64,000 bases of DNA from Haliscomenobacter hydrossis DSM 1100 (GTDB taxonomy: Bacteria; Bacteroidota; Bacteroidia; Chitinophagales; Saprospiraceae): assembly GCF_000212735.1 (NCBI RefSeq), contig NC_015510.1:6511001-6575000 (forward strand), in the 5' to 3' direction. Below the pieces are notes generated by a model that was given only the letters and a program-made list of their open reading frames with translations, ran no database searches and was not told the origin of the DNA. How positions within the stretch are numbered: the first letter of the stretch is position 1; each line of letters opens with the position of its first letter. Of this stretch, positions 1 to 64,000 are shown piece by piece. The translations under genes were made by a program, and so were the position numbers.

Positions 1-72
1 GAAATACAATTTCCCTTCAATGTAATTGTACTCCTTGTCAAAAGTACCGCCAGTTACGAAGATCTGAACCAT
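1..72 (-). CDS. Asparaginase-family protein, N-terminal fragment (runs off the left edge)
   Basis: The complement of the first 72 bases is 24 open codons starting with ATG at 72. The peptide begins MVQIFVTGGTFDKEYN, which carries the TGGT-F-DK signature of bacterial asparaginases/glutaminases; by family knowledge the second Thr of TGGT (Thr10 here) is the nucleophile that hydrolyses asparagine to aspartate and ammonia. No signal peptide is visible, so a cytoplasmic enzyme is likely. The rest of the gene lies outside the window. The call rests on a short but very characteristic motif. Confidence 0.75.
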   Translation of the reverse strand, partial: MVQIFVTGGTFDKEYNYIEGKLYF

Positions 73-88
73 TACTTAATAAAAGTGG

Positions 89-119
89 GTAGAGACGCGA
101 TGTTGTATCGCGTCTCTAC
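89..119. repeat. Short palindromic repeat, 13-bp perfect arms
   Basis: Arms GTAGAGACGCGAT at 89-101 and its exact complement at 107-119 flank a 5-base loop. It lies between the stop of the M16 gene and the start of the asparaginase fragment on the same strand. The same palindrome type is known to me as a widespread REP-like repeat in cyanobacteria and Bacteroidota. There is no T-tract, so a simple intrinsic terminator is not obvious. Confidence 0.7.
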
Positions 120-142
120 ATGATGAATCCTGCAAAATTAAC

Positions 143-2218
143 TTATTCTACTTTAAATTTCGTGTCATCAATGCCCTTATTCCATTCTACCGACTTCACG
201 CTGAATTCCAGCGGAAAAGGAAGTGCGCCAGTGATGGTGACTTTACGGGGGAAATAAATTCCATCTTTGGCCTGGTAATCCCCAAATTCCAGGGTAGTGG
301 TTCCTGCCTCGGTGGCCTCCATGTTTTTCACCATGTAACCCGTTTTGACGTCGAAAAAGGTGGTTTCTTTGTTCCCTTTGGGGTCTTCGATGACAATTTT
401 GTGGGCATCCGCGCCATTGATTGCCTCGACACCCTTGTAGCTGAGTTTGTGCCCCGTTTTGCTATAATGCAACTCGGGGAAAATGGCAGCATCGTAGGAG
501 CTTTTAACCAAATCATTTTCGCTCATGGCCGCTGCTTGTCCTTGTTGGGTCACCTGGCCTTTTTTGCCATCGTACACCGTGGACTGCATCACGTTGCCGC
601 CTACGCTGACCGAAATCGAGAGCTTGCCCGGTTCTTTTTTCAGGGAAACCATTTCGAGGGGCATGCCCTGTACCGTGGCTTCCATCGTGACGGCCTCGTC
701 CTTGATGGTCATGAGTTTTTCTTTGCCCCCAATGGCCTGGACGTACTTCTCGATCACCTGTTCGGCAGTGATGCCTCCGGGATTGGAGGCAGCGCTGGGT
801 GCTTTTATGGGGTTGCCATAGTTGTCGTAATAATTGACAGGCCCAAAAGTTTTGAGTTTTTCGGCTACATCATCCTGACTGCCTACCACTACAATGTGCG
901 CATTTTCAGGTAGCAGGTACTTTTGCGCAGCAGCTTGCAGGTTTTCAGCAGTGATTTTGCTGAGGCGCTCGAGGTAGGTGCTGTAATAGTCCTTGGGTAG
1001 CCCATAACGAGCGATATTGAGCGCATAGCGCGCAATGGTTTGAGGTCTTTCCAAGCCCATGGCAAAAGTACCCGCCATGACTGCCTTGACCCGGTTCAAT
1101 TCCTCTGCACTGGCTTTGGTGTCGCGCATAAGTTTGAATTCCTTCATGAACTCAACGATGGCGCTATCGGTTACCGAATTGCGGAAACTACCCGAAGCGG
1201 AGAAAGATCCGACTTCCAGGTCTGGATTGATGCTGGAGTAAGCACCGTAAGTATAACCTTTGTCCTCGCGCAGATTCAAATAAAAACGGCTGGATGCATC
1301 CGCTCCCAAGAGGTTGTTCATTACAATTGTCGCGAGGTAATCAGGTTGGTTCAATTTGAGTTGGATGGGGTAGGTAATCTCGATGACCGATTGTACCGAA
1401 CCATCGCGGTTTACCAGGTTCACCTGGGTAGACTTGGGTGGTGTTGGAGCAGCAAATGGAGTTTTAGCCACAGTACCTTTTTGCCACTTCCCAAAATACT
1501 GGGTTGCCTTTGCCAAAGCAGCTGCCGGAGTGATGTCTCCTACGATGATCAAATAAGATACATTTGGCTTAAAGTAAGTTTGGTAATATTTCTGGCATTG
1601 CTCCAACGTGATTTTATTCACGGTAGTTTCGGTGGGTAATTCACCATATGGGTGGATTTTTCCATAACTTACCACACTGGCAACGTTGCTGGCAATGGCT
1701 TCGGGGTCTTCTTTGGCTTCGGCCAGACCGGACAAAGTCTGCTTCTTCAATTTTTCAAACTCGTCGGCAGGAAAAGTAGGATTGAAAAGTATATCGCTCA
1801 TCAGGGCCAGTACTTTATCCTGGTGTTTGGTTAATCCCGATCCAAATAAACCACTGGCACTTGAGCTAATGTTGGCTCCAATAAAATCGATGGCTTCATC
1901 CAGTTGGGCCTTGGTTTTGGTTTTGGTACCACTGCGCAACAAGGCTCCCGCCATGTCACTGACGCCCGCATATTCACCTTCGAGGCTGATGGGGGCGTCT
2001 ACAAATACCTGAAAGGAAACCTTGGGTAGTTTGTGGTTCTCTACTACGATAACTTTAAGCCCGTTGGGTAAAACGTTCTGCACATAATTTCCCAATTGTA
2101 TTTTGGGTGCAGGAAGGGCTGCTGGAGCTTTTTTGCGGAAATCCTCCTGAGCTTTTAAGCTCAGGCTGAGACAAAGACCCAATGCAAAACAAATGAACCA
2201 AATGATGTATTTTTTCAT
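143..2218 (-). CDS. M16 peptidase-like subunit without the zinc motif, fused to a LolA-like C-terminal domain
   Basis: This 691-residue protein starts at the ATG at 2218 (MKKYIIWFICFALGL), giving a clean signal peptide ending near KAQ; a longer frame from a TTG at 2245 would spoil it. Residues about 45-460 show the two-lobed M16 (insulinase/pitrilysin) fold pattern, but where active members have HxxEH this protein reads SDMAGALLRSGTKT, so it should be the non-catalytic partner of the upstream gene. From about residue 480 a separate domain (GGITAEQVIEKYVQAIGG onward) resembles LolA/outer-membrane-lipoprotein-sorting beta domains. It is the second gene of an operon, 27 bases after the catalytic subunit. 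A periplasmic heterodimer is inferred from family precedent. Confidence 0.88.
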   Translation of the reverse strand: MKKYIIWFICFALGLCLSLSLKAQEDFRKKAPAALPAPKIQLGNYVQNVLPNGLKVIVVENHKLPKVSFQVFVDAPISLEGEYAGVSDMAGALLRSGTKTKTKAQLDEAIDFIGANISSSASGLFGSGLTKHQDKVLALMSDILFNPTFPADEFEKLKKQTLSGLAEAKEDPEAIASNVASVVSYGKIHPYGELPTETTVNKITLEQCQKYYQTYFKPNVSYLIIVGDITPAAALAKATQYFGKWQKGTVAKTPFAAPTPPKSTQVNLVNRDGSVQSVIEITYPIQLKLNQPDYLATIVMNNLLGADASSRFYLNLREDKGYTYGAYSSINPDLEVGSFSASGSFRNSVTDSAIVEFMKEFKLMRDTKASAEELNRVKAVMAGTFAMGLERPQTIARYALNIARYGLPKDYYSTYLERLSKITAENLQAAAQKYLLPENAHIVVVGSQDDVAEKLKTFGPVNYYDNYGNPIKAPSAASNPGGITAEQVIEKYVQAIGGKEKLMTIKDEAVTMEATVQGMPLEMVSLKKEPGKLSISVSVGGNVMQSTVYDGKKGQVTQQGQAAAMSENDLVKSSYDAAIFPELHYSKTGHKLSYKGVEAINGADAHKIVIEDPKGNKETTFFDVKTGYMVKNMEATEAGTTTLEFGDYQAKDGIYFPRKVTITGALPFPLEFSVKSVEWNKGIDDTKFKVE

Positions 2219-2245
2219 GTTGTAACAATTCTTTGGGTTGATCAA

Positions 2246-3568
2246 TTATTGTTTTTGTTCAGGCAACCAGTACAGCACAACGCGATTGTTTTTGTCCAGG
2301 TATTTTTTGGCTACCCGTTGCAAATCCTCCCGTGTAACTTTCAAATAACGGCTGATGTTGGTATTGATCAAATTGGCATCGCCATAATATACTTCAAAGT
2401 TGGCCAAATTCTCGGCAATGCCCAGCAAAGTACTATTTTCATCTACCAGGTTTGCTTCCAGCTGATTGCGCAACTTTTGGAACTCTGTTTCAGGCACCAA
2501 TGCAGTTTTTACTTTTTCAATCTCAAAATCAAGAGCTTCTTCTACTTTGGAGGGTTCCGCGCCCAGATTGGCAATTCCCAGAATGATGGTAGCACCGGGC
2601 TGCTCCAGCGGTAGGGAGACGGATTGGGCGGCCACGGCTACTTGCTTTTCATCTACCAATGCCTTGTAAATGCGTGAACTTTGGCCTCCAGACAACAAAC
2701 GATTGAGCATCTCCAAAGCATAAAAGTCAGGATCAGTTTGGGCCGGCGTGCGGTAGGCCAAAAATACCCCCGGCAATTGTACCTTGTCGTAAATGGTGTC
2801 TCTTAGTTCTTTGCCCAAAGGAGCTTCTACCACCGTTGGGCGATAAATGGGGCGGGTACTTTTGGGAATCGTGGAGAAGTACTTCTCGATCATGGGTTTG
2901 ATCAGGGCTGGATTAAAATCACCGGCAATGGTCAATACCGCATTATTGGGTACGTAAAAGTCTTTGTAAAAATTGACGTAATCAGACTCGGTGGCACGGT
3001 CGAGGTGTTCCATCGAACCAATGGGGGTCCAGCGATAAGGGTGAGTTTTGAAAAGGCGCAACGCCATTTCTTCCAAAAATCGCCCGTAAGGTTGGTTGTC
3101 GATCCGTTGGCGACGCTCTTCCTTGACCACTTGCCGTTGGGTTTCGATGCCCTTGGGTTCAATCTTGGCGTGCAGCATCCGTTCGGATTCCAACCAAAGG
3201 GCCAAAGGCAATTGGTTAGAAGGTAATACTTCGTAATAGTACGTGCGGTCTTGCGAAGTGTTTGCGTTGTTTTGCCCACCAGCACCGGAAAGGTACTTGT
3301 CAAACTCCCCGCGCCCTACGTTTGCAGAGCCTTCAAAAAGCAAGTGTTCAAAAAAATGCGCAAAACCGGTTCGTTCCGGGTTCTCATTTTTTGAACCTAC
3401 ATGGTACAGTACAGACACCACCGCGATTGGCGTGGAATGGTCTTCGTGCAGAATCACTTTGAGGCCATTGCTCAGGGTGTAACGTTCGAATTTCACGGGA
3501 TTCATCTGGGCTTTAGCCAAGAACGGAATCCCCAGAAAGCATAACAGCAGGGAACACCAAATGCGCAT
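2246..3568 (-). CDS. M16 family zinc metallopeptidase, catalytic subunit
   Basis: The protein has 440 residues from the ATG at 3568 (MRIWCSLLLCFLGIPF); upstream codons to 3631 are open but are not signal-peptide-like. The inverted zinc motif HFFEH is at residues 71-75 and the third ligand is Glu151 in VVKEERRQ, the expected 76 residues downstream. It lies 27 bases ahead of the inactive M16 paralogue, the standard arrangement for bacterial active/inactive M16 pairs. Export to the periplasm is likely, where it would degrade peptides. The substrate cannot be read from the sequence. Confidence 0.93.
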   Translation of the reverse strand: MRIWCSLLLCFLGIPFLAKAQMNPVKFERYTLSNGLKVILHEDHSTPIAVVSVLYHVGSKNENPERTGFAHFFEHLLFEGSANVGRGEFDKYLSGAGGQNNANTSQDRTYYYEVLPSNQLPLALWLESERMLHAKIEPKGIETQRQVVKEERRQRIDNQPYGRFLEEMALRLFKTHPYRWTPIGSMEHLDRATESDYVNFYKDFYVPNNAVLTIAGDFNPALIKPMIEKYFSTIPKSTRPIYRPTVVEAPLGKELRDTIYDKVQLPGVFLAYRTPAQTDPDFYALEMLNRLLSGGQSSRIYKALVDEKQVAVAAQSVSLPLEQPGATIILGIANLGAEPSKVEEALDFEIEKVKTALVPETEFQKLRNQLEANLVDENSTLLGIAENLANFEVYYGDANLINTNISRYLKVTREDLQRVAKKYLDKNNRVVLYWLPEQKQ

Positions 3569-3708
3569 AAGATTACAGTTTAATGGAAGAATAAATGCAT
3601 TGCTGTATAGTAAAGCAGCTATGCAGGTCAAATGTTGTCAATAGAACGCAGTTGGTGAAAATTCTTGGATAAAAAATTGGGAGAATATCGACAAAAGAGA
3701 GGAAGGAA

Positions 3709-3801
3709 GGGTTCGGGAGTTCGTAGTTCGAGGGTTCAACCGGGCACCTCGACTCCGCTCGGCGACCGGTTGAACCCTCGAACTACGAACCCTCGAACCC
3801 T
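3709..3801. repeat. Inverted repeat with iterated GTTCGnn arms
   Basis: The left arm repeats GTTCGGGA, GTTCGTA, GTTCGAGG, GTTCAACC; the right arm returns with GAACCCTC, GAACTAC, GAACCCTC, GAACCCT. The loop of about 25 bases carries CTCGACTCCGCTCGG, a motif I recognise as a REP-like core common in unrelated bacteria. The right arm ends 4 bases before the stop codon of the YkuK-like gene (3806), so it sits in that gene's 3' untranslated region and upstream of the M16 operon. The arm units match those of the repeat at 6755-6826. Confidence 0.85.
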
Positions 3802-3805
3802 ATAT

Positions 3806-4276
3806 TTACGCTACTTTATCCGCGCAGCTAGAGCTCGCAAAGGCATCCGGTTTTGCTTTGAATTCAAAACCCATCGACACAATGTAGCCCATGGCCTCTT
3901 TCAGTGCCACATTGGATTCAAAGTGTGGATCGGTGTTGATGTCTGCGTGTACTTCCAGTTCCACGTCGTATTTGTCCAGTAAGTCACAAAGGGCATAAGC
4001 TACCTCGATGGATTTGGACACTTCAAAAATCATCCGCTCGCGCAAACTCATGCGCCGCGTTTCACGGCTGTTTTGAATGTACATGAAACCGCCTTTTTTT
4101 TCCCGCAGGAAAACAATGACCGTTGCATATTCTACGGTGCCGCCACGTACCTGGGAATCAGAGCCAATGCACACTTTGAGTTTGTGCCCCAGCTCTTTCT
4201 CCCGAATGATCGTTTTTTCAACTGCGTCTTTAATCGGAAGATCGATTCGTTGACCATCAAATTTACGCCAACTCAT
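3806..4276 (-). CDS. YkuK/DUF458-type RNase H-like protein
   Basis: The gene encodes 156 residues from the ATG at 4276 (MSWRKFDGQRIDLPI). Characteristic segments are VCIGSDSQV near residue 35, YATVIVFLREKKGG, a helix with SLRERMIFEVSKSIEVA, and LEVHADINTDP with conserved acidic residues. This is the pattern of the DUF458/YkuK family, predicted to have a ribonuclease H-like fold; acidic residues in GSDSQ and HADIN would be the metal-site candidates. No signal peptide is present. It is transcribed alone, divergent from the next gene and followed by a long inverted repeat. The cellular role is unknown. Confidence 0.8.
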   Translation of the reverse strand: MSWRKFDGQRIDLPIKDAVEKTIIREKELGHKLKVCIGSDSQVRGGTVEYATVIVFLREKKGGFMYIQNSRETRRMSLRERMIFEVSKSIEVAYALCDLLDKYDVELEVHADINTDPHFESNVALKEAMGYIVSMGFEFKAKPDAFASSSCADKVA

Positions 4277-4499
4277 GTTTATTGGATTTATTGGGTAATT
4301 TAGTAAATCATCGCTGGATAAAAAGTGTTGCACCAAAACTTAATTTTGGCTTCACGAAGAATTAACAAATTTCCGGCGAATAAGTTAACCTACTTAGCGC
4401 AATTTGAAAGCAATAGGTTCCTTTCTTTGCATCTTTTTTCTTTATTTTGTCAATTATACACCGCGCGGGAGATAAGTACCAGCCTATAATCAATAGTGA

Positions 4500-4940
4500 A
4501 TGGAATCGCATTTATTTGTATATGGAACCCTGATGATCGGGGTAGAGTCCAGAATGGCCGGATTGCTGCAACGCAACAGCAAATGGCTGGGTTCGGCCTG
4601 TATTCCCGGTTTGCTTTACGATCTGGGGCGCTATCCCGGGGCTCAGTGGATTCCCGAGCATCCTCAAAAGGTATATGGGCAGATTTTTTTATTGCATGAT
4701 CCCGAATTTTTGCTCGTACATTTAGATGAATATGAAGGAATTGATCCTCAGTTTCCCGACGCAGGAGAGTATGTACGCAAGTTGATTCCCGCGTTTTTGG
4801 AAGATGAAAACCGGATGGTCAATACCTGGTTTTACCATTTCAATCAACCTTCCAAAAAATTAAAACTGATTGAATCTGGGCGCTATTTGGATTATTATCC
4901 GCAGAAGCCGGCGCATCTGGATTTTATTCGGACGGGGTAA
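4500..4940 (+). CDS. Gamma-glutamylcyclotransferase-like (AIG2/GGCT fold) protein
   Basis: A 146-residue cytoplasmic protein beginning [18 protein letters not shown] is the substrate-loop signature of the gamma-glutamylcyclotransferase superfamily, and the glutamate in LDEYEGID is the expected catalytic acid. Such enzymes release 5-oxoproline from gamma-glutamyl compounds or gamma-glutamylamines. Length and motif spacing are typical. The gene is monocistronic, running away from the YkuK-like gene, and is followed by a long inverted repeat at 4961-5041. The exact substrate is undetermined. Confidence 0.88.
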
Positions 4941-4960
4941 GCACACGCGTAAAGATAATT

Positions 4961-5041
4961 TCACCACAGATGGCCACAGATTCACACAGATTTTATAAAT
5001 ATGACATAAAATCTGTGTGAATCTGTGGCCATCTGTGGTGA
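4961..5041. repeat. Perfect 36-bp inverted repeat of CACAGATT-type units
   Basis: Positions 4961-4996 and 5006-5041 are exact reverse complements, separated by a 9-base loop. Each arm is built from iterated CACAGAT units (CCACAGATGG, CCACAGATT, CACACAGATT). It lies 21 bases after the GGCT-like stop codon. A close relative with the same units sits at 36151-36227, next to a different gene. Confidence 0.9.
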
Positions 5042-5083
5042 TAAAATCCGTTACAGGTGAGTTTTAACTTTTTACACACACTC

Positions 5084-5116
5084 AAAAAAAAACACCGTGA
5101 GCATTGCTGCTCACGG
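5084..5116 (-). terminator. Intrinsic terminator of the susCD operon
   Basis: A 9-bp GC-rich stem (5095-5103 with 5108-5116, loop TTGC) is followed on the minus strand by nine consecutive T (5084-5092). It lies about 55 bases past the SusD-like stop codon, the expected place for termination of the operon. Confidence 0.88.
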
Positions 5117-5170
5117 CGTTGGCATATTCAATGGTATGATAAAATGTTTGGTTGTTTAGGTGTTTTTTTG

Positions 5171-6733
5171 TTATTGGATGATCCACATTTTGCCAAATAG
5201 GTCGTCGGTTCCGGCATATTGACGGGTCAAGGCTTCAGAAACATTGGTATTGTTGGTGGTAAACTCCCCGGAAGGATATTTAAAACGCATGGGAATTTTA
5301 CCCTGGTTTCCAACGCCTACCCCGGTCAAAAAAGCGGGAACGCCCGTACGGCGCCAGTTCAGATAAGCTTCCTGACCAGAATTTTGCGCCAAAGTCAGGT
5401 ATTTTTGCTTAAGAATCTGCTCCAATCCAGTGGTATTGTTTCCTGCGTATTTCACTTTTGCCTGAGCAAGGTAGGCTGCAAAATCTACGGTGATGGTGTA
5501 GCTGTTGAACTCGCCCAACTTGGCACCACTTTTTTGAAAATCTACGGCATTGGCACCAGCTTTGAGGCCATAAAAATCCATGGATGCCTGGATACCCTGG
5601 TTGTAAAAATCTTCAGCGTTGCCAGTAGCCCAACCGCGGTTGATGCCTTCAGCAATGTTGAAACACAGTTCGGAATACCCAACCTGAGTGATGGGTTCGC
5701 CAGTGTAGGTCGAATAAAAACGCTTACGATTGATCAAAGAATAAACCCCTTGCTGTGCTTTGAAAGCCATGTCGTCGAGGTTTTCACCAGAGCTTGCACC
5801 TTCAAAAGCATCGAAGGAAGTAGGGCTTACGCCTGCTTTTACCTTCGCTTCTGCTGGCTCGGCCACCAGGAACAAACGAGGATCCTGGAATTCTTTCAAC
5901 AGGTCAATGTACAACTTGGAGGTGTTTTCACGCAGGGCGTCAAAACCGTAGGTATTGGGATTTTTGGGATAGTAGTTGGCCGGAATCGAACCGATTGGAC
6001 GGTAAGTAAAGTTGTCCGCGTTGCTGGCGAAGATCGGGAATTTGGCCGGAGTGCTCAGGATTTCAGCAAAACGAGCCTTCAATTTCAGGTCTGCATCTGC
6101 TTCCTTTTTGCTCAAACTGATCAGGACGCGCAACTTGTAGCTGTTGACCAGTTTTTGCCACTTGCTGAGGTCGCCGCCGTAATACCAGTCGCCGTCTGCT
6201 TTTTGACCACCCTTGGCAATCAAGGCCGCCAGGTCAGTATTGGCTTCATCCAACCAGTTTAGCACTTGTACATAAATCTCCTTTTGGGTGTTGTATTTTG
6301 GCGCAGCATCGCCCAATCCTTGTAGGGCATCGCTCAATGGCAAATCACCCACTTTTTGGGTCATGTTGACGAAGTGATAAGCGCGGAAAAATTTGCCCAG
6401 GGCAGCATAGGGATTGATATCAGCAGCTCCCGCTTTTTTGGCTTCTTCCTCCATCTTGATCACGTTCTTCAAACGGGTAAAGTCCAAACTGGCGCCTCCC
6501 GACCAGTATTCATTGGTTCCGTAGTAGTTGTAGTTGATGCACCAGTATTGGTTCCAACGTTGCTCCAGGCTCCAGGCTCCAGTTGTGAGGTTGCTCAATA
6601 CGCCATTCAGGATCAAGCTGGCGGGTGCACTGGTTGGGCGGTTTGGATCTTCGTCCAAGCCGTCAAAGGTACAGCTACCCAACACCAAGGCGATGGAAAG
6701 GGCAGCGACGGTATAGAATTTATTGAATTTCAT
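5171..6733 (-). CDS. SusD/RagB-family nutrient-binding outer-membrane lipoprotein
   Basis: This 520-residue protein starts MKFNKFYTVAALSIALVLGSC, with a lipobox LGSC (lipid-carrying Cys21) followed by an acidic stretch DGLDEDPN typical of surface-exported Bacteroidota lipoproteins. The body carries SusD-like features: NYYGTNEYWSG, the helical segment around WQKLVNSYKLRVLISLS, and a C-terminal EAYLNWRRTGVPAFL. The family binds oligomeric nutrients and closes over the SusC channel. It is the second gene after susC, with a 100-base gap containing an inverted repeat. The length and helix pattern fit the SusD-like-2 group, often linked to peptide or mixed substrates; the ligand is not determined. 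Confidence 0.93.
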   Translation of the reverse strand: MKFNKFYTVAALSIALVLGSCTFDGLDEDPNRPTSAPASLILNGVLSNLTTGAWSLEQRWNQYWCINYNYYGTNEYWSGGASLDFTRLKNVIKMEEEAKKAGAADINPYAALGKFFRAYHFVNMTQKVGDLPLSDALQGLGDAAPKYNTQKEIYVQVLNWLDEANTDLAALIAKGGQKADGDWYYGGDLSKWQKLVNSYKLRVLISLSKKEADADLKLKARFAEILSTPAKFPIFASNADNFTYRPIGSIPANYYPKNPNTYGFDALRENTSKLYIDLLKEFQDPRLFLVAEPAEAKVKAGVSPTSFDAFEGASSGENLDDMAFKAQQGVYSLINRKRFYSTYTGEPITQVGYSELCFNIAEGINRGWATGNAEDFYNQGIQASMDFYGLKAGANAVDFQKSGAKLGEFNSYTITVDFAAYLAQAKVKYAGNNTTGLEQILKQKYLTLAQNSGQEAYLNWRRTGVPAFLTGVGVGNQGKIPMRFKYPSGEFTTNNTNVSEALTRQYAGTDDLFGKMWIIQ

Positions 6734-6754
6734 GGCTTGTGGTTTGGGGGTGAG

Positions 6755-6826
6755 AGGGTTCGGGGGTTCGAAAGTTCGAGGGTTACCGAAACCCCCGAAC
6801 CTTCGAACTACGAACCTTCGAACCCT
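6755..6826. repeat. Inverted repeat of GTTCGnnn units between susC and susD
   Basis: The left arm reads GTTCGGGG, GTTCGAAA, GTTCGAGG, GTTACC; the right arm reads CCCCGAAC, CTTCGAAC, TACGAAC, CTTCGAAC. It begins 8 bases after the SusC stop codon (on the transcript) and ends about 20 bases before the SusD start codon. The units match the element at 3709-3801. An intercistronic hairpin here could stabilise the susC message or lower susD readthrough; that is inference. Confidence 0.85.
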
Positions 6827-6833
6827 ACGTGTT

Positions 6834-9800
6834 TTAGAATGTAAAATTGAAGTTTACTCCGTAACGCTTGGTGGTCGGGGTATCAAAATCAGAACTCGAT
6901 TGACGGCCGATGTAGCGATCCAAATCAACGTCTTTCTTCTCAGCGAAATACAAGAGGTTGCGCGCAACCAGTGACACAGTCATTTGGTTGAAGAAGCTCT
7001 TCGACTTCAGAGGCACCTTGTAAGTAAGGGTGATTTCGCGCAACTTGGCAAAAGAACGGCTCATCAAATTGTTTTCATCGTCCTGATAGTAACGGCTGAT
7101 CCAGTCCTGCAGGAAGGTTTTGGTATCATTTGGTTTAAACACCAATTCATTGTAGTTGGTGATGTTGCCATAATCATCCGTTTTAATGGTGCCACTCACC
7201 AGTTGCACACCCTCGCCTACCCAGGTACGGTTGCCTTTGGTATCTTCCAAACGGGCGATGCCCATGGCACCTTCGGTGGTTTCAATGTGACGACCACCGC
7301 GGAAAGTTTGGCGCTGGATGTAGTTGGCAATGACACCACCGACCCGACCATCAAACTGGAACTGTAGCGTCCAGTTTTTTACACTGAAGCGGTTGATGAA
7401 ACTCCACACGAAATCGGGATCCATGTGTCCCAACAATTTGCGAGCATTACCATTTACGGAAGCCAAACGGATCGGACGTCCACCTGCATCGTTGATGATT
7501 TGACCATCCTGGGTAAAGAGATAGCCCACGGAGTTGATTTCATCTACCCGGTCTCCAATTTGTCTCCAGGGATCCAATTGGGTCAATTCATTGCCGTTTT
7601 CGTCGGTATAAAATTTCACCCAACGTTCACGCAGGGTTGAAAAGTTGACCATTGGGTTCCATCTCAAGCCACTTTTGTTTTTGAATGGATCGGCGCTCAG
7701 GGTAATTTCTACCCCTTTGCGGCGCGTAACGATGCCATTCACCTGTTGGGCAGTATAACCAGAAGTTTCAGAAATTGGACGGGCAAAAATCAGTGGCCCT
7801 TCTTTCACATTGAAGTAGGTAAACTCAACATTCACCATGTTTTTGAAGAGGCCGATGTCAGCACCCAATTCAAATTCCTCACGAGAGTTCCGGTCCAGGG
7901 CAGCATTGCTCAGGGTATTGGTGTAATAAGCGGCGGGTGCGTTGTTGTAGCCCAATGGTGTAGAATAGGGTTCGGCATTGGCATAACTTGGCCCATTGTA
8001 CACAGAGCTGTAATTCTCGCCATAACCCAAAACCGAGGCACCCGCAGCGCCAATGGTTGCTTGAGTCAAGCCGTCTTTCACATTGGCGTAGGCACCGCGT
8101 AGTTTCAACAAAGAAATGGGGCCCAACTTGACGTACTCGGTTACAATGGAGTTAAAACCAAGCGATGGGTAAAAGAAAGTTTGGTTTTCCGTAGGCAGCG
8201 TAGAAATGCGGTCAACCCGGCCAGTGTGGCTCAAAGTCAGATACTTGTTCAAGGTCACGTCGGCAGAATAGTACCCGGAAGTAACCAGCATATTGGCGTT
8301 ATACCCAAATGCGCGTACGGGGTTGGCAGAGTTGGCAAAGTTGTATACTCCGGGTGTAATCAGGTAATCGGTAGAAGCATAGTTGGTGGTGTATTTGAAG
8401 GTACGTACGGCGCCACCGCCTAAAACATTCACCCGAATTTTGTTGAATGTTCTGCTAAAATCCAGCATCACATCGGTGTTGTTTTCAAACAAAGAACGAC
8501 GGTCTTCACGGTAATCACCACGGCGTTCGTCACGGCCATAAGCACCAGCAGAGTAAGGCATTTTTTCGGTGCGCAGCAGGTCGTAAGTGTTCACCCCGTT
8601 GCGGGCAATCAACTTCAGGTCGGGCGTGATTTTGTAGGACAAAGACAAGTACCCGTAAGTATTGTTGTTGTAATGGCCACGCAACCAGTGGTTGGCCATG
8701 AACCAAGGGTTGTTGTAACGCTGGTACTCGGCATAAATTTGCTGAACACCTTCTTTACCCGGCTGCCAGATTTGTTTCATGTCGTCAACGTCCCAGTCTG
8801 CACCTGCCCAGGTGGTGATGTTGTAAATCAGGGAGTTTGGGCCGTAGTTGGCGTCGGGAATGTTGTCGGTGTATTGGCGGTTGTAGTTGATGTTGGCTTC
8901 AAAACGCAGACGGTCGGTGAAGTTGTAACCGATGTTGGCGTTGAAGTTGGTGATGTTCAGGTTCGTGTTCGGAACGATACCAGTCTGGTTCATGTGCCCC
9001 AATGAAAAACGCAAATCAGAGCGGTCGGTAGAACTGGAAACCGCTACACTGTTGTTGAACAAAAATCCGGGGCGTAGGAAACGTTCCAGGTTGTCCTTAC
9101 CCCGAGGAATCCAGGGCGTAGGGATCAGTTTGCCTGTAGCAGGATCAACTGGGCTGTCGTATTGAGGCAACAAACGGCCATCGAGGGGAGGTCCCCATAC
9201 ATCGTAGTCGTTGTCGTTTTTACCCCCCCCTTTGCCATCGACAAATTCGTAAATACCGTGGTCGCCAGGGCCGTATTCGTCCTGAGTTGTTGGCAAGGAA
9301 TTAAATCCATTTTCCATCATGGAGGAAGAGTTGAACTCTACGGAAAAGCCACGAGGGTTTTTGGAGCCTTTTTTGCTGGTGATCAAAATCGCTCCGTTGC
9401 GGCCACGGAAACCGTAAATGGCGGAAGCAGTAGCACCTTTTAAGACCGTATAGTGTTCAACGTCGTCAGTATTGATGTTCCAGGTATCCGAGTTGATGGG
9501 CACCCCATCTACGACATACAAAATGTCGCCGCTACCGCGCAGCACTACGTTTGGACGGCGCAACATTTCGCTGTTTAAACCGATCGTCAAACCAGCAATT
9601 TTCCCTACCAAACCCGCAATGTTGTTGGGTTCGCGGGCTTTGATCAATTCGGATGATTTTACGGCTTGTTGTGAGGAAGTCAAAAAACGTCTTTCTTTCG
9701 TTACACCCAAACCCGTAACCATTACTTCAGAAAGCCCAATGACATCGGCTTCTAAAGTGAGGCTTAAGTTAGTCTGATTGGTAACATCCACTTCGGTGGT

Positions 9801-10067
9801 AGGATAGCCTGTGTAGGATACGATCAAGGTGTTTTCTCCGTCTCCAAGTACCAGGCTGAATTTTCCGTCGACATCTGTCACGGTACCGCGTACAGTGTTT
9901 TTTACCGTTACGGAAGCGCCAATGAGTACTTCATCCGTTTTGGCGTCGCTGATGGTTCCGTTGAGTGTACGCTGGGCATTGGCTTGCAGGGAGAGCAGTA
10001 AGCCAAATAGCAGACAAAAGCTGCGCAAAGCCAACAATAGGCCTTGCTTGGGTAAACTTAATTTCAT
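6834..10067 (-). CDS. SusC/RagA-family TonB-linked outer-membrane protein
   Basis: A 1077-residue receptor. A signal peptide (MKLSLPKQGLLLALRS... ending QANAQ) precedes a carboxypeptidase-regulatory-like domain (about 33-115, with GASVTVKNTVRGTVTDVDGK), a TonB box/plug region (VMVTGLGVTKERR, then VLRGSGDILYVVDGVPIN and VEHYTVLKGATASAIYG) and a beta-barrel reaching the terminal aromatic FNFTF. Together with the downstream SusD-like lipoprotein it should import a nutrient across the outer membrane using TonB energy. The upstream 427-base non-coding leader holds two hairpins and may carry its control. No hydrolase, sigma or anti-sigma gene flanks the pair, so the substrate stays open. Confidence 0.95.
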   Translation of the reverse strand: MKLSLPKQGLLLALRSFCLLFGLLLSLQANAQRTLNGTISDAKTDEVLIGASVTVKNTVRGTVTDVDGKFSLVLGDGENTLIVSYTGYPTTEVDVTNQTNLSLTLEADVIGLSEVMVTGLGVTKERRFLTSSQQAVKSSELIKAREPNNIAGLVGKIAGLTIGLNSEMLRRPNVVLRGSGDILYVVDGVPINSDTWNINTDDVEHYTVLKGATASAIYGFRGRNGAILITSKKGSKNPRGFSVEFNSSSMMENGFNSLPTTQDEYGPGDHGIYEFVDGKGGGKNDNDYDVWGPPLDGRLLPQYDSPVDPATGKLIPTPWIPRGKDNLERFLRPGFLFNNSVAVSSSTDRSDLRFSLGHMNQTGIVPNTNLNITNFNANIGYNFTDRLRFEANINYNRQYTDNIPDANYGPNSLIYNITTWAGADWDVDDMKQIWQPGKEGVQQIYAEYQRYNNPWFMANHWLRGHYNNNTYGYLSLSYKITPDLKLIARNGVNTYDLLRTEKMPYSAGAYGRDERRGDYREDRRSLFENNTDVMLDFSRTFNKIRVNVLGGGAVRTFKYTTNYASTDYLITPGVYNFANSANPVRAFGYNANMLVTSGYYSADVTLNKYLTLSHTGRVDRISTLPTENQTFFYPSLGFNSIVTEYVKLGPISLLKLRGAYANVKDGLTQATIGAAGASVLGYGENYSSVYNGPSYANAEPYSTPLGYNNAPAAYYTNTLSNAALDRNSREEFELGADIGLFKNMVNVEFTYFNVKEGPLIFARPISETSGYTAQQVNGIVTRRKGVEITLSADPFKNKSGLRWNPMVNFSTLRERWVKFYTDENGNELTQLDPWRQIGDRVDEINSVGYLFTQDGQIINDAGGRPIRLASVNGNARKLLGHMDPDFVWSFINRFSVKNWTLQFQFDGRVGGVIANYIQRQTFRGGRHIETTEGAMGIARLEDTKGNRTWVGEGVQLVSGTIKTDDYGNITNYNELVFKPNDTKTFLQDWISRYYQDDENNLMSRSFAKLREITLTYKVPLKSKSFFNQMTVSLVARNLLYFAEKKDVDLDRYIGRQSSSDFDTPTTKRYGVNFNFTF

Positions 10068-10494
10068 AGTTTTAACTGATTAGATTATTCAATCTAGAAT
10101 GTTTAGGGCTATGCTGGTTGCCGCCAGTCATAGCCTTTTTTAGTCGGTTTAACTTCTGCAAAAGTCCAGATTGTGAATGACTTAGAAGGGAAAGTGAAAT
10201 TAAGTAATGTTGAAGCTTTTGTAAATTATCTGACAAACGCGCGTACATGTTGTGAAGTAGGAAATTTAAAGGTTTTGACTTATGTGTAAGATGTTTTTGA
10301 ATATAAGTAAAATTGAAACTTTTAACCCAAAATTAAAATTGGCTTCATCTTAAACGATAAAAGTCTATGTTTTGCCAAGAAAAATAGCTTTTTGGAACGA
10401 TTCAATCAGTTAACAATCCAATCGTGACTTCTTCCTGCTTGGGATTTAAAATTAATTTTGGCCACATCAGGTAACATCCGATGCATGGGGCGAT
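10068..10494. other. Divergent intergenic region upstream of susC
   Basis: These 427 bases hold no convincing gene. Just upstream of susC there is a small palindrome (TAGATT...AATCTA, 10081-10096) and then an imperfect hairpin at 10107-10135 (minus strand GGCTATGACTGG / CCAGCATAGCC), both inside the probable susC leader. On the plus strand the larger hairpin is followed by a run of T, but no plus-strand gene precedes it. TAATTTTG on the minus strand at 10328-10335 fits a -7 box, without a good -33 partner. Confidence 0.45.
10453..10460 (+). promoter_or_regulatory. Candidate -7 box TAATTTTG for the FN3 gene
   Basis: TAATTTTG matches the Bacteroidota TAnnTTTG -7 element, 34 bases before the first possible ATG and 79 before the preferred one. 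No TTG at the correct -33 spacing was found, so support is partial. Confidence 0.35.
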
Positions 10495-10539
10495 ATGGAG
10501 GTGAAAACAATCATTTCACTAAACATTCTCCTTATGCAC

Positions 10540-11742
10540 ATGGCTAGAATTTTATTTCCCAATGCAATCATTCGAACCGTAGCACTGCTGCTGCTATTGT
10601 GGGGCAGCATCGCAACCGCACAGGCACAAGGTTGTTCACAGCCTTCAAACCTGAACTCCAATGTATTCTCACCGGGCTCGGTGTCACTTCGGTGGTCGGC
10701 TATTCAAGGTGCCAGAAGTTATACCTTGCAGTACCGACTGGGTAATGCAGGTGCCTGGACGATTGGAGGAACCATTACCGCAACGAACTTGACGCTTAGT
10801 AATCTACTTCCTGAACGGGTATACACCTGGCGGGTAAAAGCCAGTTGTTCAACCTATTCCAGTGTAGCAACCTTTAACAGTGGTGGCGGGGTTGGGGGCA
10901 ACACGGCTTGTTCTTCACCTTCCAATCAGCAAGCAACTACACTTTCTCCGAGTAGCGTCTCGCTGAGTTGGTCGGCGATTGAAGGCTCATTTAATTACAC
11001 GGTACAGTATCGTCGGAGCAATGTTAGTGCCTGGACGACAGCGGGTTCAGTGCCGGGTACCAACCTTACCCTTTCTGGCCTAGTTGCAAATACAGAATAC
11101 AACTGGCGAGTGAAAGCAAGCTGTTCGGTCTATTCTAGTATCGACAAGTTTAACACTGGAAGTACTACTGTAGGCGGAGGTACAGGCACAGGTGGTGGTA
11201 GCACGTCTTGTTCGGCACCTTCTAACACCAATACTAATGTTGTTTTGCCAACTTCTGCTCAGGTGAGTTGGGAGCCTCAAGGCGGAGCGCTCAATTATAC
11301 GGTGCAATACCGGCTGGCAACGAGCAGTACCTACATTACAGTGGGTACGGTTACTGCCGCCAATGCCACCATTACGGGTCTGCAAGCTGGTCGAGAGTAC
11401 GTTTGGAGAGTAAAGGCTAATTGTTCCCCTAATGGTAGCGATGTGCAGTTTAGCACACCTTTTGCCTTCACGAGTACTACTGCGGCGGCACCATTGAGCA
11501 ATCAAGCCAATCTGCGCTTGTTTCCCAATCCGGTAACTACAGATGTTGTACACATTCAAACCGAAGCAACTGGTGGGCAGTTGTTCATTCTGAATAGCGC
11601 AGGACAAGTTCTAGCGAATGAGCTGATTACGGATGGTGTACAAACGCTTGATGTATCTCGCCTGAACAATGGATTGTACTTTATCCGGGTGCAACAGGCT
11701 GGAGGAAAAAACCAAGTGCAGAAACTGGTGGTGGCGCGCTAA
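10540..11742 (+). CDS. Secreted triple fibronectin-III protein with T9SS sorting domain
   Basis: From the ATG at 10540 the protein starts MARILFPNAIIRTVALLLLL, a normal signal peptide ending near AQAQ; ATGs at 10495 and 10534 are in frame but lengthen the n-region. Three fibronectin type III modules of about 90 residues follow, each beginning C-S-x-P-S-N and containing SWxAIxGxxxYTVQYR and YxWRVKASC. The paired cysteines and near-identical wording point to recent internal duplication. The last 75 residues (LRLFPNPVTTDVVHIQ to the terminal KLVVAR) are a type A T9SS sorting domain, so the product should be exported and anchored or released at the surface. A binding or adhesion role is inferred; no catalytic domain is visible. 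Confidence 0.88.
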   Translation: MARILFPNAIIRTVALLLLLWGSIATAQAQGCSQPSNLNSNVFSPGSVSLRWSAIQGARSYTLQYRLGNAGAWTIGGTITATNLTLSNLLPERVYTWRVKASCSTYSSVATFNSGGGVGGNTACSSPSNQQATTLSPSSVSLSWSAIEGSFNYTVQYRRSNVSAWTTAGSVPGTNLTLSGLVANTEYNWRVKASCSVYSSIDKFNTGSTTVGGGTGTGGGSTSCSAPSNTNTNVVLPTSAQVSWEPQGGALNYTVQYRLATSSTYITVGTVTAANATITGLQAGREYVWRVKANCSPNGSDVQFSTPFAFTSTTAAAPLSNQANLRLFPNPVTTDVVHIQTEATGGQLFILNSAGQVLANELITDGVQTLDVSRLNNGLYFIRVQQAGGKNQVQKLVVAR

Positions 11743-11782
11743 TAAACTGTGTACGCTTTATCCATTTAAGCTATTGAGTACT

Positions 11783-11810
11783 GTGGCCCGGAGTAGTTTC
11801 TCCGGGCCAC
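11783..11810. terminator. Bidirectional-looking hairpin between convergent genes
   Basis: An 11-bp perfect GC-rich stem (GTGGCCCGGAG, 11783-11793, with 11800-11810) and 6-base loop lies between the ends of two convergent genes, 5 bases from the stop of the downstream one. It lacks a T-tract, so termination strength is uncertain. Confidence 0.55.
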
Positions 11811-11815
11811 AAGTG

Positions 11816-13867
11816 CTAAGGAAGTACCTTTAAAATCCCCTGCATCACCAAATAGTGCCCCGGATAGGTACACACAAACTGGTAATCTCCCGGTTTGGTG
11901 GGTGCGGTAAAGTAAATGGTTTCTGTCGTCCCCGGTTCCAAAATTTTGGAATGGGCAATTACGTCACCAAGATTGGGCACGTAGTGCATTTCCGGCCCTT
12001 TCAAGCCCAGCGCCATGCCTTTTTCCCCAACCTTGTTGGCCATTCCTGGCATCGTCACCACCAGATTGTGCTGCATGTCATCATTGTTGTTGAACACGAG
12101 TTTGACTTTGCTGCCTGCTTTGATGCTCAACAAGTCCTGATCATACTTCAATCCGGGTTTGGTACCCAAGGAGAGTACGACGTCGGGTTGTCCCCAATTG
12201 GCAGGCATTTCGTTGAGGTTTTTACTGAGCGCCGTTGTTGCGGTAGCCTTGGATGCTTTTTTGCCTTTTTTGGTGTCATTGACCACCGGAGGTTTCGTCA
12301 TGGCCATGTGTTCATGGTTCATGGGGTTTCCTGCGGGCGTTACGCTTACTTTTTGCTCCGCGCTCAAAGTCGCTTTTTCTCCAGTAGGTACACTGTTCAT
12401 GGTGTAATAGGCAAAATCGTGGAGGAGGGGCGTGCCGTTCGCTGCTTTGAAGTTTTTCAATTTCAGTTCGTGGATGTAGCCTTCGCGGATGCTGTCCAGC
12501 ACCACGCGCACTTTTAATCCGTCTTCAGAAACGATGATGCCCCGCAATGGACAATTGCCCTGGTTGATGATGGGGCTGCCGTACTGGTGCTGGTACTTGT
12601 AATTAAATGAGGTAAAGCCATAGTTAGCGGCGACTTTAGCGGCGTTTTTATCTACCGGAAGGGTGAATTCGATCTCAAATCCATCGGCACGTGCGCTGAT
12701 GTTTTTCATCTCAAACGGCGTTTTACCCGACCATACCAGGCGTTGCAGCGCATAATCGGCTTTGCCGGTGCTGGACCAGCCCCGACTGGTCATACCGCCC
12801 CACATCGAAGCATCGGTTCCCCAACGCAGGCGCAAAAGGCCCGAAGCCCAGCCCTCGCGGAAAGGATAACAAGCACCCTGGTATTCGCCATTGACTTTTT
12901 CGAGGGTCATGCGCATCACTTTGGAGTGGCCCTGGTCGGCTACAAAATATTGTCCATTAAAAGGGCCAAAGCTACCCCCGGTATTGTCCTCAATAATGTC
13001 TGATGTCGAAATACCCATCAAGGTATGGGGAAACCACACACAAGGGAGCTTCATTTCTTTGATCACTTTGGCGGCATCGTACATGGTGCGGCCATCGTCC
13101 ACTTTGGCCAAATCGGCCTTGGTCAGGCGCAAAGGAGATTTGGGATCCTGAGTCCAATTCAAGCCTCCGGCATTGCCCGCAAAGTCACCTTTTTCCAGGT
13201 GGGTCACCCGGCCTGAGCCTACCCAGTCTCCCTGGTTTTCGGCGTAAAAAACCTCGTCTTTGGAATTGACCAAAAAACCCGCTGGCGAGCGCAATCCCGT
13301 GGCAATAGGCTCCATCTGGCCGTCGGGTTTGATCTTGAGCAACCAGCCGTGCCATTTGCCCAACCCATCTCCGTAGCCCACCCAGGCCACATTTAACGTG
13401 ACGTACATATCACCTTTGCTGTCAAACACCGGACCGTAAGCGTATTCGTGGTAATTGCCACTCAGGTCGAAACGGTAAATGGGCTCGAATACATCGGCGC
13501 GGCCATCCCCATCGGTATCGGTCATTTTGGTCAATTCGCCGCGCTGGGTACAGTACAAGGAACCATCTTTATAAGCCAATCCCAATACTTCGTGCAAGCC
13601 CTCAGCGTACAGCTGATAATGGGGCTGGGTGCCGTTGAGCATGTAGGGATTTTCGATCATCCAGATCTCTCCCCGCCGGGTAGCTACCGCCAATCGTCCA
13701 TCGGCCAATGGAGCCAGTCCGCCGACTTCCAACTTGATGTCTTCAGGGATGGCTACAGTTTTGAGGAAATAATAATCGCTCTCCGTCAAGGCTTTACCAC
13801 TTTGAGCGATGGTGACAAAAGCTGCGCAACAAAAGTAGAGTGCGCAAAATATGTTTAAGGTTTTCAT
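11816..13867 (-). CDS. Secreted beta-propeller (sorbosone-dehydrogenase-like) protein with C-terminal type I copper domain
   Basis: The 683-residue protein has a signal peptide (MKTLNIFCALYFCCAAF). Residues about 30-380 form a propeller-like region of the PQQ-dependent glucose/sorbosone dehydrogenase type (GLAPLADGRLAVATRRGEIW, GLRSPAGFLVNSKDEVFYAE, YFVADQGHSKVMR). The final 120 residues are a plastocyanin/azurin-like cupredoxin with all four type I copper ligands: His600, Cys666, His671 and Met675 (FVCTYPGHYLVMQG). The fusion suggests a periplasmic enzyme handing electrons from an oxidised substrate to its own copper centre. It follows the DUF1080 gene by 12 bases, so the two are almost certainly cotranscribed. 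PQQ dependence is inferred from the fold only. Confidence 0.88.
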   Translation of the reverse strand: MKTLNIFCALYFCCAAFVTIAQSGKALTESDYYFLKTVAIPEDIKLEVGGLAPLADGRLAVATRRGEIWMIENPYMLNGTQPHYQLYAEGLHEVLGLAYKDGSLYCTQRGELTKMTDTDGDGRADVFEPIYRFDLSGNYHEYAYGPVFDSKGDMYVTLNVAWVGYGDGLGKWHGWLLKIKPDGQMEPIATGLRSPAGFLVNSKDEVFYAENQGDWVGSGRVTHLEKGDFAGNAGGLNWTQDPKSPLRLTKADLAKVDDGRTMYDAAKVIKEMKLPCVWFPHTLMGISTSDIIEDNTGGSFGPFNGQYFVADQGHSKVMRMTLEKVNGEYQGACYPFREGWASGLLRLRWGTDASMWGGMTSRGWSSTGKADYALQRLVWSGKTPFEMKNISARADGFEIEFTLPVDKNAAKVAANYGFTSFNYKYQHQYGSPIINQGNCPLRGIIVSEDGLKVRVVLDSIREGYIHELKLKNFKAANGTPLLHDFAYYTMNSVPTGEKATLSAEQKVSVTPAGNPMNHEHMAMTKPPVVNDTKKGKKASKATATTALSKNLNEMPANWGQPDVVLSLGTKPGLKYDQDLLSIKAGSKVKLVFNNNDDMQHNLVVTMPGMANKVGEKGMALGLKGPEMHYVPNLGDVIAHSKILEPGTTETIYFTAPTKPGDYQFVCTYPGHYLVMQGILKVLP

Positions 13868-13879
13868 ACCGCGGTGGTT

Positions 13880-15727
13880 TTAAAAAATCAAAGAGGAGGA
13901 TACTTTCAGGTCGGTTTGAGCCGACTCAAAAATCAGTTCTTTTTGCCCGTTGTTGCTCACTATTTTATAGTTGGCGGGATCGGCCACCCGGATGAAGTAA
14001 CGCTGGCCGTCGACGGCGTACAATCCATTGCCCATGCTGCTGATTTCAGTGCCTTGCGCCAAGCGGTAAGAGAATTTTTTTCCTTCCGGATTTTTGATGC
14101 TGGTAATCCGCTCCAGCGCCTGACCCGTAGTTGCTACTTTAAAACTCTCGGTAAATCCTACACTGCGGTACTGGTATTTAAAAGTGGGATAACGCTCGGC
14201 GGACAACTGGTAACCCAGGTATTTTAAATCCGTTTGTTGATCCAACGTATCGGGCAAACCATCGATTGCCAGTGGACAGCGGCCCGGCAATACCACCCCG
14301 ACACCCATGGCGGAGGCCGTTTGGGGCTCGCCCCGTTCGTGCCACATGTCGGTAACGTTGGCAAATTCACCCCGCCAAACCTGCAACAGCGCACCTTGAT
14401 TGAGGTCGTAGGCATAGTGCGTTGAGCTTGGATCGCCTACCATAATGACGTGGGTCTTTTTCTTTTTGAGGTGCTGAAAAAAACAGCGCAGTAGGCTGGG
14501 CTCTTGTTTGGTACCGACCGCAATGAGCGGGGTAGGGCGGGGATCGGGCATCGAGGCCCGGGTGTGTAAGGCGATGGGTTTGCCATTGGTTTTTTGCAAA
14601 CTGAGTCCTGCCGCAGTAGGCCACCAGCCGAAATTTTTGACGTAACTCACTGTAAAGGTGTGCTCGCCTACCCCGAGGTAAGTGGTAGCAATGGATGGAT
14701 CGCCAATCCATTTCCACTCGCTGGGAATGACTTCTTTGCCGTCGACGCTCAATTTCCCAGAGCCGTAACGTTGCAAAATCCATTGGTAGTTGGCGGCTTC
14801 TTTGATCTCGATTTTACCAGTGAAGACCAGGCCCATCCTGTTCACGTTGTCGGCCAGGGTGTAGTCAATGCGCTCGGCCTTGCCCTCGCGGGTGAGTTTG
14901 GCGGTAGCCAGCGCTTCAAAATTCTCAAAATTCCCTTCGTAATATTGGTAAGTCAGCTCTTTGAGCGGGGCTTCAAAGGGATTGAGTAAGGCGTATTTGA
15001 TGTTGCGGAAGGCTACCGGCCCATGATCGCCCTGGATGCGGAAAGGGGCTTTGGCCACTTCGGTGTCGGAAACTGCTCCACGGGTAACGCCTTGCAAAAT
15101 GATGTTTTCGTGGATGGTGACGCCATTGAGCACAATTTTGCTGAACATGGCCGATTTGGTCTTGCGGCCCTGGGCATCAAACTCCGGTGCCTGAAAATGG
15201 ATTTCCAGGTGTTGCCACAATCCGGGCGCAAGCGAGGCATTCACCCTTGGCGCGTGCCCTTCGTAGTTGGTTTTGGAGGCTTCGATCCAACGCGGATAAA
15301 TGGCGCCCGCATCCTGGTATTTGGGCCGGCCTGCTCCCCAGGAGTCGAAAAGTTGTACCTCGTAACGGCTTTGCAGGTAAATGCCCGAATTGGAGCCTTT
15401 TGGAAGCATAAAATCGAATTCGAGGTAGATGTCGCCATGTTCCAGTACACTGTAAATATCCGCTTCCTTTTTGTAGAGGAATTTCTCGCTGAAATTGTCG
15501 AAAAGTATGCCACTCCCCGCTTTGGAGGCGAGTGTTTTGCTCTCCGGACTGCCGCTGGTTTCACCCACAATTTGCCAGTTGGCGCTGGGTGTGCGAAATG
15601 CCTCCAGGTTGTTGAGTGACAGTGTACTGAGCTCGTAAAACGCCGTTTGGGCACTGCTGCCCATTCCTACGAAGAGGAACAGACACAGGAGTACAATTCC
15701 TTTGTTTTTTTGTTTGTAAATAGCCAT
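13880..15727 (-). CDS. DUF1080 (3-keto-disaccharide hydrolase-like) secreted multidomain protein
   Basis: A 615-residue exported protein (signal peptide ending near GSSAQ). Residues about 30-240 match the DUF1080/GH16-like concanavalin fold, with DIYLEFDFMLPKGSNSGIYL and YEVQLFDSWG; this family includes 3-keto-glycoside hydrolases. Residues about 255-375 look like a PA14-type carbohydrate-binding beta domain (GKIEIKEAANYQWILQRYGSGKLSVDG). The C-terminal 230 residues are a further beta-rich part (ASAMGVGVVLPGRCPLAIDG) also seen near membrane-bound sugar dehydrogenases. It is the first gene of a pair with the cupredoxin-tailed dehydrogenase-like gene. Joint periplasmic processing of oxidised sugars is inferred. 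Confidence 0.82.
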   Translation of the reverse strand: MAIYKQKNKGIVLLCLFLFVGMGSSAQTAFYELSTLSLNNLEAFRTPSANWQIVGETSGSPESKTLASKAGSGILFDNFSEKFLYKKEADIYSVLEHGDIYLEFDFMLPKGSNSGIYLQSRYEVQLFDSWGAGRPKYQDAGAIYPRWIEASKTNYEGHAPRVNASLAPGLWQHLEIHFQAPEFDAQGRKTKSAMFSKIVLNGVTIHENIILQGVTRGAVSDTEVAKAPFRIQGDHGPVAFRNIKYALLNPFEAPLKELTYQYYEGNFENFEALATAKLTREGKAERIDYTLADNVNRMGLVFTGKIEIKEAANYQWILQRYGSGKLSVDGKEVIPSEWKWIGDPSIATTYLGVGEHTFTVSYVKNFGWWPTAAGLSLQKTNGKPIALHTRASMPDPRPTPLIAVGTKQEPSLLRCFFQHLKKKKTHVIMVGDPSSTHYAYDLNQGALLQVWRGEFANVTDMWHERGEPQTASAMGVGVVLPGRCPLAIDGLPDTLDQQTDLKYLGYQLSAERYPTFKYQYRSVGFTESFKVATTGQALERITSIKNPEGKKFSYRLAQGTEISSMGNGLYAVDGQRYFIRVADPANYKIVSNNGQKELIFESAQTDLKVSSSLIF

Positions 15728-15743
15728 TGATCTGATATTTTAC

Positions 15744-15751
15744 CAAAAATA
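15744..15751 (-). promoter_or_regulatory. Candidate -7 box TATTTTTG for the DUF1080-cupredoxin operon
   Basis: The minus strand reads TATTTTTG 17 bases upstream of the start codon at 15727, in the short gap after the nucleoside-transporter gene. No correctly spaced TTG was found. If real, the transcript has a very short leader. Confidence 0.35.
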
Positions 15752-15762
15752 AAAAAGCATTT

Positions 15763-24891: not shown

Positions 24892-25674
24892 ATGACCTAC
24901 GAAAATCTCCTCCTCACCGAAGAAAACAACATTTTGCTTGTCACGTTCAACCGCGAGAAAGCCCTCAACGCCTTGAACAGACGCACCATGTTGGAAATCA
25001 ACCACCTCTTTTCGAATGATCTTCCCCAACGGACCCACCTGAAAGGAATCATCCTGACCGGAGCGGGCGATCGTGCTTTTGTAGCGGGTGCCGACATCAA
25101 GGAGTTTTTGGAAATGGAAGGAGACCTGGGGCGACAAATGGCCCAATACGGTCAAGATACCTTCTTTTTGATCGAACGTTTCCCCAAACCCGTAGTTGCC
25201 GCCGTGAATGGTTTTGCGCTGGGGGGAGGTTGCGAGTTGGCCATGGCTTGTCATCTGCGAGTAGCGGGTGAAAAAGCTCGCTTTGGGCAACCCGAAGTCA
25301 ACCTGGGCATCATTCCCGGCTATGGAGGTACCCAGCGCCTGACCCAATTGATTGGCAAAGGCAAAGCCTTGGAATTCTGTATGACCGCCGACATGATCGA
25401 CGCCCCAGAAGCCTACCGCCTGGGCTTGGTCAATTACGTGGTACCCGCCGGCGAAGAAGTCAACATGGCCAAAAAACTGATTGAAAAAACCGCCAGCAAA
25501 GGCCCCATTGCCATCGCCAAAGTCATCGAATCGGTCAATGCCTTTTTTGAAGATGGGGTCGACGGCTTCGCCTGCGAAATCAAAGCCTTTGGAGAAACCA
25601 CCAATACACTAGATTTTCGCGAAGGCGCTACCGCGTTTATAGAAAAAAGGGTGGCGAACTTTGCAGGAAAATAA
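24892..25674 (+). CDS. Enoyl-CoA hydratase/isomerase (crotonase)
   Basis: The 260-residue cytoplasmic enzyme has the full crotonase signature: oxyanion segments RAFVAGADIKEF and NGFALGGGCELAMAC, with the two catalytic glutamates Glu115 (GGCELA) and Glu135 (FGQPEVNLGIIPGYGGTQR). Presence of both acids favours a true hydratase of short-chain enoyl-CoA in fatty-acid or amino-acid breakdown. Length is typical. The gene stands alone; its stop codon is the start of the inverted repeat at 25675. Confidence 0.93.
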   Translation: MTYENLLLTEENNILLVTFNREKALNALNRRTMLEINHLFSNDLPQRTHLKGIILTGAGDRAFVAGADIKEFLEMEGDLGRQMAQYGQDTFFLIERFPKPVVAAVNGFALGGGCELAMACHLRVAGEKARFGQPEVNLGIIPGYGGTQRLTQLIGKGKALEFCMTADMIDAPEAYRLGLVNYVVPAGEEVNMAKKLIEKTASKGPIAIAKVIESVNAFFEDGVDGFACEIKAFGETTNTLDFREGATAFIEKRVANFAGK

Positions 25675-25730
25675 GTGAGTTATGAGTTATGAGTGCATTC
25701 ATAACTCATAACTCATAACTTATAACTTAT
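25675..25730. repeat. Heptamer inverted repeat (GTTATGA units) between convergent genes
   Basis: A perfect 16-bp stem (25677-25692 with 25699-25714) is made of two GTTATGA heptamers per arm around a 6-base loop; the right side continues with two degenerate copies to 25730. It starts at the crotonase stop codon and its right side runs over the HPF stop codon (25720-25722) and last codons. Confidence 0.85.
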
Positions 25731-26013
25731 CCTTATGCTTTAGAATTTGCTTTTTCACTTTTTCTGCTGCGCTCGTAAGTGCTTTTTCGAAAGTATCCTC
25801 GGTCGCTTCTGCAAATAGCGTAGTGCCGGGTACATCCAGTTGAATTTCCACCACTCGGCTGGGTTTGTGGAGAAATGGATTTACATCGTCGCGAAGGAAT
25901 ACTTTTGCACCAAGGATGTGATCATAAAAAGTACTCATTTTGTTGAGTTTATCTTCGATCATGACTTGAGTGTGTTCAAAGACTTGAAATGGTGCTTGGA
26001 TATCAACTTTCAT
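25720..26013 (-). CDS. hpf: Ribosome hibernation-promoting factor, short form
   Basis: A 97-residue protein starting MKVDIQAPFQVFEHTQVMIE and containing LNKMSTFYDHILGAKVFL, SRVVEIQLDVPGTTLFAEA and EKALTSAAEKVKKQILKHK, the beta-alpha-beta-beta-beta-alpha layout of HPF/RaiA. It binds the small ribosomal subunit in starvation and inactivates ribosomes. The absence of the C-terminal dimerisation domain makes it the short type. Its final codons and stop lie inside the heptamer repeat. Confidence 0.92.
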   Translation of the reverse strand: MKVDIQAPFQVFEHTQVMIEDKLNKMSTFYDHILGAKVFLRDDVNPFLHKPSRVVEIQLDVPGTTLFAEATEDTFEKALTSAAEKVKKQILKHKDKL

Positions 26014-26072
26014 TTTTAGGGAAATTTATGTAAAAAATAATGTTTTGTTCGTTAATGCAAGTGAGCATGTGT

Positions 26073-26080
26073 CAAAAATA
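26073..26080 (-). promoter_or_regulatory. Candidate -7 box TATTTTTG for hpf
   Basis: The minus strand carries TATTTTTG 60 bases upstream of the HPF start codon. No -33 TTG at standard spacing was seen. Confidence 0.35.
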
Positions 26081-26157
26081 GGTGCTGGCTTAGTACAGGA
26101 TTTTGACATTTGTTACACCACACCAATGACATTCATCAATCCCCAGTCTAAATGCTT

Positions 26158-27369
26158 ATGAAAAAGAACCTTACACTTTTCTTCCTCTTCCTTGGATTAG
26201 GATTACAGGCGCAAAATTTGAGTGGGTTTTGGGTAGGCACGGTCATGCAGAACGGTCGCCCCAATGTATTCTCCTATCAATTGGATTTGCAACAAGAAGG
26301 AACAACCCTTACGGGCAAAGCAGTTTCGATCACTCAGGATGGATCAGCCACCGCCGAATTTTCTATAGCAGGCACCTGGGAAGGAGGTGGGCAACTGATT
26401 TTGCAGGAACTTGTTCAGGTTACACCAAAAGGAGGGGGCTGGTGCCTCAAATATGCCAGCTTGCGCTTGGGTACCACCGGAGACGGGGTTTGGGTGTTGC
26501 AAGGCGGCTGGCTGGCCGACAATTGCTCGCCGGGTACCATGCGCCTGGTCAAAGAATCAGATGCCAATCAACTGGATGTTGGGGAAGACGTTTTTGTGCC
26601 AGAGGGGATCTGGACGGGGCATCTTTCCCAAGCTGACCGCGCTTACGAGTTTTATTACGAGCTCAACCTGCAACCCGAAGGAAAAGGATTTGCCAAAATC
26701 ATGTCCGAAGAAAATGGCGGTAGTGCCCGTCATCTCCTGACCTGGAAACTCAATGAGAATCGAGATTCTTTACTTGTAGAAGAACAGGGCGTTTTGGAAA
26801 AAACGGATCCCAATTGGCGTTGGTGCATCAAAAAGCTCAGCTTTGGCCTCGATGAGGATTTTAACCGCTTTGGCTATACGGGTACCTGGGCAGGCAGAAT
26901 TGATGCAACCGAAACCCAAAAAGCAGGAGCTTGTGCGCCAGGAAAGGTGTATGTAGAAAAACCCATTCTCAATAAAGATGTGAAGGCCAATATCCGTAGC
27001 TTACAAACTCAAACGGGCCTGGGGACTCCAGGCCGCAAACTGAAACTGCAACGCAGCATTCAGGTGAGTTCTCCTGAATTGACCATCAGTGTATGGGATA
27101 ACGGTACCGAAGACGGGGATGTAATCACCATGTTTTTTAATGGACATCAATTGGCCAAACAACACCGCATTTCCAAGAATAAATCCAACTACCGGGTCAA
27201 ACTCAGCAGTACCGAAAACTTCTTAATCCTGCAAGCTGATGACCTCGGCTCCATCAAACCCAATACCGTAGCCGTATCCATCAACGATGGGCTCCGCGAA
27301 CAAGTCCTGGTCATGAGCGCCGACTTTGAGGAGAATGGCGCGGTGCTGATTCGGAGAATAGAAAAGTGA
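26158..27369 (+). CDS. Secreted protein with internally duplicated domain, unknown function
   Basis: The start at 26158 (MKKNLTLFFLFLGLGLQAQ) gives a clean signal peptide; an in-frame ATG at 26152 adds two residues. Two similar modules follow: LSGFWVGTVMQNG... to about residue 130 and PEGIWTGHLSQAD... from about 145 to 270, each with a W-x-G start, a YxLxLQxEG strand, an interior tryptophan-cysteine (GGWCLKY / RWCIKKL) and a late cysteine. Residues about 300-403 form a different beta domain with DGDVITMFFNGHQLA and LGSIKPNTVAVSINDG, found at the C-terminus of many exported Bacteroidota proteins. The last codons (E, K, stop) are part of the heptamer array that follows. No catalytic motif is apparent. 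Confidence 0.78.
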   Translation: MKKNLTLFFLFLGLGLQAQNLSGFWVGTVMQNGRPNVFSYQLDLQQEGTTLTGKAVSITQDGSATAEFSIAGTWEGGGQLILQELVQVTPKGGGWCLKYASLRLGTTGDGVWVLQGGWLADNCSPGTMRLVKESDANQLDVGEDVFVPEGIWTGHLSQADRAYEFYYELNLQPEGKGFAKIMSEENGGSARHLLTWKLNENRDSLLVEEQGVLEKTDPNWRWCIKKLSFGLDEDFNRFGYTGTWAGRIDATETQKAGACAPGKVYVEKPILNKDVKANIRSLQTQTGLGTPGRKLKLQRSIQVSSPELTISVWDNGTEDGDVITMFFNGHQLAKQHRISKNKSNYRVKLSSTENFLILQADDLGSIKPNTVAVSINDGLREQVLVMSADFEENGAVLIRRIEK

Positions 27370-27543
27370 AAAGTGAAAAGTGAAAAGTGAAAAGTGAAAA
27401 GCGAAAAGCGAAAAGCGAAAAGCGAAAAGCGAAAAGCGAAAAGCGAAAAGCGAAAAGTGAAAAGTGAAAAGTATTTTCAAGCCTGATCAGAAAGCATGAA
27501 TTGTGTGTTGCTATTCACTTTTCACTTTTCACTTTTCACTTTA
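27361..27543. repeat. GAAAAGY heptamer array with inverted arm, spanning two stop codons
   Basis: The left arm is 16 uninterrupted heptamers (27361-27472): five GAAAAGT, eight GAAAAGC, three GAAAAGT. After a 42-base spacer, four heptamers return in inverted orientation (27515-27543). The stop codon of the upstream gene (TGA, 27367-27369) is formed by the first repeats, and the stop of the convergent MFS gene (27541-27543) overlaps the last, so the array fills the whole convergent gap. Confidence 0.92.
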
Positions 27544-28956
27544 ATGTCCCCCCTTCATCGCTACATCCCTATCAAAATCCAATCCCTGGTGTTTGAGGAT
27601 GGTTTTGACGCGTGCGCCGAAGAAGAAAAGGTATGCAAAACAGGCCAGAGGCACGATGTAGGACAATTTGATGCCAATAGAAGGTACATCAGATAATCTG
27701 CCCTGAATAACCGGGATGACCGCTCCACCCAGGATCATCATAATCAGATACGCTGAACCTTGATTGGTGTATTTGCCCAAACCTGCTGTAGCCAAAGAGA
27801 AGATACAGGGCCACAATACCGAGCAGAACAAACCGCCACTGATAAAGGCAAAAAGCGCGATTTTGCCAGTAGTTAAAATCCCGATGACCATGGCAATTCC
27901 ACCTAAGAGGGAAAAAAGCAACATGGTACGAATTGGTTTTTCTTGTGCCGCAAAAAAAGCGCCGATCATCACCACGATACAAGCAGCATAAGTGTACAAA
28001 GGCGATACATCTGAGCCTCGGAGGATATTGACAAAAAGTACAACACCAAAGGCCAGGAAAGGCGTAAGAATGGTGAGCAGAATTTTGATCCCTGGTTCAA
28101 ACTTGAAATTGCTCAAAGAAGCTGTCCATCGACCCATCATCATACTGCCCCAAAACAGGGAGATGTATTCAGAAATCTGGGAAGAGTCCAGGTTTTGGGT
28201 GATTTTCAGGTATTCCCCCAGGTTGCTGCCAATGGTTACTTCCGCACCTACATAACAAAAGATGGCAATCATGCCCAGCACCAGCTGAGGGTATTTCAGC
28301 ACGCCAATACCAATTTGAACCTCTTCGTCATTGGTGATGGTGGGCAGTTTGGAGAAGCGGAAAAAAACCGCAAACAGCAAAAAGATCAACCCAATGACCA
28401 AAAAGGGCATCTTCACAGCCTCAATGCCAACTCCTGCGGGAGCACTATCACCAACCGAACCAAAAATGACAAAGCTGATCAAAACTGGCCCGATGGTCGT
28501 TCCCAAATTGTTGACCGCGCCACCCAGGTTGATGCGTTGCGCACCGGTAGCCGGATCGCCCAAAGCAATCATAAAAGGTTGGGTAGAAGTTTGTTGAAGT
28601 GAAAATCCGAGGCCTACCACAAACAATCCTCCGAGTAGCAAGGGAAAAGATTGTAGCGAAGCTGCGGGAATAAAAAGCAGTGTACCTACGGCTGAAATGA
28701 TGAATCCATACATGATTCCCTGACGGTAACCAATGCGGTTGAGGATGTCCACTTTCATGGCTGCTGACACCAAAAAATAGAGGATAGAACCAACAAAGTA
28801 CGCTGCATAAAAAGCAAAGTCTACCAATTGAGACTGTGCCTGTGAAAGGTCAAATTCTTCCTTAAACATCGGAATCAGAATCCCATTGGAGGCAGCGATA
28901 AAACCCCAAAAAAACCAAACGGACATCAGGGTGTACAACGCAGTACGGTTGTTCAT
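27541..28956 (-). CDS. Sugar MFS transporter, FucP/FHS-like
   Basis: A 471-residue, 12-helix-type permease. The start FWGFIAASNGILIPMFKEEF, FYAAYFVGSI and GLGFSLQQTSTQPFMIALG are hallmarks of the fucose/glucose-galactose:proton symporter subfamily. It should import a hexose or deoxyhexose. It is the last gene of a minus-strand set: dioxygenase-like, aldo/keto reductase, Dabb protein, transporter, with 7 bases to the Dabb gene. The divergent AraC regulator is the likely controller. The stop codon is embedded in the heptamer array. Confidence 0.92.
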   Translation of the reverse strand: MNNRTALYTLMSVWFFWGFIAASNGILIPMFKEEFDLSQAQSQLVDFAFYAAYFVGSILYFLVSAAMKVDILNRIGYRQGIMYGFIISAVGTLLFIPAASLQSFPLLLGGLFVVGLGFSLQQTSTQPFMIALGDPATGAQRINLGGAVNNLGTTIGPVLISFVIFGSVGDSAPAGVGIEAVKMPFLVIGLIFLLFAVFFRFSKLPTITNDEEVQIGIGVLKYPQLVLGMIAIFCYVGAEVTIGSNLGEYLKITQNLDSSQISEYISLFWGSMMMGRWTASLSNFKFEPGIKILLTILTPFLAFGVVLFVNILRGSDVSPLYTYAACIVVMIGAFFAAQEKPIRTMLLFSLLGGIAMVIGILTTGKIALFAFISGGLFCSVLWPCIFSLATAGLGKYTNQGSAYLIMMILGGAVIPVIQGRLSDVPSIGIKLSYIVPLACFAYLFFFGARVKTILKHQGLDFDRDVAMKGGH

Positions 28957-28963
28957 TGTGCTA

Positions 28964-29356
28964 TTATTTTTTTGACCAATAATCCAGTACCAAAACTTTG
29001 TCTAAATGAGGCTTTAAAACCTCCACAAAGGCTTTATGTGCTGAGTGAGGAAGGTAAACCTCCCGGTCTTTTTCAGCCGCAAAACTCACGAAAAATAGGT
29101 GAGTAAAGCCCTGGTTGAGGTTCTCCGGACTGTTGTTGGTGCCCCACTCAAAGCTTTTGATTTCTTTGATCTGTTTGGGTAGGGCCCGGAAAGCATCTTC
29201 AACCTGCTTCACATCTGCTGGACTACTGGAATCCTTAAATTTGAACAACACGGCGTGACGTAGGAGCATCTTTTTTCCTGAATTAGGTGGTTGGGCCTGT
29301 ACTGTTATCGTTAGGCCACAAAGTAGTAAGGCGATCGTTAGAAGTGTAGGTTTCAT
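28964..29356 (-). CDS. Exported Dabb (stress-responsive A/B barrel) domain protein
   Basis: The start at 29356 (MKPTLLTIALLLCGLTITVQAQ) gives a 130-residue product with a signal peptide; the frame is open further upstream but overlaps the previous gene. The mature part has the Dabb pattern: MLLRHAVLFKFKD, VEDAFRALPKQIKEIKSFEW, a THLFFVSFA strand and HSAHKAFVEVLKPHLDKVLVLDYW. Dabb domains dimerise into alpha/beta barrels. In this operon context a role on the imported compound, for instance as a periplasmic isomerase or mutarotase-like protein, is possible but unproven. Confidence 0.85.
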   Translation of the reverse strand: MKPTLLTIALLLCGLTITVQAQPPNSGKKMLLRHAVLFKFKDSSSPADVKQVEDAFRALPKQIKEIKSFEWGTNNSPENLNQGFTHLFFVSFAAEKDREVYLPHSAHKAFVEVLKPHLDKVLVLDYWSKK

Positions 29357-29426
29357 GTAAAAAAAATTTACGCAGAGACACTGTTGATTTTGCCGCTGCG
29401 TTGAGGAAATTGATTTGTTTTTGAAT

Positions 29427-30257
29427 TTAAAATATCGACATCGGATCAGGTACAACCCGATAGCCCTCGTTAAAGGTAGCCATAAATGCCATATCTTCAT
29501 CAGAAATGGAAAAATCGAAAACATCAAAATTTTCCTTTAAACGTTTTGGATTGATTGACTTGGGGATGGTCGATATCCCCAATTGTAGCGCCCAACGGAG
29601 GATTATTTGGGCGGGTGTTTTGCCGTATTTTTGGGCCAAACCCTGTAGTTTAAGGTCATTGAAGCGTTCGCCCCGCACCAATGGCGTGTAAGCTTGCAGG
29701 ACAATTTTTTCCTTTTGGCAACGTGCGAGCAAATCTTGTAAAAACAGATAAGGACTGAATTCCACTTGATTGACTACGGGCTGAATGGCTGTAATGGGAA
29801 GTAACTCGTCCAGGAAAGGAATCATGTAATTGGCTACCCCAATGGCTCGTACCAGTCCATCGGTGTACAAGCGCTCCAACGCACGCCAGGTATCCAGTCT
29901 TTTGTTTTTGATCGGCCAATGGATCAGGTAAAGATCGATGTGCCCACAATTCAACATGCGTTGGCTGGCTTCAAATGCCCGCAGCGTTTGGTCATAACCC
30001 TGATCTACATCGTTAACTTTGGTGGTTACAAACAGCTCATTTCGGGACACGCTGAATTGCCGAATGGCGTTACCTACTTCAACCTCATTGCCATACATGG
30101 TGGCCGTGTCAATCAGCCGATAGCCAATTTCCAAAGCGTGATGGATGGCGGTCTCGGCTTCCAGACCATACATGTCATAAACGCCCAGGCCCAACAAGGG
30201 CATGCGGATGCCATTGTTGAGCTCGGCGTAAAAATCACCATACTGTTGTGGGTGCAT
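29427..30257 (-). CDS. Aldo/keto reductase
   Basis: A 276-residue TIM-barrel oxidoreductase with the complete catalytic tetrad Asp50, Tyr55, Lys80 and His113, seen in LIDTATMYGNE, FVTTKVND and LYLIHWPIK. The NADPH-binding end IPKSINPKRLKENFDVFDF is intact. It reduces carbonyls with NADPH, probably on a sugar-derived substrate given the neighbouring transporter and AraC regulator. It starts 29 bases after the dioxygenase-like gene. Confidence 0.93.
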   Translation of the reverse strand: MHPQQYGDFYAELNNGIRMPLLGLGVYDMYGLEAETAIHHALEIGYRLIDTATMYGNEVEVGNAIRQFSVSRNELFVTTKVNDVDQGYDQTLRAFEASQRMLNCGHIDLYLIHWPIKNKRLDTWRALERLYTDGLVRAIGVANYMIPFLDELLPITAIQPVVNQVEFSPYLFLQDLLARCQKEKIVLQAYTPLVRGERFNDLKLQGLAQKYGKTPAQIILRWALQLGISTIPKSINPKRLKENFDVFDFSISDEDMAFMATFNEGYRVVPDPMSIF

Positions 30258-30286
30258 CGGGAAAAACTTTGATTAAAAGAACAAAT

Positions 30287-31276
30287 TTACCATTTTTCCA
30301 AACCCAGCAATTTTTTTCCCAATGGGCTCAATTCGGCAGTGCCATACCGGGTTTGCTCCCATTTGCGGGGATCACCGGGAAACGCGTACCCTTCGGGCGC
30401 AATGCGCTCACGCCAGGAATTGATCCGCCATTCCCGTAGCGTTAAATCTTCCTCCTGAGCGGGCATCATGGATATGTACTGGGCGATGCGCACCTTATCC
30501 TGACTCATATTGGGACGAATACCGTGGGCCAGGCTGGAATTAAAAATCAACAAATCGCCCGCTTCCATTTTGACTTTTACCAGTTCAAAACCCGTAACAT
30601 CCGGTTTAAAATGGTCGCGGTCGGCGGGTTGGGTAAGTTTCCAGGTGTCGTAAGTGCGGAACAGCTCGGGGATACACTGAAATCCACCCATGTTTTCGTC
30701 CGTTTGGTCGGCCAGTGCCAGTACTCCTTGTACGTTTTGCGGCTTGGTTTCGGGATCGTAATCCCAATGGATGAAACCTTTAAATTCATGGCCAGGCCGG
30801 GAAGGGAAATTCAGGTTGGCCCGGTCAATGGTCACCCACAATTTTTCGGTGCCCCAGATGTCGACAAAGGCATTGTACAAACGTTCGGTTTGGCGATTGT
30901 CCCAGAGGTATTGATGATTGTAAATTTCTACCATGCCGCTGTTGGTCAGTTCCTTCATGCGCATTTCGGCGCGCGCAGGGGCGTACCAGCTTTCGGGATT
31001 TTGGGGGTCTTTTTCTTCAAACTCCCAAAGCAGGGCAGCCAGCTTTTCACAGTTTTCTTTGGGAACGGCGTTTTTGATGACGATGTACCCATTGTGTTGC
31101 CAAAACTGCCAATCTGCTTCTGAAAGCACCCGCAGCGGTTGACCATTCGAACGGTCACTGAGTTTGGCCTGGCTGCTTTTGGCGGTAGAAGGGTTGCCTG
31201 GGATGTCGTTGTGGTCGTGGTTCACGGTCATGGTGGGTGCCATTGTTGGTATCATGGTGGGCGTTTCAGGTTGCAT
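30287..31276 (-). CDS. Phytanoyl-CoA dioxygenase-family Fe(II)/2-oxoglutarate oxygenase
   Basis: The start chosen at 31276 (MQPETPTMIPTMAP) gives 329 residues; the frame is open upstream to 31345. Iron ligands are His170 and Asp172 (FIHWDYDPE) and His251 (SSLAHGIRPN), with the 2-oxoglutarate-binding Arg about 12 residues later (KVRIAQY). The first ~40 residues are Pro/Thr-rich, low complexity. The protein would hydroxylate a small substrate in the cytoplasm. It is the first gene of the four-gene operon and diverges from the AraC regulator. Confidence 0.88.
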   Translation of the reverse strand: MQPETPTMIPTMAPTMTVNHDHNDIPGNPSTAKSSQAKLSDRSNGQPLRVLSEADWQFWQHNGYIVIKNAVPKENCEKLAALLWEFEEKDPQNPESWYAPARAEMRMKELTNSGMVEIYNHQYLWDNRQTERLYNAFVDIWGTEKLWVTIDRANLNFPSRPGHEFKGFIHWDYDPETKPQNVQGVLALADQTDENMGGFQCIPELFRTYDTWKLTQPADRDHFKPDVTGFELVKVKMEAGDLLIFNSSLAHGIRPNMSQDKVRIAQYISMMPAQEEDLTLREWRINSWRERIAPEGYAFPGDPRKWEQTRYGTAELSPLGKKLLGLEKW

Positions 31277-31320
31277 AGTCTTCGATTTGATGGTGAAAAA
31301 GGCACTTGTTTTGATGATTA

Positions 31321-31328
31321 CAAAAGTA
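31321..31328 (-). promoter_or_regulatory. Candidate -7 box TACTTTTG for the dioxygenase-MFS operon
   Basis: TACTTTTG on the minus strand lies 44 bases upstream of the ATG at 31276, inside the 159-base divergent region shared with the AraC regulator. A -33 TTG is not evident, consistent with, but not proof of, an activator-dependent promoter. Confidence 0.45.
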
Positions 31329-31416
31329 GTGGCCATTTTTTCCATCAGCTACGCCCACAGTTGCATTTTTTTGTGCTCCATTGACCTGCTTTTACCAAAA
31401 TATCCCTGGACTTGGT

Positions 31417-31424
31417 TATTTTTG
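31417..31424 (+). promoter_or_regulatory. Possible -7 box TATTTTTG before the AraC gene
   Basis: TATTTTTG sits only 11 bases ahead of the ATG, which would give an almost leaderless transcript. No -33 match was found. Confidence 0.25.
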
Positions 31425-31435
31425 AACAAAAAAAC

Positions 31436-32290
31436 ATGAAAATCAAATTCGAAGACATTCGACCCGATTCGGATAGTTCTTTTCGAATTTTGCTGACACC
31501 TCGTCTCCACAACACCTTTCTGTGGCATTACCACCCGGAATACGAACTGGTGTACATCGAAGGAGCCAATGGTACGCGGCACATCGGCGACCACATCTCG
31601 CGTTATGAAGGCAGTGATCTCGTGTTCATTGGCCCGAATGTTCCCCATCTGAACTTTGACTATGGGGTACAAACCGAGCACCACAAAGTTGTGGCACAAC
31701 TTAAAGCAGATTTTTTGGGCAAAGACTTTTTTCAAGCTCCTGAAATGAAAGATGTTCGGAATCTGTTTGAGCAGGCTAGAGAAGGGGTATCGTTTTTTGG
31801 CGAAACCAAAAAGGAAATCGGTGCGCGGCTGAAAGTGTTGACGACCCATCATCATTTCCGGCAATTGCTGGAATTATTGGATATTTTCCAAACCCTGGCC
31901 GAAAGTCGGGAAACCCAGGCCCTGGGCGCTAAACCGCTCCAGAATGAACACAAATTTGCTGATCAACAGCGCTTGCAACGCATCTACCATTTTGTAGAAC
32001 AACACTACCGGGACAGGATAAACATGGAAGAGGTCATTGCCTTGTCCAACTTGTCCAATGCTGCATTTTGTCGCTATTTCAAACGGATGACGGGCATGAC
32101 TTTTACCACGTTTTTGAGCCAATACCGCATCAACCAGGCGAAACGCTTGTTGTTACAGCATTGCAATGTTTCGGAGGCATGTTTTGAAAGCGGGTTCGAA
32201 AACTTATCCCATTTCAACAAGACTTTCAAAAAGATAACGGGGGAGAATCCCAAGGATTTTCGGAGAAGGCATCTACAACAAGTCTATTAA
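31436..32290 (+). CDS. AraC-family transcriptional regulator
   Basis: The 284-residue protein starts at the ATG at 31436 (MKIKFEDIRPDSDSS); an 8-codon extension begins with TTG and is not needed. Residues about 20-90 form a cupin-like sensor (FLWHYHPEYELVYIEGANG, FIGPNVPHL). The C-terminal 100 residues are an AraC double helix-turn-helix: INMEEVIALSNLSNAAFCRY, FKRMTGMTFTTFL, CFESGFENLSHFNKTFKK. It lies back-to-back with the dioxygenase-AKR-Dabb-MFS operon and is its likely regulator, with a sugar as probable effector. Its last 18 bases overlap the end of the convergent Uma2 gene. Confidence 0.92.
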   Translation: MKIKFEDIRPDSDSSFRILLTPRLHNTFLWHYHPEYELVYIEGANGTRHIGDHISRYEGSDLVFIGPNVPHLNFDYGVQTEHHKVVAQLKADFLGKDFFQAPEMKDVRNLFEQAREGVSFFGETKKEIGARLKVLTTHHHFRQLLELLDIFQTLAESRETQALGAKPLQNEHKFADQQRLQRIYHFVEQHYRDRINMEEVIALSNLSNAAFCRYFKRMTGMTFTTFLSQYRINQAKRLLLQHCNVSEACFESGFENLSHFNKTFKKITGENPKDFRRRHLQQVY

Positions 32291-33244
32291 ATATGCTTTG
32301 AGTTCCTCCAGACTTAAACCCAAAATTGAAGCAATTTCTGTATTCGGCAGTCCCATGGATTGAAAAGCTTTAATGGAGTTTTTGACCCTTGATTGTTCCT
32401 GTTCTGCTTTTTGGCGTTCTTGTTCTGCTTTTTGGCGTTCTTGTTCTGCTTTTTGGCGTTCTTGTTCTGCTTTTTGGCGTTCTTGCTCTGCTTTTTGTGA
32501 AGCTTCTTGTGCTCTTTGAAGTGCATCGGCAACTTGCACCAGACCTGCTTCGTATTGCCGCTGAATTTGCTGCTTCTCGCTTTTGATTTCCACGAGTTTT
32601 TGTTGTTCTTGTTTCAACAACTGCCGACTTTCACTGAGTGCTTCAATGGCCTGATCATGAAATTCCACCAATTCAAGATAAGATAAAAAAGGCTCGCCAT
32701 TGGGTTTGGACAAGAGTAAAGTTTCAGTCGTCCACTCAAATTTCACTTGCAGTAGGGGACTAACCCATACATCCTGATAAGCATGTGGATAGAGTTGATC
32801 GTGATGACGGGTATAGATTTCCAATTTATTGTGATCAGGATCATATACATAGTACTCAAGTGCGCCGTAATTGGCATAAAACTTGAGTTTTTTGGCCATT
32901 TCTGCACGGGTATTGCCCGGGGATAAAATTTCAAAAATCACCTGTGGGGCAATATTGTCCTCTAAAAATTGAATGTAAGATCCCCGGTGACCCTTGGGGC
33001 GTCCCAGTGCTACCATCACATCGGGCGCAACCCTGATGCCGCCATTGCCTTCTACTGGATACCAAAATAAATCAGCGGCGATGAACACATCGGGCTGTTG
33101 AACAAAGCAAGCTTCCAAGTTTAGCTTGATCAATGCAATCCATTCGAACTGTAAAGTGTTTTCCGCCATGGGTTTTCCATCGGATTCTGGATAAATTTTG
33201 CGCAATTCTTCAGCCGAAAGGGTGTGCATTGGATAGGTTTTCAT
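32273..33244 (-). CDS. Uma2-family (DUF820) nuclease-fold protein with heptad coiled-coil tail
   Basis: The start at 33244 (MKTYPMHTLSAEELRKIYP) gives 323 residues. Residues about 25-190 are the Uma2/DUF820 PD-(D/E)xK-like domain: FWYPVEGNGGIRVAPDVMVA supplies the first acid, PQVIFEILSPGNT the Glu, and KKLKFYANYG the Lys; YYVYDPDHNKLEIY follows. Residues about 200-290 form a coiled coil ending in tandem QKAEQER heptads. The last 35 residues resemble a small helix-turn-helix (LPNTEIASILGLSLEELKAY). Uma2 proteins are frequent in multicellular bacteria and have no settled function. Confidence 0.85.
   Translation of the reverse strand: MKTYPMHTLSAEELRKIYPESDGKPMAENTLQFEWIALIKLNLEACFVQQPDVFIAADLFWYPVEGNGGIRVAPDVMVALGRPKGHRGSYIQFLEDNIAPQVIFEILSPGNTRAEMAKKLKFYANYGALEYYVYDPDHNKLEIYTRHHDQLYPHAYQDVWVSPLLQVKFEWTTETLLLSKPNGEPFLSYLELVEFHDQAIEALSESRQLLKQEQQKLVEIKSEKQQIQRQYEAGLVQVADALQRAQEASQKAEQERQKAEQERQKAEQERQKAEQERQKAEQEQSRVKNSIKAFQSMGLPNTEIASILGLSLEELKAYLIDLL
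32401..32484. repeat. Four exact 21-bp tandem repeats inside the Uma2 gene
   Basis: Four identical 21-base units (32401-32421, 32422-32442, 32443-32463, 32464-32484) encode successive QKAEQER heptads, with degenerate copies on both sides. A unit length that is a multiple of three keeps frame when copies are gained or lost. Confidence 0.95.
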
Positions 33245-33278
33245 GCAAGTTACATTGTTTTGCTGATTTTTGCTGGGA

Positions 33279-33286
33279 CAAATATA
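33279..33286 (-). promoter_or_regulatory. Candidate -7 box TATATTTG for the Uma2 gene
   Basis: TATATTTG on the minus strand lies 34 bases upstream of the start codon at 33244. This supports that start over the longer open frame to 33355. No -33 TTG is clear. Confidence 0.45.
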
Positions 33287-33402
33287 GCTATTTTTTGTTT
33301 GTAAAAAATAAAAATAAATTTTATTGTGTGTTTTTATAAAACTTTCTTGCTCCAAGAAAATTCTCTATCTTGTATGCTGTTTTACACCCAAAATTCATCA
33401 CT

Positions 33403-33906
33403 ATGGCTGTTTATAACCTAAATGTCAATGGGAAAAAAGTGACAGTTGACGTGGAGCCTGATATGCCCTTGTTGTGGGTCATCCGCGATTTTGCCGGGCT
33501 GAAAGGAACCAAGTTTGGCTGTGGCATGGCCCTTTGTGGCGCCTGTACCATCCACCTCAATGGACAACCGGTTCGCTCCTGTCAAACTCCCGTTTCCTCC
33601 TTGGCCAAAAATGCCAAAATCACCACCATTGAAGGCATCTCCGACGGCGTACAACTCCATGCCGTCCAACAAGCCTGGATCGAAGAACAAGTACCTCAAT
33701 GTGGCTATTGCCAATCTGGCCAGATCATGTCGGCCATGGCACTGCTCAAAACCACGCCCGATCCAAGCGACGCTGACATCGACAATGCCATGAGCGGCAA
33801 TCTTTGCCGCTGTGGGACCTACGACCGTATCCGCAAAGCCATTCACCGCGCCGCAGATTTGTCGAAAACCAGCAGCAACAGCACGCAGAAAGTCGGTGGT
33901 AAATAG
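33403..33906 (+). CDS. [2Fe-2S] subunit of a molybdenum hydroxylase (IorA-like)
   Basis: A 167-residue protein from the ATG at 33403 ([19 protein letters not shown]). It has the two cluster motifs of the xanthine-oxidase family: Cys40, Cys45, Cys48 and Cys60 (plant-type 2Fe-2S) and Cys100, Cys103, Cys135 and Cys137 (PQCGYCQSG ... NLCRCGTY). It passes electrons from the molybdopterin subunit encoded 26 bases downstream. No FAD subunit gene is adjacent, as in isoquinoline 1-oxidoreductase-type two-subunit enzymes, which often use an external cytochrome or quinone acceptor. Confidence 0.93.
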
Positions 33907-33932
33907 TTCCTCATCCTCAATTTCAATTGACA

Positions 33933-36089
33933 ATGACACCAAATTCCAATAGTCGTCGCGAATTTTTGAGGCTAAGTAGCTTATCCGGCTTAGGCCTGGT
34001 GCTAGGGGTCTCGTCTTTCGCCAAAAATTCCTCACTGGTCAAATTGACCGCGGAGGCCATTCAACTCGAAATCAACCCGTTTATCATCATCGATAACCTG
34101 GGCAACATCACCTTGGTCAATCCACGCCCCGACATGGGCCAGGGTTCAACCCAAGCAGTACCTTCTCTTTTGGCAGAAGAACTGGAAGTGAGTTTGGAAA
34201 AAGTGAAACTCATCCAATCCGACGGCAAGTCCAAATACGGCAGCCAAACTGCGGGCGGAAGCAGTAGTGTACGCGAACTTTGGGAGCCGCTGCGCAAAGC
34301 GGGCGCAGCCGCACGGGAAATGCTCACCGAAACCGCCGCCAAACGTTGGGGGGTACCCGTAGCCAACTGCTATGCCGAAGATGCACGCATCCACCTGAAG
34401 AACAGCGACAAGAGTTTTTCTTACGGGGAACTGGCCGATGAAGCTGCCAAACTACCCGTCCCGAAAGAACCCAAACTCAAGGATCCCAAGGATTTCAAAA
34501 TCATTGGCAAAGTCAAACCCCGCCTCGATGTTCCGGCACGGGTAACGGGCAAAGCGGTTTTTGGCCTCGATGTGGATGTTCCCGGTATGGTATACGCGGC
34601 CATTTTACACGCGCCGGCCATTCACGGCAAAATTGTTTCTATCGACGATGCGGCAGCCAAAAAAATCCCCGGAGTCATACGCGTCATGAAGGCCGAACGC
34701 CCCATGCCTCACCGTACCTCCGAAGCGGTTGCCGTCATCGCAAGCAACTGGTGGGCAGCTATGAAGGGCAAAAAGGCCCTGAATGTGACCTGGGACAATG
34801 CCGGCTTGGATAAAATGAATACAGATGCCTACTTTGCCAAAGGACGGGAAGCCGCGAAAGCAGAAGGCATCAACTTTGAAGAAAAAGGCGACATCGATCA
34901 GGCGCTGACTCATTCCGAAAAAACGCTGGAGGCGGTGTACGAAACACCTTTCCTCGCCCACGCACCCATTGAACCGGAGAACGCCATCGCGCACGTAAAA
35001 GACAATGGCGATGTAGAGATTTGGGCGCCTATTCAAGGGCCAGATTGGGCATTGCGCGATGTGGCAGGTTACCTGAAAATCAAGCCCGAGCAGATCAAAA
35101 TCAACGTTTTTCTGCTCGGTGGCGCGTTTGGCCGCAAAGCTTACCACGACTTTTTGCTGGAAGCCTGCTTTTTGTCCAAAGAACTAAAAAAGCCGGTCAA
35201 AGTCATTTGGACCCGTGAAGACGACATCACCCAGGGGCCTTACCGCCCAGGGATGTTGAGCGCCATGAAAGGTGCGGTGAATGGCAAAAAAATTGCCGCT
35301 TTCCACCACCATGCCATCGGTGAGTCCATCAGTCGCCAGGTGTTCAACGGCCTACAAGACCATCAGGTGGACGACTGGATTTCCGGGGAGTTGTCGGCAG
35401 AAAACCACAAATACGAGATTCCAACCTGGAAACTGAGTTGGAGCAATGTCAAAACCGACATTCCGGTGGTGTGGTGGCGCTCTGTATATGCCTCAAATTT
35501 CGCTTTTGGTCAGGAGTGTTTTATGGATGAATTGGCACTTGCCGCTGGACAAGATCCCATCGAAGCACGTTTGGCCCTCTTGAAAGACGAGCGTTTTAGA
35601 AAGGTCTTGGAAGTCATTGCCGAGAAATCCAACTGGAAGGAAAATCTCCCCGCCGGACAAGGCCGAGGGGTGGCCGTATTTAAAAGTTTTGGCAGCATCA
35701 GCGCTTGTTGCGTAACGGTCTCCAAGCAGTCGGGAGGAGGGGTGAAAATAGAAAAAGTGGTATCGGTCATCGACTGCGGCTGGCATGTCAATCCGGACAA
35801 CGTCAAGGCACAAACCGAAGGCAATATCGTGATGGGCTTGACGGCGGCGATTAAGCCGGGCATTACCTACGCCAATGGTATGGCTCAGCAGTCCAACTTC
35901 CACGATTACCCGATCATGCGCATCAATGAAACACCAAAAATGGACATACACATCGTGAACAGCGGTGCACAGCCCGGTGGAGTAGGGGAGCCTGGGCTTC
36001 CTCCCGTGGCACCTGCACTGGCCAATGCCATTTTTGCGGCTACGGGCAAGCGCTTGCGCAAGTTGCCGATTGATTTGAATGAGGTGTAA
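33933..36089 (+). CDS. Molybdopterin-binding aldehyde/N-heterocycle dehydrogenase large subunit (IorB-like), Tat-exported
   Basis: A 718-residue protein; ATG at 33933 preferred over an in-frame TTG at 33927. The N-terminus contains the twin-arginine motif SRREFLRLSSLSGLGLVLG, so the folded cofactor-bearing complex is probably exported. Family segments are NPRPDMGQGSTQAVPSLLAEE, ARVTGKAVFGLDVDVPGMVYA, LGGAFGRKAYHDFLLEA, VVWWRSVYASNFAFGQECFMDEL and a terminal region with GGVGEPGLPPVAPALANAIF, where the glutamate is the probable active-site base. It pairs with the [2Fe-2S] subunit. Likely reaction: hydroxylation or oxidation of an aldehyde or N-heterocycle; substrate unknown. Confidence 0.92.
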   Translation: MTPNSNSRREFLRLSSLSGLGLVLGVSSFAKNSSLVKLTAEAIQLEINPFIIIDNLGNITLVNPRPDMGQGSTQAVPSLLAEELEVSLEKVKLIQSDGKSKYGSQTAGGSSSVRELWEPLRKAGAAAREMLTETAAKRWGVPVANCYAEDARIHLKNSDKSFSYGELADEAAKLPVPKEPKLKDPKDFKIIGKVKPRLDVPARVTGKAVFGLDVDVPGMVYAAILHAPAIHGKIVSIDDAAAKKIPGVIRVMKAERPMPHRTSEAVAVIASNWWAAMKGKKALNVTWDNAGLDKMNTDAYFAKGREAAKAEGINFEEKGDIDQALTHSEKTLEAVYETPFLAHAPIEPENAIAHVKDNGDVEIWAPIQGPDWALRDVAGYLKIKPEQIKINVFLLGGAFGRKAYHDFLLEACFLSKELKKPVKVIWTREDDITQGPYRPGMLSAMKGAVNGKKIAAFHHHAIGESISRQVFNGLQDHQVDDWISGELSAENHKYEIPTWKLSWSNVKTDIPVVWWRSVYASNFAFGQECFMDELALAAGQDPIEARLALLKDERFRKVLEVIAEKSNWKENLPAGQGRGVAVFKSFGSISACCVTVSKQSGGGVKIEKVVSVIDCGWHVNPDNVKAQTEGNIVMGLTAAIKPGITYANGMAQQSNFHDYPIMRINETPKMDIHIVNSGAQPGGVGEPGLPPVAPALANAIFAATGKRLRKLPIDLNEV

Positions 36090-36150
36090 CTAGTAACTCA
36101 TATTACGCGGTTTTTACCGCAGAGTTTCACTGAGTACACGCGGATTTTTT

Positions 36151-36227
36151 CACCACAGATTCCACAGATTTTCACAGATTTTATGGATATGACAAAAAAT
36201 CTGTGAAAATCTGTGGAATCCGTGGTG
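36151..36227. repeat. Inverted repeat of CACAGATT units, second copy
   Basis: Arms 36151-36182 and 36196-36227 are complementary over 32 bases with one mismatch. Unit wording (CCACAGATT, CACAGATTTT) is that of the element at 4961-5041, but the order of units differs, so the two are related by unit type and not by copying of the full sequence. Confidence 0.88.
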
Positions 36228-36259
36228 AAATCATCTCCTTTCTCAAGCCTCATGAAAGT

Positions 36260-36283
36260 CCCACGATTGAAAGAAATCGTGGG
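36260..36283. terminator. Hairpin abutting the stop codon of the lysozyme-like gene
   Basis: A 9-bp perfect stem (CCCACGATT 36260-36268 with 36275-36283) directly touches the stop codon of the convergent gene at 36284. It lacks a T-tract. It may protect or end the transcripts of both convergent genes. Confidence 0.5.
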
Positions 36284-37972
36284 TTATTCCCGCTCATTCT
36301 CCATATCTGGAAATTCGGTTGGCTCGTAAAATACCGGCGGCAACGCGGATTTGTCCATACTATTCCGGGTGTCATATGCCATCACCGCGCGATTCGAAAG
36401 CTGGAATGAACCCCTGGCCTCCGAAAGTTTACCAGCCTGTACTTCGGCATAAATGGATTGTGCCCGAATGAGTGATTTGCTCATGGCTGCGATGCTTCCA
36501 TCCGTATACGTATGGCGTACATTGAGGTAAGCCTTAATCAGATCCCGCTCATTTTGGTCGGTAAACTGGCTTGGATTGGTCAGTCCGGTTTGCTGCATCG
36601 CCAATTCCACACAAGGTTTGATCCAGGCCGGGCGATTGACGTGGTTGTCCAGCAAAAGCGCTACTCCGTAAGCCGAAGTAATCACGGTATTGAGCAAGTT
36701 CCCAAAGACGGCGTAACTGGGTTTCCAGTAGAAATTTTTTAGCCGATCCAGGGCGTGTTCAACTTGGACAGCCTGGAAATCAGGTTCTTGTAAGGCCCTC
36801 CAAAAGCGAAACCCCCAAGCCGGGTCGCGAAATTGTTCTTTTGCTGGAATAGAGTTTACGGGAGCGCCATTCAAGGTCAAAAAACCATAAGTGGTATTGG
36901 TATCTGGACTTACATCCAGGCCGATTGGCGTGAAATGTCTGCGAAAAGATTCAGGAAACTGGTCGCGAAACTTTTTAAGCAAAGCAGGCATCTCCCCGGC
37001 TTTGTCATCTCTGCCCAAGGTCCATTGGTAGGTGCCAATGCTCAAAATACCCCGGTCATAAGAGTTGATGGCATCCATTTTGCCTTCATTTTTGGCAATG
37101 GCTTCCATGACTTGTAGTGCCGAGTAGGTCAAATCCAGCTCGATTAACCGTTCTTTGTTTTGTTCCACAAAATTCACCAAACCATTGAAGCCCGGCGTAG
37201 AAACGCCAATCGGCTGGTGCTTGCGGAATTGAATTTGACGTGAACCATCAGAAACCACAATGGTGCCGCCGCGGTCGTCGATTTGTAATCCGGTACTGAT
37301 GACTGGATTATTGGTGCCTCCGGTATTCCCAGTATTACCCGTATTACCCGTATTCCCATTGTTTGTCCCCCCGTTATTTCCAATATTGGCCCAGGGATTA
37401 CTTGGATCAGGGACCGTGACGGCTACTTTGCGCAAACCATCTCCGTACAAGAGGTAGAGATCGCTGAGGACGGCTTTTGCGAGGGTTTCTGTGAGTTGGT
37501 ACCCATCCGCAGACAAACCCCTGCGCTGCGCATAATTGCGCAGTGCTTCCTGGGTTGTTGTTCCCGTAATGCCTAAGGTATCCAGCAAGGAGCGCAAGGT
37601 GATGTTGTTGCGGTCGTTGGGATTTTGCAGGTTAAATTGGGCGTATTGACCATTGGCGATGGCTCCTTCCAGGGTTTTTAAACCCGTTAAACTGTCATGG
37701 CGTTCCACCATGGTTGCGCCCAAAAAAGGAGTAACCGCCATTCCTGTAGAATCGAGGCGGTTGCGGCGGGCAAAACTCACTACGGCGTTTACCACCTCAT
37801 TGCCAAAAAAATCTGTTGCCGCATTGGGATTACTGTTTAGCTCTGGCGAAAACCCCAGTTCATTCAGCAGGTCTCGAAAAGCCAGCACGTATTGATTACG
37901 GGCATTGACATTCAAGAATTTGCTGATGGAATTGGTACGCAGTAAGTCGCGAATTGCTTCAATATTGGCCAT
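36284..37972 (-). CDS. Putative lysozyme-like protein with N-terminal peptidoglycan-binding-like repeats, no signal peptide
   Basis: A 562-residue protein starting MANIEAIRDLLRTNSISKFL. Residues about 5-180 contain helical repeats resembling peptidoglycan-binding domains (NITLRSLLDTLGITG, TQEALRNYAQRRGLSADGYQL). A Gly/Asn/Thr linker (199-222, repeated GNT) leads to a C-terminal domain with MEAIAKNEGKMDAINSYDRG and ILSIGTYQWTLG, where Glu296, Asp306 and Gln316 are arranged as in lysozyme-superfamily hydrolases. I do not recognise an exact family. Absence of any signal peptide suggests release by lysis, another secretion route, or loading onto an injection device. Monocistronic; hairpin at the 3' end. 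Confidence 0.6.
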   Translation of the reverse strand: MANIEAIRDLLRTNSISKFLNVNARNQYVLAFRDLLNELGFSPELNSNPNAATDFFGNEVVNAVVSFARRNRLDSTGMAVTPFLGATMVERHDSLTGLKTLEGAIANGQYAQFNLQNPNDRNNITLRSLLDTLGITGTTTQEALRNYAQRRGLSADGYQLTETLAKAVLSDLYLLYGDGLRKVAVTVPDPSNPWANIGNNGGTNNGNTGNTGNTGNTGGTNNPVISTGLQIDDRGGTIVVSDGSRQIQFRKHQPIGVSTPGFNGLVNFVEQNKERLIELDLTYSALQVMEAIAKNEGKMDAINSYDRGILSIGTYQWTLGRDDKAGEMPALLKKFRDQFPESFRRHFTPIGLDVSPDTNTTYGFLTLNGAPVNSIPAKEQFRDPAWGFRFWRALQEPDFQAVQVEHALDRLKNFYWKPSYAVFGNLLNTVITSAYGVALLLDNHVNRPAWIKPCVELAMQQTGLTNPSQFTDQNERDLIKAYLNVRHTYTDGSIAAMSKSLIRAQSIYAEVQAGKLSEARGSFQLSNRAVMAYDTRNSMDKSALPPVFYEPTEFPDMENERE

Positions 37973-38055
37973 GAGGATGAGGGTTTAAAATAGATGTAGA
38001 ATTACTAAACGCAATAGGGATAAAGATTGAGTATAAAAATGAGCATTTTTTTCAT

Positions 38056-38098
38056 AAAAACAAAACGGGGCAACAATTGATTTCCAATTGTTGCCCCG
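38056..38098 (-). terminator. Intrinsic terminator of rpmI-rplT
   Basis: A 14-bp perfect stem (38066-38079 with 38085-38098, loop of 5) is followed on the minus strand by TTTTG then TTTTT. It lies 45 bases past the rplT stop codon. A smaller CCCATG/CATGGG hairpin sits between. Confidence 0.88.
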
Positions 38099-38142
38099 CA
38101 GGCTCAGCCCATGTTTAAAGGCATGGGTTGATATCGGTCTAT

Positions 38143-38487
38143 CTAATGTACAGACTCTACAATTGCTTTGAATGCATCAGCATGGTTAAGTGCCAAATCC
38201 GCCAACACTTTCCGGTTCAACTGCACATCACTTTTGGCAAGATGGTGCATCAAGCGAGAGTAAGAAACTCCATGCATACGAGCACCGGCATTGATACGCG
38301 CAATCCACAAACGGCGGTAAGCACGTTTTTTGGCTTTGCGGTCGCGGTAGGCGTAACCCATGGCCTTATCCAAGGCATTTTTGGCTACGGTTAAAACTTT
38401 AGAGCGAGCCCCAAAGAAACCACGCGCACCTTTCAAAACTTTCTTGCGGCGAGCCCTGGAGGCCACCGCGTTCACTGAACGAGGCAT
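38143..38487 (-). CDS. rplT: 50S ribosomal protein L20
   Basis: The 114-residue protein starts [20 protein letters not shown] and contains the L20 core [41 protein letters not shown] and [11 protein letters not shown]. It binds 23S rRNA early in large-subunit assembly and in many bacteria represses its own operon. It follows rpmI by 91 bases, on the same strand. Confidence 0.98.
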
Positions 38488-38578
38488 ATTAATTTTTTTT
38501 AGTACAATACAGGGATCACGCGCTGGGTGATGCTTTTTCCTGTATTCTCGTTAAAAAAGATCGCGGATAAATCCGTGA

Positions 38579-38776
38579 TTAAGCTTTGCAGAGCATGCGC
38601 AATACGCGCTTTTCGTCTGCTTCACAAACAAGGGTAGAGTCGCGGTGAGCCAATTTTGCACGCTTGCTTTTGTTGCGCATTAAGTGCGAAGTGTTGGCTT
38701 GAAAGCGCTTCACCTTGCCGGATCCAGTCACCTTGAAACGTTTCTTGGCGCTGGAGTGTGTTTTCATCTTTGGCAT
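38579..38776 (-). CDS. rpmI: 50S ribosomal protein L35
   Basis: A 65-residue basic protein, [20 protein letters not shown], with the L35 pattern [15 protein letters not shown]. It is first in an rpmI-rplT unit. The usual upstream partner infC is not adjacent: the next gene upstream is a divergent secreted nuclease, and a promoter is visible directly ahead of rpmI. Confidence 0.98.
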
Positions 38777-38803
38777 GGTTCATCAAATTTTACGAACGAG
38801 GTG

Positions 38804-38831
38804 CAAATGTAGCAAAACCATTCAGTCCAAA
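38804..38831 (-). promoter_or_regulatory. Promoter of rpmI-rplT
   Basis: On the minus strand TTTG (38828-38831) and TACATTTG (38804-38811) are separated by 16 bases, 27 bases upstream of the rpmI ATG. A strong fit to the Bacteroidota promoter, as expected for ribosomal genes. Confidence 0.72.
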
Positions 38832-38888
38832 CTAGCTTTTTAAAAAAAAAATCAAAATTTTCGTTTCATTTGCGCAAACAATTGTCCC

Positions 38889-41800
38889 ATGAATCGTTTT
38901 TTTCTCTTCTGTTTGCGCAGCACAATTATGGCTTTTTTGCTCAGCGGTTTTGCTGCAGTTCAGCTCTGGTCGCAGCCGCTCGAGTTGTTCATCTCGGAAT
39001 ACATCGAAGGTACGGGGGGCAACAAGGCGCTGGAAATTTACAATGGCACAGGCCGGGCTGTAAATCTAAATACTTATGTACTACAACTTTATGCCAATGG
39101 CGCAGCAACACCGAATGTTTCCCTGACTTTATTCGGCAGTTTAGCTTCCGGCGATGTATTTGTCCTGGGCCGCACCGACGCCAGTCGGGCCATTGTAGCG
39201 GTGATGGACATCGCTTCAAATGGACTCATGAGTTTTGACGGCAACGACGCCATTGTGCTGCGCAAAGGAGGAATCAACGGAACCATTCTTGACGTCATCG
39301 GGCAAATTGGCCAAAATCCGGGTACTGCATGGGGCAGCAGCAATCAATCAACGGCAGATCATACCCTGCGGCGGCGCAAAAGCATTTGTGCAGGGGATCC
39401 GGACGGCAGCAATACCTTTGTCCCGTCCCTGGAGTGGGAATTTTTTGGCATAAATGTCACCGATGGGCTGGGTCAACATGCGGTATTGTGTGGCCAAAAC
39501 GATGAAGCGCCCAAAGTGCTAAAAAGTTTACCCCTGCCCGGTAGTGCCGGGGTGGCCGCCAATGTCAACATCGCGATTACCTTCAGCGAAGCCGTATCGC
39601 TGAGTGGAGATTGGGTAACCCTAACTGGATCACGCAGTGGTTTGCACCCATATTCCACGACTCAGGCGAGTACTGGCGACACAACGGATACGTATGTGCT
39701 TGATCCACAGCTAGATTTTAGCCCGGGAGAAGTGGTGACGGTACGGGTGAATGGAACGAAAGTGCAAGACCGCGATGCCAACGATCCTCCGGATTTCCTT
39801 CCCGCCGATGTTGTTTTCTTTTTCAGCATCAGTACGAGTACCACTTGTAATACCCCCGCTACCCGGATTTCGGATGTTCAGGGCCTCGATGTAACTTCTG
39901 CTTTTGAAGGTAAAGTGCTGGATGTAGAAGCCATCGTGACGGGCGATTTTCAGGAACAGGAGGACGGGAGTTTGTTGGGCTTTTTTTTACAGGAGGAAGA
40001 ATTTGATTACGATGAGGATGAGCGTAGTTCGGAAGGCATTTTTGTGTCTGCCAATGGCTTTGGCCCGCAAGTCAGGATTGGTGATCGGGTGAGGGTACGC
40101 GCCCTAGTCGCAGAGCGCGGGGGAGCAACGATGCTGAGCTCGCTACGAGACCTGAAGGTGTGTGCCAACAACCAGACCCTACCTGCCGCCATTGCCCTGA
40201 CTTTGCCCCTGGATTCCAGTACGGCTTTGGAAGCGCGGGAAAGTATGCGGGTTGTTTTTGCCGAAAAAATGACCATCGTGTTCAACCACGATTTGGGTGA
40301 AACCGGAGAACTGACCCTTTCTTCCACGGGCATACAATACCAATACACCGAGTTCAAAGCGCCGAATGTGCAAGAGTTTTCGGCTTATCGCGCTCAAAAA
40401 TTTGCGGAGCGCATCATCCTCGACGATCGACACAACAATACCTACCACACGCCAGTTTACCATTTGCAAGCCAATGCTGGCAACATGTTGCGGATGGGCA
40501 ATTCGGTGACCGGGCTTACGGGCATTCTGGAGTTCCGCTCAGGTCAGTACCGCATCCGCCCCACTGCACCCGTAGTTTTTGACAATGACAATCCCCGTCC
40601 CGCTCCGCCCAAACTGGCGGGCGATCTCAAAATAGCGACGTTTAACCTCCTGAACCTGTTCAATGGCGATGGCAACGGCGGCGGTTTTCCCACCAGTCGG
40701 GGTGCCAGTAATTTACCCGCTTTTCGCTTGCAGCTGCGCAAAATTATCACGGCCATCAGGAGAATGGACGCAGACGTATTGGGCTTACAAGAAGTAGAAA
40801 ACGACGGTTTTGGTCCACGCACCGCCATCCAGGAGTTGGTGGATTCGCTCAACGCGGTACTCGGTGCAGGAACTTACGCCTTGTCTAGCCCGGGCGTACG
40901 TTTTGGCGCTGATCAAATCGTGGTGGGCATCATTTACAAACCCGCCAAAGTCACCCCGGATGGAGGGCCGGTTTTTTTGAATTCCAACAGCGGCATTTTT
41001 CAACAAAACCGTTTGCCATTGGCCCAAACCTTCATCGACCAAAGGGGTGAGAAATTCACCTTGGTAGTCAATCACCTCCGCTCTAAGCTGGGTGAAAGTA
41101 CCGGACTCAATGCCGACATTTTAGATGGGCAAAGCGCCTTCAACCAGGTGCGTACCGACGCCGTGCAGGAGATCCTGAGTTGGGTACAAGGTGATCCCAC
41201 CCGTTCGGGCGACCCCGATTTTGTGATGCTGGGTGACTTCAACGCCTACGAGCAGGAAGACCCCATTACACTCATGGAGGCTTCTGGTTATGTCAACCTG
41301 GTTCCCGCCGGGCAAAGCAAGGATTTCGACGGTTTTTTGGGCGACCTGGATCACATCTTTGCATCGCCAAGTATGGCCAAACAGTTTGTAGGCGGTGCAA
41401 AATGGATCATCAACTCGGTAGAATCCCTGAGCCGTTTTGAATACGACGCGGCCGACCTATTGCCCGGTACCGCCGACGATCCGATTGGCGATGAGTTTCG
41501 TTGCTCCGACCACGACCCCGTGATTGCGGGTTTTACCCTGGGGCAAACGCGCAGCCTGATCAGCGGGGTGGTGGCCCGGCGCAATGGTTTGCCTTTGGAG
41601 GGCGTGCGGATGGGTTTAAGCGGTACTAACCAGGCGCAAGACATTTCCCTCAACGACGGATATTTTACGTTCAGCAACCTCAATGCGGGCAATTACACCC
41701 TCCTCCCGGAATTGGATCTGAACCCCGCTGAAGGGGTCAGTACTCGGGACATCATCGCGCTGCAAAAACATATTTTGGGCATTGCCCTGCTGCAAAGCCC

Positions 41801-42059
41801 CTATCAATTGCTGGCTGGAGATGTTGACAACTCGGGATCGATTACGGCAATGGATCTGGTGCTGCTGCGCCGCTTGATTCTGGGTTTAGATCTGCGTTTC
41901 AAGGCGGTACCAAGCTGGAAGTTTGTGGATGCGGCATACCCCTTTAAAAACCCGCGTAGCCCCTGGAAGGAGGGGTATCCGCAAGAAGTGCAGTTGAAGG
42001 GTTTGAATGGGCAGGTGAAAGTGCGGTTTGTGGGGGTTAAGATGGGGGATGTGGAGTGA
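38889..42059 (+). CDS. Secreted multidomain nuclease (ExeM/NucH-like) ending in a dockerin-like module
   Basis: A 1056-residue exported protein. In order: signal peptide; lamin-tail domain (about 35-200, LELFISEYIEGTGGNKALEI); Ig-like Big_5 domain (about 210-315, ITFSEAVSLSGDW); an OB-fold-like domain (about 320-430); an endonuclease/exonuclease/phosphatase domain (about 575-880) with FNLLNLF, GLQEVEN, VVNHLRSK, LGDFNAYEQEDP and CSDHDPVIAGF, a complete active site; then a carboxypeptidase-regulatory-like strand set and a type I dockerin-like pair (about 950-1000) with GVSTRDIIALQKHILG and DVDNSGSITAMDLVLLRR. It ends FVGVKMGDVE with no T9SS sorting domain. It should cut extracellular DNA/RNA. 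First of several nucleic-acid-related genes here. Confidence 0.9.
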   Translation: MNRFFLFCLRSTIMAFLLSGFAAVQLWSQPLELFISEYIEGTGGNKALEIYNGTGRAVNLNTYVLQLYANGAATPNVSLTLFGSLASGDVFVLGRTDASRAIVAVMDIASNGLMSFDGNDAIVLRKGGINGTILDVIGQIGQNPGTAWGSSNQSTADHTLRRRKSICAGDPDGSNTFVPSLEWEFFGINVTDGLGQHAVLCGQNDEAPKVLKSLPLPGSAGVAANVNIAITFSEAVSLSGDWVTLTGSRSGLHPYSTTQASTGDTTDTYVLDPQLDFSPGEVVTVRVNGTKVQDRDANDPPDFLPADVVFFFSISTSTTCNTPATRISDVQGLDVTSAFEGKVLDVEAIVTGDFQEQEDGSLLGFFLQEEEFDYDEDERSSEGIFVSANGFGPQVRIGDRVRVRALVAERGGATMLSSLRDLKVCANNQTLPAAIALTLPLDSSTALEARESMRVVFAEKMTIVFNHDLGETGELTLSSTGIQYQYTEFKAPNVQEFSAYRAQKFAERIILDDRHNNTYHTPVYHLQANAGNMLRMGNSVTGLTGILEFRSGQYRIRPTAPVVFDNDNPRPAPPKLAGDLKIATFNLLNLFNGDGNGGGFPTSRGASNLPAFRLQLRKIITAIRRMDADVLGLQEVENDGFGPRTAIQELVDSLNAVLGAGTYALSSPGVRFGADQIVVGIIYKPAKVTPDGGPVFLNSNSGIFQQNRLPLAQTFIDQRGEKFTLVVNHLRSKLGESTGLNADILDGQSAFNQVRTDAVQEILSWVQGDPTRSGDPDFVMLGDFNAYEQEDPITLMEASGYVNLVPAGQSKDFDGFLGDLDHIFASPSMAKQFVGGAKWIINSVESLSRFEYDAADLLPGTADDPIGDEFRCSDHDPVIAGFTLGQTRSLISGVVARRNGLPLEGVRMGLSGTNQAQDISLNDGYFTFSNLNAGNYTLLPELDLNPAEGVSTRDIIALQKHILGIALLQSPYQLLAGDVDNSGSITAMDLVLLRRLILGLDLRFKAVPSWKFVDAAYPFKNPRSPWKEGYPQEVQLKGLNGQVKVRFVGVKMGDVE

Positions 42060-42064
42060 GCGAA

Positions 42065-42141
42065 TAGCTATGAGCAATCAGCAATCAGCTAGGTTTTGCC
42101 CTAGCTCCTAGCTAATTGCTCATAGCTCACTGCTGATAGCT
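42065..42141. repeat. Heptamer inverted repeat (AGCnATn units) between convergent genes
   Basis: The left arm reads AGCTATG, AGCAATC, AGCAATC, AGCTAGG in strict 7-base period; the right arm returns with complementary heptamers (CTAGCTA, ATTGCTC, ATAGCTC, ACTGCTG, ATAGCT). It starts 5 bases after the nuclease stop codon and reaches the stop codon of the DUF5689 gene at 42141. Confidence 0.85.
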
Positions 42142-44054
42142 TACTTCGTCACCTTCACATTATCCAACCTAAACGTCGTCGTATTATTCGTTTTATCCCC
42201 CTTGTGCTGGAAACCAATATAAACCGTTCCACTATACCCGCTCACATCAATTGCTCCCGACTGCACCCACTCGTAATTGGGATCCGTCGACGCAGGCATT
42301 TTGAAGCTCAATTTTTTCCAGGTCGCCTTGTCGATGTTGGTGCCATCGAAGTCATTGGAAATGTATACCGTCAGGCCATCGTGCTTGTAAAAAGCCTGAG
42401 CGCTTTCAAAGCTCAGCGTTTTGGCATCTTCCGCTTTGATGCCCGGGGTAATCAGCCACATTTCATTTTCCGTATCTGTGCTTTGGAAAGCGGTCGCTTC
42501 CGCAAAGAAATTACCGGAGAAGGATTTGGTTTGCCAGGTACGGGCACCCGTTACGGCTTTATTGACCCAGCCCGTTGCTTTGACTGCCGTGTTGACGGTG
42601 CCCCCCGCGAAGGACTCGTCCAAGAGGTTGTTGGGGTTGGCCACACCGCTGCCCGTTACGGCCACATCGTTCAAATTGCGCAGGATCAACTGGGCGGTAT
42701 TGAATTGGGAAACCACCGCGACCAAATCCAACGTTTTGCCCGTTGGCAATGCCGAACCGGAAAACGTAGCCTGGCTGCGCGTAAACACCACCACTTGTCC
42801 GGTTGAATCCGTCAATGTTTTGGAGCCACTGTACGTACCCGATGCGCTGAAACTGCCTTTTACCACTTTGACCAAAGTCGATTCCCACTTGTCCAGGTTG
42901 GCGATGATTTGTGCCGCGCTGGCTACCCTTGGCGTGGGCAAGGTGCCAGTACCCACCGATTTGGCCAAACCATTGTCGATGCTATTGATTTGCAAAAGGC
43001 CGTTGAACTCGGAAAGTTCCTGGCCAGACACGGTCACTTCAATTTCCTGGCCCAGGTTGAAGGCATGGTCATTTTTGAAACGCACCACCACGCCCGCGTC
43101 ACCTTGTTGGATGACCACGTTGCGCGGATCGGTATTGACGGCACTTTTATCCGAAATCACCACCCCTTTGATTTTGCGGTCAGCAGGAATGCTCAAGGTC
43201 GTACCTTTGTGCAGGGCGCGCAGATCGGCAATACTGATGAGCTGGCCAGTGCCCGCCGTTGGCCCCGCGCCAGCACAACGAACCCCCGTCATGGCGGCAT
43301 CGCTCGGGTCGCGGATGATCAATTGTTTGGTGGCCCCAAAAACGGTATAGATGGCCGTCAGAGATCCCTTTTTGCCCGGCGTTTTGTCCTTGGCAAAATC
43401 GGCATAGCCACTGCTGCGCACGATGATGACCCCGCCGTTGCAATCCTGCAAGCTGCGGTTTACTGAAAACAACCTCACGGCATCGGCCCAGGTTTGGTTG
43501 GTATCGGCTGGAGCAAACTCCACGTTTTCGAGTTTGATCAGGGTGTTGACGTGGGTGGCATTCAAATCTTTGATGCCCAAAACTTTTGGCGTCACGGGCT
43601 GGTCTTTGGCCGTTACCAATACGTGTTGAGGAATGAGCAGGTCTTCGATGGCATCGGTTACGCTGCCATTCAATTGGTGTACGCCATTGTAATCGCCAAT
43701 GTAAAGGTTTTTACATTTCACGGCTACTTTGGAGCCTACCGGGAAGGTATTGTACAAACCACTGGCGTTCATGCGCACCGAAATCCCTCCGGTGGCGTCC
43801 TGAATCACGATGTTTTCAAAAAAGTTACCCGAGCGGTCGTCGGCCACCACAATACCTTCAATGATGATGTCCTCCGTGATTTTGGAAGCCGTGGCACCGA
43901 GGATGTGTTTCTTCTTGAGCACGTCGATGGTGGTATTGCCCGTCAACTGGGGGAGATCCGTAACCGGTGGCTCGTCAAACATTTGATCCACACAACTCAC
44001 CATGCCAATGGCCAGCAGGGCGGTCAGGGCTATCAGGAACGAAAACTTTTTCAT
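42141..44054 (-). CDS. DUF5689-type surface lipoprotein
   Basis: A 637-residue lipoprotein: MKKFSFLIALTALLAIGMVSC places the lipid Cys at 21, followed by VDQMFDEPP. Residues about 30-270 are DUF5689-like with an OB-fold flavour (EDIIIEGIVVADDRSGNFFE, GGISVRMNASGLYNTFPVG); a second OB-like unit follows (about 280-480, VVIQQGDAGVVVRF, GQEIEVTVSGQELSEFNG). The C-terminal 150 residues look like a choice-of-anchor/jelly-roll domain (EMWLITPGIKAEDAKTLSFE, GTVYIGFQHKGDK). It is downstream of the TonB receptor, replacing SusD in position. A role in binding nucleic acid or its fragments is inferred from neighbours. Confidence 0.88.
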   Translation of the reverse strand: MKKFSFLIALTALLAIGMVSCVDQMFDEPPVTDLPQLTGNTTIDVLKKKHILGATASKITEDIIIEGIVVADDRSGNFFENIVIQDATGGISVRMNASGLYNTFPVGSKVAVKCKNLYIGDYNGVHQLNGSVTDAIEDLLIPQHVLVTAKDQPVTPKVLGIKDLNATHVNTLIKLENVEFAPADTNQTWADAVRLFSVNRSLQDCNGGVIIVRSSGYADFAKDKTPGKKGSLTAIYTVFGATKQLIIRDPSDAAMTGVRCAGAGPTAGTGQLISIADLRALHKGTTLSIPADRKIKGVVISDKSAVNTDPRNVVIQQGDAGVVVRFKNDHAFNLGQEIEVTVSGQELSEFNGLLQINSIDNGLAKSVGTGTLPTPRVASAAQIIANLDKWESTLVKVVKGSFSASGTYSGSKTLTDSTGQVVVFTRSQATFSGSALPTGKTLDLVAVVSQFNTAQLILRNLNDVAVTGSGVANPNNLLDESFAGGTVNTAVKATGWVNKAVTGARTWQTKSFSGNFFAEATAFQSTDTENEMWLITPGIKAEDAKTLSFESAQAFYKHDGLTVYISNDFDGTNIDKATWKKLSFKMPASTDPNYEWVQSGAIDVSGYSGTVYIGFQHKGDKTNNTTTFRLDNVKVTK

Positions 44055-44087
44055 AAGTGTATCTTAAAGTTGATAAATGTTGAATTA

Positions 44088-44179
44088 GAGTTGAGAAGGT
44101 TGAGAAGGTTGAGGCTACCGCGAGCGTCATTGTCAAAGTCGCTCGCGGTAGCCTCAACCTCCCTCAACCTTCTCAACTT
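44088..44179. repeat. Inverted repeat with 53-base core, copy 1
   Basis: The core 44108-44160 has a perfect 19-bp stem (GTTGAGGCTACCGCGAGCG and complement) and 13-base loop; outside it are iterated GTTGAGAAG units and their inversions. It lies between the TonB receptor stop (44182) and the start of the DUF5689 gene. The core is identical to 47046-47098. Confidence 0.93.
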
Positions 44180-44181
44180 TA

Positions 44182-47004
44182 TCAGAGGCGCAAGGCTAAA
44201 CTCACAAAGTAGTTGCGGCCATAGCTGTAGAAATAGTTACTCGGAAAACGGTTGACATCTTTGCCTCCATAATCGAAGCGGTACTGTTCAAAACCACCCG
44301 TGATGAAGTCTTTTTTGTCCAGGATATTGTTCACCCCTACGTTGAGGTACAAGTAGATGTCGCGGATTTTCCAGGATTTTCCCCCAAACAAGTCCAGGGT
44401 GTACGCTGCTGGCGCTTTCTCCTGTTCGATGATGGTTTTCCACAGCGGTGAACCGGGTTCAACCACCTGATTCGAAAACTCTGGCGTGGCCACATACGCT
44501 ACCGCTGTCACCGTACGGCGATCGGGGTTGAAATCCAGGTAAATGTCATCGAAGTAGTTGAAGTTGATGTTGGCAAACCAGAACTTCGGCGAGTTGTAGC
44601 TGACGCCAATCGTGCCCGCCGTTTGGGGCATATTGGGCACGTAGAAGTTTTTGATGTACGCTACATCTTCGCGCAGTTTGGAGGCCAAGTTGTCCAGGTA
44701 TACGCCAATGGTGGGGCGGGAGGTGTAAATGTATTGGCCCGCTGCCAGGGCCGTGCTGGCTTTCCAACCCGGTGAAAAGGCCCATTCCAGGCCAAATTCG
44801 ATCCCGGCGTGCTGGGTATTGATGCCTGACATGGTATAGTTGACAAAACCACCCGAGGCGGTACCATCATCTTCGATCAGGGCATTGTCCAGGTAAAAGT
44901 TGTTGATGCGGTTCTGGTTTTTGATTTGGGTGTAATACCCGACCAAGCGCCCTTTGAGGTAAGGAGAACGGAGCAAATAACCACCCTCGATACTCGTGAT
45001 GTTTTCGGTGCTCAAACCCGGCAACACCTGATCACGCGTCCGCGGCGACACGTATGCGTTGCGCACCTGCGGGGCTTGTACCATGTAAGCCGCGTTGAGC
45101 ATGAAGTAATTGCGGCCATCGGCTTTGAAGGTCAAGCCAGCTTTTCCTGCCCATTCCAAAAAGCTTTGTTTGGGCGCATCACCTCCTGAGTTCTCTGGAA
45201 ACTTGCCATTGGTCACATTGCCCCTGCGCCAGAAGGTCGTATTGCCTACGGAACCACTCACAAACAGGTCGAACTTGGGCAAATAAAATTCCATTTGCGC
45301 CCAGGAATTGTAGCGGCGGTGTTCGTTGGTGTAGTCCCAACCAAATTGGTCGCCTTTTTTCAGGATGCGGTTGGGGGTGTTGATGTCGTTTTGGATAAAA
45401 GAGCCACCTCCCGTGGTGTCAATGAACTCGGCGAACTTGTCGATGTCGAGGTAAAAGTCGCCACCGAGTAGATCGTTGATGGTCTTGAAATTGTGGTTGC
45501 TTTGCTGTTGGTAGCTGACCCCACCGGAAACTTTGGCCAGATCGCTGATGGAGCTTTCAATATTGGAATTGAAAGACAAAAGGCTGCGGTCAAAGCGGCG
45601 CTCTTCGATTACGTACTGAGAGCGTTTGCCCGTCACGGAGTTGCCAGGGATGCCGTTGGCATTGTTGACAGTCAGGGTATTGGCGCGGTTTACGTTGTAC
45701 AAGTAATTCCAGTCGATTTGGCGCAGGGATTCATTTTCGCGTAGCAGTTTTTCGACTTCCACGGCCTGATCACTCTCGATGTAGCTGGGCAAACGGCGGT
45801 AGTAGTTCGGGCGTGGGTCGCGGGCTTCGTACCAATCCAGGGCTGTGGTGCCGTTGCGTCCGGTTTGGTAACCGATGGCGGTGGTCAGGCGGGTTTTTTC
45901 CTGGATTTGCCAGTCATGGCGCAATACGGCCAGGGGCTGGTGGGTGTTTTGCACCCGGGCGTTGCGTTTTTCCCCGTTTTGGTAGCCCCAAAAAGAGTTG
46001 TAATAATTGCTGCCCGCGAGGTCATACATTTCTTTGGTGGCAGGGGCACTACGCCCTCTTTGAACCGGCGAACCCAGGGCGGTAAAGCTCAGGAAATGAT
46101 TGTCGTTCAACTTTTTTTCCACCCCAATAAAATAGGCATTGGCGTCGTAAAAAGTACCGTCGATGTACCCTTCTTGCGCCCAACGGCGGGAGGCCGATAC
46201 CGTAAAAGCCCAGCCGCTGGCGGTTAAGCCCGTGCTGTAAGTAGCCATCACCCGATTGCGGTAAGCGCGATTGGATGCCGCGTAGGAAACGCGCAATTGT
46301 GGGCGGTGATGCGAAGCCCGGACATCCAGTGCCGTGATGCCACCCAGCCCACCAAACCCGTTGGCATTGGGGGCCAAACCCACGGAGGCAGTGCGGCTGC
46401 GCACCACGTCGTTGAGGCCACTCCAGAGGTTCCAACCCGGGAAACCGGTTTCCACGTCGTTGATGGGAATGCCGTTAAAAAACAGTTCGTTGTGTTGGCC
46501 ATCGTAACCGCGCATGCGGAAGTTGGTGAAGCTGAACTGGAAGGAGGCGGCGCTGACAAAAACGTCGTTGGAAGCCGTCAACAAACCGGATACATTTTGA
46601 TCGCCGTCGCTGTCCAGGTCGTTTTCGCTGAGCGTAACCACGGGTACAAATTCTTCGGCGGAGAGGGCATCGCGGCCTTCACGCGATTCCAGTTTGAGGG
46701 TGCCGAGGTTGACGCGATTGCGGCCCTGTGGCTCTACGGTCACCTGTTTTTCCTGAAAACCGGATTTAAAGATGGTGATGACCAATTGGGTAGATTGGCC
46801 AATGTTGGCTTTAAAATCCACAAACCCCTCATCATTGCTGAAAAAGGTCAGGGTAGGGAGGCGGATTTCCACGCCGGAGAGTCCTTTGCCCGTTTGTGCA
46901 TCCAGAATTTGTCCGTTGACTTGTACTTCTTGAGCGAAGGCTCCGAGTGGGAAGAACAACAGCAGTAACAAGCGGATGAAACCACGCTTGGTCGCTTTGT
47001 GCAT
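44182..47004 (-). CDS. TonB-dependent receptor paired with the DUF5689 lipoprotein
   Basis: A 940-residue outer-membrane receptor: signal peptide ending GAFAQ, a carboxypeptidase-regulatory-like domain (about 27-110, GQILDAQTGKGLSGVEIRL), a plug with NFRMRGYDGQHNELFFNGIP and a barrel finishing NYFVSLALRL. It is shorter than SusC proteins and its plug lacks the SusC signature, fitting the group that partners DUF5689 proteins. Flanked by nuclease and EEP genes, it probably imports nucleic-acid fragments or phosphorylated products. It is bracketed by two copies of the same inverted-repeat core. Confidence 0.92.
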   Translation of the reverse strand: MHKATKRGFIRLLLLLFFPLGAFAQEVQVNGQILDAQTGKGLSGVEIRLPTLTFFSNDEGFVDFKANIGQSTQLVITIFKSGFQEKQVTVEPQGRNRVNLGTLKLESREGRDALSAEEFVPVVTLSENDLDSDGDQNVSGLLTASNDVFVSAASFQFSFTNFRMRGYDGQHNELFFNGIPINDVETGFPGWNLWSGLNDVVRSRTASVGLAPNANGFGGLGGITALDVRASHHRPQLRVSYAASNRAYRNRVMATYSTGLTASGWAFTVSASRRWAQEGYIDGTFYDANAYFIGVEKKLNDNHFLSFTALGSPVQRGRSAPATKEMYDLAGSNYYNSFWGYQNGEKRNARVQNTHQPLAVLRHDWQIQEKTRLTTAIGYQTGRNGTTALDWYEARDPRPNYYRRLPSYIESDQAVEVEKLLRENESLRQIDWNYLYNVNRANTLTVNNANGIPGNSVTGKRSQYVIEERRFDRSLLSFNSNIESSISDLAKVSGGVSYQQQSNHNFKTINDLLGGDFYLDIDKFAEFIDTTGGGSFIQNDINTPNRILKKGDQFGWDYTNEHRRYNSWAQMEFYLPKFDLFVSGSVGNTTFWRRGNVTNGKFPENSGGDAPKQSFLEWAGKAGLTFKADGRNYFMLNAAYMVQAPQVRNAYVSPRTRDQVLPGLSTENITSIEGGYLLRSPYLKGRLVGYYTQIKNQNRINNFYLDNALIEDDGTASGGFVNYTMSGINTQHAGIEFGLEWAFSPGWKASTALAAGQYIYTSRPTIGVYLDNLASKLREDVAYIKNFYVPNMPQTAGTIGVSYNSPKFWFANINFNYFDDIYLDFNPDRRTVTAVAYVATPEFSNQVVEPGSPLWKTIIEQEKAPAAYTLDLFGGKSWKIRDIYLYLNVGVNNILDKKDFITGGFEQYRFDYGGKDVNRFPSNYFYSYGRNYFVSLALRL

Positions 47005-47019
47005 GTGAGTGTATTTTTA

Positions 47020-47114
47020 GTTGAGGAGTTGAGGAAGTTGAGAAAGTTGAGGCTACCGCGAGCGTCATTGTCAAAGTCGCTCGCGGTAGCCTCAACCTTC
47101 TCAACTTCTCAACT
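47020..47114. repeat. Inverted repeat with the same 53-base core, copy 2
   Basis: The core 47046-47098 is base-for-base the same as 44108-44160. Flanking units differ slightly (GTTGAGGA, GTTGAGGAA, GTTGAGAAA on the left). It lies in the leader of the TonB receptor gene, between its start codon and the candidate promoter at 47172. Confidence 0.93.
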
Positions 47115-47171
47115 CTTAATATTTATTTTACCAGTTAAAGCGAGGATTTCCACAATTGTGCATTTCCTTTG

Positions 47172-47205
47172 CAAATGTAATAAAACGAGCAAAACATGAA
47201 GGCAA
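47172..47205 (-). promoter_or_regulatory. Promoter candidate for the TonB receptor-DUF5689 operon
   Basis: Minus-strand TACATTTG at 47172-47179 with TTG at 47203-47205 (23-base spacing). It would give a leader of about 160 bases containing the inverted repeat, and its -33 region lies inside the first codons of the divergent EEP gene. Confidence 0.5.
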
Positions 47206-48254
47206 CGGTGTCGCTTCCGAACATTATTTTAGTATTAATTTTTTGTACTGGCGTAAATCTAGCCGTTTTTGGGCAGGATCGGTACCGCATTGCGGTGATC
47301 GGTTTTTACAACCTGGAGAATCTTTTTGACACCGTCAACGACACCACCATCAACGACGAGGACTTTTTACCAACGGGTGCCAACCTCTGGACTCCGGATA
47401 AATACCGCGAAAAACAAGGCAATATGGCACGGGTGATTGCCGAATTGGGCGTAGAAAAAACCCCCGACGGCGTAGCCATTTTGGGCGTTTCCGAAATTGA
47501 AAACCGCAAAGTCCTGGAGGATTTGGTCAAAGAACCCGCCATCGCTGCCCGCAATTACCAGATTGTCCACCACGACTCGCCGGATGAGCGTGGGATTGAC
47601 GTGGCCATGTTGTACAATCCGAAGTATTTTAAGGTGACTTCCAGCAAGATGCTTCCGGTAATTATTTACCTTGACGAACAAGGTGATCGCCAATTCACCC
47701 GCGATGTTTTGCTGGTAAGTGGAGTGTTTGATGGCGAGCCAATTCATGTGTTTGTCAACCACTGGCCCTCGCGTAGGGGAGGGGAGAAGGCTTCGGAACC
47801 CTGGCGGGTCAAAGCAGCTTCGGTGTGTAAAAAAGCTTGTGATTCCTTACTGGCGCAAGACCCCAAAGCCAAGTTTATCATCATGGGCGACTTGAACGAC
47901 GACCCGGTCAACAACAGCGTCAAAGAGGTGCTGCGGGCCAAAAAGGAAAAAGAAGAAGTGCGCAAAGGAGACATGTTTAACCCCTTTTACAATTTGTACA
48001 AAAAAGGCCTGGGCACCCTGGCTTACCGCGACGCCTGGAGTCTGTTTGATCAGATCATCCTATCTCCCGCCTGGGTGCAGCCTGAAGTGGGCGGCTACCA
48101 ATATTTTCAAGCCAATGTACACGGGCCCAACTACCTGCGCCAGCAATCGGGCCAATTCAAAGGATACCCGCTGCGGACGTATGTGGGCACGGAGTACCGA
48201 GGAGGCTTTAGTGACCATTTTCCGACTTATTTTTATTTGGTGAAGAAAATTTGA
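47196..48254 (+). CDS. Exported endonuclease/exonuclease/phosphatase-family enzyme
   Basis: A 352-residue protein with a signal peptide (MKATVSLPNIILVLIFCTGV, cleavage near VFGQ). Active-site elements of the EEP family are all present: YNLENLFD, LGVSEIENRKVL, GIDVAMLYNP, VNHWPSRRGGE, IIMGDLNDDP and the terminal FSDHFPTYFY. It should hydrolyse phosphodiester or phosphomonoester bonds in the periplasm or at the surface. Divergent from, and promoter-overlapping with, the receptor-lipoprotein operon, so probably part of the same functional set. Confidence 0.92.
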   Translation: MKATVSLPNIILVLIFCTGVNLAVFGQDRYRIAVIGFYNLENLFDTVNDTTINDEDFLPTGANLWTPDKYREKQGNMARVIAELGVEKTPDGVAILGVSEIENRKVLEDLVKEPAIAARNYQIVHHDSPDERGIDVAMLYNPKYFKVTSSKMLPVIIYLDEQGDRQFTRDVLLVSGVFDGEPIHVFVNHWPSRRGGEKASEPWRVKAASVCKKACDSLLAQDPKAKFIIMGDLNDDPVNNSVKEVLRAKKEKEEVRKGDMFNPFYNLYKKGLGTLAYRDAWSLFDQIILSPAWVQPEVGGYQYFQANVHGPNYLRQQSGQFKGYPLRTYVGTEYRGGFSDHFPTYFYLVKKI

Positions 48255-48369
48255 ATGGGGGTAAAAATAGTCTACACCAAATCTGGTATTTAAACAAAAT
48301 CAAAGTTAAGTTTTTGTTTTTTCGGAAATTAAGTGCTGAAAAGATCACTGGTTTCCCAGCTTGCTGGAG

Positions 48370-48377
48370 TATCTTTG
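48370..48377 (+). promoter_or_regulatory. -7 box TATCTTTG for the cohesin-protein gene
   Basis: TATCTTTG, the most typical form of the Bacteroidota -7 element, is 47 bases upstream of the ATG at 48425. No TTG lies at ideal -33 spacing. Confidence 0.5.
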
Positions 48378-48424
48378 GAGCAACGACCGCTTTTTAGCAA
48401 CAAACTGACAAATCACAATCTCGC

Positions 48425-51091
48425 ATGAAAAGAATATTACTCCTTTCAGCACTCCTGATCTATGCTTATCTAGGGTTCGCTGCCCTCAGCCCTGGTGATA
48501 TTGCTTTCGTGCAGTACAATGCCGACGGCACCGACAACTTTGCATTCGTCGCACTGGTTAATATTCCTGCGGGAGAAGAAATCAAGTTCACGGATAATGG
48601 CTGGTTCTCTACCAATTCTTTCAGAACGGGGGAAGGAACAATGACTTGGACTGCACCAGTCGGAGGAGTCAGTGCGGGTACGGTTGTCACGATTACTGCT
48701 ACTCCGTCCGCTTCAGTAGGAACCATCACGGCATTTTCCCTCGCGATAAGCGCAGATGGCGACCAACTACTTGCCTATCAAGGCCTAGATAGCGCTCCGG
48801 TTTTTATCACGGCAATGAACAATGAAGGAGCAGCAGTATGGCAGGCTACCGCAACAAATAGCAATGACTCGGGACTTCCGAATGGACTTACCAATGGTAC
48901 TAACGCAGTAGCAATAACTGAAATCGACAACGCAGTTTATACAGGCACAACGACTGGTACCAAAGCGGCTCTACTTGCCGCCTTGATGAATAAAGACAAC
49001 TGGACGGGAAGCAATACCGTCAACCAAACTTTTTCAGGTACTTTTTCCATTACTGCAGCCGCTCCAAACCTCTCCATCAACGACGTCTCCTTCCTCGAAG
49101 GAAACTCCGGCACTACCGACTTCACCTTCACCGTATCCCTTTCCTCGCCGGCAGGTCCTGGTGGCGTTACTTTTGACATCGCTACCGCAAACAATACGGC
49201 TACTTTGGCAGACAATGACTATGTATCCAACGGCCTTACTGGTCAAGTCATTCCTGCAGGTAGCAGCTCATACATGTTTACAGTATTGGTAAATGGCGAT
49301 GTAAGCGTTGAACCCAACGAGACCTTCTTTGTCAACATCACTAATGTTGTAGGGGCGACGGTCACGGATGGACAGGGGCAGGGTACCATTCAAAATGATG
49401 ATTTTATCACCCCTACCTTTACCCAACTTGGTCCCTATTGTGTAGGGGATACTCCTGATGCCCTGCCAGGAACTTCAGAAAACAGCATCACTGGAACCTG
49501 GGATCCGGCTACCATCAGCACGGCTTCCAGTGGCACCACTACCTATACATTTACACCTGATGGTGGCCAAGGTGCCAGCACTACAACGATGGACATCACA
49601 GTCAATCCACTGCCTACCCTTACCCTATCAGCTTCAAGTGTAAGCTCGGCCAATTGCGGGGACATGGTAAGTGTGGAAATTGGTGTAAACAATACTTTTG
49701 AAGACATCGGTAGTTTACAATTCAGTGTAAACTGGAATCCGGCCCAATTGGAATACGTGAGCAACAGTGCGCTGCAAATAGGCGGTGGGAGCCCAGTTTT
49801 GGGTGATGTAGACGTAGCCAGTGGAGACTTTATTTACAGTTGGATCGACCCTGCTGGATTTGATGGAGAAGACCTGGCCAATACTACCGTCATTCTGACT
49901 CTCAACTTTAAGGTGATAGCTACAAGTGGTACCGCCAGTGTGAATGTTTCGAGTACTCCAACCCCGATGGAAGTTGCCAACAGCTCCTTTTGTATTGCTA
50001 CGCCCAGTACGGATAATTTTGTAATGGTTTCTCTGGAGAATACAACCACTTTGGTTGGAGATGATGAAGTCTGTATTGATTCCGACATTACTTTAACCGG
50101 TTCAGGAACCCCTGCGGCGGTAAACCCCTATATATCTTCTAATCCTGCGGTCGCCACAGTTGATGATTCTGGTCTAGTCTCAGGGCTTACAGTGGGTTCA
50201 ACCACGATTACCTACACCAACAACAATGGCTGTACCGCTACTAAGGAGGTAACGATAAATACTTGTGACTGCGAAGCGCCACCCTTTGTGAATTTTACAC
50301 CGCTCAATACCACTGGTTGTGTGGGCGGTACAGTAACCATTGGTTATACTGTACTGAATGGTCCGGCCACTATTAACACTACCGGATTTTTGGGTACTTT
50401 TTCTGCCAATGTTATCTTAACCGATGGCACAGGTACCTTTACTTATACACCTGATGCAGCAGAAGTGGGCACTACTTTGACCATTTTTGCCAACATTCCT
50501 GATCCTGATGGCCCCTGCACTGGCGATACGGCTTCGGCCTCCATTACGGTTAACCCGGTGCTTGAGCCGACATTCGCTGCATTTGGTCCCTATTGTCAGG
50601 GGGAAATACCTTTGGCATTGCCCACTACTTCCAACAATGGCATTTCAGGCTTTTGGAGCCCATCCACGATCAGCACGGCTTCACCAGGCACTACATCTTA
50701 TTACTTTTTTCTCAACGAAGAGGAGGAATGCGCCGATTCGGCCAGCATCAAAGTAGTGGTGAGTACGCCCGTAACGGTGGAAGCTGGTACACCACAAACC
50801 ATCTGCAGCAACCAGACTTTGGATCTAAGCGACATTGGGGCCAGCATCAGCGGTGGAACCAGTGAGGGTACCTGGAGCAGCAGTGGTACGGGGTCGTTCA
50901 CGGGAGGAACTGCTTTTGGCAGCGCTACGGCGTATATACCCAGCGAGGCAGACAAAACGGCGGGGACAGTTACGCTGACTTTGACAAGCATTGATCCCGA
51001 TGGACCTTGCCCCGCAAAAGTGGATACAGTGGTCATCACCATTAAAAACCTCAATTGTGGCACTTTCCCCTGGAATGGCGGAAACAACTAA
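48425..51091 (+). CDS. Secreted cohesin- and Calx-beta-domain protein
   Basis: An 888-residue exported protein. In order: signal peptide; lamin-tail-like domain (about 20-215, GDIAFVQYNADGTDNFAFVA) closely related to the N-terminus of the next gene; Calx-beta domain (about 217-325, SVEPNETFFVNITNV); a GPYC module (about 331-394); a cohesin domain (about 397-539) with NCGDMVSVEIGVNNTFED and SLQFSVNWNPAQLEYVS; a Big_2-like domain; a second GPYC module (about 711-776), near-duplicate of the first. It ends CGTFPWNGGNN without a T9SS sorting domain. Cohesins bind dockerins, and dockerin-like modules occur in the nuclease upstream and the giant downstream. It is 54 bases from the next gene. Confidence 0.85.
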   Translation: MKRILLLSALLIYAYLGFAALSPGDIAFVQYNADGTDNFAFVALVNIPAGEEIKFTDNGWFSTNSFRTGEGTMTWTAPVGGVSAGTVVTITATPSASVGTITAFSLAISADGDQLLAYQGLDSAPVFITAMNNEGAAVWQATATNSNDSGLPNGLTNGTNAVAITEIDNAVYTGTTTGTKAALLAALMNKDNWTGSNTVNQTFSGTFSITAAAPNLSINDVSFLEGNSGTTDFTFTVSLSSPAGPGGVTFDIATANNTATLADNDYVSNGLTGQVIPAGSSSYMFTVLVNGDVSVEPNETFFVNITNVVGATVTDGQGQGTIQNDDFITPTFTQLGPYCVGDTPDALPGTSENSITGTWDPATISTASSGTTTYTFTPDGGQGASTTTMDITVNPLPTLTLSASSVSSANCGDMVSVEIGVNNTFEDIGSLQFSVNWNPAQLEYVSNSALQIGGGSPVLGDVDVASGDFIYSWIDPAGFDGEDLANTTVILTLNFKVIATSGTASVNVSSTPTPMEVANSSFCIATPSTDNFVMVSLENTTTLVGDDEVCIDSDITLTGSGTPAAVNPYISSNPAVATVDDSGLVSGLTVGSTTITYTNNNGCTATKEVTINTCDCEAPPFVNFTPLNTTGCVGGTVTIGYTVLNGPATINTTGFLGTFSANVILTDGTGTFTYTPDAAEVGTTLTIFANIPDPDGPCTGDTASASITVNPVLEPTFAAFGPYCQGEIPLALPTTSNNGISGFWSPSTISTASPGTTSYYFFLNEEEECADSASIKVVVSTPVTVEAGTPQTICSNQTLDLSDIGASISGGTSEGTWSSSGTGSFTGGTAFGSATAYIPSEADKTAGTVTLTLTSIDPDGPCPAKVDTVVITIKNLNCGTFPWNGGNN

Positions 51092-51145
51092 TCACTTGAC
51101 GAGAAGCAATCTATAATCTCTGTTTATCCTTTACGACCTAAGCAT

Positions 51146-54100
51146 ATGAAAAAGTTTTTTACCATCATATTTACGCTTTTCTTCAGCTATTCTTGTTGGG
51201 CAGGTGATGTTGTTTTTACCTTGGTCAACTCAGATGGCACGAATGTTTTTGCCTTTGTTGCCACCACCAATATTTCGGCTGGTACGGTAATCTATTTCAC
51301 CGAAAATGAGTGGACTGGCGGGAATGCTGGTACCGCATTCAATACCGGTGAAGGAATCATTGCCTATACGGTTCCCGCCGGAGGCCTCAGTGAAGGTACA
51401 GTCGTATCCATCGACGCGGATGGCGCTACCTCCAGTAATGGGGGCACTGTAGTTGAAAGTGGATCTTTTGATATTGCCAATGGAGTAGATCCAGTTTACG
51501 CGTATTATGGAACCAACGCCACTACCGTTACTGAAATCCTTTCGGTGTTTCGCGATGCAGCTTTTTTAGCTGGTGAAGATCCAACGGGTAATTCCCTGGC
51601 GCCAAATTTGGTGATTATTGCCCTCCCCAGCGACCAAGATAACGCCCAGTACACTGGCACACGCAGCTTTATCACTTTGGCAGCTGCGATAACGGCACTC
51701 ACTACCGCCAGCAATTGGACGCAAACAGATGGAGGGGGTGATCAAGCTATATCCCCCAACACGACCAGTTTTACCTTCGCGCCGGTTTGTAATATCTCCA
51801 ACCTCTCTTTTGGAAATGTGGGCAATTGCAGTGATAACGGCACTGGTACAGATCTTTCTGATGATTATTTTACGGCTGATATTACGGTCACTTACTCCGA
51901 ACCAGTTGGTTCAGGCACGCTTGATTTGACTGGAGATGTGCTTGTAGGTGGTGGAGATTTGAGCGTTGTGGTAGGTTCACTCAATTCGGCCACCAGCCAT
52001 ACCTTTACCGGCGTGCGGCTGAAGGCGGATGGTACAGCTAGTGCCGTTACCGCTACTTTTTCGGCAAATGTAAGTTGCACAGCTTCAGTTTCAAATGGTC
52101 CCTCTGTCGCCCCTTGTAGTGTTCCCGCTCTTTCCGCCATTGCTACTTGTGCCGGAATAAGTGCAGCGAATGAAAACACCTATAACATTGTAATCAATGG
52201 CTTGAACCCTGACGAGACGTACACCATCAACATCGACGGCACGCCAAATAACGGCGTCACAGGAGTGAGCTCATTCACTTCACCTACTCCGCTGACCTAT
52301 GGGGATGGCACTGAGGGTGTAGTGGTAATCATTACGCCAAATGCAGGCAGCCCAATTAACTTTTTGGTGCATGAAGTACTTTGTACTGATGCCGATGACG
52401 ACGGTGATCTGGACTTTAATACTGCTGGCTGCGACGTTGATCTGGATGCAGAAAACATAGGGTATATTGTTGCAACAGTTGCCCCTTATGTTGGAGAAAA
52501 TGTATACCTCTACATCTTGACCAACAGCAGCAATCAGGCTATTGCCGCCAACAACTCGGGCCTCTTTACCAACCTTCCTGAAGGGCAGGATTATCATGTA
52601 GTTGCCCTGAATTTTGTGGATGAAGCCGAAGCGGATGCCTACTTGTCTGATTTAATCCTGGACCCAGAAGATGGTACGATTATAGACGGTGCCACCGCGC
52701 CCGGAGACTGTGGGCAGAACTGTGGCATTGCCACTTATGACATCAACTGTTTTGTGTGTCCAAGCTTTAGCAATGTTTCTGCGGATCAAACAATCTGTGA
52801 CGTAGCTGATCTGGAAGACATTACGGTACAAATCGATCAAAATGCGATTGACGTAAAGTTTGTCTATTTCGCAACCGCGCAGGCGGGTACCGCGATGTAT
52901 GCGGGCGGAACACCAATCGGAAATACACAAACCCCGGCTGGTGGGGATGCTCCTTACACGGCTACTGCCGCAATTGCTGATTTACCTTCTGCCCCGGGTA
53001 CTTATTACGTGTATGCCATTTTGGATACGACGGATCCCGACTTGACGAGCATTGATTGTCGACCCTCAGCAGAAATCGTATTGACGATCCCGGCTCTACC
53101 AAGTGCGGAGTTTTCCTATTCAAGTACCGCATTCTGTACTGCCGATACCGTAATAACCTTGTCACATACCATGGGGGGTATTGACGGAATCTATACGGCA
53201 ACGCCTGCGGGTTTGGTGATTGACAAATATACCGGACTCATTGATATTCCCGCCAGTGCTCCTGGGAACTATACTGTCACCAATACCATTCCTGCCAATG
53301 GCACCATCGGAGACCTGGTGATTACTGGGGTTATCGATGGCCCACTTACCGGAGGTATTCCCAAAGCAATAGAATTGTATGTCATCAATGATATCCCCAA
53401 CCTGGGCATCTATTCCGTTAAAAGTGCTTTTAATGGATCAGCTTCGTTTACCGCTACTTATACTTTATCCGGGTCTGCTACTGCGGGTCAATATCTTTAT
53501 CTCGCTACGGAGTCGGCCATGTTCAATACTTTCTTTGGGTTCAATCCAACCTTTGTCAACGGGAGCGTACCCAACATCAATGGCGATGATGTAATTGGTT
53601 TGTTCAGAAACGCAGACCTAATCGACCAGTTCGGTGAATTAGGGGTAGATGGATCTGGACAGCCTTGGGATTACCTGGACGGCTGGGCTTACCGCTCTTC
53701 TAACGGATATGGGCCCGATGGGCGTTTTCTTTTGGACAATTGGTCTTTTAGTGGAATCAATGCATTAGATGGCGAGGCCACCAATGCTACTGCCGATAAC
53801 CCCTTTCCAATTGCAACTTACAAAGGTGGATTGGGTTGTGCAGACGTGACCGCCAGTGTAGAAGTATCCATTTTTGAATGTGTAGCTTCCATTGAGGATC
53901 CCTGCGTATGTGAAAACAATGCCCCGATCATTCAAAATGGTACGTACAGCAATGAAGGTACTTTTAAAGATGTCGTTCGAATTACCGGACCTGCTGGCTT
54001 AACTTGGAAAGTCTCGGCGGTAACGGGATTGTATACAGATGTAGATGCCACCAACGCAGTTGAGGTTGATGATCTGTTTATTGAGGTCAGCCCTGGAGTA

Positions 54101-57100
54101 TATGAACTGGAAGGCTATCACGTAGATAGCATTGGGTATTCCGTCACCGTAGCCAATGGCCGGGGAACGGAATTGTCTTCCAGCAACAAATGTTACTATC
54201 CCGATCCGGTATTTACGGGTTTGCCGGGATTGGTTGCACCCAATGCCGCACCTTTTATGGTTACAGGTACGGTGGCCAATGGAGCCACGGGTACGGGAAC
54301 TTTTAGATTGGATGGCAACAATCAGCCCGGTGCAAGTGCTGCGCCGACCCAATTGACCATCAACCCGGCAACGCTGGCTTTGGGCGAACATACGCTGGAT
54401 TACAGCTTCGATGCAGATACGGCTTCCAATGATTTGAGTGACCCTGGTTGTGTAAAAACCGTTCGTCAAACCTTCCAGGTCGCCAATTGTGGTTGCCAGG
54501 ATGTAACGGTGACCCTGGATGCCAATTGTCAATTCCGCCTGGCGGCTAGCTTGATTTCGGATGCAGATTGTTCGAACGGAACGGTGCGGGTAATGGACAA
54601 TAACCCTCGGAATGGAGACATTATTGATTGTGCCGGCGTATGGACTTACGGATTGTTCGATTCCTATGGCAACATCATCTGCTGGGGCAAGGTAACTGCT
54701 GAAGACAAAACCGGACCCGCGTTTGTTTGTGCCAACTGGTTTAAAGATACCCTGGATTGTTACGATGTGGATTACGTCTTGAATAACCCCAGAACGATTG
54801 GCAATATTTATGCTAAGGGTACAACTTTTGCTGTTGCTTCTCCTAGAGGAGTACCAGGCAATGCTCAGACGTTTAACAATGCCGAAGGTCGATTTGGGGA
54901 TGACGGTGTTGGTCTATGTGATTTAGTCCCTTTTGCAGGCAACGATACCATCACTTCCGACAATATCCTGAACTTGGGTTACACCTATTTCAAGGACAAT
55001 TGTCGCGATTGTGGCTGCCGTACGACCCTGAGATGGAGTGATAAAGTGGTGTTTTATTCGTGTGAAGAAACCAGGCTAAATGGTGGAATCTACGCAAAAA
55101 TCTTCCGCGAATGGGTCGCCACAGATTGCAACGGCATGCGCAGTGATACGGTGCAAGTGATTCCATTTGCCCGCCCCGAGCTGGATGAATTTGTATTCAA
55201 TGGCACGGGTGAAGGCAAATACGATCAGGTTGTCACTTATTCATCTTGTACGCCAAATAAGGAGCTGATTCAAAAAGCGGATGTAACCCCGTTCATTTGC
55301 AGTTATTTCAATACCAGAAGAAACCCTCGTTGTTTGTACCTGGATGAAATTGAATGCAACTACTCTGTATCGATCAAGGACACTGAGTTCCCCGTATGTG
55401 GGGGTAAAGGGTTAAAGATTGACCGCGAAATGTATGTATTTGACTGGTGTACTGGTAAAATTGTAGATACCTTCCATATCCTGATCAAAATTGGGGATTT
55501 CGAAGCACCGGGTGTAACTTATGCCCACCATGCCCCCTACGTGATCTCAACGGGTCCAATGGATTGCACTGCGGCCTTCCCCGTTACTATTGCGGGTATC
55601 AAGAGCGCTTTTGGTGTTTCCATTGTAGACAGTTGCCAGGTAGCCAATCTTAGTGTGAGTGTATACACCAAAGATCGTTATGTGAAAGGGCTCCTGGTCA
55701 ATGAAGGACCCGAATCTCCATATTGCGCCGAACCCGTTGAAGGGGACACCTGCTGTATTGCCTGGGAAAAAGTGGAATACGCCATCATGAATGGTCAGAT
55801 GATTGGGGTGCCAGTAGGCAAACACTTCATGAAAATCGAGGCTTTCGACGGTTGCTACAATTCCTCTACCTTATGTTTTCCATTCGAAGTGAAGGACAAA
55901 ATTGCACCGGTGATGAAGTGTGATGATGACCTGCACATCAGCTTGAGCAACGCCAATGGCTATGTTGATGGCTACGCTCAGGTAACGGCTGCGGACATCG
56001 ATGAAGGCTCTTGGGACAACTGTAAGTTGGCCTGGATTGCGGTTCGTCGCAATGTTTCTACTTCTTGCACGGCTAGCTTCATCCAAAAAGGATACGATTC
56101 AAACGGCAACGGCAAAATTGATGCGGCCCCATTTGATGATCCTAAAGATGCACCTGCGAACTGGAAATGGATCGTAGACGGCAAAGAAGTGGTGGATGGT
56201 ATCGACAACAACGGCGATGGTGATATTTTTGACCGTGGAGAATTTTTTGCCACCAAAGGAGGCAAAATCATGACTCCGCTGCAAGATGCGGTTGATTTCT
56301 TCTGCTGCGATTTGGCTGAGCGCGTCACCATCGAATTGTGGGGCGCTGACACTGCGGATAATCCAGCAACTACTTCGGTGGATGAAAGCAACTGGAACTA
56401 CTGCTGGAATGATGTACTGATCGAAGATAAAGTGGCTCCAACTTGTGTGGCTCCCTGGGACATCACGGTTGATTGTGACGCCAAATGCCTGGCTCAAATT
56501 GATGATGCGCGGGCTTCCACGCTGTGTTTTGGTGATGTGACCATCACTTCGGGTAGTGATTGTGCTAACCTGGATACTGTTTACACCGTGACCAAAAACC
56601 TGAAGTGTGGTTATGGCAAAATCGTACGTACCTGGACCTTGACCAAAGAAACGGCCAAAGGCCCCATCAGCATAACCTGTAGCCAAACCATCTGGGTTCG
56701 TCCAATTCACCAATACGACATTTGTTTCCCCAAAGACGTGTCATCGGATTGCAAAACGCCAATCATTGATACCGTTCTGACCGACGAATTGTCTTGCGAC
56801 ATCCTAGCGGTGAACATCACTGACAAGCGTTACGATGCTTCTGACGATGAGTGCTACAAAATCTTCCGTACTTACACCGTGATCAACTGGTGTGCTTACG
56901 ATGACCGTTGTGGTGACCCCATGGCAGAGGGCAATGTATTTGTCGTGGAACGCAGCCTGTGGGAAAACTACGGCAAAGCACCAATTTACCTGTTGGTTCG
57001 TGACCGCGATCGTGACCTGGATGAAGAATTCTGGTTGTCGAAAGATTTGGAACCCAACAACGGGGATGACATCTATGTAGAGGGTGACAAGAACTGGGGC

Positions 57101-59149
57101 GGCTACGCTTCTTTGGGTAGCAGGGTAACTACTGCTGACGACAAGATGCCATCCTGTGAAGAATACAATAATCCTAACGACCACTTCCAGGATTGGGAGT
57201 ACTACCACTCTTTCATGTATACCCAGATCATCAAGGTATACGACGAAGTGGCACCGGTGGTAACGGGTATTCGGGACACGTTCTGCACCAGCCCAACGGC
57301 CTGTACTGCCAACATCACCAAGGTGGTGACGATCAAGGACAATTGCACCGATAAAGTGACTTTGGAAACTCAGTTCTTGATGATTGCTCCTGGTCAAACC
57401 ACCAATGCCGGTTCGATGATCCTGTACAGCACGCCACGCTGGAGCGTCAAGGATTTGGGCAATGGCCAGTTTGAAATCACGGTCACCAACTTGACGGAAG
57501 GTACCCACGATTTGATCGTGGTAGGCCGCGATGAGTGTGGCAACTTGAGTGTAGCTACGCGCATCCCCTTCACGGTCAAAGACTGTAAGGCTCCGGCTCC
57601 GATTTGTATCAACGGCTTGAGCACTGAACTGATGCCCAACGGCAGCGGCAAAGGGATGATGACGGTGTGGGCCAACGACTTTGTGGCTTCGGAAATCTAC
57701 GATTGTAATGGCCAGGGTCCCGAGACGAAGGATGGACTGAAACTGGTGAAAAAATACTCAATCAACCGCGTTGGTCAACCCGTTGACCAAAACAAAACCA
57801 GCTTGGAGCTGGATTGCGCAGACTTAGATGCAGCGGTTTTGGTAGAGATTCACGCCTGGGACGAGGTGGGCAACCACGATTTCTGCATCACTTTCATTGA
57901 AGTTCAAGACAACCGCAAGGTATGTCCTACGGTTACTCCGGTGAACAAAATCAAGATTGCGGGTACCATTTCCACCGAAATGGCGGCAAGCTTGCAAGGT
58001 GTGACGGTCACTTTGAGTGGACACAACGCGATGAGCTCTACGACCAATGCAGCCGGAGATTATTCCTTTGTGAACCTGACGCAGGGTGGTGACTTTACGG
58101 TAACACCCCAATTGGACAAGAACCACCTCAATGGAGTTTCAACCTTCGATTTGGTGTTGATCCAAAAGCACATCCTCGGGGTGCAAGCCTTGAACAGTCC
58201 CTACAAATTGATTGCGGCAGATGCGAACAATTCCAAGTCAATTTCGACCCTGGACATGATCCAGATCAGAAAACTGATTTTGAACATCGATCAGCATTTT
58301 GCCAACAATACCTCCTGGCGTTTTGTGGATGCAACGTACCGCTTCCCGAACCCAGCGAACCCCTGGTCGGGCAACATCCCCGAAGTGGTGAGTATGAATG
58401 ACCTGGCCACGAACATCACCGCCAATTTTGTCGCCATCAAAGTGGGGGATGTGAATGCGAGTGCGGTGGTCAATGCCACGACGGCAGAAGTGCGCACGAG
58501 TGGTGCCTTCAAGCTCCAAACGACTGAACAGGCCTTGCAAGCAGGCAATGAATACCGCGTGGCCTTCACTGCGGAAGACCTGAAAAACATCCAGGGGTAT
58601 CAATTTGCGCTGAACCTGGATCAAAGCAAAGTCGAATTGGTCGACCTCGAATACGGGGTTGCCAAGGCGGAGAACTTTGGGGTATTCACCAACGAGGGTT
58701 TGATTACCACTTCGTGGAACAGCAAATACGAAGCAGGAACTTTGTTCACGCTGGTACTCCGAGCGAAAGCAGATGCGAAATTGAGTCAAAGCATCAACCT
58801 GAACCGCACGGTATCGCCCGAAGCGTACGACCAAAACAATGAAAACCTGGGCATCGCCTTACACTTTGAGGGCATCCCGGTCAGTGAGGTCTACGAGCTC
58901 CTTCAGAACACTCCGAACCCTTTCAGCGATGAAACGGTGATCAGGTTCAAGTTGCCCAAAGCGACAGCGGCAACGCTGAGTATCCGGGATGTGAAGGGTG
59001 CTTTGTTGTACCAAGTGGAAGGCAATTATGCCAAGGGGAACAACCAAGTGATCTTAAAAGAAGAACAACTCAGAACCAATGGCGTGTTGTACTATACCTT
59101 GGAAACCAAGGATTTTATTGCGACCAAAAAAATGGTGATTCTGAAGTAA
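51146..59149 (+). CDS. Giant secreted protein (2667 aa): lamin-tail, Cys-rich repeats, dockerin-like, cohesin-like, T9SS sorting domain
   Basis: After a signal peptide (MKKFFTIIFTLFFSYSCWA) there is a lamin-tail-like domain (20-215) matching the previous gene, a second one at about 720-900 (GDLVITGVIDGPL), then about 1300 residues of cysteine-rich, Asp-rich modules with recurring D-x-x-x-P and VxDCxxP-like phrases (EDKVAPTCVAPWDITVDCDA, DEVAPVVTGIRDTFCTSPT), resembling HYR/SprB-type extracellular repeats. Residues about 2267-2435 hold a dockerin-like module (GVSTFDLVLIQKHILG, ADANNSKSISTLDMIQIRK, FVAIKVGDVNAS), about 2454-2575 a cohesin-like beta domain (IQGYQFALNLDQSKVELVDL), and 2582-2667 a T9SS type A sorting domain (NTPNPFSDETVIRF). 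A surface scaffold or adhesin role is inferred. Confidence 0.88.
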   Translation: MKKFFTIIFTLFFSYSCWAGDVVFTLVNSDGTNVFAFVATTNISAGTVIYFTENEWTGGNAGTAFNTGEGIIAYTVPAGGLSEGTVVSIDADGATSSNGGTVVESGSFDIANGVDPVYAYYGTNATTVTEILSVFRDAAFLAGEDPTGNSLAPNLVIIALPSDQDNAQYTGTRSFITLAAAITALTTASNWTQTDGGGDQAISPNTTSFTFAPVCNISNLSFGNVGNCSDNGTGTDLSDDYFTADITVTYSEPVGSGTLDLTGDVLVGGGDLSVVVGSLNSATSHTFTGVRLKADGTASAVTATFSANVSCTASVSNGPSVAPCSVPALSAIATCAGISAANENTYNIVINGLNPDETYTINIDGTPNNGVTGVSSFTSPTPLTYGDGTEGVVVIITPNAGSPINFLVHEVLCTDADDDGDLDFNTAGCDVDLDAENIGYIVATVAPYVGENVYLYILTNSSNQAIAANNSGLFTNLPEGQDYHVVALNFVDEAEADAYLSDLILDPEDGTIIDGATAPGDCGQNCGIATYDINCFVCPSFSNVSADQTICDVADLEDITVQIDQNAIDVKFVYFATAQAGTAMYAGGTPIGNTQTPAGGDAPYTATAAIADLPSAPGTYYVYAILDTTDPDLTSIDCRPSAEIVLTIPALPSAEFSYSSTAFCTADTVITLSHTMGGIDGIYTATPAGLVIDKYTGLIDIPASAPGNYTVTNTIPANGTIGDLVITGVIDGPLTGGIPKAIELYVINDIPNLGIYSVKSAFNGSASFTATYTLSGSATAGQYLYLATESAMFNTFFGFNPTFVNGSVPNINGDDVIGLFRNADLIDQFGELGVDGSGQPWDYLDGWAYRSSNGYGPDGRFLLDNWSFSGINALDGEATNATADNPFPIATYKGGLGCADVTASVEVSIFECVASIEDPCVCENNAPIIQNGTYSNEGTFKDVVRITGPAGLTWKVSAVTGLYTDVDATNAVEVDDLFIEVSPGVYELEGYHVDSIGYSVTVANGRGTELSSSNKCYYPDPVFTGLPGLVAPNAAPFMVTGTVANGATGTGTFRLDGNNQPGASAAPTQLTINPATLALGEHTLDYSFDADTASNDLSDPGCVKTVRQTFQVANCGCQDVTVTLDANCQFRLAASLISDADCSNGTVRVMDNNPRNGDIIDCAGVWTYGLFDSYGNIICWGKVTAEDKTGPAFVCANWFKDTLDCYDVDYVLNNPRTIGNIYAKGTTFAVASPRGVPGNAQTFNNAEGRFGDDGVGLCDLVPFAGNDTITSDNILNLGYTYFKDNCRDCGCRTTLRWSDKVVFYSCEETRLNGGIYAKIFREWVATDCNGMRSDTVQVIPFARPELDEFVFNGTGEGKYDQVVTYSSCTPNKELIQKADVTPFICSYFNTRRNPRCLYLDEIECNYSVSIKDTEFPVCGGKGLKIDREMYVFDWCTGKIVDTFHILIKIGDFEAPGVTYAHHAPYVISTGPMDCTAAFPVTIAGIKSAFGVSIVDSCQVANLSVSVYTKDRYVKGLLVNEGPESPYCAEPVEGDTCCIAWEKVEYAIMNGQMIGVPVGKHFMKIEAFDGCYNSSTLCFPFEVKDKIAPVMKCDDDLHISLSNANGYVDGYAQVTAADIDEGSWDNCKLAWIAVRRNVSTSCTASFIQKGYDSNGNGKIDAAPFDDPKDAPANWKWIVDGKEVVDGIDNNGDGDIFDRGEFFATKGGKIMTPLQDAVDFFCCDLAERVTIELWGADTADNPATTSVDESNWNYCWNDVLIEDKVAPTCVAPWDITVDCDAKCLAQIDDARASTLCFGDVTITSGSDCANLDTVYTVTKNLKCGYGKIVRTWTLTKETAKGPISITCSQTIWVRPIHQYDICFPKDVSSDCKTPIIDTVLTDELSCDILAVNITDKRYDASDDECYKIFRTYTVINWCAYDDRCGDPMAEGNVFVVERSLWENYGKAPIYLLVRDRDRDLDEEFWLSKDLEPNNGDDIYVEGDKNWGGYASLGSRVTTADDKMPSCEEYNNPNDHFQDWEYYHSFMYTQIIKVYDEVAPVVTGIRDTFCTSPTACTANITKVVTIKDNCTDKVTLETQFLMIAPGQTTNAGSMILYSTPRWSVKDLGNGQFEITVTNLTEGTHDLIVVGRDECGNLSVATRIPFTVKDCKAPAPICINGLSTELMPNGSGKGMMTVWANDFVASEIYDCNGQGPETKDGLKLVKKYSINRVGQPVDQNKTSLELDCADLDAAVLVEIHAWDEVGNHDFCITFIEVQDNRKVCPTVTPVNKIKIAGTISTEMAASLQGVTVTLSGHNAMSSTTNAAGDYSFVNLTQGGDFTVTPQLDKNHLNGVSTFDLVLIQKHILGVQALNSPYKLIAADANNSKSISTLDMIQIRKLILNIDQHFANNTSWRFVDATYRFPNPANPWSGNIPEVVSMNDLATNITANFVAIKVGDVNASAVVNATTAEVRTSGAFKLQTTEQALQAGNEYRVAFTAEDLKNIQGYQFALNLDQSKVELVDLEYGVAKAENFGVFTNEGLITTSWNSKYEAGTLFTLVLRAKADAKLSQSINLNRTVSPEAYDQNNENLGIALHFEGIPVSEVYELLQNTPNPFSDETVIRFKLPKATAATLSIRDVKGALLYQVEGNYAKGNNQVILKEEQLRTNGVLYYTLETKDFIATKKMVILK

Positions 59150-59154
59150 ATACT

Positions 59155-59220
59155 GTTTTCTTGTGTAAAAAAAGCCGCTGCCCCTTCAAACGGACAGCGG
59201 CTTTTTTTACACAAGAAAAC
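59155..59220. terminator. Strong bidirectional terminator, 26-bp perfect stem
   Basis: Positions 59155-59180 and 59195-59220 are exact reverse complements with a 14-base loop. The stem contains GC-rich GCCGCTG and an A7/T7 tract on both sides, so it can terminate both the giant gene and the convergent peptidase T operon. Confidence 0.93.
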
Positions 59221-59239
59221 AAAAGGGGCTGTATTGAAT

Positions 59240-60481
59240 CTACTCTGCCCAAATCATGGCCAAATGCACAATCACCTCAACCGCTTTTTGCATATCCTGC
59301 ACAGATACCCATTCTTGCTTGGAGTGAAATGCATGTTCTCCTGCAAAAATATTGGGACAGGGCAACCCCATATAAGACAAGCGCGCACCATCGGTACCCC
59401 CGCGAATACTTGAATGGATCGGTTCAATTCCTGCCCTGCGGATCGCCTCAAGTGCATTTGTGGTGACTTGTGGGTATTGATCCAGCACTTTTTTCATATT
59501 GCGGTACTGTTGGTGTAGCCGCATTTCGTAGCGCGAGTGAGGATAGTTTTGCATCACTTCCTCAACCACATTTTTTAAAAAAGTTTCGTGTGTAACCAGC
59601 CCTTCATCCGTGAAGTCGCGGACAATGAAATGAATGGCTGCTTTTTCGGTCAATCCCTCGATTGTGGCAGGATGGATGAATCCTGCACGGCCATCGACGG
59701 CCTCTGGTGCCAGTCGATCTTTGGGGAGCCGAGCTACAATTTCACTGGCAATTTTGACCGCGCTTTCCATTTTGCCTTTCGCAAAACCGGGATGTGTACT
59801 TACCCCATCAATGATGAGTGTGACCGCATCGGCACTAAAGGTTTCGTCTTCAAAAGAACCTCGCCGTTCTCCATCCACGGTATAGCCAAAGTGTGCTCCG
59901 AGTTTTTGTAAATCCACATGGTTGACTCCCCGGCCAATTTCTTCATCGGGGGTAAAGAGGATTTTTAGGGTGCCATGGGGTACTTCGGGGTGTTGCATCA
60001 AATACTGGGTTGCATCCATAATTTCAGCTATTCCCGCTTTGTTGTCGGCACCCAGCAGCGTAAGCCCACTCGCAGTGATGATGTCATTACCCATTTGTTC
60101 ACCAAGATTGGGGTGATCCTGTAGACGAATGATGATACTGGGATCATCTGGCAGCACCAAATCCTGGCCCTTATAGTTGTAGTGGATGATGGGCTTTACA
60201 TCGGTACCACTGCTATCAGAAGAAGTATCCAGATGGGAGCAAAAACAGATTGTAGGTACTGGATGTGTCACGGTTGCAGGAACAGTTGCGTACACGTAGC
60301 CATATTCATCCATGTGCGCATCAGCAACGCCTAATGCTAGAAGCTCCTGCACCAATACCCGGGCCAAATCCTTCTGTTTTTCTGTGCTGGGAAAAGTAGG
60401 CGAAAAAGGATTGGATTGCGTATCTATTTGGACATAGCGCAAAAAACGCTCCAGGACACTGTGCTGAATGGGTGGAAACAT
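59240..60481 (-). CDS. pepT: Peptidase T (tripeptide aminopeptidase)
   Basis: A 413-residue M20-family zinc peptidase from the ATG at 60481 (MFPPIQHSVLERFLRYVQI); an extension to 60517 would overlap the preceding gene. Metal and catalytic residues occur in ICFCSHLDTSSDSSGTDV, LGADNKAGIAEI, FTPDEEIGRGV, YTVDGERRGSFE and the C-terminal FAGEHAFHSKQEW. It removes N-terminal residues from tripeptides in the cytoplasm. It is the last gene of the co-directional tail-collar cassette, 16 bases after the DUF6916 gene, though functional linkage is doubtful. Confidence 0.96.
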   Translation of the reverse strand: MFPPIQHSVLERFLRYVQIDTQSNPFSPTFPSTEKQKDLARVLVQELLALGVADAHMDEYGYVYATVPATVTHPVPTICFCSHLDTSSDSSGTDVKPIIHYNYKGQDLVLPDDPSIIIRLQDHPNLGEQMGNDIITASGLTLLGADNKAGIAEIMDATQYLMQHPEVPHGTLKILFTPDEEIGRGVNHVDLQKLGAHFGYTVDGERRGSFEDETFSADAVTLIIDGVSTHPGFAKGKMESAVKIASEIVARLPKDRLAPEAVDGRAGFIHPATIEGLTEKAAIHFIVRDFTDEGLVTHETFLKNVVEEVMQNYPHSRYEMRLHQQYRNMKKVLDQYPQVTTNALEAIRRAGIEPIHSSIRGGTDGARLSYMGLPCPNIFAGEHAFHSKQEWVSVQDMQKAVEVIVHLAMIWAE

Positions 60482-60497
60482 GTGGGAAATAATTAAA

Positions 60498-60794
60498 CTA
60501 ACTGAATACAATTTCATACCTCATGCCCATACTTCCTAACCCCAGTGGCACCATGAACAAAACCAATTCCCCCGCCGTAGGGTGTACCAAAGTGAAAGAA
60601 CCTTGCAAGTAGTAGGTTTCTTTCAAATCGGTTTCAAGCTCCAGCGTAAAGGGCTGGCGGTATTTATCCGACCCATGACTCCAGGGCGTAACTTTGGTTA
60701 ACACCGCCGGATGCGTCGCTTCAGGGGTAAAACGAATGGAAAAGGTTTCATTCAAATGAGGCTGAAAATTAGCAATGCTTATTTGTTCTAACAT
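60498..60794 (-). CDS. DUF6916-like protein of the tail-collar cassette
   Basis: A 98-residue cytoplasmic beta-rich protein (MLEQISIANFQPHLNETFSI) with FTLELETDLKETYYLQGSFT and TAGELVLFMVPLGLGSMGMR. This matches the small DUF6916 proteins I associate with tail-collar/microcystin-dependent-protein gene sets. It follows the GNAT gene by 21 bases. No function is assigned. Confidence 0.75.
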   Translation of the reverse strand: MLEQISIANFQPHLNETFSIRFTPEATHPAVLTKVTPWSHGSDKYRQPFTLELETDLKETYYLQGSFTLVHPTAGELVLFMVPLGLGSMGMRYEIVFS

Positions 60795-60815
60795 GGATGT
60801 TGAAGGTTAAGGTGT

Positions 60816-61295
60816 TTAAGCTGTAGGCTTCCACTCCAAAAGATAATACACGGAATTGAATTCACCGATTTTTTGGAAGCCCAAACGTTCATAAAGTTGT
60901 AGCGCTGGATTGTTGTACTCTACGTGGATGGTTACGGTTTTGCCCATTTCGGCCCCTTTTTGCTGAACCGCTTTGATGAGCGCTGAACCAATGCCCCGCC
61001 CACGGTAAGCTGGCAAAAGCGCCACGTCCATAATCCGTACCTCCTGCGGGCTGTACAACCAATGCACGTAAAGCCGACCAATCGCCTCCTCATCCAGAAC
61101 AATGAGCTGGAGCTCGGCACCCTTGTAAAACTCCTGGTAATACTGGTGCTGCGCTAGAAACTGCTGGCTGAGGAAAGCCATTTTTTGTTCTTCGGGCCAA
61201 TCGGGCACCAGAGCCAATTCCTCGGCTCTGGTGCTGGCGTATATTTCAAACAAACGAGGCAAATCTTCCTCGTAAATGGCGCGTAAGCTTACCAT
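60816..61295 (-). CDS. GNAT-family N-acetyltransferase
   Basis: A 159-residue protein starting MVSLRAIYEEDLPRLFEIY. The acetyl-CoA pyrophosphate loop is AYRGRGIGSALIKAV, preceded by the strand EVRIMDVALLP and followed by HVEYNNPALQLYERLGFQKIG, the classic GNAT motif order. It would transfer an acetyl group to an amine. Embedded between tail-collar and DUF6916 genes with gaps of about 20 bases, so it may modify a product of the cassette. Confidence 0.92.
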   Translation of the reverse strand: MVSLRAIYEEDLPRLFEIYASTRAEELALVPDWPEEQKMAFLSQQFLAQHQYYQEFYKGAELQLIVLDEEAIGRLYVHWLYSPQEVRIMDVALLPAYRGRGIGSALIKAVQQKGAEMGKTVTIHVEYNNPALQLYERLGFQKIGEFNSVYYLLEWKPTA

Positions 61296-61318
61296 AAGAT
61301 CACTGGCTTGAAACCAAG

Positions 61319-61828
61319 TTAAGTACGTGGAGGAAATACCCCTTGTAGTGCAATACAGAAATAAAAAGTCAGGTAAGGCATCATGTTATTGTGAGGTTGG
61401 TCACCTCCTGCTGGTGCCAAAGCATTGGGCGACATAGCTGTAGAGGTCAATGTCGCATTATAAATGGAGGCCCTGGCTACCAATGCATTGGAAGGATCAT
61501 TGTTCAATCCGCTGTCATTCACTGTCCTTACTGCATGACTATGTGACGGAATTTCACTTTCCAATAAACTTACGGTTTCACTGCCCCCGGTTTCCCCTAA
61601 ATCATGTAGAGACAAACCTGGGCCTTGCCCTGGGTGCATGGGAGCACGGCCTTGCAAATCAGGTAGGGCAAAATTGGATTTGCCATTGCCCCCGTAAGTG
61701 GTACCCAGCAAAGAAAACAAGGCGGTATTTTGAGAAAGAGGGAGCAATTGGCCATCACACCAGGCCCAGCCTTTGGGTGCAAAGTTGAAAGGAAATATGC
61801 GGATTTCGGCAACAAATGGATCTGCCAT
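61319..61828 (-). CDS. Phage tail-collar domain protein, paralogue 3
   Basis: A 169-residue protein, MADPFVAEIRIFPFNFAPKG, with the tail-collar (microcystin-dependent protein) signature: GWAWCDGQLLPLSQNTALFS, GTTYGGNGKSNFALPDLQGR and HSHAVRTVND. No signal peptide. It shares the N-terminal 80 residues closely with the two genes upstream while the C-terminal half diverges. The family has trimeric phage fibre relatives. Third of three tandem paralogues. Confidence 0.93.
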   Translation of the reverse strand: MADPFVAEIRIFPFNFAPKGWAWCDGQLLPLSQNTALFSLLGTTYGGNGKSNFALPDLQGRAPMHPGQGPGLSLHDLGETGGSETVSLLESEIPSHSHAVRTVNDSGLNNDPSNALVARASIYNATLTSTAMSPNALAPAGGDQPHNNMMPYLTFYFCIALQGVFPPRT

Positions 61829-61929
61829 GTTGATTGAATTTTTAGGTGTAGTTCACCCACCTTTTGGGTAGGCGCACTGCGTGAAGAATGAATACTAAAC
61901 CCCTGGTCATCGAGTCAATAAACCTAAAA

Positions 61930-62439
61930 CTAGGTTGGACTGGGGAAGATGCCAAATAGTGAGATGATAAAATCAACACACAAATAAGGCTGGAAATTGG
62001 TATGCGGTTGAGAACCCCCAACTGCACCAATCGTACCCGGCGCTATGTTAACAGTGCCAACTGAAGTATCAGTGGTGTAAAATGGCGCCGAAGCATTTCG
62101 CCCAAAAACCGTACCTCCTGGGCTGGTTCCACTACCATTATTGGTACTGCCTAAAAAGGGATGAGCATGAGCAGGAATCTGATTGACAGTCAGCGTTATC
62201 TCTTCCGCCCCACCAGTTTCTGCCAGGATAAAGCCGTTGCCCTGGTGAATCGGAATCCTTCCGCGCAAGTCGGGTAAGCCAAAAGTTTCTTGGCCATCCC
62301 CCCCGTAGGTGGTACCTATTAATTGAAATAAGGTTTCGTTTTCAGAAATAGGGAGGAGCTGGCCTTCACAAAACATCCAGCCTGCTGGAGCAAAATTGCC
62401 TGCAAACATGCGTATTTCGCCAACATATGGTTGTGCCAT
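61930..62439 (-). CDS. Phage tail-collar domain protein, paralogue 2
   Basis: A 169-residue paralogue, MAQPYVGEIRMFAGNFAPAG, with GWMFCEGQLLPISENETLFQ, GTTYGGDGQETFGLPDLRGR and HAHPFLGSTNNGSGTSPGG. The C-terminal part after the HAH motif is different from its neighbours, consistent with separate fibre-tip or ligand specificities. It follows paralogue 1 by 39 bases and leads paralogue 3 by 101 bases. Confidence 0.93.
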   Translation of the reverse strand: MAQPYVGEIRMFAGNFAPAGWMFCEGQLLPISENETLFQLIGTTYGGDGQETFGLPDLRGRIPIHQGNGFILAETGGAEEITLTVNQIPAHAHPFLGSTNNGSGTSPGGTVFGRNASAPFYTTDTSVGTVNIAPGTIGAVGGSQPHTNFQPYLCVDFIISLFGIFPSPT

Positions 62440-62478
62440 GATGATGATAATTTAAGGATTGGGTAATAAGATTTAAAA

Positions 62479-62985
62479 CTAGGTGGGACTTGGGAAAATC
62501 CCTTGCAGTGCAATGCAGAAACTCAGCGTTAAAAATGGCTGCATATTGAGGTGTGCTTGACTGCCACCTACATTGCCTACCATTTGTGCATTCATGGCTA
62601 CGAGGCTAGCCGGGCCGGTATACAGTTCCGAAGGAGCAGTATCCGCAAAGTAGGTGGTACCACTCGGTGCGATGGTATTTTGAACCGTGCTGGTGGCATT
62701 CACTACATGGGTATGCGTGGGTATTTCAGCAATAGATAAGGTATGAGCCTGTTCTCCTCCTCTTTCGCCCAAGGTGTGCCCACTACCAACATGGATGGGG
62801 GTTCGCCCGCGTAGGTCAGGTAAGGCAAAATTGACTCGGCCATCACCACCAAAGGTAGTACCCAACAGCGAAAAAAGCGCTTGGTTTTGGTTGATCGGCA
62901 ACAACTGTCCGTTGCTAAGTGCCCAGCCTTTGGGGGCAAAGACGAAACTCATGATCCGAATTTCAGATAGAAATGGTTCGGCCAT
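62479..62985 (-). CDS. Phage tail-collar domain protein, paralogue 1
   Basis: From the ATG at 62985 the 168-residue protein begins MAEPFLSEIRIMSFVFAPKG; codons upstream to 63024 are open but do not match the paralogues. It carries GWALSNGQLLPINQNQALFS (the usual Cys is Ser here), GTTFGGDGRVNFALPDLRGR and HTHVVNATSTVQ. It ends SFCIALQGIFPSPT, nearly the same as the other two paralogues. No signal peptide. Confidence 0.93.
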   Translation of the reverse strand: MAEPFLSEIRIMSFVFAPKGWALSNGQLLPINQNQALFSLLGTTFGGDGRVNFALPDLRGRTPIHVGSGHTLGERGGEQAHTLSIAEIPTHTHVVNATSTVQNTIAPSGTTYFADTAPSELYTGPASLVAMNAQMVGNVGGSQAHLNMQPFLTLSFCIALQGIFPSPT

Positions 62986-63058
62986 ATCAAGTATGTGTTT
63001 ATAGGTGAAAAATAAGGTTGCCAAATATAGGGCACTTCAAGGTAGTATGGTCGTCTAA

Positions 63059-63664
63059 TTAAAATGAATATTTTGAAAAACACTGGGTTGAAAGAAAATG
63101 CTCTTGCCAAACTGTTTGGCTTTTATGGGTAATCTGAATCTGGGTTTGAGCCTTATTGTCAATTTGGATTTGGGTTTGAATTTGAACCTCACCTAACGCA
63201 TTCACAAAACTTCCAGCCTGGCCCGCCTCAATGGGCAAAACCTGTGTAGCCGTGTAGTCTTGCTGGCAAGCTTTGGCCAGTGCTTCCAAACCAAAAGCCG
63301 ACAAACAAGCAATTTGTACCCAGCTGCCATTTTTTTGTTTTTTCCAAAAAGGAATCAATAGGTCGATGGTACCTGCCTGGGGGTGTTGTTTTCCAAAAAC
63401 CCGAAAGCAGTATTGTCGGTTTTGATAAAAAAAGACTTGCTCACTGGTTTTTCCAAACTCTCCGCTGTGCACCGCTGTCGGTTCAGGAGGCAATCCATTG
63501 ATCACCCACAGTTCATTGATGCTTTCTACCTGCGCATCTTGTTGCAAATGGGCAAGCCAAGGCTTCCAATTCGCTCCGGATTCAAAAATTCCAGCGCTGC
63601 CCATAACCAGAGGTAAGCCAATCAGATTTGAACCCAATAGCTTTATGAATGGTCGTCTTTTCAT
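63059..63664 (-). CDS. Putative Tat-exported protein heading the tail-collar cassette
   Basis: A 201-residue protein starting MKRRPFIKLLGSNLIGLPLV; RRPFIK resembles a twin-arginine export motif followed by a weakly hydrophobic stretch. The mature part has ELWVINGLPPEPTAVHSGEF, a QVFFYQNRQYCFRVFGK strand, FWKKQKNGSWVQIACLSAFG and a Gln/Ile-alternating segment (VQIQTQIQIDNK, TQIQITHK) suggesting a long beta-strand pair. I do not recognise the family. It is first in the cassette, 73 bases before the first tail-collar gene, with a promoter upstream. Confidence 0.72.
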   Translation of the reverse strand: MKRRPFIKLLGSNLIGLPLVMGSAGIFESGANWKPWLAHLQQDAQVESINELWVINGLPPEPTAVHSGEFGKTSEQVFFYQNRQYCFRVFGKQHPQAGTIDLLIPFWKKQKNGSWVQIACLSAFGLEALAKACQQDYTATQVLPIEAGQAGSFVNALGEVQIQTQIQIDNKAQTQIQITHKSQTVWQEHFLSTQCFSKYSF

Positions 63665-63766
63665 GGTATTTCTAAGTTGATAAAAGCAGAAAAAGATACT
63701 ACAACATCAAGGTGATTATGGCTAGATCAATCCCCGTAGCTCTTGAAAGGAAACAAATCGATTATG

Positions 63767-63797
63767 CAAAGCTATAAAAAGTCGGAGCTTTTCCCAA
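63767..63797 (-). promoter_or_regulatory. Promoter of the tail-collar cassette
   Basis: On the minus strand TTG (63795-63797) and TAGCTTTG (63767-63774) are separated by 20 bases, matching the Bacteroidota promoter and lying about 100 bases upstream of the cassette's first start codon. Confidence 0.65.
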
Positions 63798-63896
63798 GCC
63801 TAAACAATATTTATTTTTTGTATAATCCAAGAGAGAACGCTTGATTTTCTTGATTTTACAAATGAGCATCTTTTGCGAAAAATTAACAGTTCTTTG

Positions 63897-63928
63897 TTGT
63901 GTGGCTGATGATTATTTTTTTACCTTTG
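63897..63928 (+). promoter_or_regulatory. Promoter reading rightward out of the window
   Basis: TTG at 63897-63899 and TACCTTTG at 63921-63928 with 21-base spacing fit the phylum consensus. The gene it serves lies beyond the window. Confidence 0.55.
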
Positions 63929-64000
63929 GGATGACTATTAATCGACGACCTTTTTTTATTTTGAAAGAGGTAAGCCTGCCTTACTATTGTACCAGTTTGA

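Follow-up and report, generated by a model that had tools for sequence, protein, structure and literature searches.

Iterated hairpins at gene ends in Haliscomenobacter hydrossis as candidate miniature mobile elements associated with S23 and GxxExxY genes

Heptamer repeats, intervening sequences of rRNA genes and long hairpins at gene ends have each been puzzling for decades, and they have been treated separately. The STRRs of filamentous cyanobacteria are direct repeats and are not known to have a gene linked to them. In Xanthomonas, GGGAATC heptamers form 70-75 convergent inverted pairs per genome, most of them near or over stop codons, so that paired inverted heptamers at such positions have already been described (PMC4692102). 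TAACTGA heptamers are known from Beggiatoaceae, Cyanobacteria and Bacteroidetes (PMC4679880). The intervening sequence (IVS) in the 23S rRNA of Coxiella burnetii combines an S23 open reading frame with a terminal inverted repeat of 28 bp and at most three GACAGAT heptamers, and an old proposal that such sequences were once mobile is cited in the same study (PMC4990558). REP/REPIN palindromes are linked to the RAYT (TnpA-REP) gene (PMC3116915, PMC8266576, PMC3733652).

In this study, the window (the whole 64-kb stretch of DNA analysed) comprised positions 6511001-6575000 of the 8,371,686-base chromosome of H. hydrossis (whole genome 8,771,651 bases). Nine intergenic loci with two inverted arms of iterated short units had been predicted there, and all nine were found, with folding z-scores of -4.8 to -17.3 relative to dinucleotide shuffles and none of 200 shuffles equal to any locus. 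Seven loci (3709, 4961, 6755, 25675, 27361, 42065, and 44088) have a stop codon at most 20 nt away or overlap one. At 36151 two stops are at 53-58 nt, and 47020 is the exception because it lies between two start codons. The loci belong to two element classes, S23 (class S) and GxxExxY (class G):

3709..3802, no strand, class S; unit GTTCGnnG with a GC-rich inner hairpin; stop codon of gene 3806-4276 (-) 3 nt away; cognate gene S23 L103
4958..5044, no strand, class G; unit CACAGATNN in a perfect 36-bp stem; 17 nt past the stop of the 4500-4940 (+) gene; cognate gene GxxExxY L091
6755..6826, no strand, class S; unit GTTCGnnG; stop codon of gene 6834-10067 (-) 7 nt away
25675..25724, no strand, class S; unit GTTATGA; occupies the whole gap between two stop codons
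27361..27543, no strand, class S; unit GAAAAGY/GTGAAAA; overlaps both flanking stop codons; cognate gene S23 L105
36148..36230, no strand, class G; unit CACAGATTTT; between a convergent gene pair
42065..42143, no strand, class S; unit AGCNATN / CAGCTAT; between two stop codons; cognate gene S23 L101
44088..44180, no strand, class S; unit GTTGAGAAG, core GGCTACCGCGAGCG; stop codon of gene 44182-47004 (-) 1 nt away; cognate gene S23 L102
47019..47117, no strand, class S; unit GTTGAGAAG and core GGCTACCGCGAGCG as at 44088; between two start codons

At 27361-27543, GAAAAGY is present in about 16 copies in the left arm and its complement in four copies in the right arm. No Rfam matches were found in the 64-kb window, and the elements sit between protein genes, outside 23S rRNA helices. 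A terminator scan (GC stem plus T-run) that covered five of the window loci listed only 25676-25715; terminator-like sites overall numbered 22 vs. 29 in shuffles, hence not above shuffles. Two repeats of other kinds were observed in the window. A dispersed sequence some 165 bases long (17175-17340), the inverted ends of which are GCCATTTTTGCCTGAA-like, has 11 matches in 1.2 Mb of the own genome and many in all four sister genomes, and a 21-base unit is repeated in tandem (4.9 copies, 97%) at 32395-32497, within the coding region 32273-33244.

Three 400-kb stretches (1.2 Mb) of the same chromosome were scanned for inverted repeats with a score of at least 18. The scan yielded 193, as against none in composition-preserving shuffles, and 105 of them have periodic arms (period 5-12); the original observation was right and larger than claimed. 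Contrary to what had been supposed, the units are not specific to single loci: 135 of the 193 repeats could be assigned to about 18 dispersed families (66 class S and 69 class G, the family patterns and class labels having been set after inspection of the data), which extrapolates to about 480 class S and 500 class G elements per genome. Within the window, GTTCG is common to 3709 and 6755, CACAGAT to 4961 and 36151, and GTTGAG with the core GGCTACCGCGAGCG to 44088 and 47020. Searches with the window DNA of 3709, 4961, 36151, 44088, and 47020 revealed tens of copies in the own genome, many with 86-98% identity, and GTTGAG copies in sister genomes as well. Class S units are 7-10 bases long (e.g., GTTGAGAAG, GTTCGGGG, GTGAAAA, CAGCTAT, and GACGAAT) and class G units 8-10 bases (e.g., CACAGATTT, ACACAAAGG, and CACGACGA); the families with a period of seven are GTGAAAA, GACGAAT, CAGCNNT, and GTNATGA, and the remaining ones have periods of 8-10. 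Arms and inner cores are modular to some extent: cores of the GCTACCGC type were found with several unit families. Within a copy, the arms mostly resemble each other more closely than the family average; the own arm was the best match in only 48 of 119 loci, a comparison that is biased because the loci were chosen for complementary arms. A fixed palindromic target (AAAGCGACA) around class G elements was considered and rejected, with only four candidate pairs in 1.2 Mb.

Stop-codon abutment is a property of the S23 class only. A facing stop was found within 25 nt of class S elements in 54 of 60 cases, at a median distance of 4 nt (genes were called with our own simple model, the errors of which hardly shift stop positions), and in codirectional gene pairs the upstream stop was nearer than the downstream start in 37 of 43 (p=4e-6). 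For class G the median distance is 48 nt, and the stop was nearer in 25 of 41 cases (p=0.38).

Units resembling these were expected near GxxExxY and S23 genes; both gene families were therefore searched, with Y1 transposases as a comparison. Inverted arrays of iterated units enclose each of the eight S23 (PF05635) genes of the genome and each of its six full-length GxxExxY (PF13366) genes, L094 being the weakest case; three more PF13366 matches, short and located in proteins of about 540 aa, were left out of this count. By comparison, when 204 short genes were taken at random from the genome, only four had a flanking inverted-repeat score of at least 18. The array units are as follows:

S23 arrays: L100 GTTGAA; L101 CAGCTAT; L102 GTTGAG; L103 GTTCG; L104 GTTGAT; L105 GTGAAAA; L106 GTGTGGGTG; L107 GACGAAT
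GxxExxY arrays: L091 CACAGAT; L092 CGCGGAGT; L093 CACGACG; L094 ACACAAAGG; L095 AACGGAT; L096 CACAAAGGCGC variant

At L094, with the gene placed on the + strand, both arms are upstream of it, with a complete iterated hairpin adjoining one side and no matching array within 400 bases on the other. The arrays of 12 of the 14 S23 and GxxExxY genes match a dispersed family; those of L096 and L106 had no match in the dispersed-family list. Most families have a gene-carrying member here or in a close relative. No cognate gene was found in the own genome for the GTTATGA, GAAAAAT, CTTAGGTG, and GTTTTAA families; candidates were present in sister genomes for GTTATGA and GAAAAAT only, and L354 (G004), with GTGATGA arrays, is the candidate partner of the GTTATGA family of 25675. 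The seven Y1/RAYT (PF01797) genes are flanked by plain REP-like inverted palindromes with the same periodicity as the control (p=0.42). RAYT was ruled out as the mobiliser, since its flanks carry other, non-iterated palindromes.

The S23 and GxxExxY proteins match TIGR02436 and TIGR04256. S23 is a four-helix-bundle protein without a recognised catalytic domain, and its solved relatives include 2rld and 2gsc, the latter being XCC0516 of Xanthomonas campestris. A search of the PDB gave no sequence-detectable solved relative of GxxExxY; residues E28, D68, E78, and K80 are invariant in all six proteins, in the intact PD-(D/E)XK-like D...ExK pattern of a putative nuclease. An S23 gene with GTGTGGGTG arrays was observed between two tRNA-like flanks in four Haliscomenobacter species (L106, L352, L357, and L360).

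The association extends across phyla. Among 296 sampled Bacteroidota genomes, 220 contain S23 and 150 contain GxxExxY at the curated cut-off; those with neither gene include G011, G045, G049, G076, G092, G138, G234, and G242, and G061 and G265 have S23 only. A named set of 80 S23 loci, obtained with four S23 proteins as query, was drawn from Bacteroidota, Planctomycetota, Verrucomicrobiota, Acidobacteriota, Cyanobacteria, Nitrospirae, Methylococcales, and others. Symmetry between upstream and downstream flanks was compared with that of control flanks moved 650 bases outwards, the threshold being the 95% level of the control; shifted controls replaced permuted flanks because the permuted null was inflated by shared units. 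Symmetry of S23 flanks exceeded the threshold in 62 of 74 named GTDB loci (p=1e-21), 28 of 30 Bacteroidota loci and 24 of 25 loci of the cyanobacterial group, that is, in 84-96% across sets, and symmetry of GxxExxY flanks in 27 of 30 (90%). At Y1 genes symmetry was raised, but periodicity was not. The best Bacteroidota loci carried heptad-octad arrays at S23 genes and (A)CACAGAG, CGCAAAG, or CACAGATT-like arrays at GxxExxY genes, and the S23 flanks of the cyanobacterial group consisted of heptamers, including GCTGAGT, GGGAACA, and GGTTTCA, which are STRR-like in look.

Orthologous sites were compared with four further species of the genus (G001-G004; the own genome is G000), in a survey that is small because the sister contigs are short. 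This comparison, which had been suggested as a check, spoke against an origin in place: copies are present, absent or replaced at one site. The gene end at 27369 carries GTGAAAA in the own genome, CTTAGGTG in G003 and G004, ACACAAAG in G001, and GTTGAA in G002, i.e., four families in five species. Likewise, GTTCG at 3709 corresponds to GTTGAG in G001 and G003 and to GTTGAA in G004, and CAGCTAT at 42065 to GTGAAAA in G003. Site 4961 is empty in G003 and G004, and the element at 47020 is present in G001 and absent from the same two species. The element at 44088 was found in all genomes compared (own, G001, G003, and G004), with spacers changed in both arms. Short plain hairpins follow the gene at 36151 in G001, G003, and G004, and short unrelated GTAGAGACGC...GCGTCTCTAC hairpins, apparently another dispersed palindrome, occupy site 6755 in three sisters (L186, L187, and L188). 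No clear target-site duplication was found; the empty sites of 47020 (TTTTTAACTATTA / TTTTTTTAACTTTTA) permit at most 2-3 bases. At G000:C1:785538-785623 a CAGCTAT element is nested within the arms of a GTTGAG element, and G003 has the GTTGAG element alone; for general insertion at hairpin tips, this one nested case (785538) was insufficient.

Gene and unit vary together within the genus: S23 protein similarity covaries with flanking-unit similarity (Mantel r=0.30, p=0.003, in a set that takes in two same-locus ortholog pairs). Three S23 genes of G002, 87-97% identical, are flanked by TTAATGG arrays at three unrelated loci, and GTGAAAA-flanked S23 genes, 79-92% identical, were found at different loci in G000, G003, and G004. 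S23 is under strong purifying selection, with dN/dS of 0.06-0.11 and synonymous changes far in excess of non-synonymous ones. At what is apparently one locus (L105, L351, and L356), the S23 gene is kept in three species with upstream arrays of GTGAAAA vs. ATGAAAA units, and the ATTTTTC unit is retained in the downstream arm.

We consider it likely that the iterated hairpins are miniature mobile elements of a REP/RAYT-like kind, the cognate gene being S23 or GxxExxY, and we infer their transposition. Intervening sequences of rRNA and STRR heptamers would then be special cases. The data suggest that S23 and GxxExxY genes spread the hairpins through the genome. As in the REP/REPIN and RAYT system, dispersed, intergenic, gene-less palindromes are combined with a single gene flanked by the same palindromes (PMC3116915, PMC8266576, PMC3733652); unlike in that system, the gene is S23 or GxxExxY rather than a Y1 HUH transposase, and the arms are iterated 7-10 base units. 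With the intervening sequences the elements share an S23 gene enclosed by terminal inverted repeats that can pair into a long stem (8/8 in the own genome, 84-96% elsewhere) and, as in Coxiella burnetii, where GACAGAT precedes the open reading frame of a suspected former mobile element (PMC4990558), tandem heptamers. The intervening sequences, however, lie in 23S rRNA helices and are excised by RNase III, whereas the present elements lie between protein genes, in multi-copy families with most copies gene-less. Like STRRs, the families with a period of seven are intergenic tandem heptamers, and in the cyanobacterial group heptamers of this sort flank the S23 genes; a link between STRRs and S23 was not found in the open-access literature searched. 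The Xanthomonas GGGAATC repeats are likewise heptamer arrays in inverted pairs at stops, but they are read as G-quadruplex repeats, and the accessible part of the report proposes no cognate gene (PMC4692102). TAACTGA repeats resemble the elements in being intergenic, iterated heptamers, sporadic across phyla and suspected of horizontal spread, and differ in that nearly all are direct, lie near start codons and are read as regulatory sites (PMC4679880). MITEs are similarly short, gene-less, dispersed, and palindromic, with presence or absence at orthologous sites (as for 4961 and 47020, empty in G003 and G004); here, in contrast, no DDE transposase and no clear target duplication were found.

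It had been proposed that a common process, template switching or slippage at terminator hairpins, makes each structure in place and gives shared form without shared sequence. The arms of one copy are indeed usually closer to each other than to the family average, both arms were altered together between species at 44088, and slippage clearly changes copy number (16 vs. 4 units at 27361). The likeness of arms is, however, subject to the bias of locus choice, with the own arm best in only 48/119, units and cores recur at tens of places, and the empty sites of 47020 in sisters contain no precursor hairpin. The supposed lack of shared sequence is contradicted by the approximately 18 families and by the matching S23 and GxxExxY arrays (12/14 gene-carrying arrays match a dispersed family). 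Given the families and their cognate genes, independent generation at terminators is very unlikely, and we reject it as the origin; template switching may still serve in the upkeep of arms within a copy. Alternatively, S23 and GxxExxY could be passengers or late arrivals that insert into or ride on arrays spread by unlinked machinery. The partial modularity of arms and cores (GCTACCGC cores with several unit families) and the CAGCTAT element sitting within a GTTGAG element would fit this, but gene subfamily and unit covary, the same gene recurs with the same unit at several loci, S23 is under strong purifying selection and the gene-array pairing holds in distant phyla, so that we regard such a role as unlikely.

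Another possibility is that the hairpins are immobile and that selection has shaped them simply to terminate transcription or to stabilise 3' UTRs. Class S lies at stop codons, its hairpins are very stable, and plain hairpins occupy the same gene ends in sisters (36151 and 6755); furthermore, compared with control repeats, heptamer repeats that form G-quadruplexes in Xanthomonas more often coincide with the start or stop of a transcript (PMC4692102). Still, few seem to have the T-run signature (25676-25715 only, among the five window loci scanned), and the families, the cognate genes, the empty sites and a class G without stop preference are left unexplained, which makes a purely terminator-based account improbable. 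A terminator role is compatible with mobile elements as a secondary use, and the transcript ends in Xanthomonas therefore mean that class S elements may act as terminators where they have landed. Finally, S23 and GxxExxY could regulate mRNA ends, the hairpins being conserved targets of a dispersed regulon and spread by selection. That the gene carries the same hairpin as the dispersed copies and is under purifying selection agrees with this; turnover between sisters is nevertheless fast (a single gene end carries four families among five species), and occupancy is not conserved at most compared sites, so a regulon of this kind seems improbable.

If the hairpins are mobile elements, the protein would recognise the folded DNA or RNA of its own iterated hairpin, the copying of which to new sites it would promote, as is thought for RAYT with REPs. 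Class S may persist or land by stop codons because a hairpin there would terminate or shield the upstream transcript, in a manner that can be likened to the survival of intervening sequences in rRNA hairpin loops. Slippage would then alter unit number, and template switching or replacement would keep the arms alike. Among S23-related proteins, the Avd proteins of diversity-generating retroelements have a known role (the 4DWL-2GSC similarity is cited in PMC10053308), and by this similarity S23 may bind nucleic acid, perhaps with a borrowed polymerase or nuclease. The nuclease-like motif of GxxExxY suggests possible cutting at folded palindromes.

In our judgement, it is an even chance that S23 and GxxExxY define two new classes of miniature mobile elements across many phyla, with iterated 7-10 base hairpins as ends, that rRNA intervening sequences and cyanobacterial STRRs belong to the S23 class or derive from it as remnants, and that both protein families are new mobility factors. 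In the open-access literature, no link of S23 or GxxExxY to dispersed repeats was found, and an earlier description may exist. A CRISPR survey names the 23S rRNA IVP in the legend to one of its figures, which deals with CRISPR-associated proteins (PMC10910872); this could possibly be explained by S23-linked repeats. If one gene family makes and moves heptamer repeats, intervening sequences and gene-end hairpins alike, the question of where they come from can be put to the test. A function would also be gained for two large protein families of obscure role, and selfish elements, not design, would account for some of the structure at the 3' ends of genes.

S23 elements were also observed inside a conserved gene, at the same place (GEPDI / GVDVFHP), in one Pseudanabaena, one Methylococcales and apparently one Bacteroidota genome (L338:1400-3100, L342:1400-3100, and L241). 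We take the host gene to encode a DNA methyltransferase. In the Pseudanabaena and Methylococcales cases, the host frame is open across the whole element, and S23 lies in another frame.
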